A stretch of 41,687 nt of DNA from a virus, in IMG/VR virus record IMGVR_UViG_3300009790_003608, positions 1 to 41,687 of that record. One strand, 5' to 3'. The position numbers and the translations under genes are program-made. The notes below the pieces were generated by a model that saw nothing but the letters and a program-made list of their open reading frames with translations, did no database searches and was not told the origin of the DNA. Shown here in pieces: positions 1 to 41,687 of the stretch. Within the stretch, counting starts at the first letter, position 1, and each line of letters begins with the position of its first letter.

Positions 1-519
1 AGTAATAAACGTTTCATAAAACTCTAATAATAGTTTAGCATCTCCTGTAGTAGTACCATCTTCAGTACCTATAATAATCATTTCAGGATTTACCATATCC
101 CATTTTACAGTACCCATTGCTATTAAATAAGGGTTGTAAATAAATCTACCATTTGGTATTCTATCTATAAACTCTCTTCTTATGGTTCCAGGTAAAACTG
201 TAGATATAAGTACTATAAGCTGATCTTTATTTACATATTTGTTGACCTCTTCTAATATATTATTAACTATTGTATAATCAAAATCTTTATTAGGTAAATG
301 AGACGTTGGATAACGTCCGTCATAATCTGGATGATGAGGTGTTGGTACTGCTATAAAGATAAGTTCACGATCTTGACATACGTCTTTAATCGTAGGTACC
401 ATTTCAAAGTTTTCAGGGGATACTTCTGTTACGTCGTAACCTATAACTTCATGTTTTTCGGCCATCACTTCTGCCGATTCTCTGCCGAGTTTTCCAACTC
501 CAATAAAACCTACTTTCAT
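1..519 (-). CDS. UDP-glucose/GDP-mannose dehydrogenase family protein, N-terminal part (cut by window edge)
   Basis: 173 codons are visible with no stop; the C-terminal part lies beyond position 1. The N-terminus is a Rossmann nucleotide-binding fold with GxGxxG at residues 7-12 (GVGKLG) and an acidic residue ending the second strand (GYDV). Next come IFIAVPTP followed by a DG-containing loop, then STVLPGT, then NPYLIAMG with a following D and IIIGT. This order is the signature of the NAD-binding domain of nucleotide-sugar 6-dehydrogenases, which oxidise UDP-glucose or related sugars to uronic acids. The catalytic cysteine and C-terminal domain are not visible, so substrate and activity are open. 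Its ATG overlaps the stop of the upstream SGNH gene (ATGA), so the two are translationally coupled. It belongs to the glycan island and would supply or convert a sugar donor. Confidence 0.8.
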   Translation of the reverse strand, partial: MKVGFIGVGKLGRESAEVMAEKHEVIGYDVTEVSPENFEMVPTIKDVCQDRELIFIAVPTPHHPDYDGRYPTSHLPNKDFDYTIVNNILEEVNKYVNKDQLIVLISTVLPGTIRREFIDRIPNGRFIYNPYLIAMGTVKWDMVNPEMIIIGTEDGTTTGDAKLLLEFYETFIT

Positions 520-1181
520 ATTAACTTCACTGTGTCTTTATAAATATTTGTAAAAATTAAATCCGATAAATCTACATGCCATTCTTCTCCTGGGTGATTT
601 CCGTCTTCAGCTAAAGGATATCTTTTTTTTGAATCATTTTCAACCATACATGCTAATGTTTTGCTAGATATATCGTACGGTGCAATATTTTTAATGAGCC
701 TGTCTTTAAGTTTATTGTACCTATTATAAACCTCCACATGAACAGGAGGTTCTAGAAAAATATAATAAAATTTTAACGATTTAGAAACTAAATAACTAGT
801 AAATGTAGATATATTGATTATATTTTTTAAAAAACTATCTGTAGCGTTAGAATAGGTAAACTTATTTCGCATAAAATCTTCATGCCATTCTCCATAGTGA
901 GTTATTTTGGTTTCGTTAAAAAACATTTCTCTAGTATAAAAAGACCAAAGTATAATAACTATATCAGTTTTATGTAAATCATTAGATAAAAATTGATTAA
1001 TAATAAAGTCATTACCGTGACCAGGCTTAGCAAGATTCTTAACTGGTACATTTAACTTAGTAGCTAGTTTATTAGGCCATCCAAGCTTGCTAGGGTTCGG
1101 GCCAGGTTTAAATCCATCTACAATACAGTCTTTTAGCCCATGTCCATAAGTGTAACTATCTCCTCCTACTACTAATCTCAT
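516..1181 (-). CDS. SGNH/GDSL-hydrolase-like protein
   Basis: 221 residues. The N-terminus VVGGDSYTYG carries the GDS-type nucleophile block (Ser9), followed by a GHGND block at residues 54-58 that fits the block III glycine/asparagine of SGNH hydrolases. Near the C-terminus DGNHPGEEWH (193-202) fits block V, with Asp193 and His196 as likely catalytic partners. Enzymes of this superfamily hydrolyse or transfer acyl groups on sugars and lipids, so removing or adding O-acetyl groups on a glycan is a reasonable but unproven role. No signal peptide or membrane segment is seen. It is followed by a second SGNH-like gene upstream (start 1957), with which it shares the N-terminal and C-terminal blocks but little else, so they are diverged relatives. 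It ends in an ATGA overlap with the dehydrogenase-like gene. Confidence 0.72.
   Translation of the reverse strand: MRLVVGGDSYTYGHGLKDCIVDGFKPGPNPSKLGWPNKLATKLNVPVKNLAKPGHGNDFIINQFLSNDLHKTDIVIILWSFYTREMFFNETKITHYGEWHEDFMRNKFTYSNATDSFLKNIINISTFTSYLVSKSLKFYYIFLEPPVHVEVYNRYNKLKDRLIKNIAPYDISSKTLACMVENDSKKRYPLAEDGNHPGEEWHVDLSDLIFTNIYKDTVKLI
539..546 (-). promoter_or_regulatory. TATTTATA motif, candidate late promoter element
   Basis: Perfect copy of the recurrent 8-mer, 19 bases upstream of the dehydrogenase-like start at 519. It lies inside the 3' end of the preceding SGNH gene, so it may also simply be coding sequence. Confidence 0.3.
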
Positions 1182-1189
1182 TTTTTTAA

Positions 1190-1957
1190 CTATATTAACT
1201 TTTTTGGTTGTACTAAATAATTTTCTATTAGGTTATTATTCAACATAAAAGGTATTACTACATTTTTTGCGAAATATTTATGCCCTGATGGAAAAGGATG
1301 GTTGTCTTTACCGGTTGGTACTCCTTCAGGATAATTTTTCTTTAAATATTCGTAACATCCTTCTACTGGTAAAAACTTCTTAAAGTTAATATTTTGGTAA
1401 AGGTAACCAGTTTCTGGATTATTTTTTACATCTATATCAAAAAGTGAAGTATTAAATATGTCTAAATATGTAGTCATAAAATATTGAATATGTTTTGACT
1501 CAAGATAAAGTTGAAGAAATATAATACATTCTAAAGTGTTTATAATACTACCTATATTACTATGAAAAGTAGAGTAGTATAATAAAGAATGTTCATTATC
1601 CCAAAATGCATTAATAAAATACCACTTGTTATAGTTTTCTACAATACTACGTGGGTTGTATATATTATCTACAATACCATTTTTGCCCCAATCATTTGCG
1701 TTTAACTTATCTTCTGAATGAAAGCTCCATCGATCCGGACCTGACCACATTACTCCTACTACAATGTCTTCTGGTTTGGTAGTTTCAAGTTCTTTCTCTA
1801 CTTGTGCAACAATACTTTTTTTTATAAGATCATTACCATTTGATCCCATTGCAACGTTAACTAACTCTAAATCGTCTTTTAGTTCTTTATATACTTGTCC
1901 AGGCCAACACCAATCTTCATAAGTAAAGCTGCATCCACCTACTATAAGTTTTTTCAT
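1190..1957 (-). CDS. SGNH/GDSL-hydrolase-like protein
   Basis: 255 residues. It opens with LIVGGCSFTYE, giving a Ser10 nucleophile in the usual position right after the first strand. GSNGND at 38-43 corresponds to the GxND block, and D-N-H-P-x3-G-H at 218-226 to the Asp/His block, so the full SGNH catalytic set can be placed. The middle is rich in aromatic residues and has no recognisable second domain. The product is probably an esterase or acyltransferase acting on a carbohydrate, inferred from the neighbouring glycosyltransferases and sugar dehydrogenase. It may equally act on the host envelope. Start is the only ATG near the N-terminal strand; no clear Shine-Dalgarno is seen, but a TATTTATA motif lies 30 bases upstream. 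Confidence 0.72.
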   Translation of the reverse strand: MKKLIVGGCSFTYEDWCWPGQVYKELKDDLELVNVAMGSNGNDLIKKSIVAQVEKELETTKPEDIVVGVMWSGPDRWSFHSEDKLNANDWGKNGIVDNIYNPRSIVENYNKWYFINAFWDNEHSLLYYSTFHSNIGSIINTLECIIFLQLYLESKHIQYFMTTYLDIFNTSLFDIDVKNNPETGYLYQNINFKKFLPVEGCYEYLKKNYPEGVPTGKDNHPFPSGHKYFAKNVVIPFMLNNNLIENYLVQPKKLI

Positions 1958-1970
1958 AGGCGAAAAAAAG

Positions 1971-3476
1971 TTATATTAGTTTCTTATTATAAATAGTTCT
2001 TTCCCATTTCTTAGTTTTGCTAAAATCTTGTGGAAAATATTCATACAGTTTTTGATGACGATCATTAACTCTCGTTAAATCCATTAAAACATTAAAGTTA
2101 TGTATTAACCTACTTTCTATATCTATTGAAATACTTTTCCAATATTCTAAAGGACGATTAACTATTGAATCCATAGTATTAAATAACTTATTAAGACGTT
2201 CTTCCATAGGACCTGGTTCATCATAACTTTCATCCCAACAGTCATCGAAAGTTTTATACCCTAACTTTTTAAGTAACTTTAAACTTCCTGGGTTACCAAA
2301 TATAACGAATGGTTGTGCTGTGTAAATAGCTCTAAATGTTTTTTCACTTAAGAAAAGTTCATTGTCATCTTTTGAACGTTGGTGTGTTTCTATTACGATA
2401 TTTACAAAAGCATCTCTATGAAGATCTTCAGGTAATACACCAGCCCAGTTTACATATTGATCTGTTCTATCCCAGGCAAATCCATCTTTATAGTTAAAAT
2501 ACTTCTTAAACCATTCTAAAATAGTATTCTGATAAGGTTCTGATAGGTGTAGTAGTTTTACCTCCATTTCTGTGTAGTTATAATCAGCACCGTAAGGATT
2601 AAGTAAACTATACATACAGTTTTCTCTTAAAATAGGAGTATGATATATTTTATGAAAAATTGCTGCTCTTTCAGCAGAAAATCTTCTAGCTAAACACATA
2701 AAATGTTTAGTTGAGTTATGGTAACGCCTATAATTTAAAAATTTATGAAAATTTTTATAATGCTCTGCTCTATCCCACACAGTTTGTTTGTACATATTTT
2801 TTGTAAACCAAAATGCTTCTTCAAACTGATTATTTATTCCAAAACTAAATCTAGTTTTTTTATTATGTTTAATCTCCCATTTTTCTATAACATCTCCTAG
2901 TTTATAGTTTGCACTTTCAACTATAACTTGATCAGGTTCTAAATCAAACTTATATATAAAAGATTCGAACCAATCTATGTCTCCTAAACTATTTAAAAAC
3001 CCTTCACAATCTTGATAAAAAAGTATTTTAGCATTTCCTTCCTTTATATAATCAACAAGTACTTTTGGAAGCTCTATTTTATTTAAGTTTACTGTTGTTA
3101 CTGATTCGTTATATATTGGGGAAGGAACAAGAAACTTAATACCTTTATCGATTAAATCTAAATAATGTCTTCTAACAAAAATATAGTTAGGATGAAGAAA
3201 ACCATAGTTAAACAAACTTATTTTTTCCTGAACTATTTTATCTAAGTTACTTAGTTGTTCTTGAGATAATGGAAACTTTATACTAAGCTCTCTTTCAGCA
3301 TCACTATAACCTGAATCCCAAACTTTAAAATGCTGATTCATTGTTTTACCCCATTCGTTATTACGAAGAATAACTGGTAGCATAATAGAGTATTTGTTAT
3401 GCTCATTGTTAAAGGTACATTCTTCAATCAGAGGTAAGTCATATCCAAGAAATATTCTTCTATTATACGATCCCAT
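1971..3476 (-). CDS. Glycosyltransferase-like protein with fucosyltransferase-type C-terminal motif
   Basis: 501 residues. The clearest feature is at about 371-420: DNELFLSEKTFRAI, then QPFVIFG and a GYKTFDD...DESYDE stretch. An SEK/F-A/QPF pattern of this kind marks the nucleotide-sugar-binding C-terminal half of GT-B enzymes such as alpha-1,3-fucosyltransferases (GT10), and of related uncharacterised phage proteins. The N-terminal 350 residues are not recognised. Donor and acceptor cannot be deduced. It starts one base after the stop of the 279-residue glycosyltransferase, so they are co-transcribed. The alternative is a non-catalytic relative of the GT-B fold. Confidence is good that it is glycan-related, lower for the exact family. 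Confidence 0.55.
   Translation of the reverse strand: MGSYNRRIFLGYDLPLIEECTFNNEHNKYSIMLPVILRNNEWGKTMNQHFKVWDSGYSDAERELSIKFPLSQEQLSNLDKIVQEKISLFNYGFLHPNYIFVRRHYLDLIDKGIKFLVPSPIYNESVTTVNLNKIELPKVLVDYIKEGNAKILFYQDCEGFLNSLGDIDWFESFIYKFDLEPDQVIVESANYKLGDVIEKWEIKHNKKTRFSFGINNQFEEAFWFTKNMYKQTVWDRAEHYKNFHKFLNYRRYHNSTKHFMCLARRFSAERAAIFHKIYHTPILRENCMYSLLNPYGADYNYTEMEVKLLHLSEPYQNTILEWFKKYFNYKDGFAWDRTDQYVNWAGVLPEDLHRDAFVNIVIETHQRSKDDNELFLSEKTFRAIYTAQPFVIFGNPGSLKLLKKLGYKTFDDCWDESYDEPGPMEERLNKLFNTMDSIVNRPLEYWKSISIDIESRLIHNFNVLMDLTRVNDRHQKLYEYFPQDFSKTKKWERTIYNKKLI
1988..1995 (-). promoter_or_regulatory. TATTTATA motif, candidate late promoter element
   Basis: Perfect copy 30 bases upstream of the SGNH gene start at 1957. 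It overlaps the last codons of the upstream gene, so it is weaker evidence than the intergenic copies. Confidence 0.3.
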
Positions 3477-3477
3477 A

Positions 3478-4317
3478 TTATATTGTAACTATTTTATCTT
3501 TTAAGGTATCCCAATGTGGGTAATCGTTATACCCTATACAAGAAAGTTCTTTCATATTTTCGACTAAAAACTTAAGATTGCTTACATCTATTTTCCAACC
3601 AGAATCTTTAATAGCATCATACATAACTTTATATTCATCAGAAAAAGAATAGTCTTTTTTGTTATCTGCTACTTTTTTTATCCTTTCAATACATGTACTA
3701 TCCCATTTAAAATGATGCACTTGAGTAAATATTTCATTTACAGGCATTCTTCTAGCATGACCAGTCCCCCAGCTATTAGTTCCATCGTTAAATGTAGCAT
3801 AATGTTGTCCTGAAGATACTTTCTGATGTCCTTTCATTAAAGTTACTTTATTAGGACATGCGCCAGACATTGGGTATCTAAAAAATCCAGCTAATGGAAA
3901 AGCTTTATGAATATTTGTATCTCTAGTAACTTCAGGAAAAGTACCATCTATACCTATACGATCTAAAAAACCACCTGTAACAAAATCATATCCGTATCTC
4001 TCACAGTTCTTTATTATATCGTCTATTGGTTCAGGATATACTTGTAGTTCGTCATCATCAGCTACTATCCACCAGTCATTAGGTTTAGTCTGTTTAATAG
4101 TATTGTATATCTCTGTAACTCTATTCCAGTTATATTTAGGTTCAGTAAAAACCATAAATGGTTCTATACCTAACTCTTCTATTTCTTCTAATATACCATC
4201 ATCATCACTTTGACGATATACCGCTACGTATGCTTTATCTATAACATCTTCATAATGTTTTAACATATGAGGGAGTAAATGAGTATTTTCTCCTACTACT
4301 GTAACTAAGTTCGCCAT
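3478..4317 (-). CDS. GT2-type glycosyltransferase (GT-A fold)
   Basis: 279 residues. The protein begins with a short strand (LVTVVGE) and a helix, as in minimal GT-A enzymes of the Glyco_tranf_2_4 type. WWIVADDDE at 82-90 supplies the acidic DxD-like metal/nucleotide-sugar motif, and HHFKW at 201-205 fits the C-terminal His-containing motif of this family. It should transfer a sugar from a nucleotide donor; the acceptor is unknown. No membrane segment is seen, so it is cytoplasmic. Its ATG overlaps, as TAATG, the stop that ends the frame-restored GT7 gene upstream, which supports both the start chosen here and the frame repair proposed there. Confidence 0.75.
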   Translation of the reverse strand: MANLVTVVGENTHLLPHMLKHYEDVIDKAYVAVYRQSDDDGILEEIEELGIEPFMVFTEPKYNWNRVTEIYNTIKQTKPNDWWIVADDDELQVYPEPIDDIIKNCERYGYDFVTGGFLDRIGIDGTFPEVTRDTNIHKAFPLAGFFRYPMSGACPNKVTLMKGHQKVSSGQHYATFNDGTNSWGTGHARRMPVNEIFTQVHHFKWDSTCIERIKKVADNKKDYSFSDEYKVMYDAIKDSGWKIDVSNLKFLVENMKELSCIGYNDYPHWDTLKDKIVTI

Positions 4318-4421
4318 TATAACTCTATATTTAACATTTTAGCCCAAGGAGTAAGTTTATCTTCTCCTATTAGTTTATACTTTACTTGTTTAATACCATC
4401 ATTTTTATATTCCCAGGTACC
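4317..4421 (-). pseudogene. Displaced C-terminal tail of the GT7-LamG gene (one-base frame break)
   Basis: Reading from 4421 in the -1 frame gives 34 codons beginning GTWEYKNDGIKQ and ending MLNIEL, then TAA. It corresponds to the C-terminal end of the neighbouring paralog, where QKDG...LKY and a final LEVKL occupy the same places. The TAA overlaps the next gene's ATG (TAATG). Adding these codons gives 465 residues, against 464 in the paralog. The break lies at the five-A run at 4422-4426. Confidence 0.8.
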
Positions 4422-5713
4422 TTTTTCATTTCTAAAACGTATCTTCTTTCGTTTCTTGCAGTAGTTTCACCTTTTACCCATTTACCATTTACTAAACCTT
4501 CGTCTTTATGAGGTAAACATTCAAATCTACCGGGGCGTCTATGAGGAATAATAGAGTTAGGAACTATAACTTCTTCTGAAACCTCTCTAGTATCAAACTT
4601 TTCTAACATATCTATATTGTACTTATAAATAAGTCCATCTGTAGGTATCTCTTTATGTAATAAACTTACTTCTTCACTAGACAGAGCACGATTCCATATT
4701 TTTAAATCTGCAATATCTCCTTTAAAAAATTTAGCAGGATCATTTTCACCATATGATGGTGTAGTTCCTAAATATATTCGTTTTAATCCATAAGATTTTA
4801 ACTTACCAGAATATTTCCATGGAGATTCACTACCATGCCCAGCTTTACTGTCAACTTCTGTACCATTTAGATAAAAATGACTAAGATTTTTACTATTATC
4901 AAATACAACAGTAACCCAACTCCACTGACCTTCGTATCTCTTTAACCACATATAGTTATGTTGATTAAAACTATTCCAATACTGTAAAGTTAAAGCTCTA
5001 GAGTTATTAAAAGAAATACCGTAATCATAACCTGGTATTCTTAATATAGGAAACTCTACAAAAGGTGTTTCTTTAGAACCTATTAAATGAACTGGTATTT
5101 TATCTGGAAGTTGATATGCTCTGCATAAAATAGATACTGTATGAGAAGATGAAGTAAAGTTTTTAAAGTTTCTATTATTAGGTAATCTAGCCCATGAACG
5201 ATCTCCATCGAAAGATAAGTAACGTCTTTTGGTAAAAGGAACATCTAAATAAGTATCATTAGTAAAACCTTCTAAATGACATCTCCAAAAAAGATCATCA
5301 TCTTCCATTCCCCAATCCCAATAGTCGTTAGAGTAACCATTAGTAGCTTCTACCTGTTCCTTTGAAAATAAAACCGCCCCACCAAAATATTCATGATACT
5401 TAAGACCATAGTCCATCTGTGAGATATTAGTAGCAATATGTATAGGAGTATCTTTAGGGTAAGAATAATCTACTCCTTTTTCAGGTATCATATCTATATC
5501 ATGCCATACTACATAATCACATCCTTCTTCAAAAGCATGTTTTGCAGCTATATTTTTTGTTGCACCTCGATTAAAAAGTTTATCATCTACTTGATGAGCA
5601 AAATACATTTGAAACTCTATACCTTGTTCCTTAAGATGTTTACCAACCCTTGGTATAAACATATTTAAATGTTCTTCTCTATTTCTATATGGTACACAAA
5701 CTCCTAACTTCAT
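4382..5713 (-). CDS. GT7-family glycosyltransferase with inserted LamG domain (frame broken near 3' end)
   Basis: As read, 443 residues. Residues 1-165 are a GT7 (beta-1,4-galactosyltransferase-like) GT-A domain: VPYRNR at 7-12, WHDIDM with the DxD at 72-74, FGGAVLF, and the hallmark WDWGMEDDD at 132-140. Residues about 166-385 form a concanavalin-like LamG domain (SFDG, FYLNGTEV, FFKGDIADLKIW). Then the GT7 C-terminal part resumes (PHRRPGRFECLPH). The lectin domain is therefore inserted within the enzyme rather than appended. After EMKK the frame changes, giving an unrelated tail that ends at 4382; the expected tail is in the -1 frame down to 4317. The gene starts in an ATGA overlap with its paralog upstream. 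It probably transfers galactose or an N-acetylhexosamine, with LamG as acceptor-binding module; this is inferred from family only. Confidence 0.8.
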   Translation of the reverse strand: MKLGVCVPYRNREEHLNMFIPRVGKHLKEQGIEFQMYFAHQVDDKLFNRGATKNIAAKHAFEEGCDYVVWHDIDMIPEKGVDYSYPKDTPIHIATNISQMDYGLKYHEYFGGAVLFSKEQVEATNGYSNDYWDWGMEDDDLFWRCHLEGFTNDTYLDVPFTKRRYLSFDGDRSWARLPNNRNFKNFTSSSHTVSILCRAYQLPDKIPVHLIGSKETPFVEFPILRIPGYDYGISFNNSRALTLQYWNSFNQHNYMWLKRYEGQWSWVTVVFDNSKNLSHFYLNGTEVDSKAGHGSESPWKYSGKLKSYGLKRIYLGTTPSYGENDPAKFFKGDIADLKIWNRALSSEEVSLLHKEIPTDGLIYKYNIDMLEKFDTREVSEEVIVPNSIIPHRRPGRFECLPHKDEGLVNGKWVKGETTARNERRYVLEMKKVPGNIKMMVLNK

Positions 5714-7104
5714 AGTTTTACTTCTAAATGATTGTAGTTACCGTTATTAAAACTATTACGTACTGTATATTTTAAAGTAGATAAACCGTCTTTTTGGTAA
5801 TCTGATCTATTTTCATAGTATTTACGTAAATATCTAAGTTGATTTTCTCTACTAGTCCAGTTTATCCAATACCCATCTTTATATCCGTTTTCTTTATGTG
5901 GTAATACTTTAAACTCCCCTTTTCTACGGTGGGGTAATGGTTTTTTAATATCTTTTTGTACTGGTGTATATATTTGATTGCAGTTATGAATATATCCGTG
6001 GTTATCTCCTGCTAAATCTATTAACGTATTACCATTTACGTTTAACATTTCATAATAATGTTTAATATTTTCACTATACTTCTTATTAAAAAGAGTAAGA
6101 TCAGTGCAAGAACTTAGATGAAGTGATGCTCTTTCGTTTAAATCAGTATCAAAAATAGCAAATCTATCTATTGTACCTTTAAACCAGTTATTTTTTTCTT
6201 CTCTATTAGGATCTCCTACTCCTAAATATAACATACTACTTTTTTGAATAAGAGATAGTTTATCGAAACCATTACTTCCTACTTTAATACCGTTTACATA
6301 TAATGTAGCTAATGGAGTTGTTGTGTTATTAACAGTAACTAATGCATTTACATGACCTTGTGGAAAAAGTTTACTTGTTATAGAAATACTACCTAAATCT
6401 TTTTTCCAGAACTGAAAGTAAATATCAAAAAATGAGTTAACAGCTAAAGTAGTATCAAAACCAGGTATACTAAAAATAGAGTTGTTATCTGTTATTTCTT
6501 TTTCTACACTGTTTATTTTATTTAAGTCAAATGATGTAAATATAGAAAAGTTTCTTGAAGATTTTAATGTATTTTTTATACCAACAAAACTATCTTTACC
6601 GTTAAACTCCAATCCAACGTTATTTCTTGTATATTGAGGTATAGTTTTAGTATTTATATCTATTCCATTTTCTACACAACGCAAGAATACATCATCATCT
6701 TCAAACCCCCATCCATAATAGTTATTAGAATAACCGTTAATCTGTCTATAAACGTTAACTGGAAAAAGAGTAACTCCTCCAAAGTAGTTATCGAATAAAT
6801 CTCTTTTAATACCAGGTGGTAACTTTAAATCAGTAATAAGATGTACAGGATAATCACTGTAAGAATAATCAGCAGATATAGGTAACATATCTATATCATG
6901 AAATACTACATAATCACAACCTAGTTCTTCTGCTTTTAAAAAACCTATATTAAGTAACTTTCCTCTATTAAACTCCTTATTGTCGGTTTGTTCAACTACT
7001 ATAAGGTGATAAGGTGTTGAAATAAAATCTTTTAAGGCTTGTTTAAACTGAGATAGTTGATTAGGTCTATTTCTGTATGGAACTACTATCCCCAGTTTTT
7101 TCAT
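5710..7104 (-). CDS. GT7-family glycosyltransferase with inserted LamG domain
   Basis: 464 residues, intact. GT7 motifs are VVPYRNR (7-13), FHDIDM with DxD at 70-72, YFGGVTLF (107-114) and GWGFEDDD (131-138), where the second acidic cluster normally includes the catalytic base. Residues about 165-380 are a LamG/concanavalin-like jelly roll (EFNGKDSFV, TLYVNGIKV, WFKGTIDRFAIF). PHRRKGEFKVLPH at 391-403 and the end (ENQLRYLRKYY, DGLSTLKY) return to the GT7 fold. The start is supported by a good Shine-Dalgarno, AGGAGA, seven bases before the ATG. It overlaps the end of the 71-residue gene by 38 bases, and its stop overlaps the next paralog's start (ATGA). The two GT7-LamG genes arose by tandem duplication and have diverged strongly. 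Confidence 0.85.
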   Translation of the reverse strand: MKKLGIVVPYRNRPNQLSQFKQALKDFISTPYHLIVVEQTDNKEFNRGKLLNIGFLKAEELGCDYVVFHDIDMLPISADYSYSDYPVHLITDLKLPPGIKRDLFDNYFGGVTLFPVNVYRQINGYSNNYYGWGFEDDDVFLRCVENGIDINTKTIPQYTRNNVGLEFNGKDSFVGIKNTLKSSRNFSIFTSFDLNKINSVEKEITDNNSIFSIPGFDTTLAVNSFFDIYFQFWKKDLGSISITSKLFPQGHVNALVTVNNTTTPLATLYVNGIKVGSNGFDKLSLIQKSSMLYLGVGDPNREEKNNWFKGTIDRFAIFDTDLNERASLHLSSCTDLTLFNKKYSENIKHYYEMLNVNGNTLIDLAGDNHGYIHNCNQIYTPVQKDIKKPLPHRRKGEFKVLPHKENGYKDGYWINWTSRENQLRYLRKYYENRSDYQKDGLSTLKYTVRNSFNNGNYNHLEVKL

Positions 7105-7282
7105 CTGTTTCTCCTATGTATTTTTCCTTCCATAGAGAAAGGTACCATGCTAATCTATCACTCCATTCTTCTTTATCGATTTCTTCAAACCATAAACTAA
7201 GACTATCAAGATTAGAGGCTATTTTTTCTAAGGCTTTTACCTTTCTTTCTTCTAGTAAAACTTTTTCTGTATCAAAACTCAT
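7067..7282 (-). CDS. Small acidic helical protein, unknown function
   Basis: 71 residues. The N-terminal half is a charged helix (EERKVKALEKIASNL) with coiled-coil-like spacing, followed by a tryptophan-rich acidic stretch (SLWFEEI, WSDRLAWYLSLW). It has no known catalytic motif. The 3' end overlaps the GT7 gene and contains that gene's Shine-Dalgarno, so the pair is translationally linked. It could be a small partner or chaperone of the glycosyltransferase or a fibre assembly factor; neither is shown by the sequence. Confidence 0.6.
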   Translation of the reverse strand: MSFDTEKVLLEERKVKALEKIASNLDSLSLWFEEIDKEEWSDRLAWYLSLWKEKYIGETDEKTGDSSSIQK

Positions 7283-7311
7283 ATGTTAATATAATAAAAA
7301 ATAATGTAATA

Positions 7312-8025
7312 TCAAACTTTTTTCTGCAAAAGTGTTATTCCAGTAGAAGAAGGCTTTCCTTTTAAAACTCCTTCGTTAAAAAGATTGAAAGTTTTCCAAC
7401 CTTCAGGAATATCTTTTATAAACTTTGCAGGACCATCAAATGATTGATAGTCTTTTTCTTTTATTTCATCAGTGACTATATAGTTATCGTGATAACTTTG
7501 ATCAGTGTCGTGAATACTAATGATACCGTTATCATTTAAAATAGTACTGTACAGTTCAAAATCTTTTTTTACTCCTTCGTAAGAATGATCTGCATCTATG
7601 TGTAAATAATCTATTTTTAAATCTTCTTTAACAAAAAAGTTATGAAAAGCATTTTCTGTAGTATCTAATATAACTCTTGGGTGAAAATAACTTCTAAAAA
7701 AACTATCTTTTTCTTTCCAATCATTAACACCTCCTACTTCATTAGCAGCATCTACTACAAAAACGTTTGTTTCATTCCATTTTCTACATTCATCGAATAT
7801 TTGTTGTTCAACCAGATCACATTGAGCTTGTATCATTAATCTAGGAATAAATCCTCCACCAGAACCTAAACATACTACTATTTTACTCCTCAACATCTGT
7901 ATAAGAGAGTATATTAATAAACCATCACCTAAGTGTTTATCAGTAGCTCCATGAGTCCATCTATATGCTACTGGTTTATCAATATTATTAGTAATATTTT
8001 CTGTTATAAAATGATAGTTTAACAT
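7312..8025 (-). CDS. Class I SAM-dependent methyltransferase
   Basis: 237 residues. The first strand and glycine loop VVCLGSGGG (50-58) fit motif I for S-adenosylmethionine binding. DYLHIDADHSYEGVKKDF (139-156) and IISIHDT (168-174) match the methyltransferase-24 type, in which the IDADHSYEG Asp residues bind metal or substrate. Related proteins are often found among surface-polysaccharide genes, where they O-methylate sugars. The N-terminal GATDKHLGDG stretch is also usual in this type. Here it lies between glycosyltransferases, so methylation of a glycan is the best guess; protein or small-molecule methylation cannot be excluded. Confidence 0.78.
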   Translation of the reverse strand: MLNYHFITENITNNIDKPVAYRWTHGATDKHLGDGLLIYSLIQMLRSKIVVCLGSGGGFIPRLMIQAQCDLVEQQIFDECRKWNETNVFVVDAANEVGGVNDWKEKDSFFRSYFHPRVILDTTENAFHNFFVKEDLKIDYLHIDADHSYEGVKKDFELYSTILNDNGIISIHDTDQSYHDNYIVTDEIKEKDYQSFDGPAKFIKDIPEGWKTFNLFNEGVLKGKPSSTGITLLQKKV

Positions 8026-8034
8026 AAAATCAGA

Positions 8035-8880
8035 TTATAGTTCGGTCCATTCTATTAATATACGATTTTTTATGGTATTTTCCAACTGTTCTATTTCGTC
8101 ATCATATGAAAATCCATCAGCATTTTCTCTTATAGATTTTTTTTCTTTCCAATAATGACGATAGTATTTATAAGCATCTTTATATTTAAGAATACCATTA
8201 GATTTACCAAAAAATCTAGATTCATCACTTTTATATACCTTGTCTATAAGCGTCTCATATTGTATCTCATGAATGTCTAGTAGATGCTTAAGTAATAACT
8301 GTTCAGCATAGATTAAATATTTAGAGTTAGGTGCTTTTAATCGTGTGAACTCAGTCATTAACTCTAAACTTGTGGTTGCATATGATTGTGTAAACCTATA
8401 ATCTGGGAAGTATAAGAAGCTACAGTTTATAGCGTCAAGGTTAGGTCTGCTTATTATATGTTTTACCTGTCTTATAATAGAATCCATAGGACCTAGATAA
8501 TAACCATCACCATCTTCCTCATGAGCTACTACTATTTTATCTCTTAAAAACTTTTCAAAGCTTTTATATACTACAAAATCGTTATCCATAATAACGACAG
8601 GGCCTTTCACTCTACTTAATACTTGAAGTTTTGAAGAAGCCCAAAAAACATTTTTATCTACAAACTTATTATCAGCTAATATTTCAATATTATCCCATAA
8701 CTCTAGTACACTTAACTTATTAAACGTTTCATAAGTAAGTTCATCTATATGTAACTCAGTAGTATATGAAGGATTATGTTTTTTCCATTGTATAACAGAA
8801 GCAAACATCATTAGTAAGTCAAACTTAGTGTAGAAAGACTTATGTTTTCTAATATTTTCTAAAACCCAGATTATCTTCAA
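8035..8880 (-). CDS. Probable glycosyltransferase (GT-A-like, DUF6734-like)
   Basis: 281 residues. An N-terminal strand (KIIWVLENI) is followed by PVVIMDNDFVVY at 94-105, whose DND is in the right context for a DxD metal/nucleotide-sugar motif. Further on come NCSFLYFPD (151-159) and YAEQLLLKHLL (190-200), an arrangement seen in uncharacterised glycosyltransferase-like families of bacteria and phages. The start codon is TTG (8878-8880); AGGA lies two bases before it and there is no ATG near the first strand, so the start is less sure than others. It is the first gene of the glycan island after the adhesin block. Confidence 0.6.
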   Translation of the reverse strand: MKIIWVLENIRKHKSFYTKFDLLMMFASVIQWKKHNPSYTTELHIDELTYETFNKLSVLELWDNIEILADNKFVDKNVFWASSKLQVLSRVKGPVVIMDNDFVVYKSFEKFLRDKIVVAHEEDGDGYYLGPMDSIIRQVKHIISRPNLDAINCSFLYFPDYRFTQSYATTSLELMTEFTRLKAPNSKYLIYAEQLLLKHLLDIHEIQYETLIDKVYKSDESRFFGKSNGILKYKDAYKYYRHYWKEKKSIRENADGFSYDDEIEQLENTIKNRILIEWTEL

Positions 8881-8888
8881 ATCCTATA

Positions 8889-9335
8889 TTAAGTAAAATA
8901 GGCGTAAAAGTTTTGTTGAGATGTGTAATCAGAGACTGTTAAGTCAAGGTCTGCTGAAGTACTTATTTGAGATCCTCCTCCTCCTGAAGCTGTTCTCCAT
9001 TCTGAAAAGTTATAAGGGTAAGTACCTGCTGCTGTTAATCTAACATAACTATATGTGCCGTAGTCTACATTTTTTATTTGTAATGTTCCTGTTGAAGTTC
9101 CAGAGGTATATGGATAAGTGATTTGAACAGTACCATTAGTTCCTGCTACTACATTACCATAAAACCAACTTCTATTATATATTTCACTCACACTAGATGG
9201 ATTACTTGCTGCTGGATAAGCATCTGATAGTACTGTAGAAAGTGTAATATCAGTGTTATCAGTAAATCCTGCATTTGACCAAACATCGAAACTGCCGAAG
9301 TTTACGTTTGAAGTTGTGTAAGTATATACAGCCAT
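8889..9335 (-). CDS. Small beta-rich virion-like protein, unknown
   Basis: 148 residues, rich in Ser, Thr, Tyr and Gly, with no charged helices, no signal peptide and predicted mainly beta. YTYTTSNVNFGSFDVW opens the protein and ASGGGGSQIS precedes a C-terminal strand-rich stretch. Composition matches the adjacent fibre and adhesin proteins rather than the enzymes that follow, so I infer a structural or fibre-tip role. I do not recognise the family. It is separated from the next upstream gene by one base. Confidence 0.55.
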   Translation of the reverse strand: MAVYTYTTSNVNFGSFDVWSNAGFTDNTDITLSTVLSDAYPAASNPSSVSEIYNRSWFYGNVVAGTNGTVQITYPYTSGTSTGTLQIKNVDYGTYSYVRLTAAGTYPYNFSEWRTASGGGGSQISTSADLDLTVSDYTSQQNFYAYFT

Positions 9336-9336
9336 T

Positions 9337-9885
9337 TTATTTTTTTACTATTTTCTTTCCAAACTTTTTTTCAAGTTCTTCTTTTAAATGTTGATAAGCA
9401 AACTCAAAAGGTTTTTCCATTAAGGAATAATCTATTAGTTTTCTTTTTTTAGTTACCGTATTAACTTGTACCTTTTCTTCTCTTTTTACTGTCTTTATTT
9501 TTTCTATTTCATCTCCATTTTCATCAAATGAAATAAAAGGTACTTGTTTTTCGACAACTTTTTTTTCGTAGATCGGTTGATCAATATTAACCTCAACTAC
9601 TGTTGGAACTTTATAGTAGTTTTCTATAGCTACTTCTGTTCCTTCTATATCGTCTTTATTTTTATAATAGACGACTTCTTTATTAACTAATCCTCCAGCA
9701 TTCGTTAGAGGATCATCTAAATATTTTCTATAAAACTTACTTGCTGCTTTTTTATTAATCCAGCAAGTTGTTGTATACTCTAACTGAGCTTGTACCTTAT
9801 TGATCCTACATGTTTCTATTCTAATGTAGGCCTCTTTAGTTGAACCTCTGCTAGTGTCTAACTCTGCTTTTATAACTAATCCCAT
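9337..9885 (-). CDS. Protein of unknown function, charged
   Basis: 182 residues. The N-terminal 100 residues are mixed alpha/beta (GLVIKAELDT, YIRIETCRINK, TTTCWINKKAASKFY). The middle consists of alternating Lys/Glu/Val strands (YEKKVVEKQVPF, KREEKVQVNTV), and a C-terminal helix (HLKEELEKKFGKK) is strongly charged. Its composition differs from the Gly/Ser-rich neighbours, and it looks like a folded accessory protein, perhaps a fibre chaperone or adaptor. This is guesswork. A TATTTATA motif lies 23 bases upstream. Confidence 0.55.
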   Translation of the reverse strand: MGLVIKAELDTSRGSTKEAYIRIETCRINKVQAQLEYTTTCWINKKAASKFYRKYLDDPLTNAGGLVNKEVVYYKNKDDIEGTEVAIENYYKVPTVVEVNIDQPIYEKKVVEKQVPFISFDENGDEIEKIKTVKREEKVQVNTVTKKRKLIDYSLMEKPFEFAYQHLKEELEKKFGKKIVKK

Positions 9886-9908
9886 TTTATAACATTTTAT
9901 TTATTTAA

Positions 9909-9916
9909 TATAAATA
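9909..9916 (-). promoter_or_regulatory. TATTTATA motif, candidate late promoter element
   Basis: Perfect copy in the 42-base gap between the LamG adhesin gene and the 182-residue gene, 23 bases before the ATG at 9885. Confidence 0.4.
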
Positions 9917-9927
9917 GTTTATTTTGA

Positions 9928-11553
9928 TTATACAAAGTTTGTTTTAGTAGCGTTATAAAAGCTTGTTACGTCGGCTTGAGTGAAATGTTCATTATAAAAT
10001 GCTACAATACCTATTAACCCATTGTGAAAGTATCTAGTCGTTGAACCTATACCTCCTACTGTAAAGGGTAAACTACCGTTACCTCCCATGTTTATTGAAG
10101 AGTTTGTTGCACGAGATGTAGTATCAAGATATAAAGTATGATTCCCACTTGAATCTAATGTTTGAGTTATCATATACCAAGTACCATCAGACAAAGTATA
10201 TGATACTTCACCTCCAGTATTATTTCCTATATAATAATATAAGTTACTATTAGAGTTAACTCTTCCTACATAGTTATAAGAATTGCTTTCTTGCCAACCT
10301 GATAATGAATATCCATCGGTTCCATTACCATCAAAACGCATCCATTTTATTAAAGTCTGTTTAGTACTTGGTCTAGTTAAACTATGGTAAATTTTATCAT
10401 TACTACCGTCAAAAGTATAATAAGGAGTATTGTTTAATGTAGCTCCATCTACAGTACCGTTCCTTCCATTACCTGATAAGTCTGTAATAGTAGAAGAACC
10501 TCTAGAGGCAAAATCATCAGGTCTCCATAATATAGCTAAATCACTTTGTTTAGGTATCACAAAATCAGAAGTAGAACCTACATTAAATGTTCCTGATACG
10601 TTAAACTGATTATATTTTCTACCATTACCAGCATCTCCTATTATACCTCCGGCACAATCAATAGAACCACTATCGTAAGCTACTATAACAACTCCTGATC
10701 CTCCTTCTTTACCGTAGTTATCAGCACCTCCGCCGCCTCCTCCTCCACCGGTATTAGCAGTACCTGCTTGTGCTACAGCAGTATTACCTCTTGCTCCAAC
10801 TCCTCCACCTCCGTCACCGGGTGATGTAGCTGATTGTCCTGTAGATACTCCACCAGAACCTCCCCCTGCTCTAGTAACTGAAGCACCGGTTATTTTACTT
10901 GCTTTTCCATCTCCTCCTGCACCGTTTCCATCGGTGTTACCAGCTTCAGATGCTCCTCCGCCACCACCTCCCGGGTAAGCGCCACTCGCTACTCCATTAC
11001 CACCGGCAAACCCTTGACCTGCAGTTCCTGAAGCTCCCGAAGTATCGTATGCTCCTCCTCCACCGGAACCTCCACCACCAGCTTCTCCACCTTGTTTAGA
11101 TCCTCCTCCACCTTCAACTGTAGATATAGTTGTTATTGTAGAACCAGCTATTGAAGAAACATTTCCATTTCCTCCGTTTGTATTACCTGCTACGGATCCT
11201 CCAGCTCCAACAGTTATTGTAAAAGTCGAACCTGAAGTTACACTATCTATTGAAGATGATAAATAACCTCCTGCTCCACCTCCACCAGAGTTAGAGTTTG
11301 ATCCACCTCCTCCACCGCCAGCTATTACAACGTATTCTATATTACTACTACCTCCACCTCCTGCTGGTGCAGTTTGTGTTCCTACAATCTCCCAAGCATT
11401 ACCGGTATAAACTTTTACAACATTATCTGTAGTATCATGATATATACTTCCTGTATTAGGATTAGTAATAGAAGAAGAAATAGGATGTCTGGGAAGAGTT
11501 AAAGATCCTGATGTTGTAGTGTTACCGTTAAGAAATGGACTAAATACCTTCAT
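9928..11553 (-). CDS. Glycine-rich adhesin-like protein with C-terminal LamG domain
   Basis: 541 residues in three parts. Residues 1-65 are a short N-terminal module ending TGSIYHD...VKVYTGNAWEIVG, shared with the paralog starting at 13632. Residues about 70-310 are a glycine-rich domain that begins IEYVVIAGGGGGG, contains repeated GGGG runs, and closes with GSGVVIVAYDSGS and a SGTFNV strand. Residues about 330-541 are a LamG/concanavalin-like domain (YYTFDGSNDKIYHS, HTLYLDTTS, FHNGLIGIVAFYNEHF). Polyglycine domains of this sort form the receptor-binding tips (gp38 adhesins) of T-even-like phages, and LamG domains commonly bind carbohydrate. I infer a receptor-binding virion protein. It is the last and only LamG-bearing member of the four-gene glycine-rich run. 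Confidence 0.72.
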   Translation of the reverse strand: MKVFSPFLNGNTTTSGSLTLPRHPISSSITNPNTGSIYHDTTDNVVKVYTGNAWEIVGTQTAPAGGGGSSNIEYVVIAGGGGGGSNSNSGGGGAGGYLSSSIDSVTSGSTFTITVGAGGSVAGNTNGGNGNVSSIAGSTITTISTVEGGGGSKQGGEAGGGGSGGGGAYDTSGASGTAGQGFAGGNGVASGAYPGGGGGGASEAGNTDGNGAGGDGKASKITGASVTRAGGGSGGVSTGQSATSPGDGGGGVGARGNTAVAQAGTANTGGGGGGGGADNYGKEGGSGVVIVAYDSGSIDCAGGIIGDAGNGRKYNQFNVSGTFNVGSTSDFVIPKQSDLAILWRPDDFASRGSSTITDLSGNGRNGTVDGATLNNTPYYTFDGSNDKIYHSLTRPSTKQTLIKWMRFDGNGTDGYSLSGWQESNSYNYVGRVNSNSNLYYYIGNNTGGEVSYTLSDGTWYMITQTLDSSGNHTLYLDTTSRATNSSINMGGNGSLPFTVGGIGSTTRYFHNGLIGIVAFYNEHFTQADVTSFYNATKTNFV

Positions 11554-11556
11554 AGT

Positions 11557-12187
11557 TTATGCTGTATATGTTCCTGATCCTGAAAATATTAATATTGTTT
11601 TGTTACCGTCTGTGGTTACAGTTGGTGAACCTGTTGTTGTACCGGTATAGTTTGATGTAGGCATTCTTAATATTACTACTCCAGATCCTCCAGCACCATG
11701 ATGAGAAGTACCATACCCATAAGCTCCACCTCCTCCACCTCCGGTGTTAGCTGTTCCATCAGTTCCATGACCGTCAGGTTGGTATGTACCACCTGCTCCA
11801 CCTCCACCTGTTCCTCCTGCAACAGCAGATGCTCCATATCTACTATCAGTATGAGAACCTCCTCCTCCTGCTCTAAATGTAGATACTCCTGTTATAGTAG
11901 AAGCTAAACCTGCTCCACCATCACCGCCGGCATTGTGGTCTGTACCGTTAGTACCAGCAGCACCAGCTCCACCGCCACCACCGCCTCTATAGTATATACC
12001 GTTAGCAGTAGAAGATCCTCCTCCGCCACCTCCGTCATTACCTTGACCTACAGTACCTGATCCTCCAGATCCACCACCTGCTACATTATTAGCAGAAGCA
12101 TGCAAACCGGCTCCTCCACCTGATCCTCCAGCTCTACCGTTATCAGGAGTATAACCATTATGTCTACCACCTCCTCCTCCACCTGTT
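11557..12187 (-). CDS. Glycine-rich adhesin-like protein, 3' part of a frame-broken gene
   Basis: This is the C-terminal continuation of the gene that starts at 12626. Read in this frame from about 12187 it begins TGGGGGGRHNGYTPDNG, directly where paralogs have their first poly-glycine run. It continues through GTVGQGNDGGGGGG and ends with GSGVVILRM, SPTVTTDG and SGSGTYTA, nearly the same as the end of the paralog at 14567-13629. There is no convincing start of its own: a TTG at 12105 is available but lies inside the glycine-rich domain. If it is not made by frameshifting, it is probably not translated. Confidence 0.65.
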
Positions 12188-12626
12188 AAGTAATAGTAGT
12201 TATAGTTGATGATTCTATAGTAGTATCAGTACCGTCACCCCCTTGTACATACCCACCTGTTGATAGGGCTCCTCCTGCAGCTCCTCCACCTATAGTAAGA
12301 GTAAACTCAGTTCCAGGAGATACTGAAGATATAGAAGATGATAAATAACCTCCAGCACCTCCTCCGCCACCCCAGCCTCCGCCGGCTGCTCCTCCAGCTA
12401 TAGATAAATACTCGATATCATAAGGAGGGGGTGGTGGGGTTACCTGTGCACCAACTGTTTCCCATCCGTTAGTATTAGCTACTACAACTGTATTAGTTTC
12501 AGTATTTAAAAATAAACTACCAGATAATGGAGTCTGAGGATAAGAACCAGTTCCATAACCGTAAGGAATCTGAAAAGATCCTGTCATGTTTAATGTTCCG
12601 AATATGTCTACGTCTTGAAACTTCAT
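12186..12626 (-). CDS. Glycine-rich adhesin-like protein, 5' part (frame broken at about 12188)
   Basis: 146 residues as read, starting at the ATG at 12626 four bases after the stop of the upstream paralog; the reading frame is open further upstream, but that would overlap the paralog. The N-terminus MKFQDVDIFGTLNMTGSF has the G-x-L-x-x-T-G-S-F pattern seen at the start of several fibre proteins here. Then come GSLFLNTETNTVVVANTNGW and IEYLSIAGGAAGG, the entry to the glycine-rich domain. It stops at TAA right after SSTITTIT. In three paralogs the same position is followed by a glycine run, and the -1 frame supplies one. The repaired product would be 356 residues. Confidence 0.65.
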   Translation of the reverse strand: MKFQDVDIFGTLNMTGSFQIPYGYGTGSYPQTPLSGSLFLNTETNTVVVANTNGWETVGAQVTPPPPPYDIEYLSIAGGAAGGGWGGGGGAGGYLSSSISSVSPGTEFTLTIGGGAAGGALSTGGYVQGGDGTDTTIESSTITTIT

Positions 12627-12630
12627 AATA

Positions 12631-13632
12631 TTACGGGGTTGAAACTGTAAATGTACCAGAGGATGTAAAGGTATGAACTTTAAATCCATCCCCTCTAGTT
12701 GATATAGTATTTCCTCCTGTAGCAGAAATCTTATTAGGATCGTATGCTAATATAACTATTCCTGATCCTCCTGCTACACCTGCTGTTATATTAGAACCAC
12801 CAGCTCCTCCTCCAGTGTTTACTGTACCTACCGTACCTTGTGCAGAGTTACCACCTGCACCACCTCCTCCAGAACCGCCGGCTCCTCCCCCACCACCACC
12901 AGAGGCTCCTCCTCCTCCGCCAGCATAATATGTTGCGACACCAGTTATGTTAGTCTGTTTACCTATACCCCCAGGTTTACCAGCTCCTCCTGAGTTAACA
13001 CCGGCTCCTCCAACAGCTCCGGCACCACCTCCACCTGAACCAGGGTAAGTAGTTCCTCCTCCAGAAGTACCGGAAGTTCCTCCGTTATTACCCTGACCAA
13101 CTGTACCTGTTCCTCCTGGGTTATTATATTGTCCACCAGCTCCTCCTCCACCTGAGCCTCCGTTTCCAGCTGTGTAAGAAGAACCATATCCAGATCCATT
13201 TCCTCCTCCTATTGAAGTTACGGTAGAAAAAGAAGTTCCTGCAGCACTAACTAAAGTAGAATCATCTCCGTTACTATATGCTGCTCCTCCACCTCCAACG
13301 GTAACAGTTATTTGAGTACCAGATTCTACTGATGATAAAGAAGCACTTAATAAACCGCCGGCTCCTCCTCCACCACCTCCGTCGTATGAAGATCCACCGC
13401 CTCCTGCTACAACTAGGTATTCTATATCAGCTGGTTGATATGATGTTGGAGCTGTTTGTGTACCTATAATAGACCAAGCATTACCAGTATAAACTTTAAC
13501 TACATTACCTACTGTATCGTGATATATACTACCAGTTAATGCATTTACACTACCGCTGTTAGGATGGTTTGGTAAAACAAACGACCCACTTACTACAAAT
13601 GATCCGGTAAGTTCTATATTTTCGTGTATCAT
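12631..13632 (-). CDS. Glycine-rich adhesin-like protein
   Basis: 333 residues, intact. The N-terminus MIHENIELTGSFVVSGSF carries the shared fibre entry motif, followed by TGSIYHDTVGNVVKVYTGNAW, which matches the LamG-bearing paralog almost word for word. The glycine-rich domain starts IEYLVVAGGGG at about residue 70 and ends GSGIVILAYDPN, with a final SSGTFTVSTP strand. There is no LamG domain. The start overlaps the previous gene's stop (ATGA). The likely role is a receptor-binding or fibre-tip protein. The presence of several such proteins in a row suggests alternative or hetero-oligomeric tips. Confidence 0.7.
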   Translation of the reverse strand: MIHENIELTGSFVVSGSFVLPNHPNSGSVNALTGSIYHDTVGNVVKVYTGNAWSIIGTQTAPTSYQPADIEYLVVAGGGGSSYDGGGGGGAGGLLSASLSSVESGTQITVTVGGGGAAYSNGDDSTLVSAAGTSFSTVTSIGGGNGSGYGSSYTAGNGGSGGGGAGGQYNNPGGTGTVGQGNNGGTSGTSGGGTTYPGSGGGGAGAVGGAGVNSGGAGKPGGIGKQTNITGVATYYAGGGGGASGGGGGGAGGSGGGGAGGNSAQGTVGTVNTGGGAGGSNITAGVAGGSGIVILAYDPNKISATGGNTISTRGDGFKVHTFTSSGTFTVSTP

Positions 13633-14567
13633 GCTGTGTAAGTACCTGAAGAAGTATAAGTTAATATAGTATAAGAGCCATCTGTTGTAACACTAGGGGA
13701 ACCTGTAGTTGTACCGGAATATTTAGATGTTAACATTCTTAGTACTATAACTCCTGAACCTCCAGTTCCTCCATTTCCTGTTCCAACTGGTCCATTTCCT
13801 ACACCTCCAGCACCACCACCGCCACCTCCGGTGTTAACAGTTCCTACAGTTGCATTAGCGCTACCAACTGCTCCGGCTCCTCCTCCACCAGAGCCTCCAA
13901 CTCCTGCAGCTAAACCAGAAGAATTATACACTCCACCACCGCCACCACCACCTCTGGTAACAGCAGCTCCTGTTATTGTTGATGATAATCCATTACCACC
14001 TGTACCACCTGCTCCTGAAGAACCACCAGCAGTTCCGGCTGTTCCGGCACCACCGCCTCCTCCTCCACGATAAACACCACCAGTAGATCCTCTTCCTCCA
14101 TCAGTACCTTGACCTGTGGTTCCTGATCCGTAGGTAGCTAACTCAGCTCCACCTCCACCACCAGACCCACCGTTTTGAGCTGTACCGGTGCTATAATCAG
14201 CTCCACCACCACCTCCAATACTAGTAATAGTAGTTATTCCTGAACCTGCTATTGATGAACTACCTCCATCATCACCAGCTGCATTAGATGCTGCTGTTCT
14301 TCCAGTACCCCCAGCTCCAATCGTAATAGTAAACTCAGTACCTGAAGTAATACTTAAAGCAGATTCTGTAGAAGAACCACCTCCTGAAGTTTCTGATCCG
14401 GCTCCTGCATATGATGTTCTATATCCTCCAGCACCGCCTCCACCGGTATAAGCTATTCCACCACCTCCGCCTCCAGCGATAACTAAAAAATCCATATTAT
14501 AAGTAACTGGTGGCGGACCAGCAGTAGTAACTGCGTCCCAACCACTTCCGGATACTCCATTATACAC
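13629..14567 (-). CDS. Glycine-rich adhesin-like protein (possibly 3' half of a gene split by a stop)
   Basis: 312 residues from a GTG. The glycine-rich domain opens MDFLVIAGGGGGG and closes GSGVIVLRM, SPSVTTDG and SSGTYTA. The GTG start cuts through a module that is complete in the paralogs: upstream in the same frame lie 44 sense codons (14568-14699), including STPQSGSLWYNTNTGKLE, equivalent to NPNTGSIYHD...VKVYTGNAW in the neighbours. Immediately before them is the TAA that ends the upstream gene. No ATG, GTG or TTG exists between that TAA and 14567. Either translation starts at this GTG with a shortened N-terminus, or the gene is the second half of a 15377-13629 gene. Confidence 0.65.
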   Translation of the reverse strand: MYNGVSGSGWDAVTTAGPPPVTYNMDFLVIAGGGGGGIAYTGGGGAGGYRTSYAGAGSETSGGGSSTESALSITSGTEFTITIGAGGTGRTAASNAAGDDGGSSSIAGSGITTITSIGGGGGADYSTGTAQNGGSGGGGGAELATYGSGTTGQGTDGGRGSTGGVYRGGGGGGAGTAGTAGGSSGAGGTGGNGLSSTITGAAVTRGGGGGGGVYNSSGLAAGVGGSGGGGAGAVGSANATVGTVNTGGGGGGAGGVGNGPVGTGNGGTGGSGVIVLRMLTSKYSGTTTGSPSVTTDGSYTILTYTSSGTYTA

Positions 14568-14702
14568 TTCTAACTTACCTGTATTAGTATTATACCATAA
14601 ACTACCAGATTGAGGTGTAGATGTATCTCTAGAACCAGAAGAACCAGCTCTAACTCTTTCTGCTGTTGTTGCTAAAGAAGCTGATACTGCAGCTGTTCCT
14701 TA
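14568..14702 (-). other. Open in-frame stretch joining two genes across a single TAA
   Basis: TAA at 14700-14702 ends a product finishing AKAGHIV. The codons after it, in the same frame, read GTAAVSASLATTAERVRAG and run on into the glycine-rich gene. In other copies of this module in the window GHIV is followed by Ser-Gly. TCA to TAA is one base, so an ancestral GHIV-S-G with a nonsense change explains the arrangement. Confidence 0.6.
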
Positions 14703-15377
14703 AACTATATGTCCTGCTTTTGCAATGACTGCTTTACCGGATCTTGGAGTACTAAAAGTTATTAAAGTTTGATTACTATTAGTATTTTTAATATTACTAG
14801 GTACTATAACATTATTATTGCTATCATAAACTTGAGTTATTATATTTAAAGAATCAAAGTTATGACTGATAGAAGCTGACATTGCATTTGAAAACGTGGC
14901 GACTGTTGTAGAAGAAGAAACAAAGTTTCCTGTATTTTGTAATATATGTCCTGCTCTTCCTATAACTACTCTACCTGATAATACATCTCCAAATACTATA
15001 TCTACTTGATTAGTATTAGTTGTAGTAACTGTTTGAGGTATTAGTAAAGTATCATCTGATTCAAATACCTGTACAAATACATCTTTAGTACCGAAGTTAT
15101 GTACTACTGAATGAGAAGGTGCGTTTGTGAACGTATCGTTAACTGTTGCAAACTGATTTATGGTTAACCCAGTTAATCCAGCTCCATCTCCAGCAAAAGA
15201 TCCAGATAAGTTACCTCCAGAAACAAATAAAGATCCTGTTATAACAGCAGAACCAGAGAAAGGAAAACCTGCTCCAGATCCTCCACCTCCACCCGATGCA
15301 GTTACAGCGGTTCCGTTTAGTAAAATAGAACCTGTTATATTTAAAGATCCTGATATATTGGGACTATCTATGTACAT
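14700..15377 (-). CDS. Fibre-like protein with two GHIV modules
   Basis: 225 residues. The N-terminus MYIDSPNISGSLNITGSI is the shared fibre entry motif. GFPFSGSAVITGSLFVSG and a GDGAGLTGL turn follow. Then come two tandem copies of a roughly 65-residue beta module: DTFTNAPSHSVVHNFGTKDV, VFESDDTLLIP, SGRVVIGRAGHI for the first; FSNAMSASISHNFDSLNI, VYDSNNNVIVP, SGKAVIAKAGHI for the second. Modules of this type are common in phage tail fibres. The gene begins 14 bases inside the end of the S74 fibre gene and ends at a TAA that may be a nonsense change. It could therefore be the N-terminal shaft of the following glycine-rich adhesin. Confidence 0.65.
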   Translation of the reverse strand: MYIDSPNISGSLNITGSILLNGTAVTASGGGGGSGAGFPFSGSAVITGSLFVSGGNLSGSFAGDGAGLTGLTINQFATVNDTFTNAPSHSVVHNFGTKDVFVQVFESDDTLLIPQTVTTTNTNQVDIVFGDVLSGRVVIGRAGHILQNTGNFVSSSTTVATFSNAMSASISHNFDSLNIITQVYDSNNNVIVPSNIKNTNSNQTLITFSTPRSGKAVIAKAGHIV

Positions 15378-17595
15378 TCTCTAACTTATTTACTTTTTCG
15401 TTAAGTTCTTTTATAGCTTGTATAAGTATTGGAACTAGTTTTTCGTATTTTACAGCTTTGTAGCCGTTATCTCTTGTTGAAACAGCTTCAGGAGCTATTT
15501 TTTCTATTTCTTGTGCTATTACTCCTATATCATGACCAATATTATTATGATATTCGTTTTCTATCCAATCATATTCATAACCTTGTATCTCTCCTATTTT
15601 ATTTAAGCTATCTAATATAGGTGTTATGTTTGTCTTTAAACGTTCATCGGAAGTGGAATAGGCGGTAATATCACCTGTTACGTTTAATGAACCACTTACA
15701 ACTAAGTTATCTTCTATGATAGTATTAAAAGCACTTTGTACTGCTATACTACTACCCATTCCATTACCGTGGACTGTACAATAATATCTTAACTGATTAG
15801 GAGCATCTTGTTTAACATGTATTTGAGTATAAGCTCCTGCATTACCAGCAGTTCCATTTTGATGTACACCATCTGAATAAGAAGTGGTACCTTCTCTGGT
15901 TCTAAATAATAATGGATGACCAGAGTTAGTGTTATCAGACATATCAAATCTATATGTATGACCTTTTTGTAAAGTAAGTTTTGGAGCAGTTACTCCATCG
16001 ATTTGGTACTTATCACCACCGTCATTTACTACTTTTACAATAAGATTTTGAAAAGAAGCAGAAAAATCAGTTTCAGCTGGTATAGTAGGTTTGTTTTGAA
16101 TGCTACTATAATCTATTTGAGCTGATGATGATACTGTATTAGAAGGTAATCTATTTTTTACTTGAGTAGAAGAAGATACTATATAAGGAAGACCTGTTAT
16201 TTCATTAAAAGTTATTTGACTTGAACCTGAAACTAAAGATACAGGCAATCCATTTATTTGAGAAAATGCTACTTGAGCTGAACTAGATATTAAGTTATTA
16301 GGTGTATTGTTTATTATTCTGTAATCAATCTGTTGAGAACCAGATACTAATGTAGGTTTATTAGTAATATTACCATAATCAATAGAACCAGATATAGTAG
16401 CTGATAAGTTTGTGATACCTGATCCATCTCCTCTTAAAAATGATGCTGAAACTATACCGCCTACATGTAAAGTGGTATCAGGTGATTTTTCATTAATACC
16501 TACATTTCCTCCTGATAAAATCGTTAATCTTGCTACATCGTTAGTTATTAACTGTACAGGATGATTAGTAGTAGTTCCAAAAAAAGCTGAATCGTTTAAA
16601 GCTTCTGTATATTGAGCTCCTAAACCTCCTAATCCTATTTCACTTTGAGTATTTCCTCCATCTTGTTTAAATACTATTTTTGGATTATCATTTTCATCAG
16701 TATCATCTAAGTCAGATTCTAAAATCATAGTAACATCTTCATTAGACTTAATATGTAACTGAGCTTCTGGGATATTAGTTGATATACCTAGTCTGTCAGT
16801 TATATAAGCTGAACCTGTTACTATTACTCCATTTTCAAAAATAGCGTTGAACTGATCTTGTATATTTATTAACGCTCCAAAAGAGTTACCATTAACTGTA
16901 CTATAATACCTTAACTGGGTAGGTGTATTAAATCCTACATCGATTTCTGTATAAGCTCCAGCTGTACCTGCTGTACCGTTAGTTGTTACACCATTTGTGA
17001 ATGATGTGTTATTTCTAGTTCTAAACCCTAATGGATTATCTAAACAAGTAGAATCTGAGGTATCAAATCTATATTTAAATCCTCTAGCTAAAGTAATATT
17101 TGGTTTAGTAGTATTACCACCAAAAACATACTCACTTAATACAACAGTTACTATAATAGGTTGAAAAGGGTCAGGAGAAACTCCTGTTAATCCAGATCCA
17201 TCTCCTACAAATGATCCTGATATGTTAGAACCAGAGACTCTTAAAGATCCAGTTATTACTGCATTACCAGAAAAAGGGAATCCTGCACCACTACCACCAC
17301 CTGAAGATGATCCAGTATCAACAGTTAATGCAGATGTACTACCATTTGCTTGAGTAAATGTAATAGTATTTTTAGATACTGAAGCACTTGTGAAAAAGCT
17401 TGATGTTAATGAGTTTATAGAACCTGATATTGCACTTGCAAGTTGTGCAGATGAAGATACAGTTCCTTGAGGAATAATATTAGTTAACTTTGACCCATCT
17501 CCTGTAAAAGATCCAGTAAAGCTACCAGATGCTTTAAAAAGAAATGATCCAGAAGTAGTTAATGAACCAAATAGTAAAGGATTATCTATTCTCAT
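15364..17595 (-). CDS. Tail-fibre protein with two cupredoxin-like modules and a C-terminal S74 chaperone
   Basis: 743 residues. After the entry motif (MRIDNPLLFGSLTTSGSF) come SGSFTGDGSKLTNI-type turns and GFPFSGNAVITGSLRVSG. A first beta domain occupies about 145-250 and a linker with NVGINEKSPDTTLHVGG about 360-380. Then follow SSSAQI-type repeats (430-495) and a second beta domain at about 515-620. Residues 644-743 are a Peptidase_S74 intramolecular chaperone (TSDERLKTNI with Ser649 at the self-cleavage site, then GVIAQEIEKIAPEAV, VKYEKLVPILIQAIKEL). This domain trimerises fibres and then cuts itself off. The second beta domain has a His560, Cys606, His609, Met613 set typical of type 1 copper sites; the first has lost all four. 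A host-binding fibre is very likely. Confidence 0.82.
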   Translation of the reverse strand: MRIDNPLLFGSLTTSGSFLFKASGSFTGSFTGDGSKLTNIIPQGTVSSSAQLASAISGSINSLTSSFFTSASVSKNTITFTQANGSTSALTVDTGSSSGGGSGAGFPFSGNAVITGSLRVSGSNISGSFVGDGSGLTGVSPDPFQPIIVTVVLSEYVFGGNTTKPNITLARGFKYRFDTSDSTCLDNPLGFRTRNNTSFTNGVTTNGTAGTAGAYTEIDVGFNTPTQLRYYSTVNGNSFGALINIQDQFNAIFENGVIVTGSAYITDRLGISTNIPEAQLHIKSNEDVTMILESDLDDTDENDNPKIVFKQDGGNTQSEIGLGGLGAQYTEALNDSAFFGTTTNHPVQLITNDVARLTILSGGNVGINEKSPDTTLHVGGIVSASFLRGDGSGITNLSATISGSIDYGNITNKPTLVSGSQQIDYRIINNTPNNLISSSAQVAFSQINGLPVSLVSGSSQITFNEITGLPYIVSSSTQVKNRLPSNTVSSSAQIDYSSIQNKPTIPAETDFSASFQNLIVKVVNDGGDKYQIDGVTAPKLTLQKGHTYRFDMSDNTNSGHPLLFRTREGTTSYSDGVHQNGTAGNAGAYTQIHVKQDAPNQLRYYCTVHGNGMGSSIAVQSAFNTIIEDNLVVSGSLNVTGDITAYSTSDERLKTNITPILDSLNKIGEIQGYEYDWIENEYHNNIGHDIGVIAQEIEKIAPEAVSTRDNGYKAVKYEKLVPILIQAIKELNEKVNKLENVHR

Positions 17596-17597
17596 AC

Positions 17598-17631
17598 AGA
17601 AAGCCTATTTTTAAATAAATAGATGCTTTCT
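17598..17631 (-). promoter_or_regulatory. Hairpin immediately before a start codon
   Basis: On the coding strand AGAAAGC pairs perfectly with GCTTTCT (7 bp), and CTATTT with AAATAG inside it (6 bp), with a 2-base bulge and an AT-rich loop. The 3' arm ends two bases before the ATG of the S74 fibre gene, so the stem could hide the ribosome-binding region. It contains a near copy (CTATTTATT) of the recurrent 8-mer. The stop of the upstream gene is only a few bases before it, so a weak terminator role is an alternative. Confidence 0.45.
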
Positions 17632-17634
17632 TTA

Positions 17635-18030
17635 CTAGAGTGATCCAGTTATCCAGCTTGTTGTTGATTCGTCCCACTCGTAAGCTCCTGTATATGATCC
17701 TGTAGCATCTCCTGTAGGATAAGGAACTGGTGCTTCCCATGTAAAAGAACCTGTGTCTAATGTCCAAGAGTTATATGGCTGTGGTGAATAGAATGCATCT
17801 AATGATTTATCGTATGTATAACCTATACCTGCATAGTTACCCCTCAAAGCTTTAGATTGATCTGAAGAAGGATTATTTGAGTTTGCTTCATAATGAACTC
17901 CTCCTCTTGTATTATAAGAAGTCTGTACCCAGGAACCAGGAGAATCATCTACAAAGTTATCAAAGAAAGAAGCTTCTGCTACGATTACTTTAGTTACTGT
18001 TCCATTAACGACTTTTGCAAAATGTCCCAT
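17635..18030 (-). CDS. Small marine-phage protein with C-terminal SWxLD/YxWDE module
   Basis: 131 residues. It starts MGHFAKVVNGTVTKVIVAE, continues GSWVQTSYNTRGGVHYE and GNYAGIGYTYDKSLDAFYSP, and ends with PYNSWTLDTGSFTWEAPVP followed by YEWDESTTSWITGSL. This exact architecture, HFA...VI.V, then NYAGIG.TYD, then SW.LD......W.AP.P, then Y.WDE....W, is widespread among marine T4-like phages near fibre genes. Its function is not known to me. The C-terminal module recurs in two smaller proteins here (22133-21849 and 19055-18891). A TATTTATA motif lies 14 bases upstream of the ATG. Confidence 0.78.
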   Translation of the reverse strand: MGHFAKVVNGTVTKVIVAEASFFDNFVDDSPGSWVQTSYNTRGGVHYEANSNNPSSDQSKALRGNYAGIGYTYDKSLDAFYSPQPYNSWTLDTGSFTWEAPVPYPTGDATGSYTGAYEWDESTTSWITGSL

Positions 18031-18044
18031 GTTTTATTCTTTAT

Positions 18045-18052
18045 TATAAATA
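18045..18052 (-). promoter_or_regulatory. TATTTATA motif, candidate late promoter element
   Basis: Perfect copy in the 35-base gap before the 131-residue gene, 14 bases upstream of its ATG at 18030. Confidence 0.4.
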
Positions 18053-18065
18053 TTGTATTTTTCTA

Positions 18066-18839
18066 TTAATGTAAAAAACTAAAAGGACACTTACTTTTTT
18101 TCTTATCTCTAAACTCATCTAACTGTCTTTGATAGTCTCCTAAAAAACTCTTTCTCATTTTTTTATCAAGTTTTACTTTAGAGTACGGTAGAATACCAAA
18201 AGGCATATAAATATAAGCTAATACAGTACCTTGTTTAATCTTTATAGTATCACCATTATCTATGTCCAGTTTAGTCATATCTACAAATATGTTAAGATTT
18301 AAGTCTAAAGGATTAGATGATGTTAAAGTAGATATACCTGTAGGAGCATAAAAAATAGATCTTGGATTATGATAATAAGCAGGTATATGCATTATATTAC
18401 ATTCTCCTTTATTAACTCCTATTTGTAATCCTGACATTATTTTTATATTCTGTAAGCTTTTATCCCATAAAGGTCCCATTTGTGTTCCTCCCATTTCAGG
18501 CGGTACAGCAGTATGTGAAGATATACTAACCCAACCATCGTCTGTTTGAACTACATCCATACCTTGTCTAGAAAACTTAAATACTAAATCACATGGAGCA
18601 ATAAAAGCATATGAGTTTTTGAATAACTCTATAAAAGATGGGCATGTTCTAACGTTAGGATATTGTTGAAGATAATCTTTAGTTTGTTTAAGTGTTTTAA
18701 ACCAATCAGGCATAACACTTATTAAAGGAACTAAGTAATCATCTAAACTTTTACCTCCGTCATCATTAAATGTAACATTAGAAGAACGTTTAGGAATAAA
18801 ATCCCAGACTAACTTCTGTTTTTTCTTTTTGTTGAACAT
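18066..18839 (-). CDS. Conserved phage protein of unknown function
   Basis: 257 residues from the ATG at 18839 (MFNKKKKQKLVWDFIPK). The frame is open to a TTG at 18866, but the ATG is preferred. The protein has a basic N-terminus and a mixed alpha/beta body with PDWFKTLKQT, NVRTCPSFIELFKNSYAFIAP and a central cluster of Trp, Gly and Met (DGWVSISSHT, MGGTQMGPLWDK). A strand-rich second half (IKIKQGTVLAYIYMPFG) precedes a C-terminal basic helix (YQRQLDEFRDKKKSK). The CP.F...F and 'AP.DLVFK' pattern recalls uncharacterised double-strand beta-helix-like phage proteins (DUF6065-like), but I cannot confirm this. It sits alone among fibre genes and could act on a small molecule or sugar. Confidence 0.6.
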   Translation of the reverse strand: MFNKKKKQKLVWDFIPKRSSNVTFNDDGGKSLDDYLVPLISVMPDWFKTLKQTKDYLQQYPNVRTCPSFIELFKNSYAFIAPCDLVFKFSRQGMDVVQTDDGWVSISSHTAVPPEMGGTQMGPLWDKSLQNIKIMSGLQIGVNKGECNIMHIPAYYHNPRSIFYAPTGISTLTSSNPLDLNLNIFVDMTKLDIDNGDTIKIKQGTVLAYIYMPFGILPYSKVKLDKKMRKSFLGDYQRQLDEFRDKKKSKCPFSFLH

Positions 18840-18890
18840 ACTACAGGTTTTATTATAATATAACAAAATCCTATCGTATATACAACTTTT

Positions 18891-19055
18891 TTACTTAAAA
18901 GGTTGATATATAGAGTTACCTGTATGTACCCAGACACCGTTTTCTTCATCCCATGTATAGATAAAGTTAGTATCTGGGTAATCTACTGGAGCTACCCATC
19001 TATCGTTTGCTTCGTCTAAAATCCAACTTGGATAAGGTTTATCAATACTTGGCAT
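18891..19055 (-). CDS. 54-residue protein made only of the SWxLD/YxWDE module
   Basis: Short gene, ATG at 19055, TAA at 18891. The product begins MPSIDKPYPSWILDEANDRW and continues WVAPVDYP, then YTWDEENGVWVHTG. This matches the C-terminal module of the 131-residue protein (18030-17635) and of the 94-residue protein (22133-21849). All conserved tryptophans and the WDE are kept, and the reading frame is fully open. It starts ten bases after the stop of the frame-restored upstream gene at 19065. Conservation of the module at the amino-acid level is the evidence that it is a real gene. Function is unknown; probably a fibre-associated adaptor. Confidence 0.75.
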   Translation of the reverse strand: MPSIDKPYPSWILDEANDRWVAPVDYPDTNFIYTWDEENGVWVHTGNSIYQPFK

Positions 19056-19064
19056 AATATTAGT

Positions 19065-19235
19065 TTAAAAGTATTCTACTCTAGTTATTCTTACTCTACT
19101 ACTTGATGCATTACTTAGACTCAAAGATACAGTTGAATCTTGTGGAAAGCTTGTTGATATTTGAGCTCCTGAAGAATAGGCAACTGAAGGGCTACCTCCT
19201 CCTGTAATAATAGCCGTACTAGTTGGGTTAGCTCC
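19065..19235 (-). pseudogene. Displaced C-terminal part of the fibronectin-like gene (one-base frame break)
   Basis: In the -1 frame from 19235 there are 56 open codons beginning GANPTSTAIITGGGS and ending RVRITRVEYF, then TAA. The composition (Ser, Thr, Gly, alternating strands) matches the preceding protein. In contrast, the current in-frame tail (VRLLLQEEVALQLP) is unlike anything around it. The stop lies ten bases before the next small gene. Confidence 0.7.
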
Positions 19236-19819
19236 GTCATGTCAGTCGTTACATAAAAAGCCATATAAGCTGGGACTCCAGATGTATATGTATAATCTAC
19301 TTCTACATAAGTTTTTCCAGTTAATGCAAGAGCTGTATTGGTTTCATATCCTCCTCCTCCCCAGTACGGAGCATATATTTCCATATAGGAACCTCCTAAA
19401 GTTCCTGAACCGTTAGCTGAACCGCAAAAACACTGATCATAAGTCCATCCTGTTGATTGACCTGCAGTATAAGCTAATACTGTACCTGCTGCTGTTGTAA
19501 CGGCTACTGTAGTACCTACAGATTCTCCTTTATATCCTATTGCAAAAGCAGTAATATAATATGTAGTAGAAGCGGTTAATCCTGTTGCATTATACGAAAA
19601 TGTACCAATACTTTGTGTACCGGCTATAGTATTTTTAGTATTATTAGAGTAAGTAGAATCAGTTCCTATATAAAAACCTCTACTTACAGTAACGCCTCCA
19701 GCTCCTGTATCTGTTACTTCCCCATTAGCAGTAAAAGTTGTTGCCTCTAATAATGTAGTAGTATTAGTACTAACTGTGGGTAACCCAAATACAGATCCGA
19801 AAAGTATTCCTTGATTCAT
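19121..19819 (-). CDS. Fibronectin-III-like virion protein (frame broken near 19235)
   Basis: 232 residues as read. Residues about 15-110 resemble an FN3-like beta domain (ATTFTANGEVTDTGAGGV, SRGFYIGTDSTYSNN, LTASTTYYITAFAIG), a layout common in Bacteroidetes-type and phage surface proteins. The next region (CFCGSANGSGTLGGSYMEIY, KTYVEVDYTYTSG) looks like a second beta-sandwich. The last ~36 residues as read are leucine- and glutamine-rich and out of character, because the frame shifts after VTTDMT. The repaired protein would be 251 residues ending VEYF. The ATG follows the upstream stop directly (TAA ATG). Likely a fibre or decoration protein. Confidence 0.65.
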   Translation of the reverse strand: MNQGILFGSVFGLPTVSTNTTTLLEATTFTANGEVTDTGAGGVTVSRGFYIGTDSTYSNNTKNTIAGTQSIGTFSYNATGLTASTTYYITAFAIGYKGESVGTTVAVTTAAGTVLAYTAGQSTGWTYDQCFCGSANGSGTLGGSYMEIYAPYWGGGGYETNTALALTGKTYVEVDYTYTSGVPAYMAFYVTTDMTELTQLVRLLLQEEVALQLPILQELKYQQAFHKIQLYL

Positions 19820-20266
19820 TTATGATGCTATTTGTGATATAGTATACCAAAACTCAGTTGGTGCTACACATGTTAGTTGAATAAAGTTTTTTGTTGATAA
19901 GGTATCATTATATGTACCAGCTACTAGATTAAAAGTACCTGATGCTCCTCCTACAGTCCAAGATAAAGCATATCCTCCTGCTGCTCCAGTTACTACTATA
20001 AGTTTAGTTGAACCTATTCTTGGATTAGTAATATTTAAAGCTGTATTTTGATTAGGAGTTAATGAAAATACTTGAGCTGATGAACAATCTACATCTACTG
20101 AAGCTCCAGCTGATAATGAAGATGTAGCAACGAACTCTGCTGCAAGTTTAGCATTAGTAATAGTCCCATCAGTAGGGAGTGGTCCATTTGATAAATCATT
20201 GCCATTTATCGTAAGCGATCCTGTCATTGATATTGAACCTGAAAATATTGGACTAGTATGTATCAT
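19820..20266 (-). CDS. Short fibre-like protein
   Basis: 148 residues. The N-terminus MIHTSPIFSGSISMTGSL is the shared fibre entry motif. After a LPTDGTITNAKLAAEF stretch there is a beta-rich C-terminal domain: SAQVFSLTPNQNTALNI, KLIVVTGAAGGYALSWTVGG, STKNFIQLTCVAPTEFWYTISQ. Domains of this form occur in many phage tail proteins as small beta-sandwiches. No enzyme motif is seen. It is one base from the subtilase gene upstream and abuts the FN3-like gene downstream. Confidence 0.65.
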   Translation of the reverse strand: MIHTSPIFSGSISMTGSLTINGNDLSNGPLPTDGTITNAKLAAEFVATSSLSAGASVDVDCSSAQVFSLTPNQNTALNITNPRIGSTKLIVVTGAAGGYALSWTVGGASGTFNLVAGTYNDTLSTKNFIQLTCVAPTEFWYTISQIAS

Positions 20267-20267
20267 T

Positions 20268-21836
20268 TTAAAAAGTTATTGTTAAAGGTATATCTAAGGT
20301 ACCTGAATATTCAATACAGTTTTCGACTTTACCGAACTTATTGAAAAGTACTTCAGCAGGTGCTCCTTGTATACTTCTATTATTATCGTAGTTATTATTT
20401 CCTCCATTCCAAACTGCTGAACCAGCTTGTCTTTTTAATGCAGCTTTCATTATTGCTGGTGTTATGCCGGGATTAGCTTGTGCTATTAATGCTACTACCC
20501 CACTAACTTGAGGTGTAGCCATGGATGTACCAGATATCGCTACTTGTTTGTAACTATTGTTTGAGGGATAAGCATATCCTCCTATTTCGTTTGTATTTGA
20601 TGAAGCTGCCATTATTGAGCTTCCATGTGCCCATATATCTATACCTGGTCCAGTTTCAGAAAAAGTAGATTTTTGATCTTGAGTAGAACTATATGAGTTA
20701 TTATCTAAAGAACCAACTATAATAGCTTTTTCGTGAAATGGAGAAGAACCTCTATGATAGTATTTTGTTCCACCATTAGTAACAGCATAGTTATTATAGT
20801 CACTACCTGTAGAAGTATCGATTTTATGGCTTCTATTTCCTGCTGCTATCAATACATGAACTCCTTCATCTATAAGTTCTTCAATATCTGTATCTACTGA
20901 GCTTATTCTAACATTAGTTCTATAAGCACCGTCATAATAATAGTTTATTAATCCATAGTTTGATTCTCTAAGTCCAGCAGAGCCTATTGTTCCATCAGAA
21001 TAACTTGTACCTCTATAGTTAATAGAAGAAACTGTATCATATGAAGTAGAATAACCCCAGGACATATTTACTATAGTTGGTCTTTTGAAACCTGTTTTTG
21101 GATCTACTGGTTTGTTTCTATGCCAAAGTTTTATTGCATCATGAACATAAGATGTTGATATACCTGTTCCACTATCACCGGATCCTTCTAATCCACTTAC
21201 TTTCATTGAATATATTGTAGCATTTTTTGCCCATCCAAAAGTTTTACCAGCTATAGTAGAAGCTACATGAGTTCCATGACCATGGTAATCTCTGTCGTGA
21301 TTAGCATTTTGACTAAATCCTAATCCTGATGCTGTTCCCCAGTTAATAGTTTGAAGTCTAGAAACTCCGTTTGCATCTTCCCACTCTGGATGATTAGCTT
21401 CTATTCCACTATCTGATACAACTACATCAACTCCAGTACCATCTAAGTTAAATAAATAATCTTCTGATAACTCAGTACCAGTACCGTAAATATTATTTTT
21501 ATATTTTGATCTTAACAATGCATAGTTTACATGTTCTTGAGTAGTACCTGGAGATTTAGTAAATGTTCCTGACTGTCTCCCATTATGTCCTATAACTACA
21601 TCCTCTCTTTCTTCTGGTGGTATCTCTACATCTAATACGTCAGGATGATTTCTTACCTCTGCTGCTTCTTCGTCTGTAAGATTATAATGTGTTTGTCTAT
21701 AACTTCCTAATCTTGCATTAGCTACTTCTATTTCTCTATTAGGTATACCATCTTTATTGGTAATAGTAATCATATCATTACCAAACTGATCGTAATCAAC
21801 TCCTTTTTTTAAAATAACATTATACTCTTTTTCCAT
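20268..21836 (-). CDS. Subtilisin-family (S8) serine protease
   Basis: 522 residues with a complete catalytic set: Asp142 in VVSDSGIEANHP, His187 in HGHGTHVAS, the oxyanion Asn334 in IAAGN, and Ser438 in GTSMATPQVSG. Residues 1-80 look like an I9-type inhibitory propeptide (YNVILKKGVDYD, LTDEEAAEVRNHPDVLDVEIP), so the enzyme is probably self-activating. No signal peptide is present. The protein therefore acts in the infected cell, on the virion, or after lysis. It lies between fibre genes in the same transcription unit, which points to processing of a fibre or adhesin, or to a virion-borne protease attacking host surface protein. The C-terminal 30 residues (ENCIEYSGTLDIPLTITF) are beta-rich. 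The identification is secure; the target is unknown. Confidence 0.92.
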   Translation of the reverse strand: MEKEYNVILKKGVDYDQFGNDMITITNKDGIPNREIEVANARLGSYRQTHYNLTDEEAAEVRNHPDVLDVEIPPEEREDVVIGHNGRQSGTFTKSPGTTQEHVNYALLRSKYKNNIYGTGTELSEDYLFNLDGTGVDVVVSDSGIEANHPEWEDANGVSRLQTINWGTASGLGFSQNANHDRDYHGHGTHVASTIAGKTFGWAKNATIYSMKVSGLEGSGDSGTGISTSYVHDAIKLWHRNKPVDPKTGFKRPTIVNMSWGYSTSYDTVSSINYRGTSYSDGTIGSAGLRESNYGLINYYYDGAYRTNVRISSVDTDIEELIDEGVHVLIAAGNRSHKIDTSTGSDYNNYAVTNGGTKYYHRGSSPFHEKAIIVGSLDNNSYSSTQDQKSTFSETGPGIDIWAHGSSIMAASSNTNEIGGYAYPSNNSYKQVAISGTSMATPQVSGVVALIAQANPGITPAIMKAALKRQAGSAVWNGGNNNYDNNRSIQGAPAEVLFNKFGKVENCIEYSGTLDIPLTITF

Positions 21837-21839
21837 ACT

Positions 21840-21847
21840 TATAAATA
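21840..21847 (-). promoter_or_regulatory. TATTTATA motif
   Basis: Perfect copy only three bases before the subtilase ATG. If it is a -10-like element here, transcription would start at or inside the gene, so at this site it may have another role or be chance. Confidence 0.3.
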
Positions 21848-21848
21848 G

Positions 21849-22133
21849 TTACATTATATACCAGTTTTGTTCTGATTCATTCCATAAGTAAATTTCACTC
21901 CCAGATCTTGATGGTTCTGCTATTGGAGGTTCCCACATTTGAGTATTTTTATCTAATGTCCAGCTAGGATACAGTTGAGGTGGGTAAAATACTTGTGAAC
22001 CTGTATCATAAGTAAATCCTTCATATACATGTGCATAAGAATGTGAAATCCAATTTCCAGATGAAGTTGGTATATTATCACCTGTAAAATGTTCTATTAC
22101 TAAACTACCTGATATGTTTGCAAAGTATCCCAT
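21849..22133 (-). CDS. Small protein with SWxLD module
   Basis: 94 residues. It has an N-terminal MGYFANISGSLVIEHF, a NWISHSYAHVYEGFTYD middle, and the module LYPSWTLDKNTQMWEPPIAEP followed by YLWNESEQNWYIM. It is a shortened paralog of the 131-residue protein at 18030-17635 (MGHFAKV start, TYD, FY.P then SWTLD). Known in marine phages but functionally uncharacterised. It starts in a TAATG overlap with the FN3-like gene, so it may be an accessory of that protein. Confidence 0.72.
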   Translation of the reverse strand: MGYFANISGSLVIEHFTGDNIPTSSGNWISHSYAHVYEGFTYDTGSQVFYPPQLYPSWTLDKNTQMWEPPIAEPSRSGSEIYLWNESEQNWYIM

Positions 22134-22945
22134 TATCCGTAGTAACTTAATGTCATTCCACTTATTTTAGTATAACCTGTTCTTATCCATAGTTTATTTA
22201 ATCTTACAGCAGAAGGGAATGTTAAGAATATAGTAGAGTTTATATGACTCCCACCACTCATAGATGCTGCTGTATTACTATCATTTCCAAATGCATTTCC
22301 TGGACTGTTTATATAAGTTACAATATATCCAGAATAAGAAACTATTGATGTATCGGTATAACTTGTTCCACTGTAATCTTCTACAAGTAATCTTGTCCAA
22401 TATTCATTAGACCATGCACCACTATCTGAAGTACAAACAAACTTCCATTGGGAAGCGTATACTGATGAGTTATTAAATACGGGCATAAACCAAGTTGAAC
22501 TGTTATATGTACCTCTTATTGAAGAAGTACTACTTTTATCATATTCTGATCCAAGTTGGTTCCATGATGCTGTAGGTGTACTTTCTGTAAAGTTTACAAC
22601 ATTAGAACTTTCTGCACCTGCTCTTGTTGCTTGTGCATATACTGTATAAGAAGTATTATCTGTTAATCCAGTAATAGTTTGAGTAGCACTAGTTGTGCCA
22701 GCTGCAACTGTTACTGAAGCTGCATCAGGAGTAGCATCTGAATGTTCGTAATATATAGTTGCAGTTTGAGTATCGTTATTAGTAACAGTAAAAGTAAGTG
22801 AAGTCGCAGTTTTACTTACATAAGTAATAGTTGGATCTGTTACTTGATTTTGAAACGTTAAAGTATTGCCCAAATACATTTTTTGGACTACTTTGTTTCC
22901 TAAATATGCTTTTATAGATGTATTACCACTGTATATTGGTGCCAT
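22133..22945 (-). CDS. Virion protein with fibronectin-III-like domain
   Basis: 270 residues. The N-terminal 30 residues (IKAYLGNKVVQKMYLGNTL) carry a YLGN/YLGN strand pair common at the start of phage tail-associated proteins. Residues about 35-120 are an FN3-like domain (DPTITYVSKTATSLTFTVTN, ITGLTDNTSYTVYAQATR). The C-terminal 150 residues (ASWNQLGSEYD, GGSHINSTIFLTFPSAVRLNKLWIRTG) look like a beta-sandwich of the discoidin/carbohydrate-binding kind, though I cannot assign it. Start and stop both overlap neighbours as TAATG. Probably displayed on the tail or fibre. Confidence 0.65.
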   Translation of the reverse strand: MAPIYSGNTSIKAYLGNKVVQKMYLGNTLTFQNQVTDPTITYVSKTATSLTFTVTNNDTQTATIYYEHSDATPDAASVTVAAGTTSATQTITGLTDNTSYTVYAQATRAGAESSNVVNFTESTPTASWNQLGSEYDKSSTSSIRGTYNSSTWFMPVFNNSSVYASQWKFVCTSDSGAWSNEYWTRLLVEDYSGTSYTDTSIVSYSGYIVTYINSPGNAFGNDSNTAASMSGGSHINSTIFLTFPSAVRLNKLWIRTGYTKISGMTLSYYG

Positions 22946-24102
22946 TATATAACAAAATAAACTGTATTAGGATCAGCAGAAGAAGAAATAGCATTATATT
23001 CTGTTTGACTTCCTTGCCAAAAACTTATACTCCCACTATTAGCATTTTGGTTATCAACTTTTGTTGATAAAGAACCTGTATTAGAGCTTAATGATGCTGA
23101 TGTGGCAAGTTCTACCCATTGGCCTGCATGAGCAAAGTACCCTTGACCGGTACTATGTACGTGAGCAAACATTCCATGGTAAGTAGCTGCAGAAGGTAAA
23201 TCTCCAGTACCACTATAGACATTCCCAAACAAAACTTTATTGCCATTCATATCTAAATCTGAGCTAGCTATTTGAGCTGAAGAAGATATTAATGTCGGTT
23301 TGTTTTGAACATTAGTAAACTCAACACTTGAAGCTACTGAACTACCAGATACTATATGTCCTCCTTTTGCTACAACTACTCTACCTGATCTAGGTGTATC
23401 AAAAGTTATTCTGACTGAACTGTTAGATATGGTATTGACAGATGTTGGGATAATCATTTCATCGTCTGATGTATAAACATTTACTAAAATATCTTTAGTA
23501 TCAAACCCATGATTTACTGTTTTTGTTGCTGTATTACTAAAAGTATCACTAACAGTAGAAGTTGTAACGACTGCAACAGAACCACTTATAACATGACCAG
23601 CTTTTCCTACAACTACTCTACCTGATCTACTTTGATCTAAAGTAACTTGCACATTATTATTATCTACAGTTTTAACCTCAGATGGAATAATCTGAGTATC
23701 GTCATTTAAGTAGACTGATACAAATACGTTTTTAGTACCGAAGTTATGAGTTACTGTTTTAGAAGCAACTGATGTGAAAGTATCTGTTACTGTTTGAGTT
23801 TCTGTAACATTTATTCCTGTTATACCAGAACCATCACCTTTGAAAGACCCTGTTATAGATGATGCTGATACAAATGTAGTTGCTAATAAAGAACCAGTAA
23901 TAACAGCTGAACCGTTAAATGGAAATCCAGTTATACTTGATATTGAAGCGGCTAAAGATGCGGAAACAAGATTAGATGAACCTGATATTTCAGATTTAGT
24001 ATATGTTACTATTCCTGATAAGTTAGATCCGTCTCCATAAAATGAACCAGTAAAAGAACCAGTTAGTTTTGAGTTAAAACCGGAGGCATCATATATTTTC
24101 AT
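22945..24102 (-). CDS. Fibre-like protein with two GHIV modules
   Basis: 385 residues. MKIYDASGFNSKLTGSFTGSF and GDGSNLSGI open the protein. GFPFNGSAVITGSLLATTF and another GDGSGITGI turn follow. Two tandem GHIV modules come next: DTFTSVASKTVTHNFGTKNV through SGRVVVGKAGHVISG, and DTFSNTATKTVNHGFDTKDI through SGRVVVAKGGHIVSG. After an ISSSAQIASSDL motif there is a C-terminal domain, GTGDLPSAATYHGMFAHVHSTGQGYFAHAGQW, with several histidines, and a helix-capped end. It is the first gene after the 24.13-24.17 kb terminator and has a TATTTATA motif 20 bases upstream, so it probably heads a transcription unit. Confidence 0.72.
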   Translation of the reverse strand: MKIYDASGFNSKLTGSFTGSFYGDGSNLSGIVTYTKSEISGSSNLVSASLAASISSITGFPFNGSAVITGSLLATTFVSASSITGSFKGDGSGITGINVTETQTVTDTFTSVASKTVTHNFGTKNVFVSVYLNDDTQIIPSEVKTVDNNNVQVTLDQSRSGRVVVGKAGHVISGSVAVVTTSTVSDTFSNTATKTVNHGFDTKDILVNVYTSDDEMIIPTSVNTISNSSVRITFDTPRSGRVVVAKGGHIVSGSSVASSVEFTNVQNKPTLISSSAQIASSDLDMNGNKVLFGNVYSGTGDLPSAATYHGMFAHVHSTGQGYFAHAGQWVELATSASLSSNTGSLSTKVDNQNANSGSISFWQGSQTEYNAISSSADPNTVYFVI

Positions 24103-24122
24103 CTAATAAATGTTTGTTTTAG

Positions 24123-24130
24123 TATAAATA
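24123..24130 (-). promoter_or_regulatory. TATTTATA motif, candidate late promoter element
   Basis: Perfect copy that begins immediately downstream of a terminator hairpin and lies 20 bases before the ATG at 24102. One of the two best-placed copies. Confidence 0.5.
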
Positions 24131-24132
24131 GA

Positions 24133-24172
24133 TAAAAAAGAAGGTAGTAATATACTAGACATCACTACCTTT
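24133..24172 (-). terminator. Intrinsic terminator
   Basis: On the coding strand AAGGTAGTGAT pairs with ATTACTACCTT (11 bp with one G-T pair, arms at 24171-24161 and 24151-24141) around a 9-base loop, followed closely by a T-run at 24139-24134. It lies 20 bases after the stop of the 1848-residue gene. Confidence 0.75.
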
Positions 24173-24192
24173 CTTTTAATATTTGATCTCTT

Positions 24193-27100
24193 TTATGCTT
24201 GAGATTCTGACCATGTTATACGAGATGAAACGTTAAACGGTGATGTTGCGTTAATACCATTCGTATCAACTAACTGTATTGCTACAGTCAACGTATCAGG
24301 TCCGTTAGGGAATGTTCCGTCTCCTCCCAATATTGAGTTACCAAGGTCAATGATTGCTCCTAATGACTGGTTAGATGTATTAGAACCACGTACTCCATTA
24401 TTATCAATCGAACCACCAGAAGCTCTATACTGGAATATTTGAGTTCCACCTAAAGCTGAATCACCTGATTCATGTTTAATCAGTTCGGATAATGATGGTG
24501 CAGTTACGTTTTCATAAGCAGCTGAAGATAAATCAGCATTCAGAAGGATAGATACTTCACAATCGTGTGTAATAATCATACCAATCTCATTTAATATTAA
24601 CTGCATTCTATTGATGATTTCTCTTTCACCTAATGCTCCAGGTAAACCACTATCTACTGAAGGTGCCAATCTAATAGTTACTAAAGGAATAATATCAGTA
24701 CCAAGATTAACTCCTCCTCCTGTAGATGTTTCTCCAATAGTAACAGCAGTTCCGCTGTTTACTGAAAATCCACCAGCAGGTTGAGAGTACCAGACTGAAC
24801 TAGTACCAAAGAATATATAAACGTAGAATGTACTACCAGAGTATTCTGTATATGTTACTTCTTGTCCTTGAAGTTGAGTTCCTGCTGCTGTTAACTTAAC
24901 ACCGGCAGAGAACTTACTATCATCTGATGTAGAGAAACTTAATCTTACATACCAGTTATATGATCTAGAGTTTCTATCGTAAATCCTTCTAATAGAAGAG
25001 TTACCTGATGTTGTTGCTGTTAGGGTTTGACCATTTGTAAATGATAATGATTTAGATGATGCAGTAAATAAATACGAATCATCTTGGTCAAACTTACCGT
25101 CCATGATTACAGAAGTACCCCAGTGAAATAATGTTGGTACATAACTAGGAGTACCGTTATTAAATATTTCATATTTTGCAGGTAAGTTACCTGATCTCAT
25201 ATAGGCTTCTGTTAACCTGTTGTTATGCAAGAAATGGTGACAGTATATTACTTTACCTAATCTATCTTTAAATCCAAATCTTACTTTACCAGCACCATAC
25301 CATGAATAATCCATGTATGCCATTTGAATCTTAGTTAAATCAAGTTCAAATCCTGATGGCCCTAGACCGTCCATAGTATCAATGTTCCAATCAGATTGTA
25401 TTACTCTTACATCTTCAGTTAATGTTAATACTACTCCTTCTGCAGTTACACCTTTATATTGTGGTTGTACTACCATTTGAGTTCCACTCTTAATCTTTAC
25501 TACTCTATAAGATTGACCTCTTATTACTACATACTCACCTTCTTGTATTTGACCATTGAAGTTTGTATTTGTACCAGTAACTAAGTTAGAGTTATATGTT
25601 ACGTTTGCTGTTCCTGATAGTTGTTGAGTTGAAGATCTTCTTACAGCAGCTAGTTGTTGACCATCATATTCAAAGAAGAATCCATTTTGAAAATCAAACA
25701 TTCCTGCTCTAACTACACTATTAGTCCAGCCTGAAACGTTGTATTGACCTAATCCTCCTGGTATAGTAGTCTGTGGTGTACTACCACTTAAGCTAAACCT
25801 GAATAAGAAATCGCTATCTATAGCAGATACATTTTTATCACCGTTATAAGCTGAATCAGATACTCCAGTAATGTTTATTTGATCATTTACGTTTAATCTA
25901 TGTGGGTATTTAGTTTCACCATATCCTACTGATCCACTTGAGTATATCTTTTCAAATAATACTGGTGGGTTAAAGTTAATCGCTAACGATGTTTGTATAC
26001 CTTTACCAGATTGGTATCGGAAATATTTTCTTGTTTGTCTTGATATTTGAGAGTATGGAGCAGTTCCTGCTGTAATCTCAACACCACCATCAAATGGTCT
26101 ATGTAAGAATGTACCATCTGGTCTAGCATACAGTTGTGTCTGTATAAAATACTTTGTAGCATTTTGATCAAATGGTGATACAGAGCTCAAAGTCATATTA
26201 TTATCATCTGCTATAGCTGCAATAGTAAAGTCAGATAGTCTTGCAGGAGATTCTGATTTATCCTTTATTCTAAAGGTGTCTCCTACCTTAAAATATCTTT
26301 TGAATAATGTATCATCAGACCCTGATATTACTCCGGAGCCACTGTTTAATGTAACAGTACCTTCTCCAGGGAACTGACCGTTGAGTGCATCTACTGTTAA
26401 TGTATGAGTACCAGAACCAGAGTTAGTTAAATCGACCAATACTCCAGCTTCTCCATCTAATGAAGAGGATGCAAATCCTATTAAAGTTTCATCTCTTACT
26501 ACTGAATAGTAAGTTGAACCGGATATTAATCCTGGAATAGCTACGTTTCCTCCTGGGTTATAAACCATAGGTACCCCTCCGATGAGTTTGTGATTGGTGA
26601 TACCTAATAAGTCAGATGATGCAGTAACATGAGCTCCGTTAAACTCTAAACTTCTTTTAGCTACTTTAAATGGTAACTTAAGATTAAAAGTAGAATCAGT
26701 TGTTCCATTTACTGTATAAGCTCCATCTGCTGCTCCATTTCTGCTAATAGTAAATGAGAAAGAAGGTAGACCGAAACTAGTCAAATCTACTTCAATACCT
26801 GATGAAGCATCTTTTAATCTAAACCTATTATTATTTACTACTTCAGTTTTATATGTTGTACCTGAAGCTAAAGCAGGTTTTGCAAAGTTAGCTTTCCAAT
26901 CTGTTACTAAGGAATCTATCATGCTGTTTAACTCAGTAGTGCCAAATGTTGTTCCACTAGTAAACTGGAATATAGCATTAAACTTAACATATTTACCTTC
27001 ACTATTGCCAGTATAGGTGTATCCATATCCTGAGCTACTACCATTAAAATATCCTTGGTGATTACCAGTTCTACCAGTTTGCCAGTTTTCGTTCCAAATA

Positions 27101-29739
27101 ACTATTTCAAAGTTACAGTGACCAACTCTACCGCCGTCTGTTTCTATAGTATAATATCCAGAAGAATAAAAACTATCAGCATGACTTCTTTGATACCATG
27201 TACTATAAGTGTTAGGACCACTATCTGAATAAGGTCTTGTATATATTCTAAAATCACTCACAGGTAGTACTCTTGATGCCATAAAACATACAGCATAAAA
27301 AGGAGTAGTTTGATTAGAATCATATTTAGTACCTTTTGCACTAAATCCTGATCCTGCATTGTTAGTTCCATTAGCTAAATCTATAACAGAGTCACCCCAT
27401 TGGTAAGTAACAGCTGAGTTAGCGCTATTTGATCCTCCGTTTAATGGTGAGTATGTATAAACTCCATCATAGAAGAAAGAATTTAACCAAGTTGCTGTTC
27501 CTGTAGCTTGACCGTTTTGGATCGGGTTTCTAGCATCTGGACCGTCCATTAATATATCTTGATGAGATGGTAAGTTAGCCCCCAACCAAGTATTCAAAGA
27601 GTTATATAATACTGTATAAGCAATATCTACATTTCCAGTATTTTTAGAAGAGTTAATATCTAATCTTCCAGTATCAGAAGTAGGTAATGTTCCTCCAGCA
27701 AGTACTGAAAATGCTACTGCTTCATTATCTGATAATCCATGATCGGCAGAATAGAATGAGTTTGCAGTTGATTTAGCTATTTGTGCTGTGAAGGTGTAAT
27801 CACCATCAGCATTCATTAATCTAAAGTTATCACCTGTATTTGAATCTACTAATCTAAATCTATTTGTAGATGGTACTTCAACTGTATAATCCCCATCTGC
27901 TATAGAACCAGATCCTACACCAGCATAAGAAATCCAGCTAGCATTATGAGTACTATAGTATAGAGAGGATCCAGTACTCTCCAATGTAACAGTTGTGCCT
28001 TCGGCTAATCCGTGATTTTCTACATAGAATGTATCTTGTTCTTGATCTGATTCTAAAAGAATATGGAACATATTTCTGTTATAGTGAGAATAATCGTAGT
28101 TACTCCAATAATAACTCCACTGTTGAGGGAAATACCTAGCCATATATGCAGTGCTATAATGCGAGAAGGTATTTGGATTACAAGTACTAGATGGTCTATA
28201 CATTGTATAATCTTCCAAGAAGTTTGCTACGTTAGCATGACTTCCTTCAGGCATTTGACAAGTACTAGATCTACCTGAAGAATAAAATGGATTTTGCATT
28301 ATTAAAGACCAGTTGTCATATCCATTAGGTGACATAAATACCATACCTTCAGGTACTGTATTTCCTATTCCCCAGTAGTTTCCATTGTAATATCCTGATG
28401 ATGAATGTCTATCCCATCCTGATCCAATTCCCTGTTGGTTATACCTACTATAATAATAGGTCTGGGACGACCCATATGGTTTTGTTGTTCTAACTGTTTC
28501 GTATACTAAATGTAAACTACCTTGTCCTTTAGTATATGTTCCAGTAGATGTAAGATTAATGGTAGACCCATTATAGGAATCTGTTAACTTAACACCAGAA
28601 GCATCTACCTCTGATATGTAATAAACCATAAATCTCTGTAAACCTCCGATTGGAGTATCTTTTTGAGCAGGTGCATAAAGAAGACAGTCATTAAGTTTTA
28701 GGTTACTATTAGGCCATTTTATTTTATCACTAGCTACATCTACCTTATCCGCACCAAACTTAAAGGCATAAGTAGATTTCATTTGTTTAGTTTCTGTATT
28801 GCTAGTATCAGCATATAGTACACTTTGTACTGTATTAGTTGGATCAACAAAAGGTTCTCCATCTGGAGCAGTTGTTGATGTTACATCTACTTGTATGATT
28901 TTAGGTGATACAGAGTTTACTAAATAAAAGTTAGATTGAGAAACGAATCCATGTTCGTTAGGTGTTGTTACAGTAACAGTTGAAGCTGCTGCTTCATCAG
29001 TAGTAATACCTGCAGTTTTTTGATAAGGTATTTGAGAACCAGCATAAAACTGACCAGGAGTAATAATAGTATATGTACCATCTAACCTACCTGTTCTACC
29101 TTGTACTGCTCTAGCTTTGTAAGTAAATGTCATATCATCTACTACAGCCTGTATAATATATTTTCCTTCAGCTGTCTGTGAAGATAATCCTATAATATCT
29201 AAAGGAGTTCCTTGAACTAATCTATGAGGATTAGTAGTACTAACAGTAATAATATCTGAATCTTGTTTACAAGCAACTTGTACTACTCCGCTAACTCCAT
29301 AATCAGCATCAGAGATATAGTAGGATGGCACGTTATTAGATAACTCTACTGTTTCCCATTTTGTTGATTGAAGCCCGTATTCAAAGTCAGTATCAATAAG
29401 GTTTTCCGGATTAGATACCCTGATCTTACTTACTGGATCTACATATGTTTCATCTAGTGTTATTTCTTGATGATCCTTCTCTACGAATATTTGAAGGTTT
29501 GAACCTGAGTCTATTCCTAACGTTGTTAGGTTTTTCTGTAAGTGAAAAATAGTCTGCTCAGTTTGGTTATCGAAAGAGTGGGAAGTAATCCCAGATCCTG
29601 ATACAGCAAAGTTGTAGATAATAGCGTTACTATCTACATCTGTTATGAGCAGAAGGCGAGCAGGTTTAATTCTGTTTTCTACAGCAACAGTGTTATTTAC
29701 CCTGTTTATTGTATAATGATTAACTAACGATTTTGCCAT
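24193..29739 (-). CDS. Very large virion structural protein (marine T4-like phage type)
   Basis: 1848 residues. The N-terminus (KSLVNHYTINRVNNTVAVEN) and the SKIRVSNPENLIDTDFEYG segment at about 125-145, followed by ATKWE-like STKWETVEL, are typical of the large structural protein found in cyanophage-like myoviruses. Much of the chain is built from short beta modules with an 'H-G/R-L-x-x-G' turn (NPHRLVQGTPLDIIG, NEHGFVSQSNFYLV, ENHGLAEGTTVTLES, ADHGLSDNEAVAFSV) each followed by a 'TYKxVNxNRFRLKDxxxG' strand pair. The C-terminal third contains GLGPSGFELDLTKIQMAYMD and WYGAGKVRFGFKD. No enzymatic motif or coiled coil was recognised. The likely place is baseplate or tail periphery, inferred from family resemblance. 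The gene ends 20 bases before a terminator. Confidence 0.72.
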   Translation of the reverse strand: MAKSLVNHYTINRVNNTVAVENRIKPARLLLITDVDSNAIIYNFAVSGSGITSHSFDNQTEQTIFHLQKNLTTLGIDSGSNLQIFVEKDHQEITLDETYVDPVSKIRVSNPENLIDTDFEYGLQSTKWETVELSNNVPSYYISDADYGVSGVVQVACKQDSDIITVSTTNPHRLVQGTPLDIIGLSSQTAEGKYIIQAVVDDMTFTYKARAVQGRTGRLDGTYTIITPGQFYAGSQIPYQKTAGITTDEAAASTVTVTTPNEHGFVSQSNFYLVNSVSPKIIQVDVTSTTAPDGEPFVDPTNTVQSVLYADTSNTETKQMKSTYAFKFGADKVDVASDKIKWPNSNLKLNDCLLYAPAQKDTPIGGLQRFMVYYISEVDASGVKLTDSYNGSTINLTSTGTYTKGQGSLHLVYETVRTTKPYGSSQTYYYSRYNQQGIGSGWDRHSSSGYYNGNYWGIGNTVPEGMVFMSPNGYDNWSLIMQNPFYSSGRSSTCQMPEGSHANVANFLEDYTMYRPSSTCNPNTFSHYSTAYMARYFPQQWSYYWSNYDYSHYNRNMFHILLESDQEQDTFYVENHGLAEGTTVTLESTGSSLYYSTHNASWISYAGVGSGSIADGDYTVEVPSTNRFRLVDSNTGDNFRLMNADGDYTFTAQIAKSTANSFYSADHGLSDNEAVAFSVLAGGTLPTSDTGRLDINSSKNTGNVDIAYTVLYNSLNTWLGANLPSHQDILMDGPDARNPIQNGQATGTATWLNSFFYDGVYTYSPLNGGSNSANSAVTYQWGDSVIDLANGTNNAGSGFSAKGTKYDSNQTTPFYAVCFMASRVLPVSDFRIYTRPYSDSGPNTYSTWYQRSHADSFYSSGYYTIETDGGRVGHCNFEIVIWNENWQTGRTGNHQGYFNGSSSGYGYTYTGNSEGKYVKFNAIFQFTSGTTFGTTELNSMIDSLVTDWKANFAKPALASGTTYKTEVVNNNRFRLKDASSGIEVDLTSFGLPSFSFTISRNGAADGAYTVNGTTDSTFNLKLPFKVAKRSLEFNGAHVTASSDLLGITNHKLIGGVPMVYNPGGNVAIPGLISGSTYYSVVRDETLIGFASSSLDGEAGVLVDLTNSGSGTHTLTVDALNGQFPGEGTVTLNSGSGVISGSDDTLFKRYFKVGDTFRIKDKSESPARLSDFTIAAIADDNNMTLSSVSPFDQNATKYFIQTQLYARPDGTFLHRPFDGGVEITAGTAPYSQISRQTRKYFRYQSGKGIQTSLAINFNPPVLFEKIYSSGSVGYGETKYPHRLNVNDQINITGVSDSAYNGDKNVSAIDSDFLFRFSLSGSTPQTTIPGGLGQYNVSGWTNSVVRAGMFDFQNGFFFEYDGQQLAAVRRSSTQQLSGTANVTYNSNLVTGTNTNFNGQIQEGEYVVIRGQSYRVVKIKSGTQMVVQPQYKGVTAEGVVLTLTEDVRVIQSDWNIDTMDGLGPSGFELDLTKIQMAYMDYSWYGAGKVRFGFKDRLGKVIYCHHFLHNNRLTEAYMRSGNLPAKYEIFNNGTPSYVPTLFHWGTSVIMDGKFDQDDSYLFTASSKSLSFTNGQTLTATTSGNSSIRRIYDRNSRSYNWYVRLSFSTSDDSKFSAGVKLTAAGTQLQGQEVTYTEYSGSTFYVYIFFGTSSVWYSQPAGGFSVNSGTAVTIGETSTGGGVNLGTDIIPLVTIRLAPSVDSGLPGALGEREIINRMQLILNEIGMIITHDCEVSILLNADLSSAAYENVTAPSLSELIKHESGDSALGGTQIFQYRASGGSIDNNGVRGSNTSNQSLGAIIDLGNSILGGDGTFPNGPDTLTVAIQLVDTNGINATSPFNVSSRITWSESQA

Positions 29740-29755
29740 CTTATTATATTATTTT

Positions 29756-29947
29756 TTATCCTAAAGCTATTGAAAAAGCTGCAGCCAGTCCATCTGTTAC
29801 AAATGTTTGGTCAGCACCTCCTTGTGTTAAGTTTCCTCTTGCGTTTACTATTTGTCCTTCTACTGTTGTAGATGCATTTAGTGATCCAGTTACAAATGAA
29901 TCATTCATAGAGGTAAAACCATTTCTTATTACTAGTTGATTTGCCAT
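29756..29947 (-). CDS. Small fibre-associated protein
   Basis: 63 residues (MANQLVIRNGFTSMNDSFVTG start). It has the VTGSLNAS element of the fibre family and a FVTDGLAAAFSIALG end. It lacks a shaft of its own, so it is either a small accessory or a shortened fibre start. It lies between the 180-residue fibre-like gene and the very large structural gene with short gaps on both sides. A near copy of the recurrent 8-mer (TATTTATT, 29951-29958) is three bases before its ATG. Confidence 0.55.
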   Translation of the reverse strand: MANQLVIRNGFTSMNDSFVTGSLNASTTVEGQIVNARGNLTQGGADQTFVTDGLAAAFSIALG

Positions 29948-29959
29948 ATTAATAAATAT

Positions 29960-30502
29960 TTAAAATATTCTACTTACTGTTTTTACACTCCAGTTATTTG
30001 TAGTAGTCGTAACTCTTAATAGAACATTACCACTACTTATTGCTGTTGTCATATCTACAGAAGTAGTACTACCTATATCTGCTGTAGATGTATCAGCGTA
30101 TGTTATATTACCTCCATTCCATGTAGTCATTACAGTCCCAGCTCTAGCATTAGAACCGCTTGTTACTACATAATCAAAAAATGCTGCTGTACTTGATCCT
30201 GTAGCTATAGTAGCTACTGTTTCAGTTCCTGTATCAGCATCTGTGTTTTGACTATATGCATGTGATGCAGAGAGTATGCTAAATGTATTGTTTACTGTTA
30301 AGGATCCATTTACTGTAGTGCCAGCAAGTTGATCTGATCCAGATATTAAAGTAGGTTTACCTGTTATATCTGCAAATGGTACTGCACCCCCCAGTGATCC
30401 AAAAAAGGAACCAGTAAACGACCCGGTAATACTAGAGTTTCCAACTATAGAAACCTTAGTTCCGGAGAAAGGTTGAATCTTATTTACTTTTAATATACTC
30501 AT
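29960..30502 (-). CDS. Short fibre-like protein
   Basis: 180 residues. MSILKVNKIQPFSGTKVSIVG is a common N-terminal anchor in phage fibre proteins ('xxLxVxxIxPxSGxxVxI'). SSITGSFTGSFFGSLGG, ADITGKPTLISGSDQLAG and NGSLTVNNTF follow. The C-terminal ~100 residues form a beta domain (AFFDYVVTSGSNARAGTVM, STTSVDMTTAISSGNVLLRV, NWSVKTVSRIF) resembling small C-terminal trimer domains in phage fibres. No chaperone or enzyme motif. Confidence 0.65.
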   Translation of the reverse strand: MSILKVNKIQPFSGTKVSIVGNSSITGSFTGSFFGSLGGAVPFADITGKPTLISGSDQLAGTTVNGSLTVNNTFSILSASHAYSQNTDADTGTETVATIATGSSTAAFFDYVVTSGSNARAGTVMTTWNGGNITYADTSTADIGSTTSVDMTTAISSGNVLLRVTTTTNNWSVKTVSRIF

Positions 30503-30506
30503 TTTA

Positions 30507-30514
30507 TATAAATA
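30507..30514 (-). promoter_or_regulatory. TATTTATA motif
   Basis: Perfect copy in the gap before the 180-residue gene, four bases before its ATG. The short distance would give an almost leaderless transcript if it is a promoter element. Confidence 0.3.
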
Positions 30515-30534
30515 TGTTTAGTTCTCTATAATAC

Positions 30535-32634
30535 TTAATACTGAATCAAAGCAACACTTACAGTGCAGTTAAGTCCAACAGGCCCGATAAAATGGGCGTT
30601 ATAATAATCTGGTATAGTAACATCAGTAGTGACTGATTGAGGGTGCATTAATATATCTGCAGAGCCTCCTCCACCGCCTCCACCACCAGAACCGGATACT
30701 ATATGCCCACCTTTTGCAACAACTACTCTACCAGAAACAGTTTCAGGGAATGTTACCCTTACTGTATTAACTGTTGGTGTTGTAACAGAGGATGGAATAA
30801 TAAGCTCATCACTGTTATTATAAACTTGTACTATTACATTCTTTGTATTAAAGTTATGTGTTGATGTTTTAAATGTTACATTAGTAAATGTATCTACTAA
30901 AGTTGCAGTCTCAGCTATACTAGCAGATATATTTGTTAATCCTGATCCATCTCCTACAAAACCTCCTCCTGTAATAGTTAATGAACCTGTAATGACTGCA
31001 GAACCACTAAATGGAAATCCACTTCCTGCTCCTGCATTTTCAGCATAAGATGCTGTCAGAGCAAACGAAGCAGTTGGTACAGGAAGCATATTGCTTGAAC
31101 CTGAATGATGAATCATTAACCCACCGCTATGTTCTCTTAATATAATAGAAGTAGAACCTAGTTGTCCTATATGAAGTTCATCTAATACTAAGTTAGTTCT
31201 TTGATTAGTATGATCTTTAAGTTCTAAGTTTTGACCTTGAGTTGAAGATAGTTGAGTATTACCTAAAAATATAGTTGACCCACTTAGGTATAAATCTTTC
31301 CATCTTTTAGTTGAAGAACCTAAATCAAATACTTCTGTTATAGAAGGTAATAAACTACCACTTATGTTATATACAGCATTTGATGATGAGACTATACCAG
31401 AAGGTACATTAGTTAGATTATTATAGTTTCTATAATAAGTACCAGGTAAACCTCCAAGGTTAGCTGAGTTATCTACAGAAGAAGAAACTATATGTCCTCC
31501 TTTTCCTATTACTACTTGTCCTGATTTAGGTGAAGTAAACTTTACTATAGCTGTATTATTATCAGCTAACTCAATAGAATGAGGTATTATTAAAAAGTCA
31601 TTTTGATCATAAACCTGAACTACAACGTTTTTACTATTAAAGTTGTGGGAAGCACTATAAGATGTAACTCCTGAAAAAGAATCTGAAAAAGTTGCAAGCT
31701 CAGATACTGGTTGAGTTCCTGATACTATATGACCTCCTTTAGCTACAACTATATGACCACTAGTTAGTGATGCGAACTGTACATTTATATTATTATCATC
31801 AGTTAATCTTATTCTTGCAGGTATAACCTGATCATAGTTAAAATCGTAAACTGAGACTAATATATTTCTAGTACCAAATCCATGATATACATTTGAACTT
31901 AATGAACTAGTAAAAGTAGATTTTACAGTTACTGATTGAGCGAAAGTTAATCCAGTTAACCCAGCTCCGTCTCCTTTGAAATATGAAGCAGTTACTGGTC
32001 CTATAACGTTTAATGCTCCTGATATTATTGCAGAACCTGTAAATGGAAATCCAGATGCCGATTGAGAGATAAATCCTAATGAAGATATCTGAGTAGATGA
32101 TGAAACTATACCATCTATATTAAAGAGATTATCTATTTGTGCCGAACTAGATATTACTCCTGAAGGTAGGTTTGCAGCATCTCCTTGAACTAAAACATGT
32201 TTCCAATCTGAACCAGTATAGAATAGAATCTTTTTTCTATCTGAGTTGTATATTATGTCACCATCTTGGGAAGTAAGAGAAGATGTTTCGGCATTAGTAA
32301 ACGATTCTAATCTTAAAGCTAAGTCTTTTAGTATTAAAGCTTCTGAACCGCTTAATATAATACTATTACCTGAAGTTAAAGTTGGTGTTCCAGTTCCATT
32401 TTGAACTGTATATGAATGAGCTGTTACAGATCCTGATACTTTAACTGAACCTGTTACATCTAAAGCTCCTGATATTATTGCTGAACCTGTGTAAGGAAAT
32501 CCGTCTGAGGTAGGAATATTAGTTAATGCTGATCCATCTCCTTTGAAATATGAAGCGGTTACAGCATTAGTTACATTAAGATTGCTGAGAGCAGCTGAAG
32601 AGCCACTAACAACTAGTTTTTTCCAGTTCGGCAT
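30535..32634 (-). CDS. Tail-fibre-like protein with three GHIV modules
   Basis: 699 residues. The N-terminus MPNWKKLVVSGSSAALSNLNV matches that of the 288-residue protein (MATWKKIIVSGSSANLANLQV), so both probably attach at similar sites. GDGSALTNI and GFPYTGSAIISGALDVTG follow. Then come an NGTGTPTLTSGNSIILSG stretch, SSSAQI/SSSTQI repeats, GFPFTGSAIISGAL, and three copies of the GHIV module separated by linkers (HGFGTRNI...KGGHIVSG, HNFNSKNV...KGGHIVSS, HNFNTKNV...KGGHIVSG). Between the second and third copies is a REHSGGLMIHHSGSSN segment. An octaglycine run precedes a short C-terminal beta domain (TDVTIPDYYNAHFIGPVGLN). Its mRNA has an unusual GC-rich leader. Confidence 0.72.
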   Translation of the reverse strand: MPNWKKLVVSGSSAALSNLNVTNAVTASYFKGDGSALTNIPTSDGFPYTGSAIISGALDVTGSVKVSGSVTAHSYTVQNGTGTPTLTSGNSIILSGSEALILKDLALRLESFTNAETSSLTSQDGDIIYNSDRKKILFYTGSDWKHVLVQGDAANLPSGVISSSAQIDNLFNIDGIVSSSTQISSLGFISQSASGFPFTGSAIISGALNVIGPVTASYFKGDGAGLTGLTFAQSVTVKSTFTSSLSSNVYHGFGTRNILVSVYDFNYDQVIPARIRLTDDNNINVQFASLTSGHIVVAKGGHIVSGTQPVSELATFSDSFSGVTSYSASHNFNSKNVVVQVYDQNDFLIIPHSIELADNNTAIVKFTSPKSGQVVIGKGGHIVSSSVDNSANLGGLPGTYYRNYNNLTNVPSGIVSSSNAVYNISGSLLPSITEVFDLGSSTKRWKDLYLSGSTIFLGNTQLSSTQGQNLELKDHTNQRTNLVLDELHIGQLGSTSIILREHSGGLMIHHSGSSNMLPVPTASFALTASYAENAGAGSGFPFSGSAVITGSLTITGGGFVGDGSGLTNISASIAETATLVDTFTNVTFKTSTHNFNTKNVIVQVYNNSDELIIPSSVTTPTVNTVRVTFPETVSGRVVVAKGGHIVSGSGGGGGGGGSADILMHPQSVTTDVTIPDYYNAHFIGPVGLNCTVSVALIQY

Positions 32635-32638
32635 TACA

Positions 32639-32711
32639 CTTTTACTATGGTTGGTTACAGGATTGCCTGCCCACTTCCCTTAAGGGCCAATAATATCATT
32701 AATAAATAGGA
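32639..32711 (-). promoter_or_regulatory. GC-rich leader before the 699-residue fibre gene
   Basis: The 100-base gap between the 69-residue gene and the fibre gene contains CTATTTATT (a near copy of the recurrent 8-mer, at 32701-32709). Then comes a perfect 10-base palindrome CCCTTAAGGG (32677-32686), and a small stem CAGG-CAAT-CCTG (32669-32658). The stretch is far richer in G and C than surrounding DNA. A weak hairpin with a T-run (AGGCTTTAAAACCTTTT, around 32713-32729) lies just upstream and may terminate the preceding gene. No tRNA fold or convincing peptide was found. Confidence 0.4.
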
Positions 32712-32734
32712 AAAGGTTTTAAAGCCTAGTTTTA

Positions 32735-32944
32735 CTATTTTAACTTTTCTAACATAGAGTTTAACTTAACCCAAACTACATAAAATCTTTCGAACTCATG
32801 TCCTTTGTAGTTAGAGTCTCTTAAGTGATTAAGTATAAACTCAATCTCTTGTTTAGTAAGATTATTTTTTTCTATTGATTTTTTTGCTATTAAATCAGCA
32901 GCGTCGTGCCCATCTATAACTTTACCTTTAGCCTGTACTGGCAT
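32735..32944 (-). CDS. Small helical protein, unknown function
   Basis: 69 residues, mostly helical (DAADLIAKKSIEKNNL, KQEIEFILNHLRDSN, FERFYVVWVKLNSMLEKL) with a balanced charge pattern. It does not resemble the beta-rich fibres around it. Helical proteins of this size next to fibres are sometimes assembly chaperones or regulators; the sequence does not decide. Clean ATG, 11 bases after the upstream stop. Confidence 0.6.
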   Translation of the reverse strand: MPVQAKGKVIDGHDAADLIAKKSIEKNNLTKQEIEFILNHLRDSNYKGHEFERFYVVWVKLNSMLEKLK

Positions 32945-32955
32945 ATAACTTTATT

Positions 32956-33822
32956 TTAAGAATAGATAAAAATATCACCAGAAGTATCTACTTTTATATT
33001 GCCGTTTTTTTGGTAATAAGCTTCATCTATGTGATTAGTATCATTTTCATCAACTACTACAGAAACATGTGCTTCAGTATTAGCAGATCCTGTAGTTGCA
33101 GATATATTTTTGTTTACACCCCATCTAAAATCAGTAGCATCGAATAAAAATGCATCACCAGCACCAGATCCTTGATCTACAACAAGTCCAGCAGTGTCTG
33201 GATCAGTAGAACCTGAGTTAAGAAGGATATATTTGTCTTTTATTTCAGTATTAGTAGTGTTTAAGTAAGCTAATGTACCGTTTACTGTTAAGTTACCGTC
33301 TATCTCTGCATTACCAGTAAGATTTAAGTTATTGAACGTTACATCATCGGTAGTTTGAAGACCTAAGTCTACATTTGAACCAGAAACTCCGTTATTTACT
33401 AAAACTGCTTGTCCTTGAGCATTAGAAGTAAGTATTGAACTTGAAACTATACTTCCACCAAGGTTATATGTAACAGTATTGTTAGTAACAGTTGCTGATA
33501 AGTTATTACCACCTTCAAACTTTAAGTTTTCAGTTTTAAGATTGATAGTATCACCACCACCTGTTGCTCCTGAACCACTATAGGATAAAGTAGAAGCTAC
33601 ACCTGTTAACTGAGACCCATCTCCTATGAAAGAACCTGAAAAAGATCCACTAATGTCGACAACTGCTGAGTTTTGGGCAACAATATTACCTGTTCCTGCT
33701 ATAGGAGTTGTTGTTAAGTTGCCTGATGCTCCAGTTACTACACCAGATGAAAGAGAGTCTACTTGTAAGTTGGCTAGGTTAGCCGATGACCCTGATACTA
33801 TTATCTTTTTCCAAGTTGCCAT
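32956..33822 (-). CDS. Fibre-like virion protein
   Basis: 288 residues. The N-terminal WKKIIVSGSSANLANLQV block is shared with the 699-residue fibre. SGSFSGSFIGDGSQLTGV, GGGDTINLKTENLKFEGG and VSSSILTSNAQGQAVLVNN follow. A C-terminal domain contains NAEIDGNLTVNGTLAYLNT, IKDKYILLNSG, AGLVVDQGSG and FRWGVNKNISATTG; this TNTEIKDKYI...DTAGLVV pattern is common in marine-phage fibres just before their ends. No S74 domain. Probably a structural fibre segment. A TATTTATA motif lies 19 bases upstream. Confidence 0.7.
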   Translation of the reverse strand: MATWKKIIVSGSSANLANLQVDSLSSGVVTGASGNLTTTPIAGTGNIVAQNSAVVDISGSFSGSFIGDGSQLTGVASTLSYSGSGATGGGDTINLKTENLKFEGGNNLSATVTNNTVTYNLGGSIVSSSILTSNAQGQAVLVNNGVSGSNVDLGLQTTDDVTFNNLNLTGNAEIDGNLTVNGTLAYLNTTNTEIKDKYILLNSGSTDPDTAGLVVDQGSGAGDAFLFDATDFRWGVNKNISATTGSANTEAHVSVVVDENDTNHIDEAYYQKNGNIKVDTSGDIFIYS

Positions 33823-33841
33823 GCTAAAATACTGTTATGTT

Positions 33842-33849
33842 TATAAATA
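33842..33849 (-). promoter_or_regulatory. TATTTATA motif, candidate late promoter element
   Basis: Perfect copy in the 33-base gap before the 288-residue gene, 19 bases before the ATG. Confidence 0.4.
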
Positions 33850-33855
33850 TGTAAC

Positions 33856-34377
33856 TTATTCGTTTACTCCTAGGTATAGATTATAATCATTCCCGTAGTA
33901 AATACCACCTTCTACAGCTGTTGGAGTTGAACTTTGTGATATAAGTTGGAATACTCCTTCTGTATTTACTTTTACTTTTTCCTCTCCATTAATATCAATA
34001 GAAAAATACTTTGAGACACCATCTAACTTAAGATTAAATGAACCAGTAACTTCAAGATCGGAGTTTTGTAAAGTTAATGACCCAGTTATTCCTACAGATC
34101 CTGTAATACTATGTAGATTTAATAAGTCACTACCTATAATAGAAGAACCTGAGAACTCATTTCCAGTAGAAATCTCTTGCCAACCTGCTGCATTACCTTG
34201 ATTAGATGTATCTACTAAAATATAATAACGATTAGTATCCTGTTCGTATACAGTTAACCCTTCATATACATTAGCTGATGATAAAGCATAACGAGCAGCA
34301 GCATTTGCAACGCTAAACCTTGCATCTGATGGTTCGTTGTTAGTTATATTAAACCCGCCTGGTAGTATAATCGCCAT
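33856..34377 (-). CDS. Fibre-like virion protein
   Basis: 173 residues. The N-terminal 75 residues (GGFNITNNEPSDARFSVAN, GLTVYEQDTNRYYILVDT, AAGWQEIS) form the 'Y..N.W..I' type module also seen at the starts of the glycine-rich adhesins (IYHD...VYTGNAW). SITGSVGITGSLTLQNSDLEV follows, and a beta C-terminus ends GGIYYGNDYNLYLGVNE. It is short for a fibre and probably forms a fibre segment or tip together with neighbours. Confidence 0.65.
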   Translation of the reverse strand: MAIILPGGFNITNNEPSDARFSVANAAARYALSSANVYEGLTVYEQDTNRYYILVDTSNQGNAAGWQEISTGNEFSGSSIIGSDLLNLHSITGSVGITGSLTLQNSDLEVTGSFNLKLDGVSKYFSIDINGEEKVKVNTEGVFQLISQSSTPTAVEGGIYYGNDYNLYLGVNE

Positions 34378-34380
34378 ATC

Positions 34381-36048
34381 TTATGTTAAATCATATGTTA
34401 TACTACTGCCGCCACCTCCGGCCTGTAGTGTGTTTGTTTTATATACTTTATATTGTCCGATAGTTGTTACACTAAACTGTCCTAATACACCAAATCCACT
34501 GGTTGTAATATTAGATAAGTTACTTCTTGAACTATCATATACTATATAATGATACTTATCACCTGACCATGATATAGTTAAGCTATCTCCACTAGGATTA
34601 GTGTTACCTTTATCGATAGTACCTACCTCACCGCCTATAGTACTATCCCAAAATGCTAAATCTGATAGTTGACTTGTATTAAACGTAGTTAAAGCACTTG
34701 CTCCATATCTAACACTTCTTATTTTACTGTATGTATTAGTTCTATCACGTGTAGTACTAGTATCTGGTGAGTTCTCTCCTACTGGGGAATCATAATATGC
34801 TGTTGCTGTAATAGATATTGATGTTGATCCTGTAGCTGAACCTGTTATTATATAAGGACTTGTTAGATTTGTTTCAGTTCTATTAAGTTCCCATTGATTA
34901 CTTGTAGCAGATGATGAAGAAGTAAATGTAATACTACCTGTTGCACCTTGTTCTATTTGATTTGAACTATATCCTAACTGTACTGATGGTGTGGATGTTA
35001 GTGAAGGTTGTGCAGGATTACTTTTTGATAGTGTTCCATTAACAGTATCACTGTTTGTGTATATAGAGTTATCTAAAGGTGAACTAGCTGTATAGATTAG
35101 CTTGTAAGTATGACTACCAATAGATGAAGTTGGGAAGGATATTGACGTTCCTGTGTTAACTTCTGATAGTAATACGTTACCTTCATATATAGATGCAGTA
35201 TGTATTATGTATCCTCCGTTATTCCATGTAGCATTTATATCATATGAATCGGATGTTTGGTTAAATCTATCGGTATTGAACCCTGATAATGCTATATTAA
35301 TAGAAGAAGGTTGTGCAGGTGTCCCAAAAGTAAGGGTTAACCTACCACTATTGTAAGTAGCTGCTACATCAGCATCATAATCATTGATTTTTATCTCTTT
35401 TAAGTTAAGATTACTACTAGTAACATAAGTCATAGCACCTGCTCCTGATATTTCAGTAGCTATTTGTGCTGATGATGATAAGATACCACCTGGTATTTCT
35501 TCTAACTGACTATATTTACTACCGGTAATGAATCCTAAATCGGATATCTGTGCTGATCTTGATACAATACCTGTTATACTTGAAGATAAAAACCCTAAAG
35601 CATCGATTTGAGCTGAACTACTTACTAAAGCTTTACTTTCTATAGTAGTTAATCTTGTATCTAATAAAGAAGATGATACATTTTCTAGTGAAGAAGAAGC
35701 TTCTAATGAGGAAACTCTACTTTCTACTGATCCAGTAAATAGATTTAACGATCCAGATACTTGATTTAAGTTAGCAATGTATTGATTAGTAGATCCAGTC
35801 CATTCAGATATAGAGGAAGTCCATAAAGTAATAGCTCCAAACTTAACTTGATCAGCTCCTTGACCGGCTTCTAACGTTGTAATACGTAATCCTACGTCAC
35901 TACCGTTTAATATAAGGTTAGAACCTGAGATTTTAACAGATCCTGTTATAGTAAGTGCATTAGGATGTGGGACTATACTAGAAGCAAAGACTCCATCCTT
36001 ACTAAATACTAACGAACCGGATAATATACTATCAAATCTACCTGCCAT
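34381..36048 (-). CDS. Fibre-like virion protein with coiled-coil-like and Ig-like parts
   Basis: 555 residues. MAGRFDSILSGSLVFSKDGVF opens it; SGSNLILNGSDVGLRITTLE begins a region with heptad-like pattern (VESRVSSLEASSSLENVSSSLLDTRL, split here by its own repeats), followed by three copies of an SSSAQI/SRSAQI motif each before LGFI or similar. From about residue 225 several beta domains follow (YNSGRLTLTFGTPAQPSSI, GSHTYKLIYTASS, SVQLGYSSNQIEQGATGSI) that look Ig-like. The C-terminus (FGVLGQFSVTTIGQYKVYKT) ends with a GGGG run. It directly follows the gp15-like gene, so it may attach near the neck or tail (inference from position only). Confidence 0.68.
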   Translation of the reverse strand: MAGRFDSILSGSLVFSKDGVFASSIVPHPNALTITGSVKISGSNLILNGSDVGLRITTLEAGQGADQVKFGAITLWTSSISEWTGSTNQYIANLNQVSGSLNLFTGSVESRVSSLEASSSLENVSSSLLDTRLTTIESKALVSSSAQIDALGFLSSSITGIVSRSAQISDLGFITGSKYSQLEEIPGGILSSSAQIATEISGAGAMTYVTSSNLNLKEIKINDYDADVAATYNSGRLTLTFGTPAQPSSINIALSGFNTDRFNQTSDSYDINATWNNGGYIIHTASIYEGNVLLSEVNTGTSISFPTSSIGSHTYKLIYTASSPLDNSIYTNSDTVNGTLSKSNPAQPSLTSTPSVQLGYSSNQIEQGATGSITFTSSSSATSNQWELNRTETNLTSPYIITGSATGSTSISITATAYYDSPVGENSPDTSTTRDRTNTYSKIRSVRYGASALTTFNTSQLSDLAFWDSTIGGEVGTIDKGNTNPSGDSLTISWSGDKYHYIVYDSSRSNLSNITTSGFGVLGQFSVTTIGQYKVYKTNTLQAGGGGSSITYDLT

Positions 36049-36049
36049 C

Positions 36050-36871
36050 CTATATATCGTTTATATTACCAGTAGTTTCAGTAGTAACTTTTACTGCTGC
36101 TTTAGAATAGTACTTTTTTGAGTTATGTGCTTGTGCGTTTATAGTGTCTGTTACTATATGACCAAGTAGATTAATAGAAAAGTTAGTTTTAACTATCCTA
36201 TCATTACCTTGAACTATCTCAGTTGCAGTAGTATAGTTATCAATCATAGCTCTAAATCTAAACTTAGTTGGGTTACCCCAGTAAGAATCAGAGGCAAAGT
36301 TAATGCCTTCTATGATTTTATTGTTTTGCTCCATATAATCAGTATAAATAATACAACTATATACTATATTTACATAATCAGGTATAGCAACAGCATAGTA
36401 TTCTTTAACTGGTTCTCTATTATTTAGTATATCGAACTTATCATATGAGTTTTTTCTTGAAAACTTCTTTTGAAACACTCCAAAATGTACAGGTTTGTTA
36501 CCATCTAGCTTATTTCCAAGGTTTCTATTACGTTCTAAGCTATCTCTCCTAAAAACTATTAAAGGAGCTTGCATTTTACCGTTTTTATCACGGTAATACC
36601 CGTCTTTCTGCATAGCTGCCCACCTTTCTGGTGATCCATACACAACTGGAACGTTAAAAGTTTTACCATTTTGTGTAACAGAGGGTTTTAATACTTCATT
36701 AAAGTAGTAAAATATAGCTTCATCAATATCTTTGATGCCTACAGTAAAATTATCAACGTTATCGTCTCTACTTACCTGATATCCTCTATTATTAGTATCA
36801 ACAGAGGTAGTTCCAAGTGATTCGTTAGATAGTTGTTCTTGAGATTTAGGTATAGGTGTGTTTTCAGCCAT
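36050..36871 (-). CDS. gp15: Tail-sheath terminator/stabiliser, T4 gp15-like
   Basis: 273 residues, the same size as T4 gp15 (272). After a flexible N-terminus, DEAIFYYFNEVLKPSVTQNG leads to NVPVVYGSPERWAAMQ, comparable to the FIRVPITYASKEHF segment of T4 gp15. PLIVFRRDSLERN comes next, then VNIVYSCIIYTDYMEQNNKI, comparable to MIYELSIFTRYEDDM. The end (ATEIVQGNDRIVKTNFSINLLGHI) fits the strand that closes the domain. gp15 caps the tail tube and sheath and joins tail to head. Position immediately after the gp14-like gene supports this. Confidence 0.72.
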   Translation of the reverse strand: MAENTPIPKSQEQLSNESLGTTSVDTNNRGYQVSRDDNVDNFTVGIKDIDEAIFYYFNEVLKPSVTQNGKTFNVPVVYGSPERWAAMQKDGYYRDKNGKMQAPLIVFRRDSLERNRNLGNKLDGNKPVHFGVFQKKFSRKNSYDKFDILNNREPVKEYYAVAIPDYVNIVYSCIIYTDYMEQNNKIIEGINFASDSYWGNPTKFRFRAMIDNYTTATEIVQGNDRIVKTNFSINLLGHIVTDTINAQAHNSKKYYSKAAVKVTTETTGNINDI

Positions 36872-36872
36872 G

Positions 36873-37358
36873 TTATCTTACTTCAGTTATGCCAACTCTG
36901 TCGGCTCTTGTTAAATGACAATCTAATACAATAGAAAGTGAAGAACCAAACCCGTTACCATAAGAAGCAAGGTTATAACTCTTATCTCTACCAAGAAATA
37001 GTTGATTTTCCCTTACAGTATCTACTTCATAAAAGTCATTCTGCCATTGAACTATGTCTCCTACTTCAGGAACTACATTAGAATCGACTAAATCAGGTCT
37101 TAAAAATGCAAATGATGCTTCTCTACCTAAATCAGGTCCAAAATCGTCAATATCTATGACTTGATCGCCTCTAGTTATAAGACAGTTTAGTTTAACTGCT
37201 TCCCAATACGATTTTTGAAGAGATTCTCCATATAAGTTAACGTCTAAATCTTCTAAACTTAACTTATGGTATAGGATCTCCTGTTCTACTATGTCTTTTA
37301 GTAGTTCTCTGTTAATATTAACGAGTAAATCGAAGTCTCTGTTAGATCCAAATAGCAT
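36873..37358 (-). CDS. gp14: Neck protein, T4 gp14-like
   Basis: 161 residues; T4 gp14 has about 256, so this is a shortened form. LLKDIVEQEILYHKLSLEDL and NLYGESLQKSYWEAVKLNC open the fold. FGPDLGREASFAFLRPDLV and VPEVGDIVQWQNDFYEVDTV correspond to the 'F...L....P.EGDLIYF...LFEI..VE' segment of gp14. The assignment rests on this pattern and on order (between gp13-like and gp15-like genes). A Shine-Dalgarno AGGAGA precedes the ATG. It should bind the gp13 ring at the base of the head. Confidence 0.58.
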   Translation of the reverse strand: MLFGSNRDFDLLVNINRELLKDIVEQEILYHKLSLEDLDVNLYGESLQKSYWEAVKLNCLITRGDQVIDIDDFGPDLGREASFAFLRPDLVDSNVVPEVGDIVQWQNDFYEVDTVRENQLFLGRDKSYNLASYGNGFGSSLSIVLDCHLTRADRVGITEVR

Positions 37359-37359
37359 A

Positions 37360-37680
37360 TTAGTATTCTCCTGGTCGTTTCATGCGTTCAACTGAGTTAG
37401 CAGCTACTTTAAACGCGTTAATCTCTGTATATTTACTCATTGCATTACTTTTTAGCGATGAGAATGCTTCTGCTGCAGGTTTCTGAGTAATAAGTTTAAC
37501 TTTGAAGGTGTATTTATTAGCTGTATCGTCAGAACCTGCTATAGTACATGTAGTTACACCTGGTAACGCACGAATAAGGTCTGCTAACACTGAAGGACTA
37601 GCTTCTCTACTTATAACCTGCACCATTGCACGATAAGGAGTGTAGATAGCCTCACCTAATATGATATCTTTTAACTTCAT
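37360..37680 (-). CDS. Unknown protein between neck genes
   Basis: 106 residues. The pattern of strands and helices (MVQVISR, SPSVLADLIRALPGVTTCTIAG, KYTFKVKLIT, AAEAFSSLKSNAM, EINAFKVA) suggests a small ferredoxin-like alpha/beta fold with a first strand, helix, two strands and a second helix. Start overlaps the gp13-like stop (TAATG) and its end is one base from the gp14-like start, so it is tightly coupled to the neck genes. It may be a head-neck accessory; there is no counterpart in T4 at this place. Confidence 0.6.
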   Translation of the reverse strand: MKLKDIILGEAIYTPYRAMVQVISREASPSVLADLIRALPGVTTCTIAGSDDTANKYTFKVKLITQKPAAEAFSSLKSNAMSKYTEINAFKVAANSVERMKRPGEY

Positions 37681-38828
37681 TAACCTACATATATAGTCAT
37701 AGGAACATCTCCTAATGACTTTTTTAAATTTTCTCCTTCATTTGCTTTTCTCTCAAGTTGAGATTGTCTAGAAGTTTGATCTAACATCTCTTTTAACTGA
37801 GTTAATAAGGATTCTTTTTCTGATCTAGCATCTGCTAATAAGTCAGCTTGGTTTAGAGTAGCTTCAGAACCAGGAACTGGTACTGTTTGATACTTTCCAC
37901 GTACATATGCTAGTAGTTCTTTTGCTAATGCTAAGGTATATCTAAATACCCATTGTCTACCTACGCTGTTTATTTGACCATAAGTAGGATTATCATAAGG
38001 AACTTCAGCTACATTAGTAACTAATCCAGTTCCATTTAAAAAGCCTGCTGCTTTTTTATCATTTACTTTAAAATATTCAAACCTTAAGTTGTAGTTAGTC
38101 TTAGGTATTGGAAATATTTTAAGTTTATTATTTACAAGTTCGAATGAATATGCTGATCTTCTTATCTGATCATTAAACTCAATAGCTTGTACTTTAAGTA
38201 GGTCATATGATGCAGGCATTAATAAGAAGTTTACTCCAGGACTAAAAGATCCGAAGTCAAAAGCATCCATTAAGGATTGAATACCAGTACCAGTACCAGC
38301 ATAAGGATCAAAATATCTTAATATAGCTGGAGGAGATTCATAAAATACTCTTCTTACTTCTATATTACCTGTAATACCTTGATCAGTAGCCCATTGATCT
38401 AAATCATATTCTTGTTTAGAAGAAGTAACTGATAATGAACCAGTATGTCTAGTTACAAACCCTCCTACTTCTGCTTCTGTACCGTAGTTTTTACTTATGT
38501 TAACTACTCTATCTAATGTAGGGTTAACTATTTTATTATTAGCTGAACCTGCTGTACTATCACTTCCTTCTAGAGATAGATAGTTTTCTCTTATTTTATA
38601 TTGGAATACTTCGTTTCCGTATGTAGTAACTGCTTCTTCAAAACAAGCAAAAAAGTTTTGATCTTGAAGTTCCACATCCATTAAAGGGAATCCTAAACGA
38701 GTACCACAAAACTTTGCTACCTTAGCAGCATCAGTTTGAAAGTCGGTATCGCTATCATAAAATCCGAAAGGAGTAGAGCTACCCGAAGTAAAAGTTGCTG
38801 ATCCATCCCATATAGTTACACTTGCCAT
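37680..38828 (-). CDS. gp13: Neck protein, T4 gp13-like
   Basis: 382 residues, longer than T4 gp13 (309). Residues about 30-75 (FCGTRLGFPLMDVELQDQNF, CFEEAVTTYGNEVFQYKIR) are a conserved N-terminal block. Central residues carry SYDLLKVQAIEFNDQIRRS and FELVNNKLKIFPIP. The C-terminal block (GRQWVFRYTLALAKELLAYVRG, then LLADARSEKESLLTQLKEML) matches the helical end of gp13-type neck proteins, which form the ring beneath the portal. Located straight after the gp23 terminator with a TATTTATA motif upstream, so it begins a new transcription unit that includes the gp14- and gp15-like genes. Confidence 0.62.
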   Translation of the reverse strand: MASVTIWDGSATFTSGSSTPFGFYDSDTDFQTDAAKVAKFCGTRLGFPLMDVELQDQNFFACFEEAVTTYGNEVFQYKIRENYLSLEGSDSTAGSANNKIVNPTLDRVVNISKNYGTEAEVGGFVTRHTGSLSVTSSKQEYDLDQWATDQGITGNIEVRRVFYESPPAILRYFDPYAGTGTGIQSLMDAFDFGSFSPGVNFLLMPASYDLLKVQAIEFNDQIRRSAYSFELVNNKLKIFPIPKTNYNLRFEYFKVNDKKAAGFLNGTGLVTNVAEVPYDNPTYGQINSVGRQWVFRYTLALAKELLAYVRGKYQTVPVPGSEATLNQADLLADARSEKESLLTQLKEMLDQTSRQSQLERKANEGENLKKSLGDVPMTIYVG

Positions 38829-38842
38829 CTATTACAGTTTTA

Positions 38843-38850
38843 TATAAATA
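38843..38850 (-). promoter_or_regulatory. TATTTATA motif, candidate late promoter element
   Basis: Perfect copy immediately downstream of the strong terminator and 14 bases before the gp13-like ATG. The best evidence that the motif is a promoter element. Confidence 0.55.
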
Positions 38851-38852
38851 GC

Positions 38853-38880
38853 CAAAAAAAAAGAGGGCCGAAGCCCTCTC
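38853..38880 (-). terminator. Strong intrinsic terminator after the capsid gene
   Basis: On the coding strand AGAGGGC-TTCG-GCCCTCT, a perfect 7-bp GC-rich stem with a TTCG tetraloop (38879-38862), is followed by nine Ts. It lies about 25 bases after the capsid stop. The clearest terminator in the window. Confidence 0.92.
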
Positions 38881-38903
38881 TTTATTATTATTCTAAGTTA
38901 ATC

Positions 38904-40499
38904 TTAGATCTGAGTTAAGTCAGAGATAAAGATTTTTCCGTAGAATTCTGGTCTGATCATCTTCTTAGCATATCTAGTCATGAGACCTTTTCTTGGAGTG
39001 AAAGTCTCAGGATCGTATACTAGAGGAGTCATCATTAATGGTACGTAAGGTGCATATACAGCTCCTGTTTCTAGGAACTGGCTTCCTCTAAACCCTAATA
39101 ATAAGATATTCTCTGTCATATAAGGATTTTTGTACACTTTGAATCTGTTAGCTAAGCTACCGACTCTTTGTACGCCCATGTTAAACTCTTGCTGATCTCC
39201 ATCAGTTGCAGCAGCATATCCAGGAATAGATTCTAGGATTGTAGCTACGTTAGGTGAAGTTACAATAAAGTTTGCTCCACCTCTTAAAGTTTTTTGGTGG
39301 ATTTTGTTAGATACTTTTTGAACTTTAGTTCCTAGTGTTTGGAACCACTGTCCTTGAGTATTGTAGAAATCAGAAGTAGAAGTAGTCCAATCTGAACCTC
39401 CCCATACTTTGTTATTCTCAGCAGACCACTTATCTGTAGTTCTTGCTTCAGAGATCAACATATCAAGAATCTCTAGATCGATTTCCATTGAGATATATTC
39501 ACTTAATAGTGAAGTTAACTCAGCTTCAGCATCGATAGAGTGATATGCGTTAAGATCTTGAGCGAACTCAGGAGTCCATTGAGCCTTTAACTTTCTAGTT
39601 TTGGCAACGATTGCCTCACTAGCTAGTTTAACGTCGATTTCTGGTATAGTGATTGATGTATCAACAGCAGCTGTAGATGATGCTTCAAAGTCTCCTCTGT
39701 CGTTATCTACTGGTTGCTTGTGATAGTATATTACAGGAGTAGCAGAGTTTGCTAGGTGAGTTCCTGTACCATATTGTACAAATACGATATTAGAACCGTC
39801 GATTTTAGTATATTGAGGTAAAATAGTAGTACCTGCAACTCTAAACGCTCTAACACCTAGTTCGTCGTATCCTGGGATCTCAGAAGTAGCAATAGTTACT
39901 GTTTCTAAAGTTTGTCCTGCGATGTTTGCAACAGCTTCTGCTTCATAGTTAACAGATGCAGATGTTGCAGCAGTTACTGCAGCAGCAGTTCCACCAGCAG
40001 AAGATACTTGGTTGATTGAGTAACCAAACTGTCCAGCGCCATAAAGACCACCAGCTACGTCAGTATCAACACCCATCTTTACAGATCCAGATGATACGTT
40101 ACCGTATAGGTTTTCTCCGTCGTTTCTTCCGTTAGTTCCAGTACCATATTTAAAGTCTAGATAAAATACTAGTCCTGATGGTAAGTTCATTGGTTGTACA
40201 GATACAAAGTCCTGTGCAACGATTTGAGCAAATACCTTTCTTACTAAAGGTAAAGCTACACCAGCCCATTGTTCACCACCGCCAGCAGAAAAGCTTCCTC
40301 CGCCTACGTTTGTTGAGTTAGCTTCCGCTACGATTTGTTTTGCTTGGTTCTCAAGGATCATCGCCATATTTGACTGATATCTTTCATCCTCGATTCCCTC
40401 TAACAAACCTGAAGCAGACCACTTCTCAGCCAAACGAGCTGCGTCAGCTTGCATGCTTTTGTAGTTGTTTGAGCTTTCTAAAAGGTTATTAATTTCCAT
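38904..40499 (-). CDS. gp23: Major capsid protein, T4 gp23-like
   Basis: 531 residues, the length of T4 gp23 (521). The start (LLESSNNYKSMQADAARLAE) is the removable N-terminal part. GGEQWAGVALPLVRKVFAQI then FVSVQPMNLPSGLVFYLDF match the 'GPAVMGMVRRAIPNLIAFDICGVQPMNSPTGQVFAL' block of T4 gp23. Further blocks are KARTRKLKAQWT-like KTRKLKAQWTPEFAQDLNAYH, SEYISMEIDLEILDML and the C-terminal GLMTRYAKKMIRPEFYGK. Prohead protease cleavage probably follows Glu59 (QIVAE-ANSTN), by alignment with the mature T4 start at 66; MILE at 47-50 is another candidate. It forms the head shell. Preceded by the scaffold-like gene and followed by the strong terminator. Confidence 0.95.
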   Translation of the reverse strand: MEINNLLESSNNYKSMQADAARLAEKWSASGLLEGIEDERYQSNMAMILENQAKQIVAEANSTNVGGGSFSAGGGEQWAGVALPLVRKVFAQIVAQDFVSVQPMNLPSGLVFYLDFKYGTGTNGRNDGENLYGNVSSGSVKMGVDTDVAGGLYGAGQFGYSINQVSSAGGTAAAVTAATSASVNYEAEAVANIAGQTLETVTIATSEIPGYDELGVRAFRVAGTTILPQYTKIDGSNIVFVQYGTGTHLANSATPVIYYHKQPVDNDRGDFEASSTAAVDTSITIPEIDVKLASEAIVAKTRKLKAQWTPEFAQDLNAYHSIDAEAELTSLLSEYISMEIDLEILDMLISEARTTDKWSAENNKVWGGSDWTTSTSDFYNTQGQWFQTLGTKVQKVSNKIHQKTLRGGANFIVTSPNVATILESIPGYAAATDGDQQEFNMGVQRVGSLANRFKVYKNPYMTENILLLGFRGSQFLETGAVYAPYVPLMMTPLVYDPETFTPRKGLMTRYAKKMIRPEFYGKIFISDLTQI

Positions 40500-40513
40500 G
40501 TCTTTTTAAAATA

Positions 40514-41687
40514 TTATTTAATTATTCCAGCTAATTTTTGCATTCTAAGGACAGTATCTGATACTTCATTGATTACTTCTGGTTTAGCAGCAGTAGTTCC
40601 TGTAGCTTTAGATGCCATTCCTTTTACTTTTGATTCTGTAACTGTTTCTTTTTTTGCAGTAACTACATTTTCAGAAACTGTTTCAAAAACAAGTTTTACT
40701 TCTTTTACCGTTTCGGCTTTGTCGAAAGCAGCTATAATGTTAACTTTTTGAGATTCGTTAAGGTTGTTAGCCTTAAAGATTTTGTTAACATATAATAACT
40801 TAGAGTTTAGAAGATTAGTTTCGTGAAGATCTTTTTTAAGTTGCTCTATAGTTTCTAAAGCTTCTTTTAGTTCTTCTTCGTTAACTACTCTATTGATGTT
40901 GGTACCTTGAGCTTGAGAGTCAGCAGTGTCTTGTACTTCAGTTGAGTTAGCAGTTGATACTTCCTCTACTTTTTCCTCTTCTTCTACTTCTTCTTTAGCT
41001 TCTTCCATTGAATCTTCTTCTTTGTCACCTTCAGCTACAGTAGCTTCTAGTTCTGCAAGAAGTTCATCTAAATCAATAGTTTCATCTTCTACTTCTGGTT
41101 CTTCCATGTCATCTGCTGGTTCTTCAATAGGAGCTTCGTCGCCCATACCTTCGATATCTCCAGCATCCATGTCATCACCCATTTCTTCTCCACCGCCCAT
41201 TTCTTGGGCAATGATGTCACGAACCATTTCTTTAAACTGATCAACAGTTAAATCACCTAGTTCTTCGTCACCATCAACGGCTTCTTCGCCAGCTTCTTCT
41301 TCGCCAGCGTCATCGATTTCGGCTTCACCTTCGTCATCTGATTCTTCAGACTCATCCTCTAGTTCTTCCTCTTCTTCAGCTTCTGCCATTTCTGGAGCAA
41401 CTGTTAGATCTTCCTCTACTGCTTCTTCTTTAGCTTCTTCCATTGAATCTTCTTCCTTTTTAGGAGCTTCTTCAACAGCTTCGTCTTTTTCGTCTTTAGC
41501 AGGAGCTTCTTTAATTTCTTCTTCAGTAGATTCATTAACTACTTCTTCAGATTTGGAATCTTCCATTTCTTGAAGTTTAGCAGCTAACATATCTTTTAGA
41601 TGAGGAGTTAAAGTCTCTTCTAAAGCTTCTTTAGCGTTAGCAATAGCGGCTTCTCTTACAGATTTAGCTTCAGCAATAGCTTGCTTG
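40514..41687 (-). CDS. Acidic prohead scaffold-like protein, T4 gp22-like (5' end outside window)
   Basis: The frame is open to the window edge (codons from 41686: KQAIAEAKSVREAAIANAKE), so the start is missing; 390 residues are visible. An N-terminal helix with alternating charges leads into a very acidic middle with long Glu/Asp/Ala runs and two copies of DSMEEAKEE. A helical segment (EELKEALETIEQLKKDLHETN) and LNESQKVNIIAAFDKAETVKEV follow, ending VLRMQKLAGIIK. Direct position before the gp23 gene and acidic helical composition fit the scaffold core protein gp22, which fills the prohead and is degraded on maturation. Sequence identity with T4 gp22 cannot be judged by eye, so the call is by position and composition. 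Confidence 0.62.
   Translation of the reverse strand, partial: KQAIAEAKSVREAAIANAKEALEETLTPHLKDMLAAKLQEMEDSKSEEVVNESTEEEIKEAPAKDEKDEAVEEAPKKEEDSMEEAKEEAVEEDLTVAPEMAEAEEEEELEDESEESDDEGEAEIDDAGEEEAGEEAVDGDEELGDLTVDQFKEMVRDIIAQEMGGGEEMGDDMDAGDIEGMGDEAPIEEPADDMEEPEVEDETIDLDELLAELEATVAEGDKEEDSMEEAKEEVEEEEKVEEVSTANSTEVQDTADSQAQGTNINRVVNEEELKEALETIEQLKKDLHETNLLNSKLLYVNKIFKANNLNESQKVNIIAAFDKAETVKEVKLVFETVSENVVTAKKETVTESKVKGMASKATGTTAAKPEVINEVSDTVLRMQKLAGIIK
40987..41020 (-). repeat. 34-base direct repeat, copy 2
   Basis: Identical to 41422-41455, both inside the acidic scaffold-like gene. It encodes the repeated EEDSMEEAKEE segment in the same frame, so it is a duplication within the coding sequence, possibly unstable by slippage. 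Confidence 0.85.
41422..41455 (-). repeat. 34-base direct repeat, copy 1
   Basis: Identical to 40987-41020; see that entry. The copies are 435 bases apart, a multiple of three, so recombination between them would keep the frame. Confidence 0.85.

Follow-up and report, generated by a model that had tools for sequence, protein, structure and literature searches.

Two tandem genes, here called A and B, each code for a GT7 glycosyltransferase with a LamG domain nested inside it, and this nested layout is real and widespread among the aquatic bacterial viruses of metagenomes. The architecture, the insertion point, the conserved catalytic residues, the conservation of the pair and its genomic setting were all obtained by computation. 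Both genes lie on the minus strand of the window, i.e. the whole stretch of DNA analyzed, a 41.7-kb IMG/VR virus record (Table 1). The window codes for a Gp23-type capsid protein, which among phage records is matched best by that of Flavobacterium phage immuto (64.5%). Therefore the virus is likely a T4-like phage, with Bacteroidota as the presumed host and Flavobacteriia as likely hosts within this group of phages.

Table 1. Positions of genes A and B, their domain parts and neighboring genes in the window.
Feature	Position	Strand	Basis or remark
SGNH/GDSL-like gene	516-1181	-	sub-threshold Pfam match
DUF6071-like gene	1190-1957	-	sub-threshold Pfam match
Cassette member, working label GT5x	1971-3476	-	kin in 40 loci; glycosyltransferase label a guess, as there is no Pfam match
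Family-2-like glycosyltransferase	3478-4317	-	Glyco_tranf_2_4, E = 1.2e-5, just under cut-off; family in 77/83 loci
A, GT7 back part (PHRRxGRFxCLPH...)	4317-4552	-	un-nested GT7 profile; comparison with relatives
Gene A	4382-5713	-	443-aa ORF
A, nested LamG (about residues 158-387)	4553-5242	-	Laminin_G_3; pentraxin fold of L081; profile and alignment boundaries
A, GT7 front part (residues 1-157: PYRNR, HDIDM, YFGG, WGMEDDD)	5243-5713	-	Pfam 7N/7C; B4GalT matches in the PDB
Overlap of B end and A start	5710-5713	-	4 bases; fits coupled translation
Gene B	5710-7104	-	464 aa
B, GT7 back part (residues 389-464: invariant metal-type His403, DGLSxLxY)	5710-5940	-	E = 1.6e-10
B, nested LamG (about residues 157-388)	5941-6636	-	Laminin_G_3; AF2 pLDDT 93.4; pentraxin, CBM40 and PAPP-A LamG fold matches
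B, GT7 front part (residues 1-156)	6637-7104	-	Pfam; PDB sequence match; un-nested GT7 profile
Small 71-aa gene	7067-7282	-	ahead of B in most relatives; 65 loci
Methyltransferase (Methyltransf_24)	7312-8025	-	64 loci
DUF6734 protein	8035-8880	-	Pfam
Two small genes (clusters 9 and 8)	8889-9885	-	bridge cassette to tail-fibre genes in relatives
Gly-rich adhesin with C-terminal LamG	9928-11553	-	outside the conserved cassette

Compared with a 97%-identical relative (L001), the frame of A is shifted in the last ~40 codons, so that the window ORF stops at 4382. The back part is in frame only to about 4424; the rest of the homologous C-terminus runs on in another frame to a stop at 4319-4317, the end given for this gene in the initial annotation. 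The shift may be either a sequencing error or a real change. Intact copies of A are present in relatives (L001, L081 and others), and the structure tests for A were run on L081 instead of the window protein.

Pfam profiles matched both domain types in each protein, all above the curated cut-offs: Glyco_transf_7N (2.5e-16 in A, 2.2e-16 in B), Glyco_transf_7C (5.1e-18 and 1.2e-15) and Laminin_G_3 (residues 171-350 of A, 5e-15; residues 221-324 of B, 8.6e-9). In some short B variants and third copies of the gene the Laminin_G_3 score was under the Pfam cut-off. By sequence, the nearest solved structures of A and B are B4GalT1 and B4GalT7.

The arrangement of these parts was analyzed with a profile HMM of 225 positions, derived from 20 un-nested GT7 proteins from a bacterial genome scan. 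In B, profile positions 2-153 aligned with residues 2-152 and positions 152-224 with residues 392-463; in L081, the corresponding pairs were 3-150 with residues 2-151 and 149-213 with residues 388-454. The two GT7 pieces thus adjoin in the profile, yet lie ~240 residues apart in the protein with LamG between them, indicating a nearly complete GT7 core into which LamG is placed at a single point. A chance reading of motifs was ruled out, since the back piece alone matched the profile at E = 1.6e-10 (B) and 7.1e-8 (A), against 0.37 for the best of 400 shuffles. When the GT7 pieces were artificially joined and compared with the PDB by phmmer, no convincing extension through the back part was obtained; the un-nested GT7 profile reached it where this search fell short. 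Fusion of LamG at one end was rejected, and so was circular permutation of LamG, as pentraxin-type LamG domains end likewise.

AlphaFold models, built with 62-64 aligned relatives, were confident for both B (mean pLDDT 93.4, pTM 0.87) and L081 (mean pLDDT 89.3, pTM 0.79). In a Foldseek search of the PDB, the catalytic domain of B4GalT7/B4GalT1 was matched separately over about 150-165 columns, and the LamG part matched pentraxins, the LamG of PAPP-A and CBM40. The models and the profile together point to a complete GT7 fold that includes the C-terminal part, for A by way of L081, and in both A and B the insert combines a LamG beta-sandwich fold with a profile match. The initial annotation, which had placed LamG within both GT7 enzymes and not at a terminus, is thus borne out by profile searches, alignment and structure prediction alike. 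Within the LamG domain, conserved positions include D206 and G215 in B, and E220 and G228 in A.

All 64 A sequences and all 62 B sequences keep the DxD, the WGxED, the Tyr that precedes FGG and the metal-binding His unchanged, and A and B have these residues in common with animal B4GalT7 and B4GalT1. Enzymatic activity of both proteins is therefore likely. In animal enzymes, the Tyr before FGG accompanies UDP-Gal donors. In both proteins the first GT-A strand stands right at the N-terminus, and a membrane segment was flagged in neither. They therefore appear to be cytosolic and would not encounter an extracellular host glycan. In an alignment with human B4GalT1, LamG is inserted ~12 residues ahead of the His aligned with the Mn ligand. 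The lid of B4GalT1 (residues 338-365, Mn2+ being bound by His343) shuts over the donor and forms a helix required for the acceptor (PMC6198961). Since the insertion falls just before this lid, LamG is, by alignment, mounted at the base of a B4GalT-type lid, beside the active site.

The same layout was then sought in other viruses, where the tandem pair was indeed found. Relatives of A are coded by 176 viral stretches, of which 80 were kept; these are 55-97% identical over the full length. B followed by A, mostly overlapping or adjacent, occurred in 75 of these 80 loci. Of the remaining five, four are truncated where the contig stops and one (L073) has no B within reach; in some loci the nested gene is present a third time. 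When the scan was widened, 481 viral relatives of GT7 were obtained. The loci examined comprised 49 un-nested GT7 ORFs and more than 220 ORFs matched in two widely separated pieces, although some contigs entered these counts twice. Full-length nested matches were also observed in three 'bacterial' genomes (L086, L087 and L089). They consist of the same tandem pair on MAG contigs, and are therefore read as probable phage contigs in bins.

No match to A, B or an un-nested viral GT7 was obtained at E<=1e-3 in a tblastn search of 50,697 phage records, a set that may lack near records; the same mode of search matched the capsid protein in 2498 records. Likewise, the full nested layout was absent among the 50 matches listed in a BFVD fold search; these aligned with one of the two parts, GT7 or LamG, or else ran over longer stretches that superposed poorly (rmsd as high as about 20 A, TM by query <= 0.41). 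No description of LamG or lectin insertions in phage glycosyltransferases was found in the open-access literature, and a GT7 with an internal LamG is apparently undescribed.

When a tree was built from the GT7 core with the insert removed, the nested and plain forms were separated by one change, compared with 31.8 expected with shuffled labels; the branch parting them has an SH-aLRT of only 58. The simplest reading is a single LamG insertion followed by gene duplication, and the common insertion site of A and B agrees with it.

Beyond the 5-kb flanks, the genomic setting was read in four relatives (G003, G005, G014 and G019). One gene order is common to G005, G014 and G019: tail-fibre-like gene, c8, c9, DUF6734, methyltransferase, GT2_4, (70 aa), B, A and radical SAM. 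In G003, a jumbo contig, the cassette likewise has a tail-fibre-like gene upstream of it. The window contains the gene set of those three relatives, but GT2_4 comes after A and no radical SAM gene adjoins A. The glycosyltransferases thus adjoin virion genes in all four relatives and in the window. Relatives' cassettes add an NDP-sugar epimerase, RmlC-like, cytidylyltransferase, TPP-enzyme and stand-alone LamG genes, the last being missing from the window and from many loci. A crude hydropathy scan of four cassettes flagged no multi-pass membrane protein, flippase, polymerase or membrane-anchored glycosyltransferase. This would favor protein glycosylation in the cytosol over synthesis of a lipid-linked polysaccharide, although host enzymes could supply the missing steps.

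From this context, a lectin-guided glycosylation in the cytosol seems indicated, with the tail fibre as a possible target. From the features described above we infer enzymatic activity, sugar binding by LamG and a target, as follows. A and B would be paralogous, apparently cytosolic, beta-1,4-galactosyltransferase-like enzymes with intact catalytic residues. A single ancestral GT7 of a phage would have acquired LamG at the foot of the lid, which covers the donor sugar on closing and shapes the site for the acceptor; duplication of this gene would have come afterwards. LamG would hold the growing glycan or its carrier glycoprotein, and thereby set the acceptor at the neighboring active site. 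The pair would work with other enzymes of the cassette, most likely on a protein of the virion, such as the tail fibre, that has yet to be assembled. A fibre glycan is favored as the substrate because the cassette is positioned behind tail-fibre genes; however, a siting beside fibre genes would also be expected if the host surface were changed. On the whole explanation, a lectin-guided cytosolic GT7 pair glycosylating a phage-made glycoconjugate, we are evenly poised between acceptance and doubt.

The initial annotation had proposed that LamG docks the enzymes on the glycan bound by the Gly-rich adhesin. The adhesin does end with a LamG domain, as had been stated (Laminin_G_3, E = 2.3e-9 when the C-terminal 220 residues are scanned alone; missed in a whole-protein scan), and LamG is thus found in both, about 3 kb apart. 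However, the adhesin family was found in none of 20 relatives carrying the pair, several of which are fragments, whereas the same search recovered each of the four copies that the window contains; a search with the adhesin protein itself gave nothing in the 20 relatives either. Moreover, its LamG matched the insert profiles of B and A at only 7.5e-5 and 0.014, compared with 3.5e-16 and 7.9e-16 for stand-alone LamG proteins of relatives' cassettes, so the likeness between adhesin and glycosyltransferase LamG appears generic. The adhesin would also work outside the cell, and the enzymes apparently inside. Docking on a shared glycan is accordingly not supported; a partnership with the adhesin was set aside as the leading explanation, and we regard it as highly improbable. 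Least probable of all is that A and B glycosylate modified phage DNA. To our knowledge, GT7 is not among the DNA glycosyltransferase families, and the cassette sits among late tail genes. DNA-modifying phage glycosyltransferases do exist, as discussed in PMC12619734.

A real, though rather unlikely, possibility is that the cassette alters host LPS or capsule during infection and blocks re-adsorption by the same or rival phages, with LamG binding the nascent host glycan at the cytosolic face. The clusters of jumbo cyanophages are interpreted in this way in PMC7824862, the NDP-sugar enzymes and several glycosyltransferases of relatives' cassettes would suit such a role, and the capsid kinship with a Flavobacterium phage suggests a Bacteroidota host. 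Against this, the crude scan of four cassettes flagged none of the flippases, polymerases and membrane-anchored glycosyltransferases looked for, and the pair is retained at full length and at the identities given above, whereas the cyanophage clusters are described as sporadic and polymorphic. LamG might also be a protein docking or dimerization module rather than a lectin, joining A, B and the stand-alone LamG proteins. Sugar binding is not universal in the LamG family, members of which bind proteins too, and LamG/pentraxin domains frequently oligomerize; the stand-alone proteins of the cassettes are also related more closely to the insert than is the LamG of the adhesin. Insertion at the acceptor-forming lid suggests an acceptor-handling role instead, and stand-alone LamG genes are missing from the window and from many loci; we consider a docking module unlikely.

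Compared with known systems, the front part of A and B is about 30-36% identical to animal B4GalT7/B4GalT1 by fold alignment. The animal enzymes have no insert, their lid strand following directly after the EDDD helix, and are Golgi enzymes with a membrane anchor, unlike the apparently cytosolic A and B. Un-nested bacterial and viral GT7 proteins (Azospirillum, Halieaceae and the 49 ORFs of viral loci) have the same core and back part, run co-linear with all 225 positions of the profile, and are without LamG. The lectin domain of GalNAc-Ts is C-terminal. So is that of MGAT4A (PMC9296478), which, like GalNAc-T1 (PMC10901373), is a lectin-guided glycosyltransferase; in both types of enzyme, a lectin domain beside the catalytic one steers or boosts activity. 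In A and B, by contrast, the lectin-like module lies inside the catalytic domain and is of another fold. In lactose synthase, a second module, alpha-lactalbumin, shifts the acceptor specificity of B4GalT1 (PMC6198961). Alpha-lactalbumin is a separate protein and the LamG of A and B is inserted; any likeness would be one of analogy. On this analogy, LamG in the lid hinge might be a working catalytic part, a built-in counterpart of alpha-lactalbumin, whose ligand would steer lid closure or acceptor choice in cis and let A and B build a defined or repeating glycan on fibres; we regard this as a doubtful, speculative extension. Phage sets of several glycosyltransferases, as here, are known by description from moraphages, which are jumbo phages of aquatic habitats, predicted to infect Bacteroidota and endowed with four core glycosyltransferase OGs (PMC12619734), and from the cyanophage clusters (PMC7824862); the available sections of both papers do not mention a nested LamG.

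Altogether, A and B provide a conserved case of a GT-A glycosyltransferase that carries a lectin-like fold internally, at the mobile lid, and not at a terminus. If LamG steers acceptor choice, the pair would represent another evolutionary route to lectin-guided glycosylation, and a natural template for engineering the specificity of B4GalT-type enzymes. The pair is also the hallmark of a glycan cassette that is widespread among uncultured aquatic phages of the T4-like type, and the target of this cassette is directly testable.

The nested LamG domain of the tandem GT7 genes A and B is nearer to a stand-alone LamG family of the same glycan-gene cassettes (cluster 7) than to the LamG of the window's adhesin. 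In most relatives, a radical SAM-like gene lies immediately 3' of A. This family (cluster 1) is present in 79 of the 83 loci, often in more than one copy per locus; no such gene adjoins A in the window. There, the reading frame of A is broken near its 3' end (4317-4424) compared with the close relatives L001 and L003, which could reflect an assembly error or a genuine mutation.

Third nested copies were also detected upstream of B in loci other than those tabulated. The L068 copy has YGFHD where WGxED is expected, with His in place of the catalytic Glu, so activity may have been lost in some of these copies. The insert is reduced to about 197 residues in the short B variants (L079, L036 and similar), and in L079 it falls below the reach of the Pfam LamG profile. 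The tabulated viral GT7 ORFs of about 430 aa (L146, L169, L172 and L183) combine a long N-terminal part with a C-terminal GT7 core.

GT7, LamG and radical SAM-like features in related viral loci
Feature	Locus	Coordinates	Remark
Third nested GT7-LamG copy	L065	953-2413	upstream of B
Third nested GT7-LamG copy	L068	884-2341	upstream of B
Third nested GT7-LamG copy	L054	1669-3144	upstream of B
B variant, ~431 aa	L079	3709-5004	shortened insert
B variant, ~431 aa	L036	3712-5004	shortened insert
Viral GT7 ORF, ~430 aa	L146	3332-4627	
Viral GT7 ORF, ~430 aa	L169	3305-4624	
Viral GT7 ORF, ~430 aa	L172	3302-4627	
Viral GT7 ORF, ~430 aa	L183	3320-4636	
Radical SAM-like protein (cluster 1)	L029	6401-7834	Pfam match, sub-threshold
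Radical SAM-like protein (cluster 1)	L038	6473-7906	Pfam match, sub-threshold
Stand-alone LamG or LamG-like protein (clusters 7 and 10)	L051	7941-8675	same cassettes
Stand-alone LamG or LamG-like protein (clusters 7 and 10)	L035	7767-8354	same cassettes

The Gly_rich_2 family gave four matches across consecutive adhesin-like genes of the window (9928-14567) and was not found among the 20 relatives searched. This region is perhaps a host-recognition module that was recently acquired or is changing fast.
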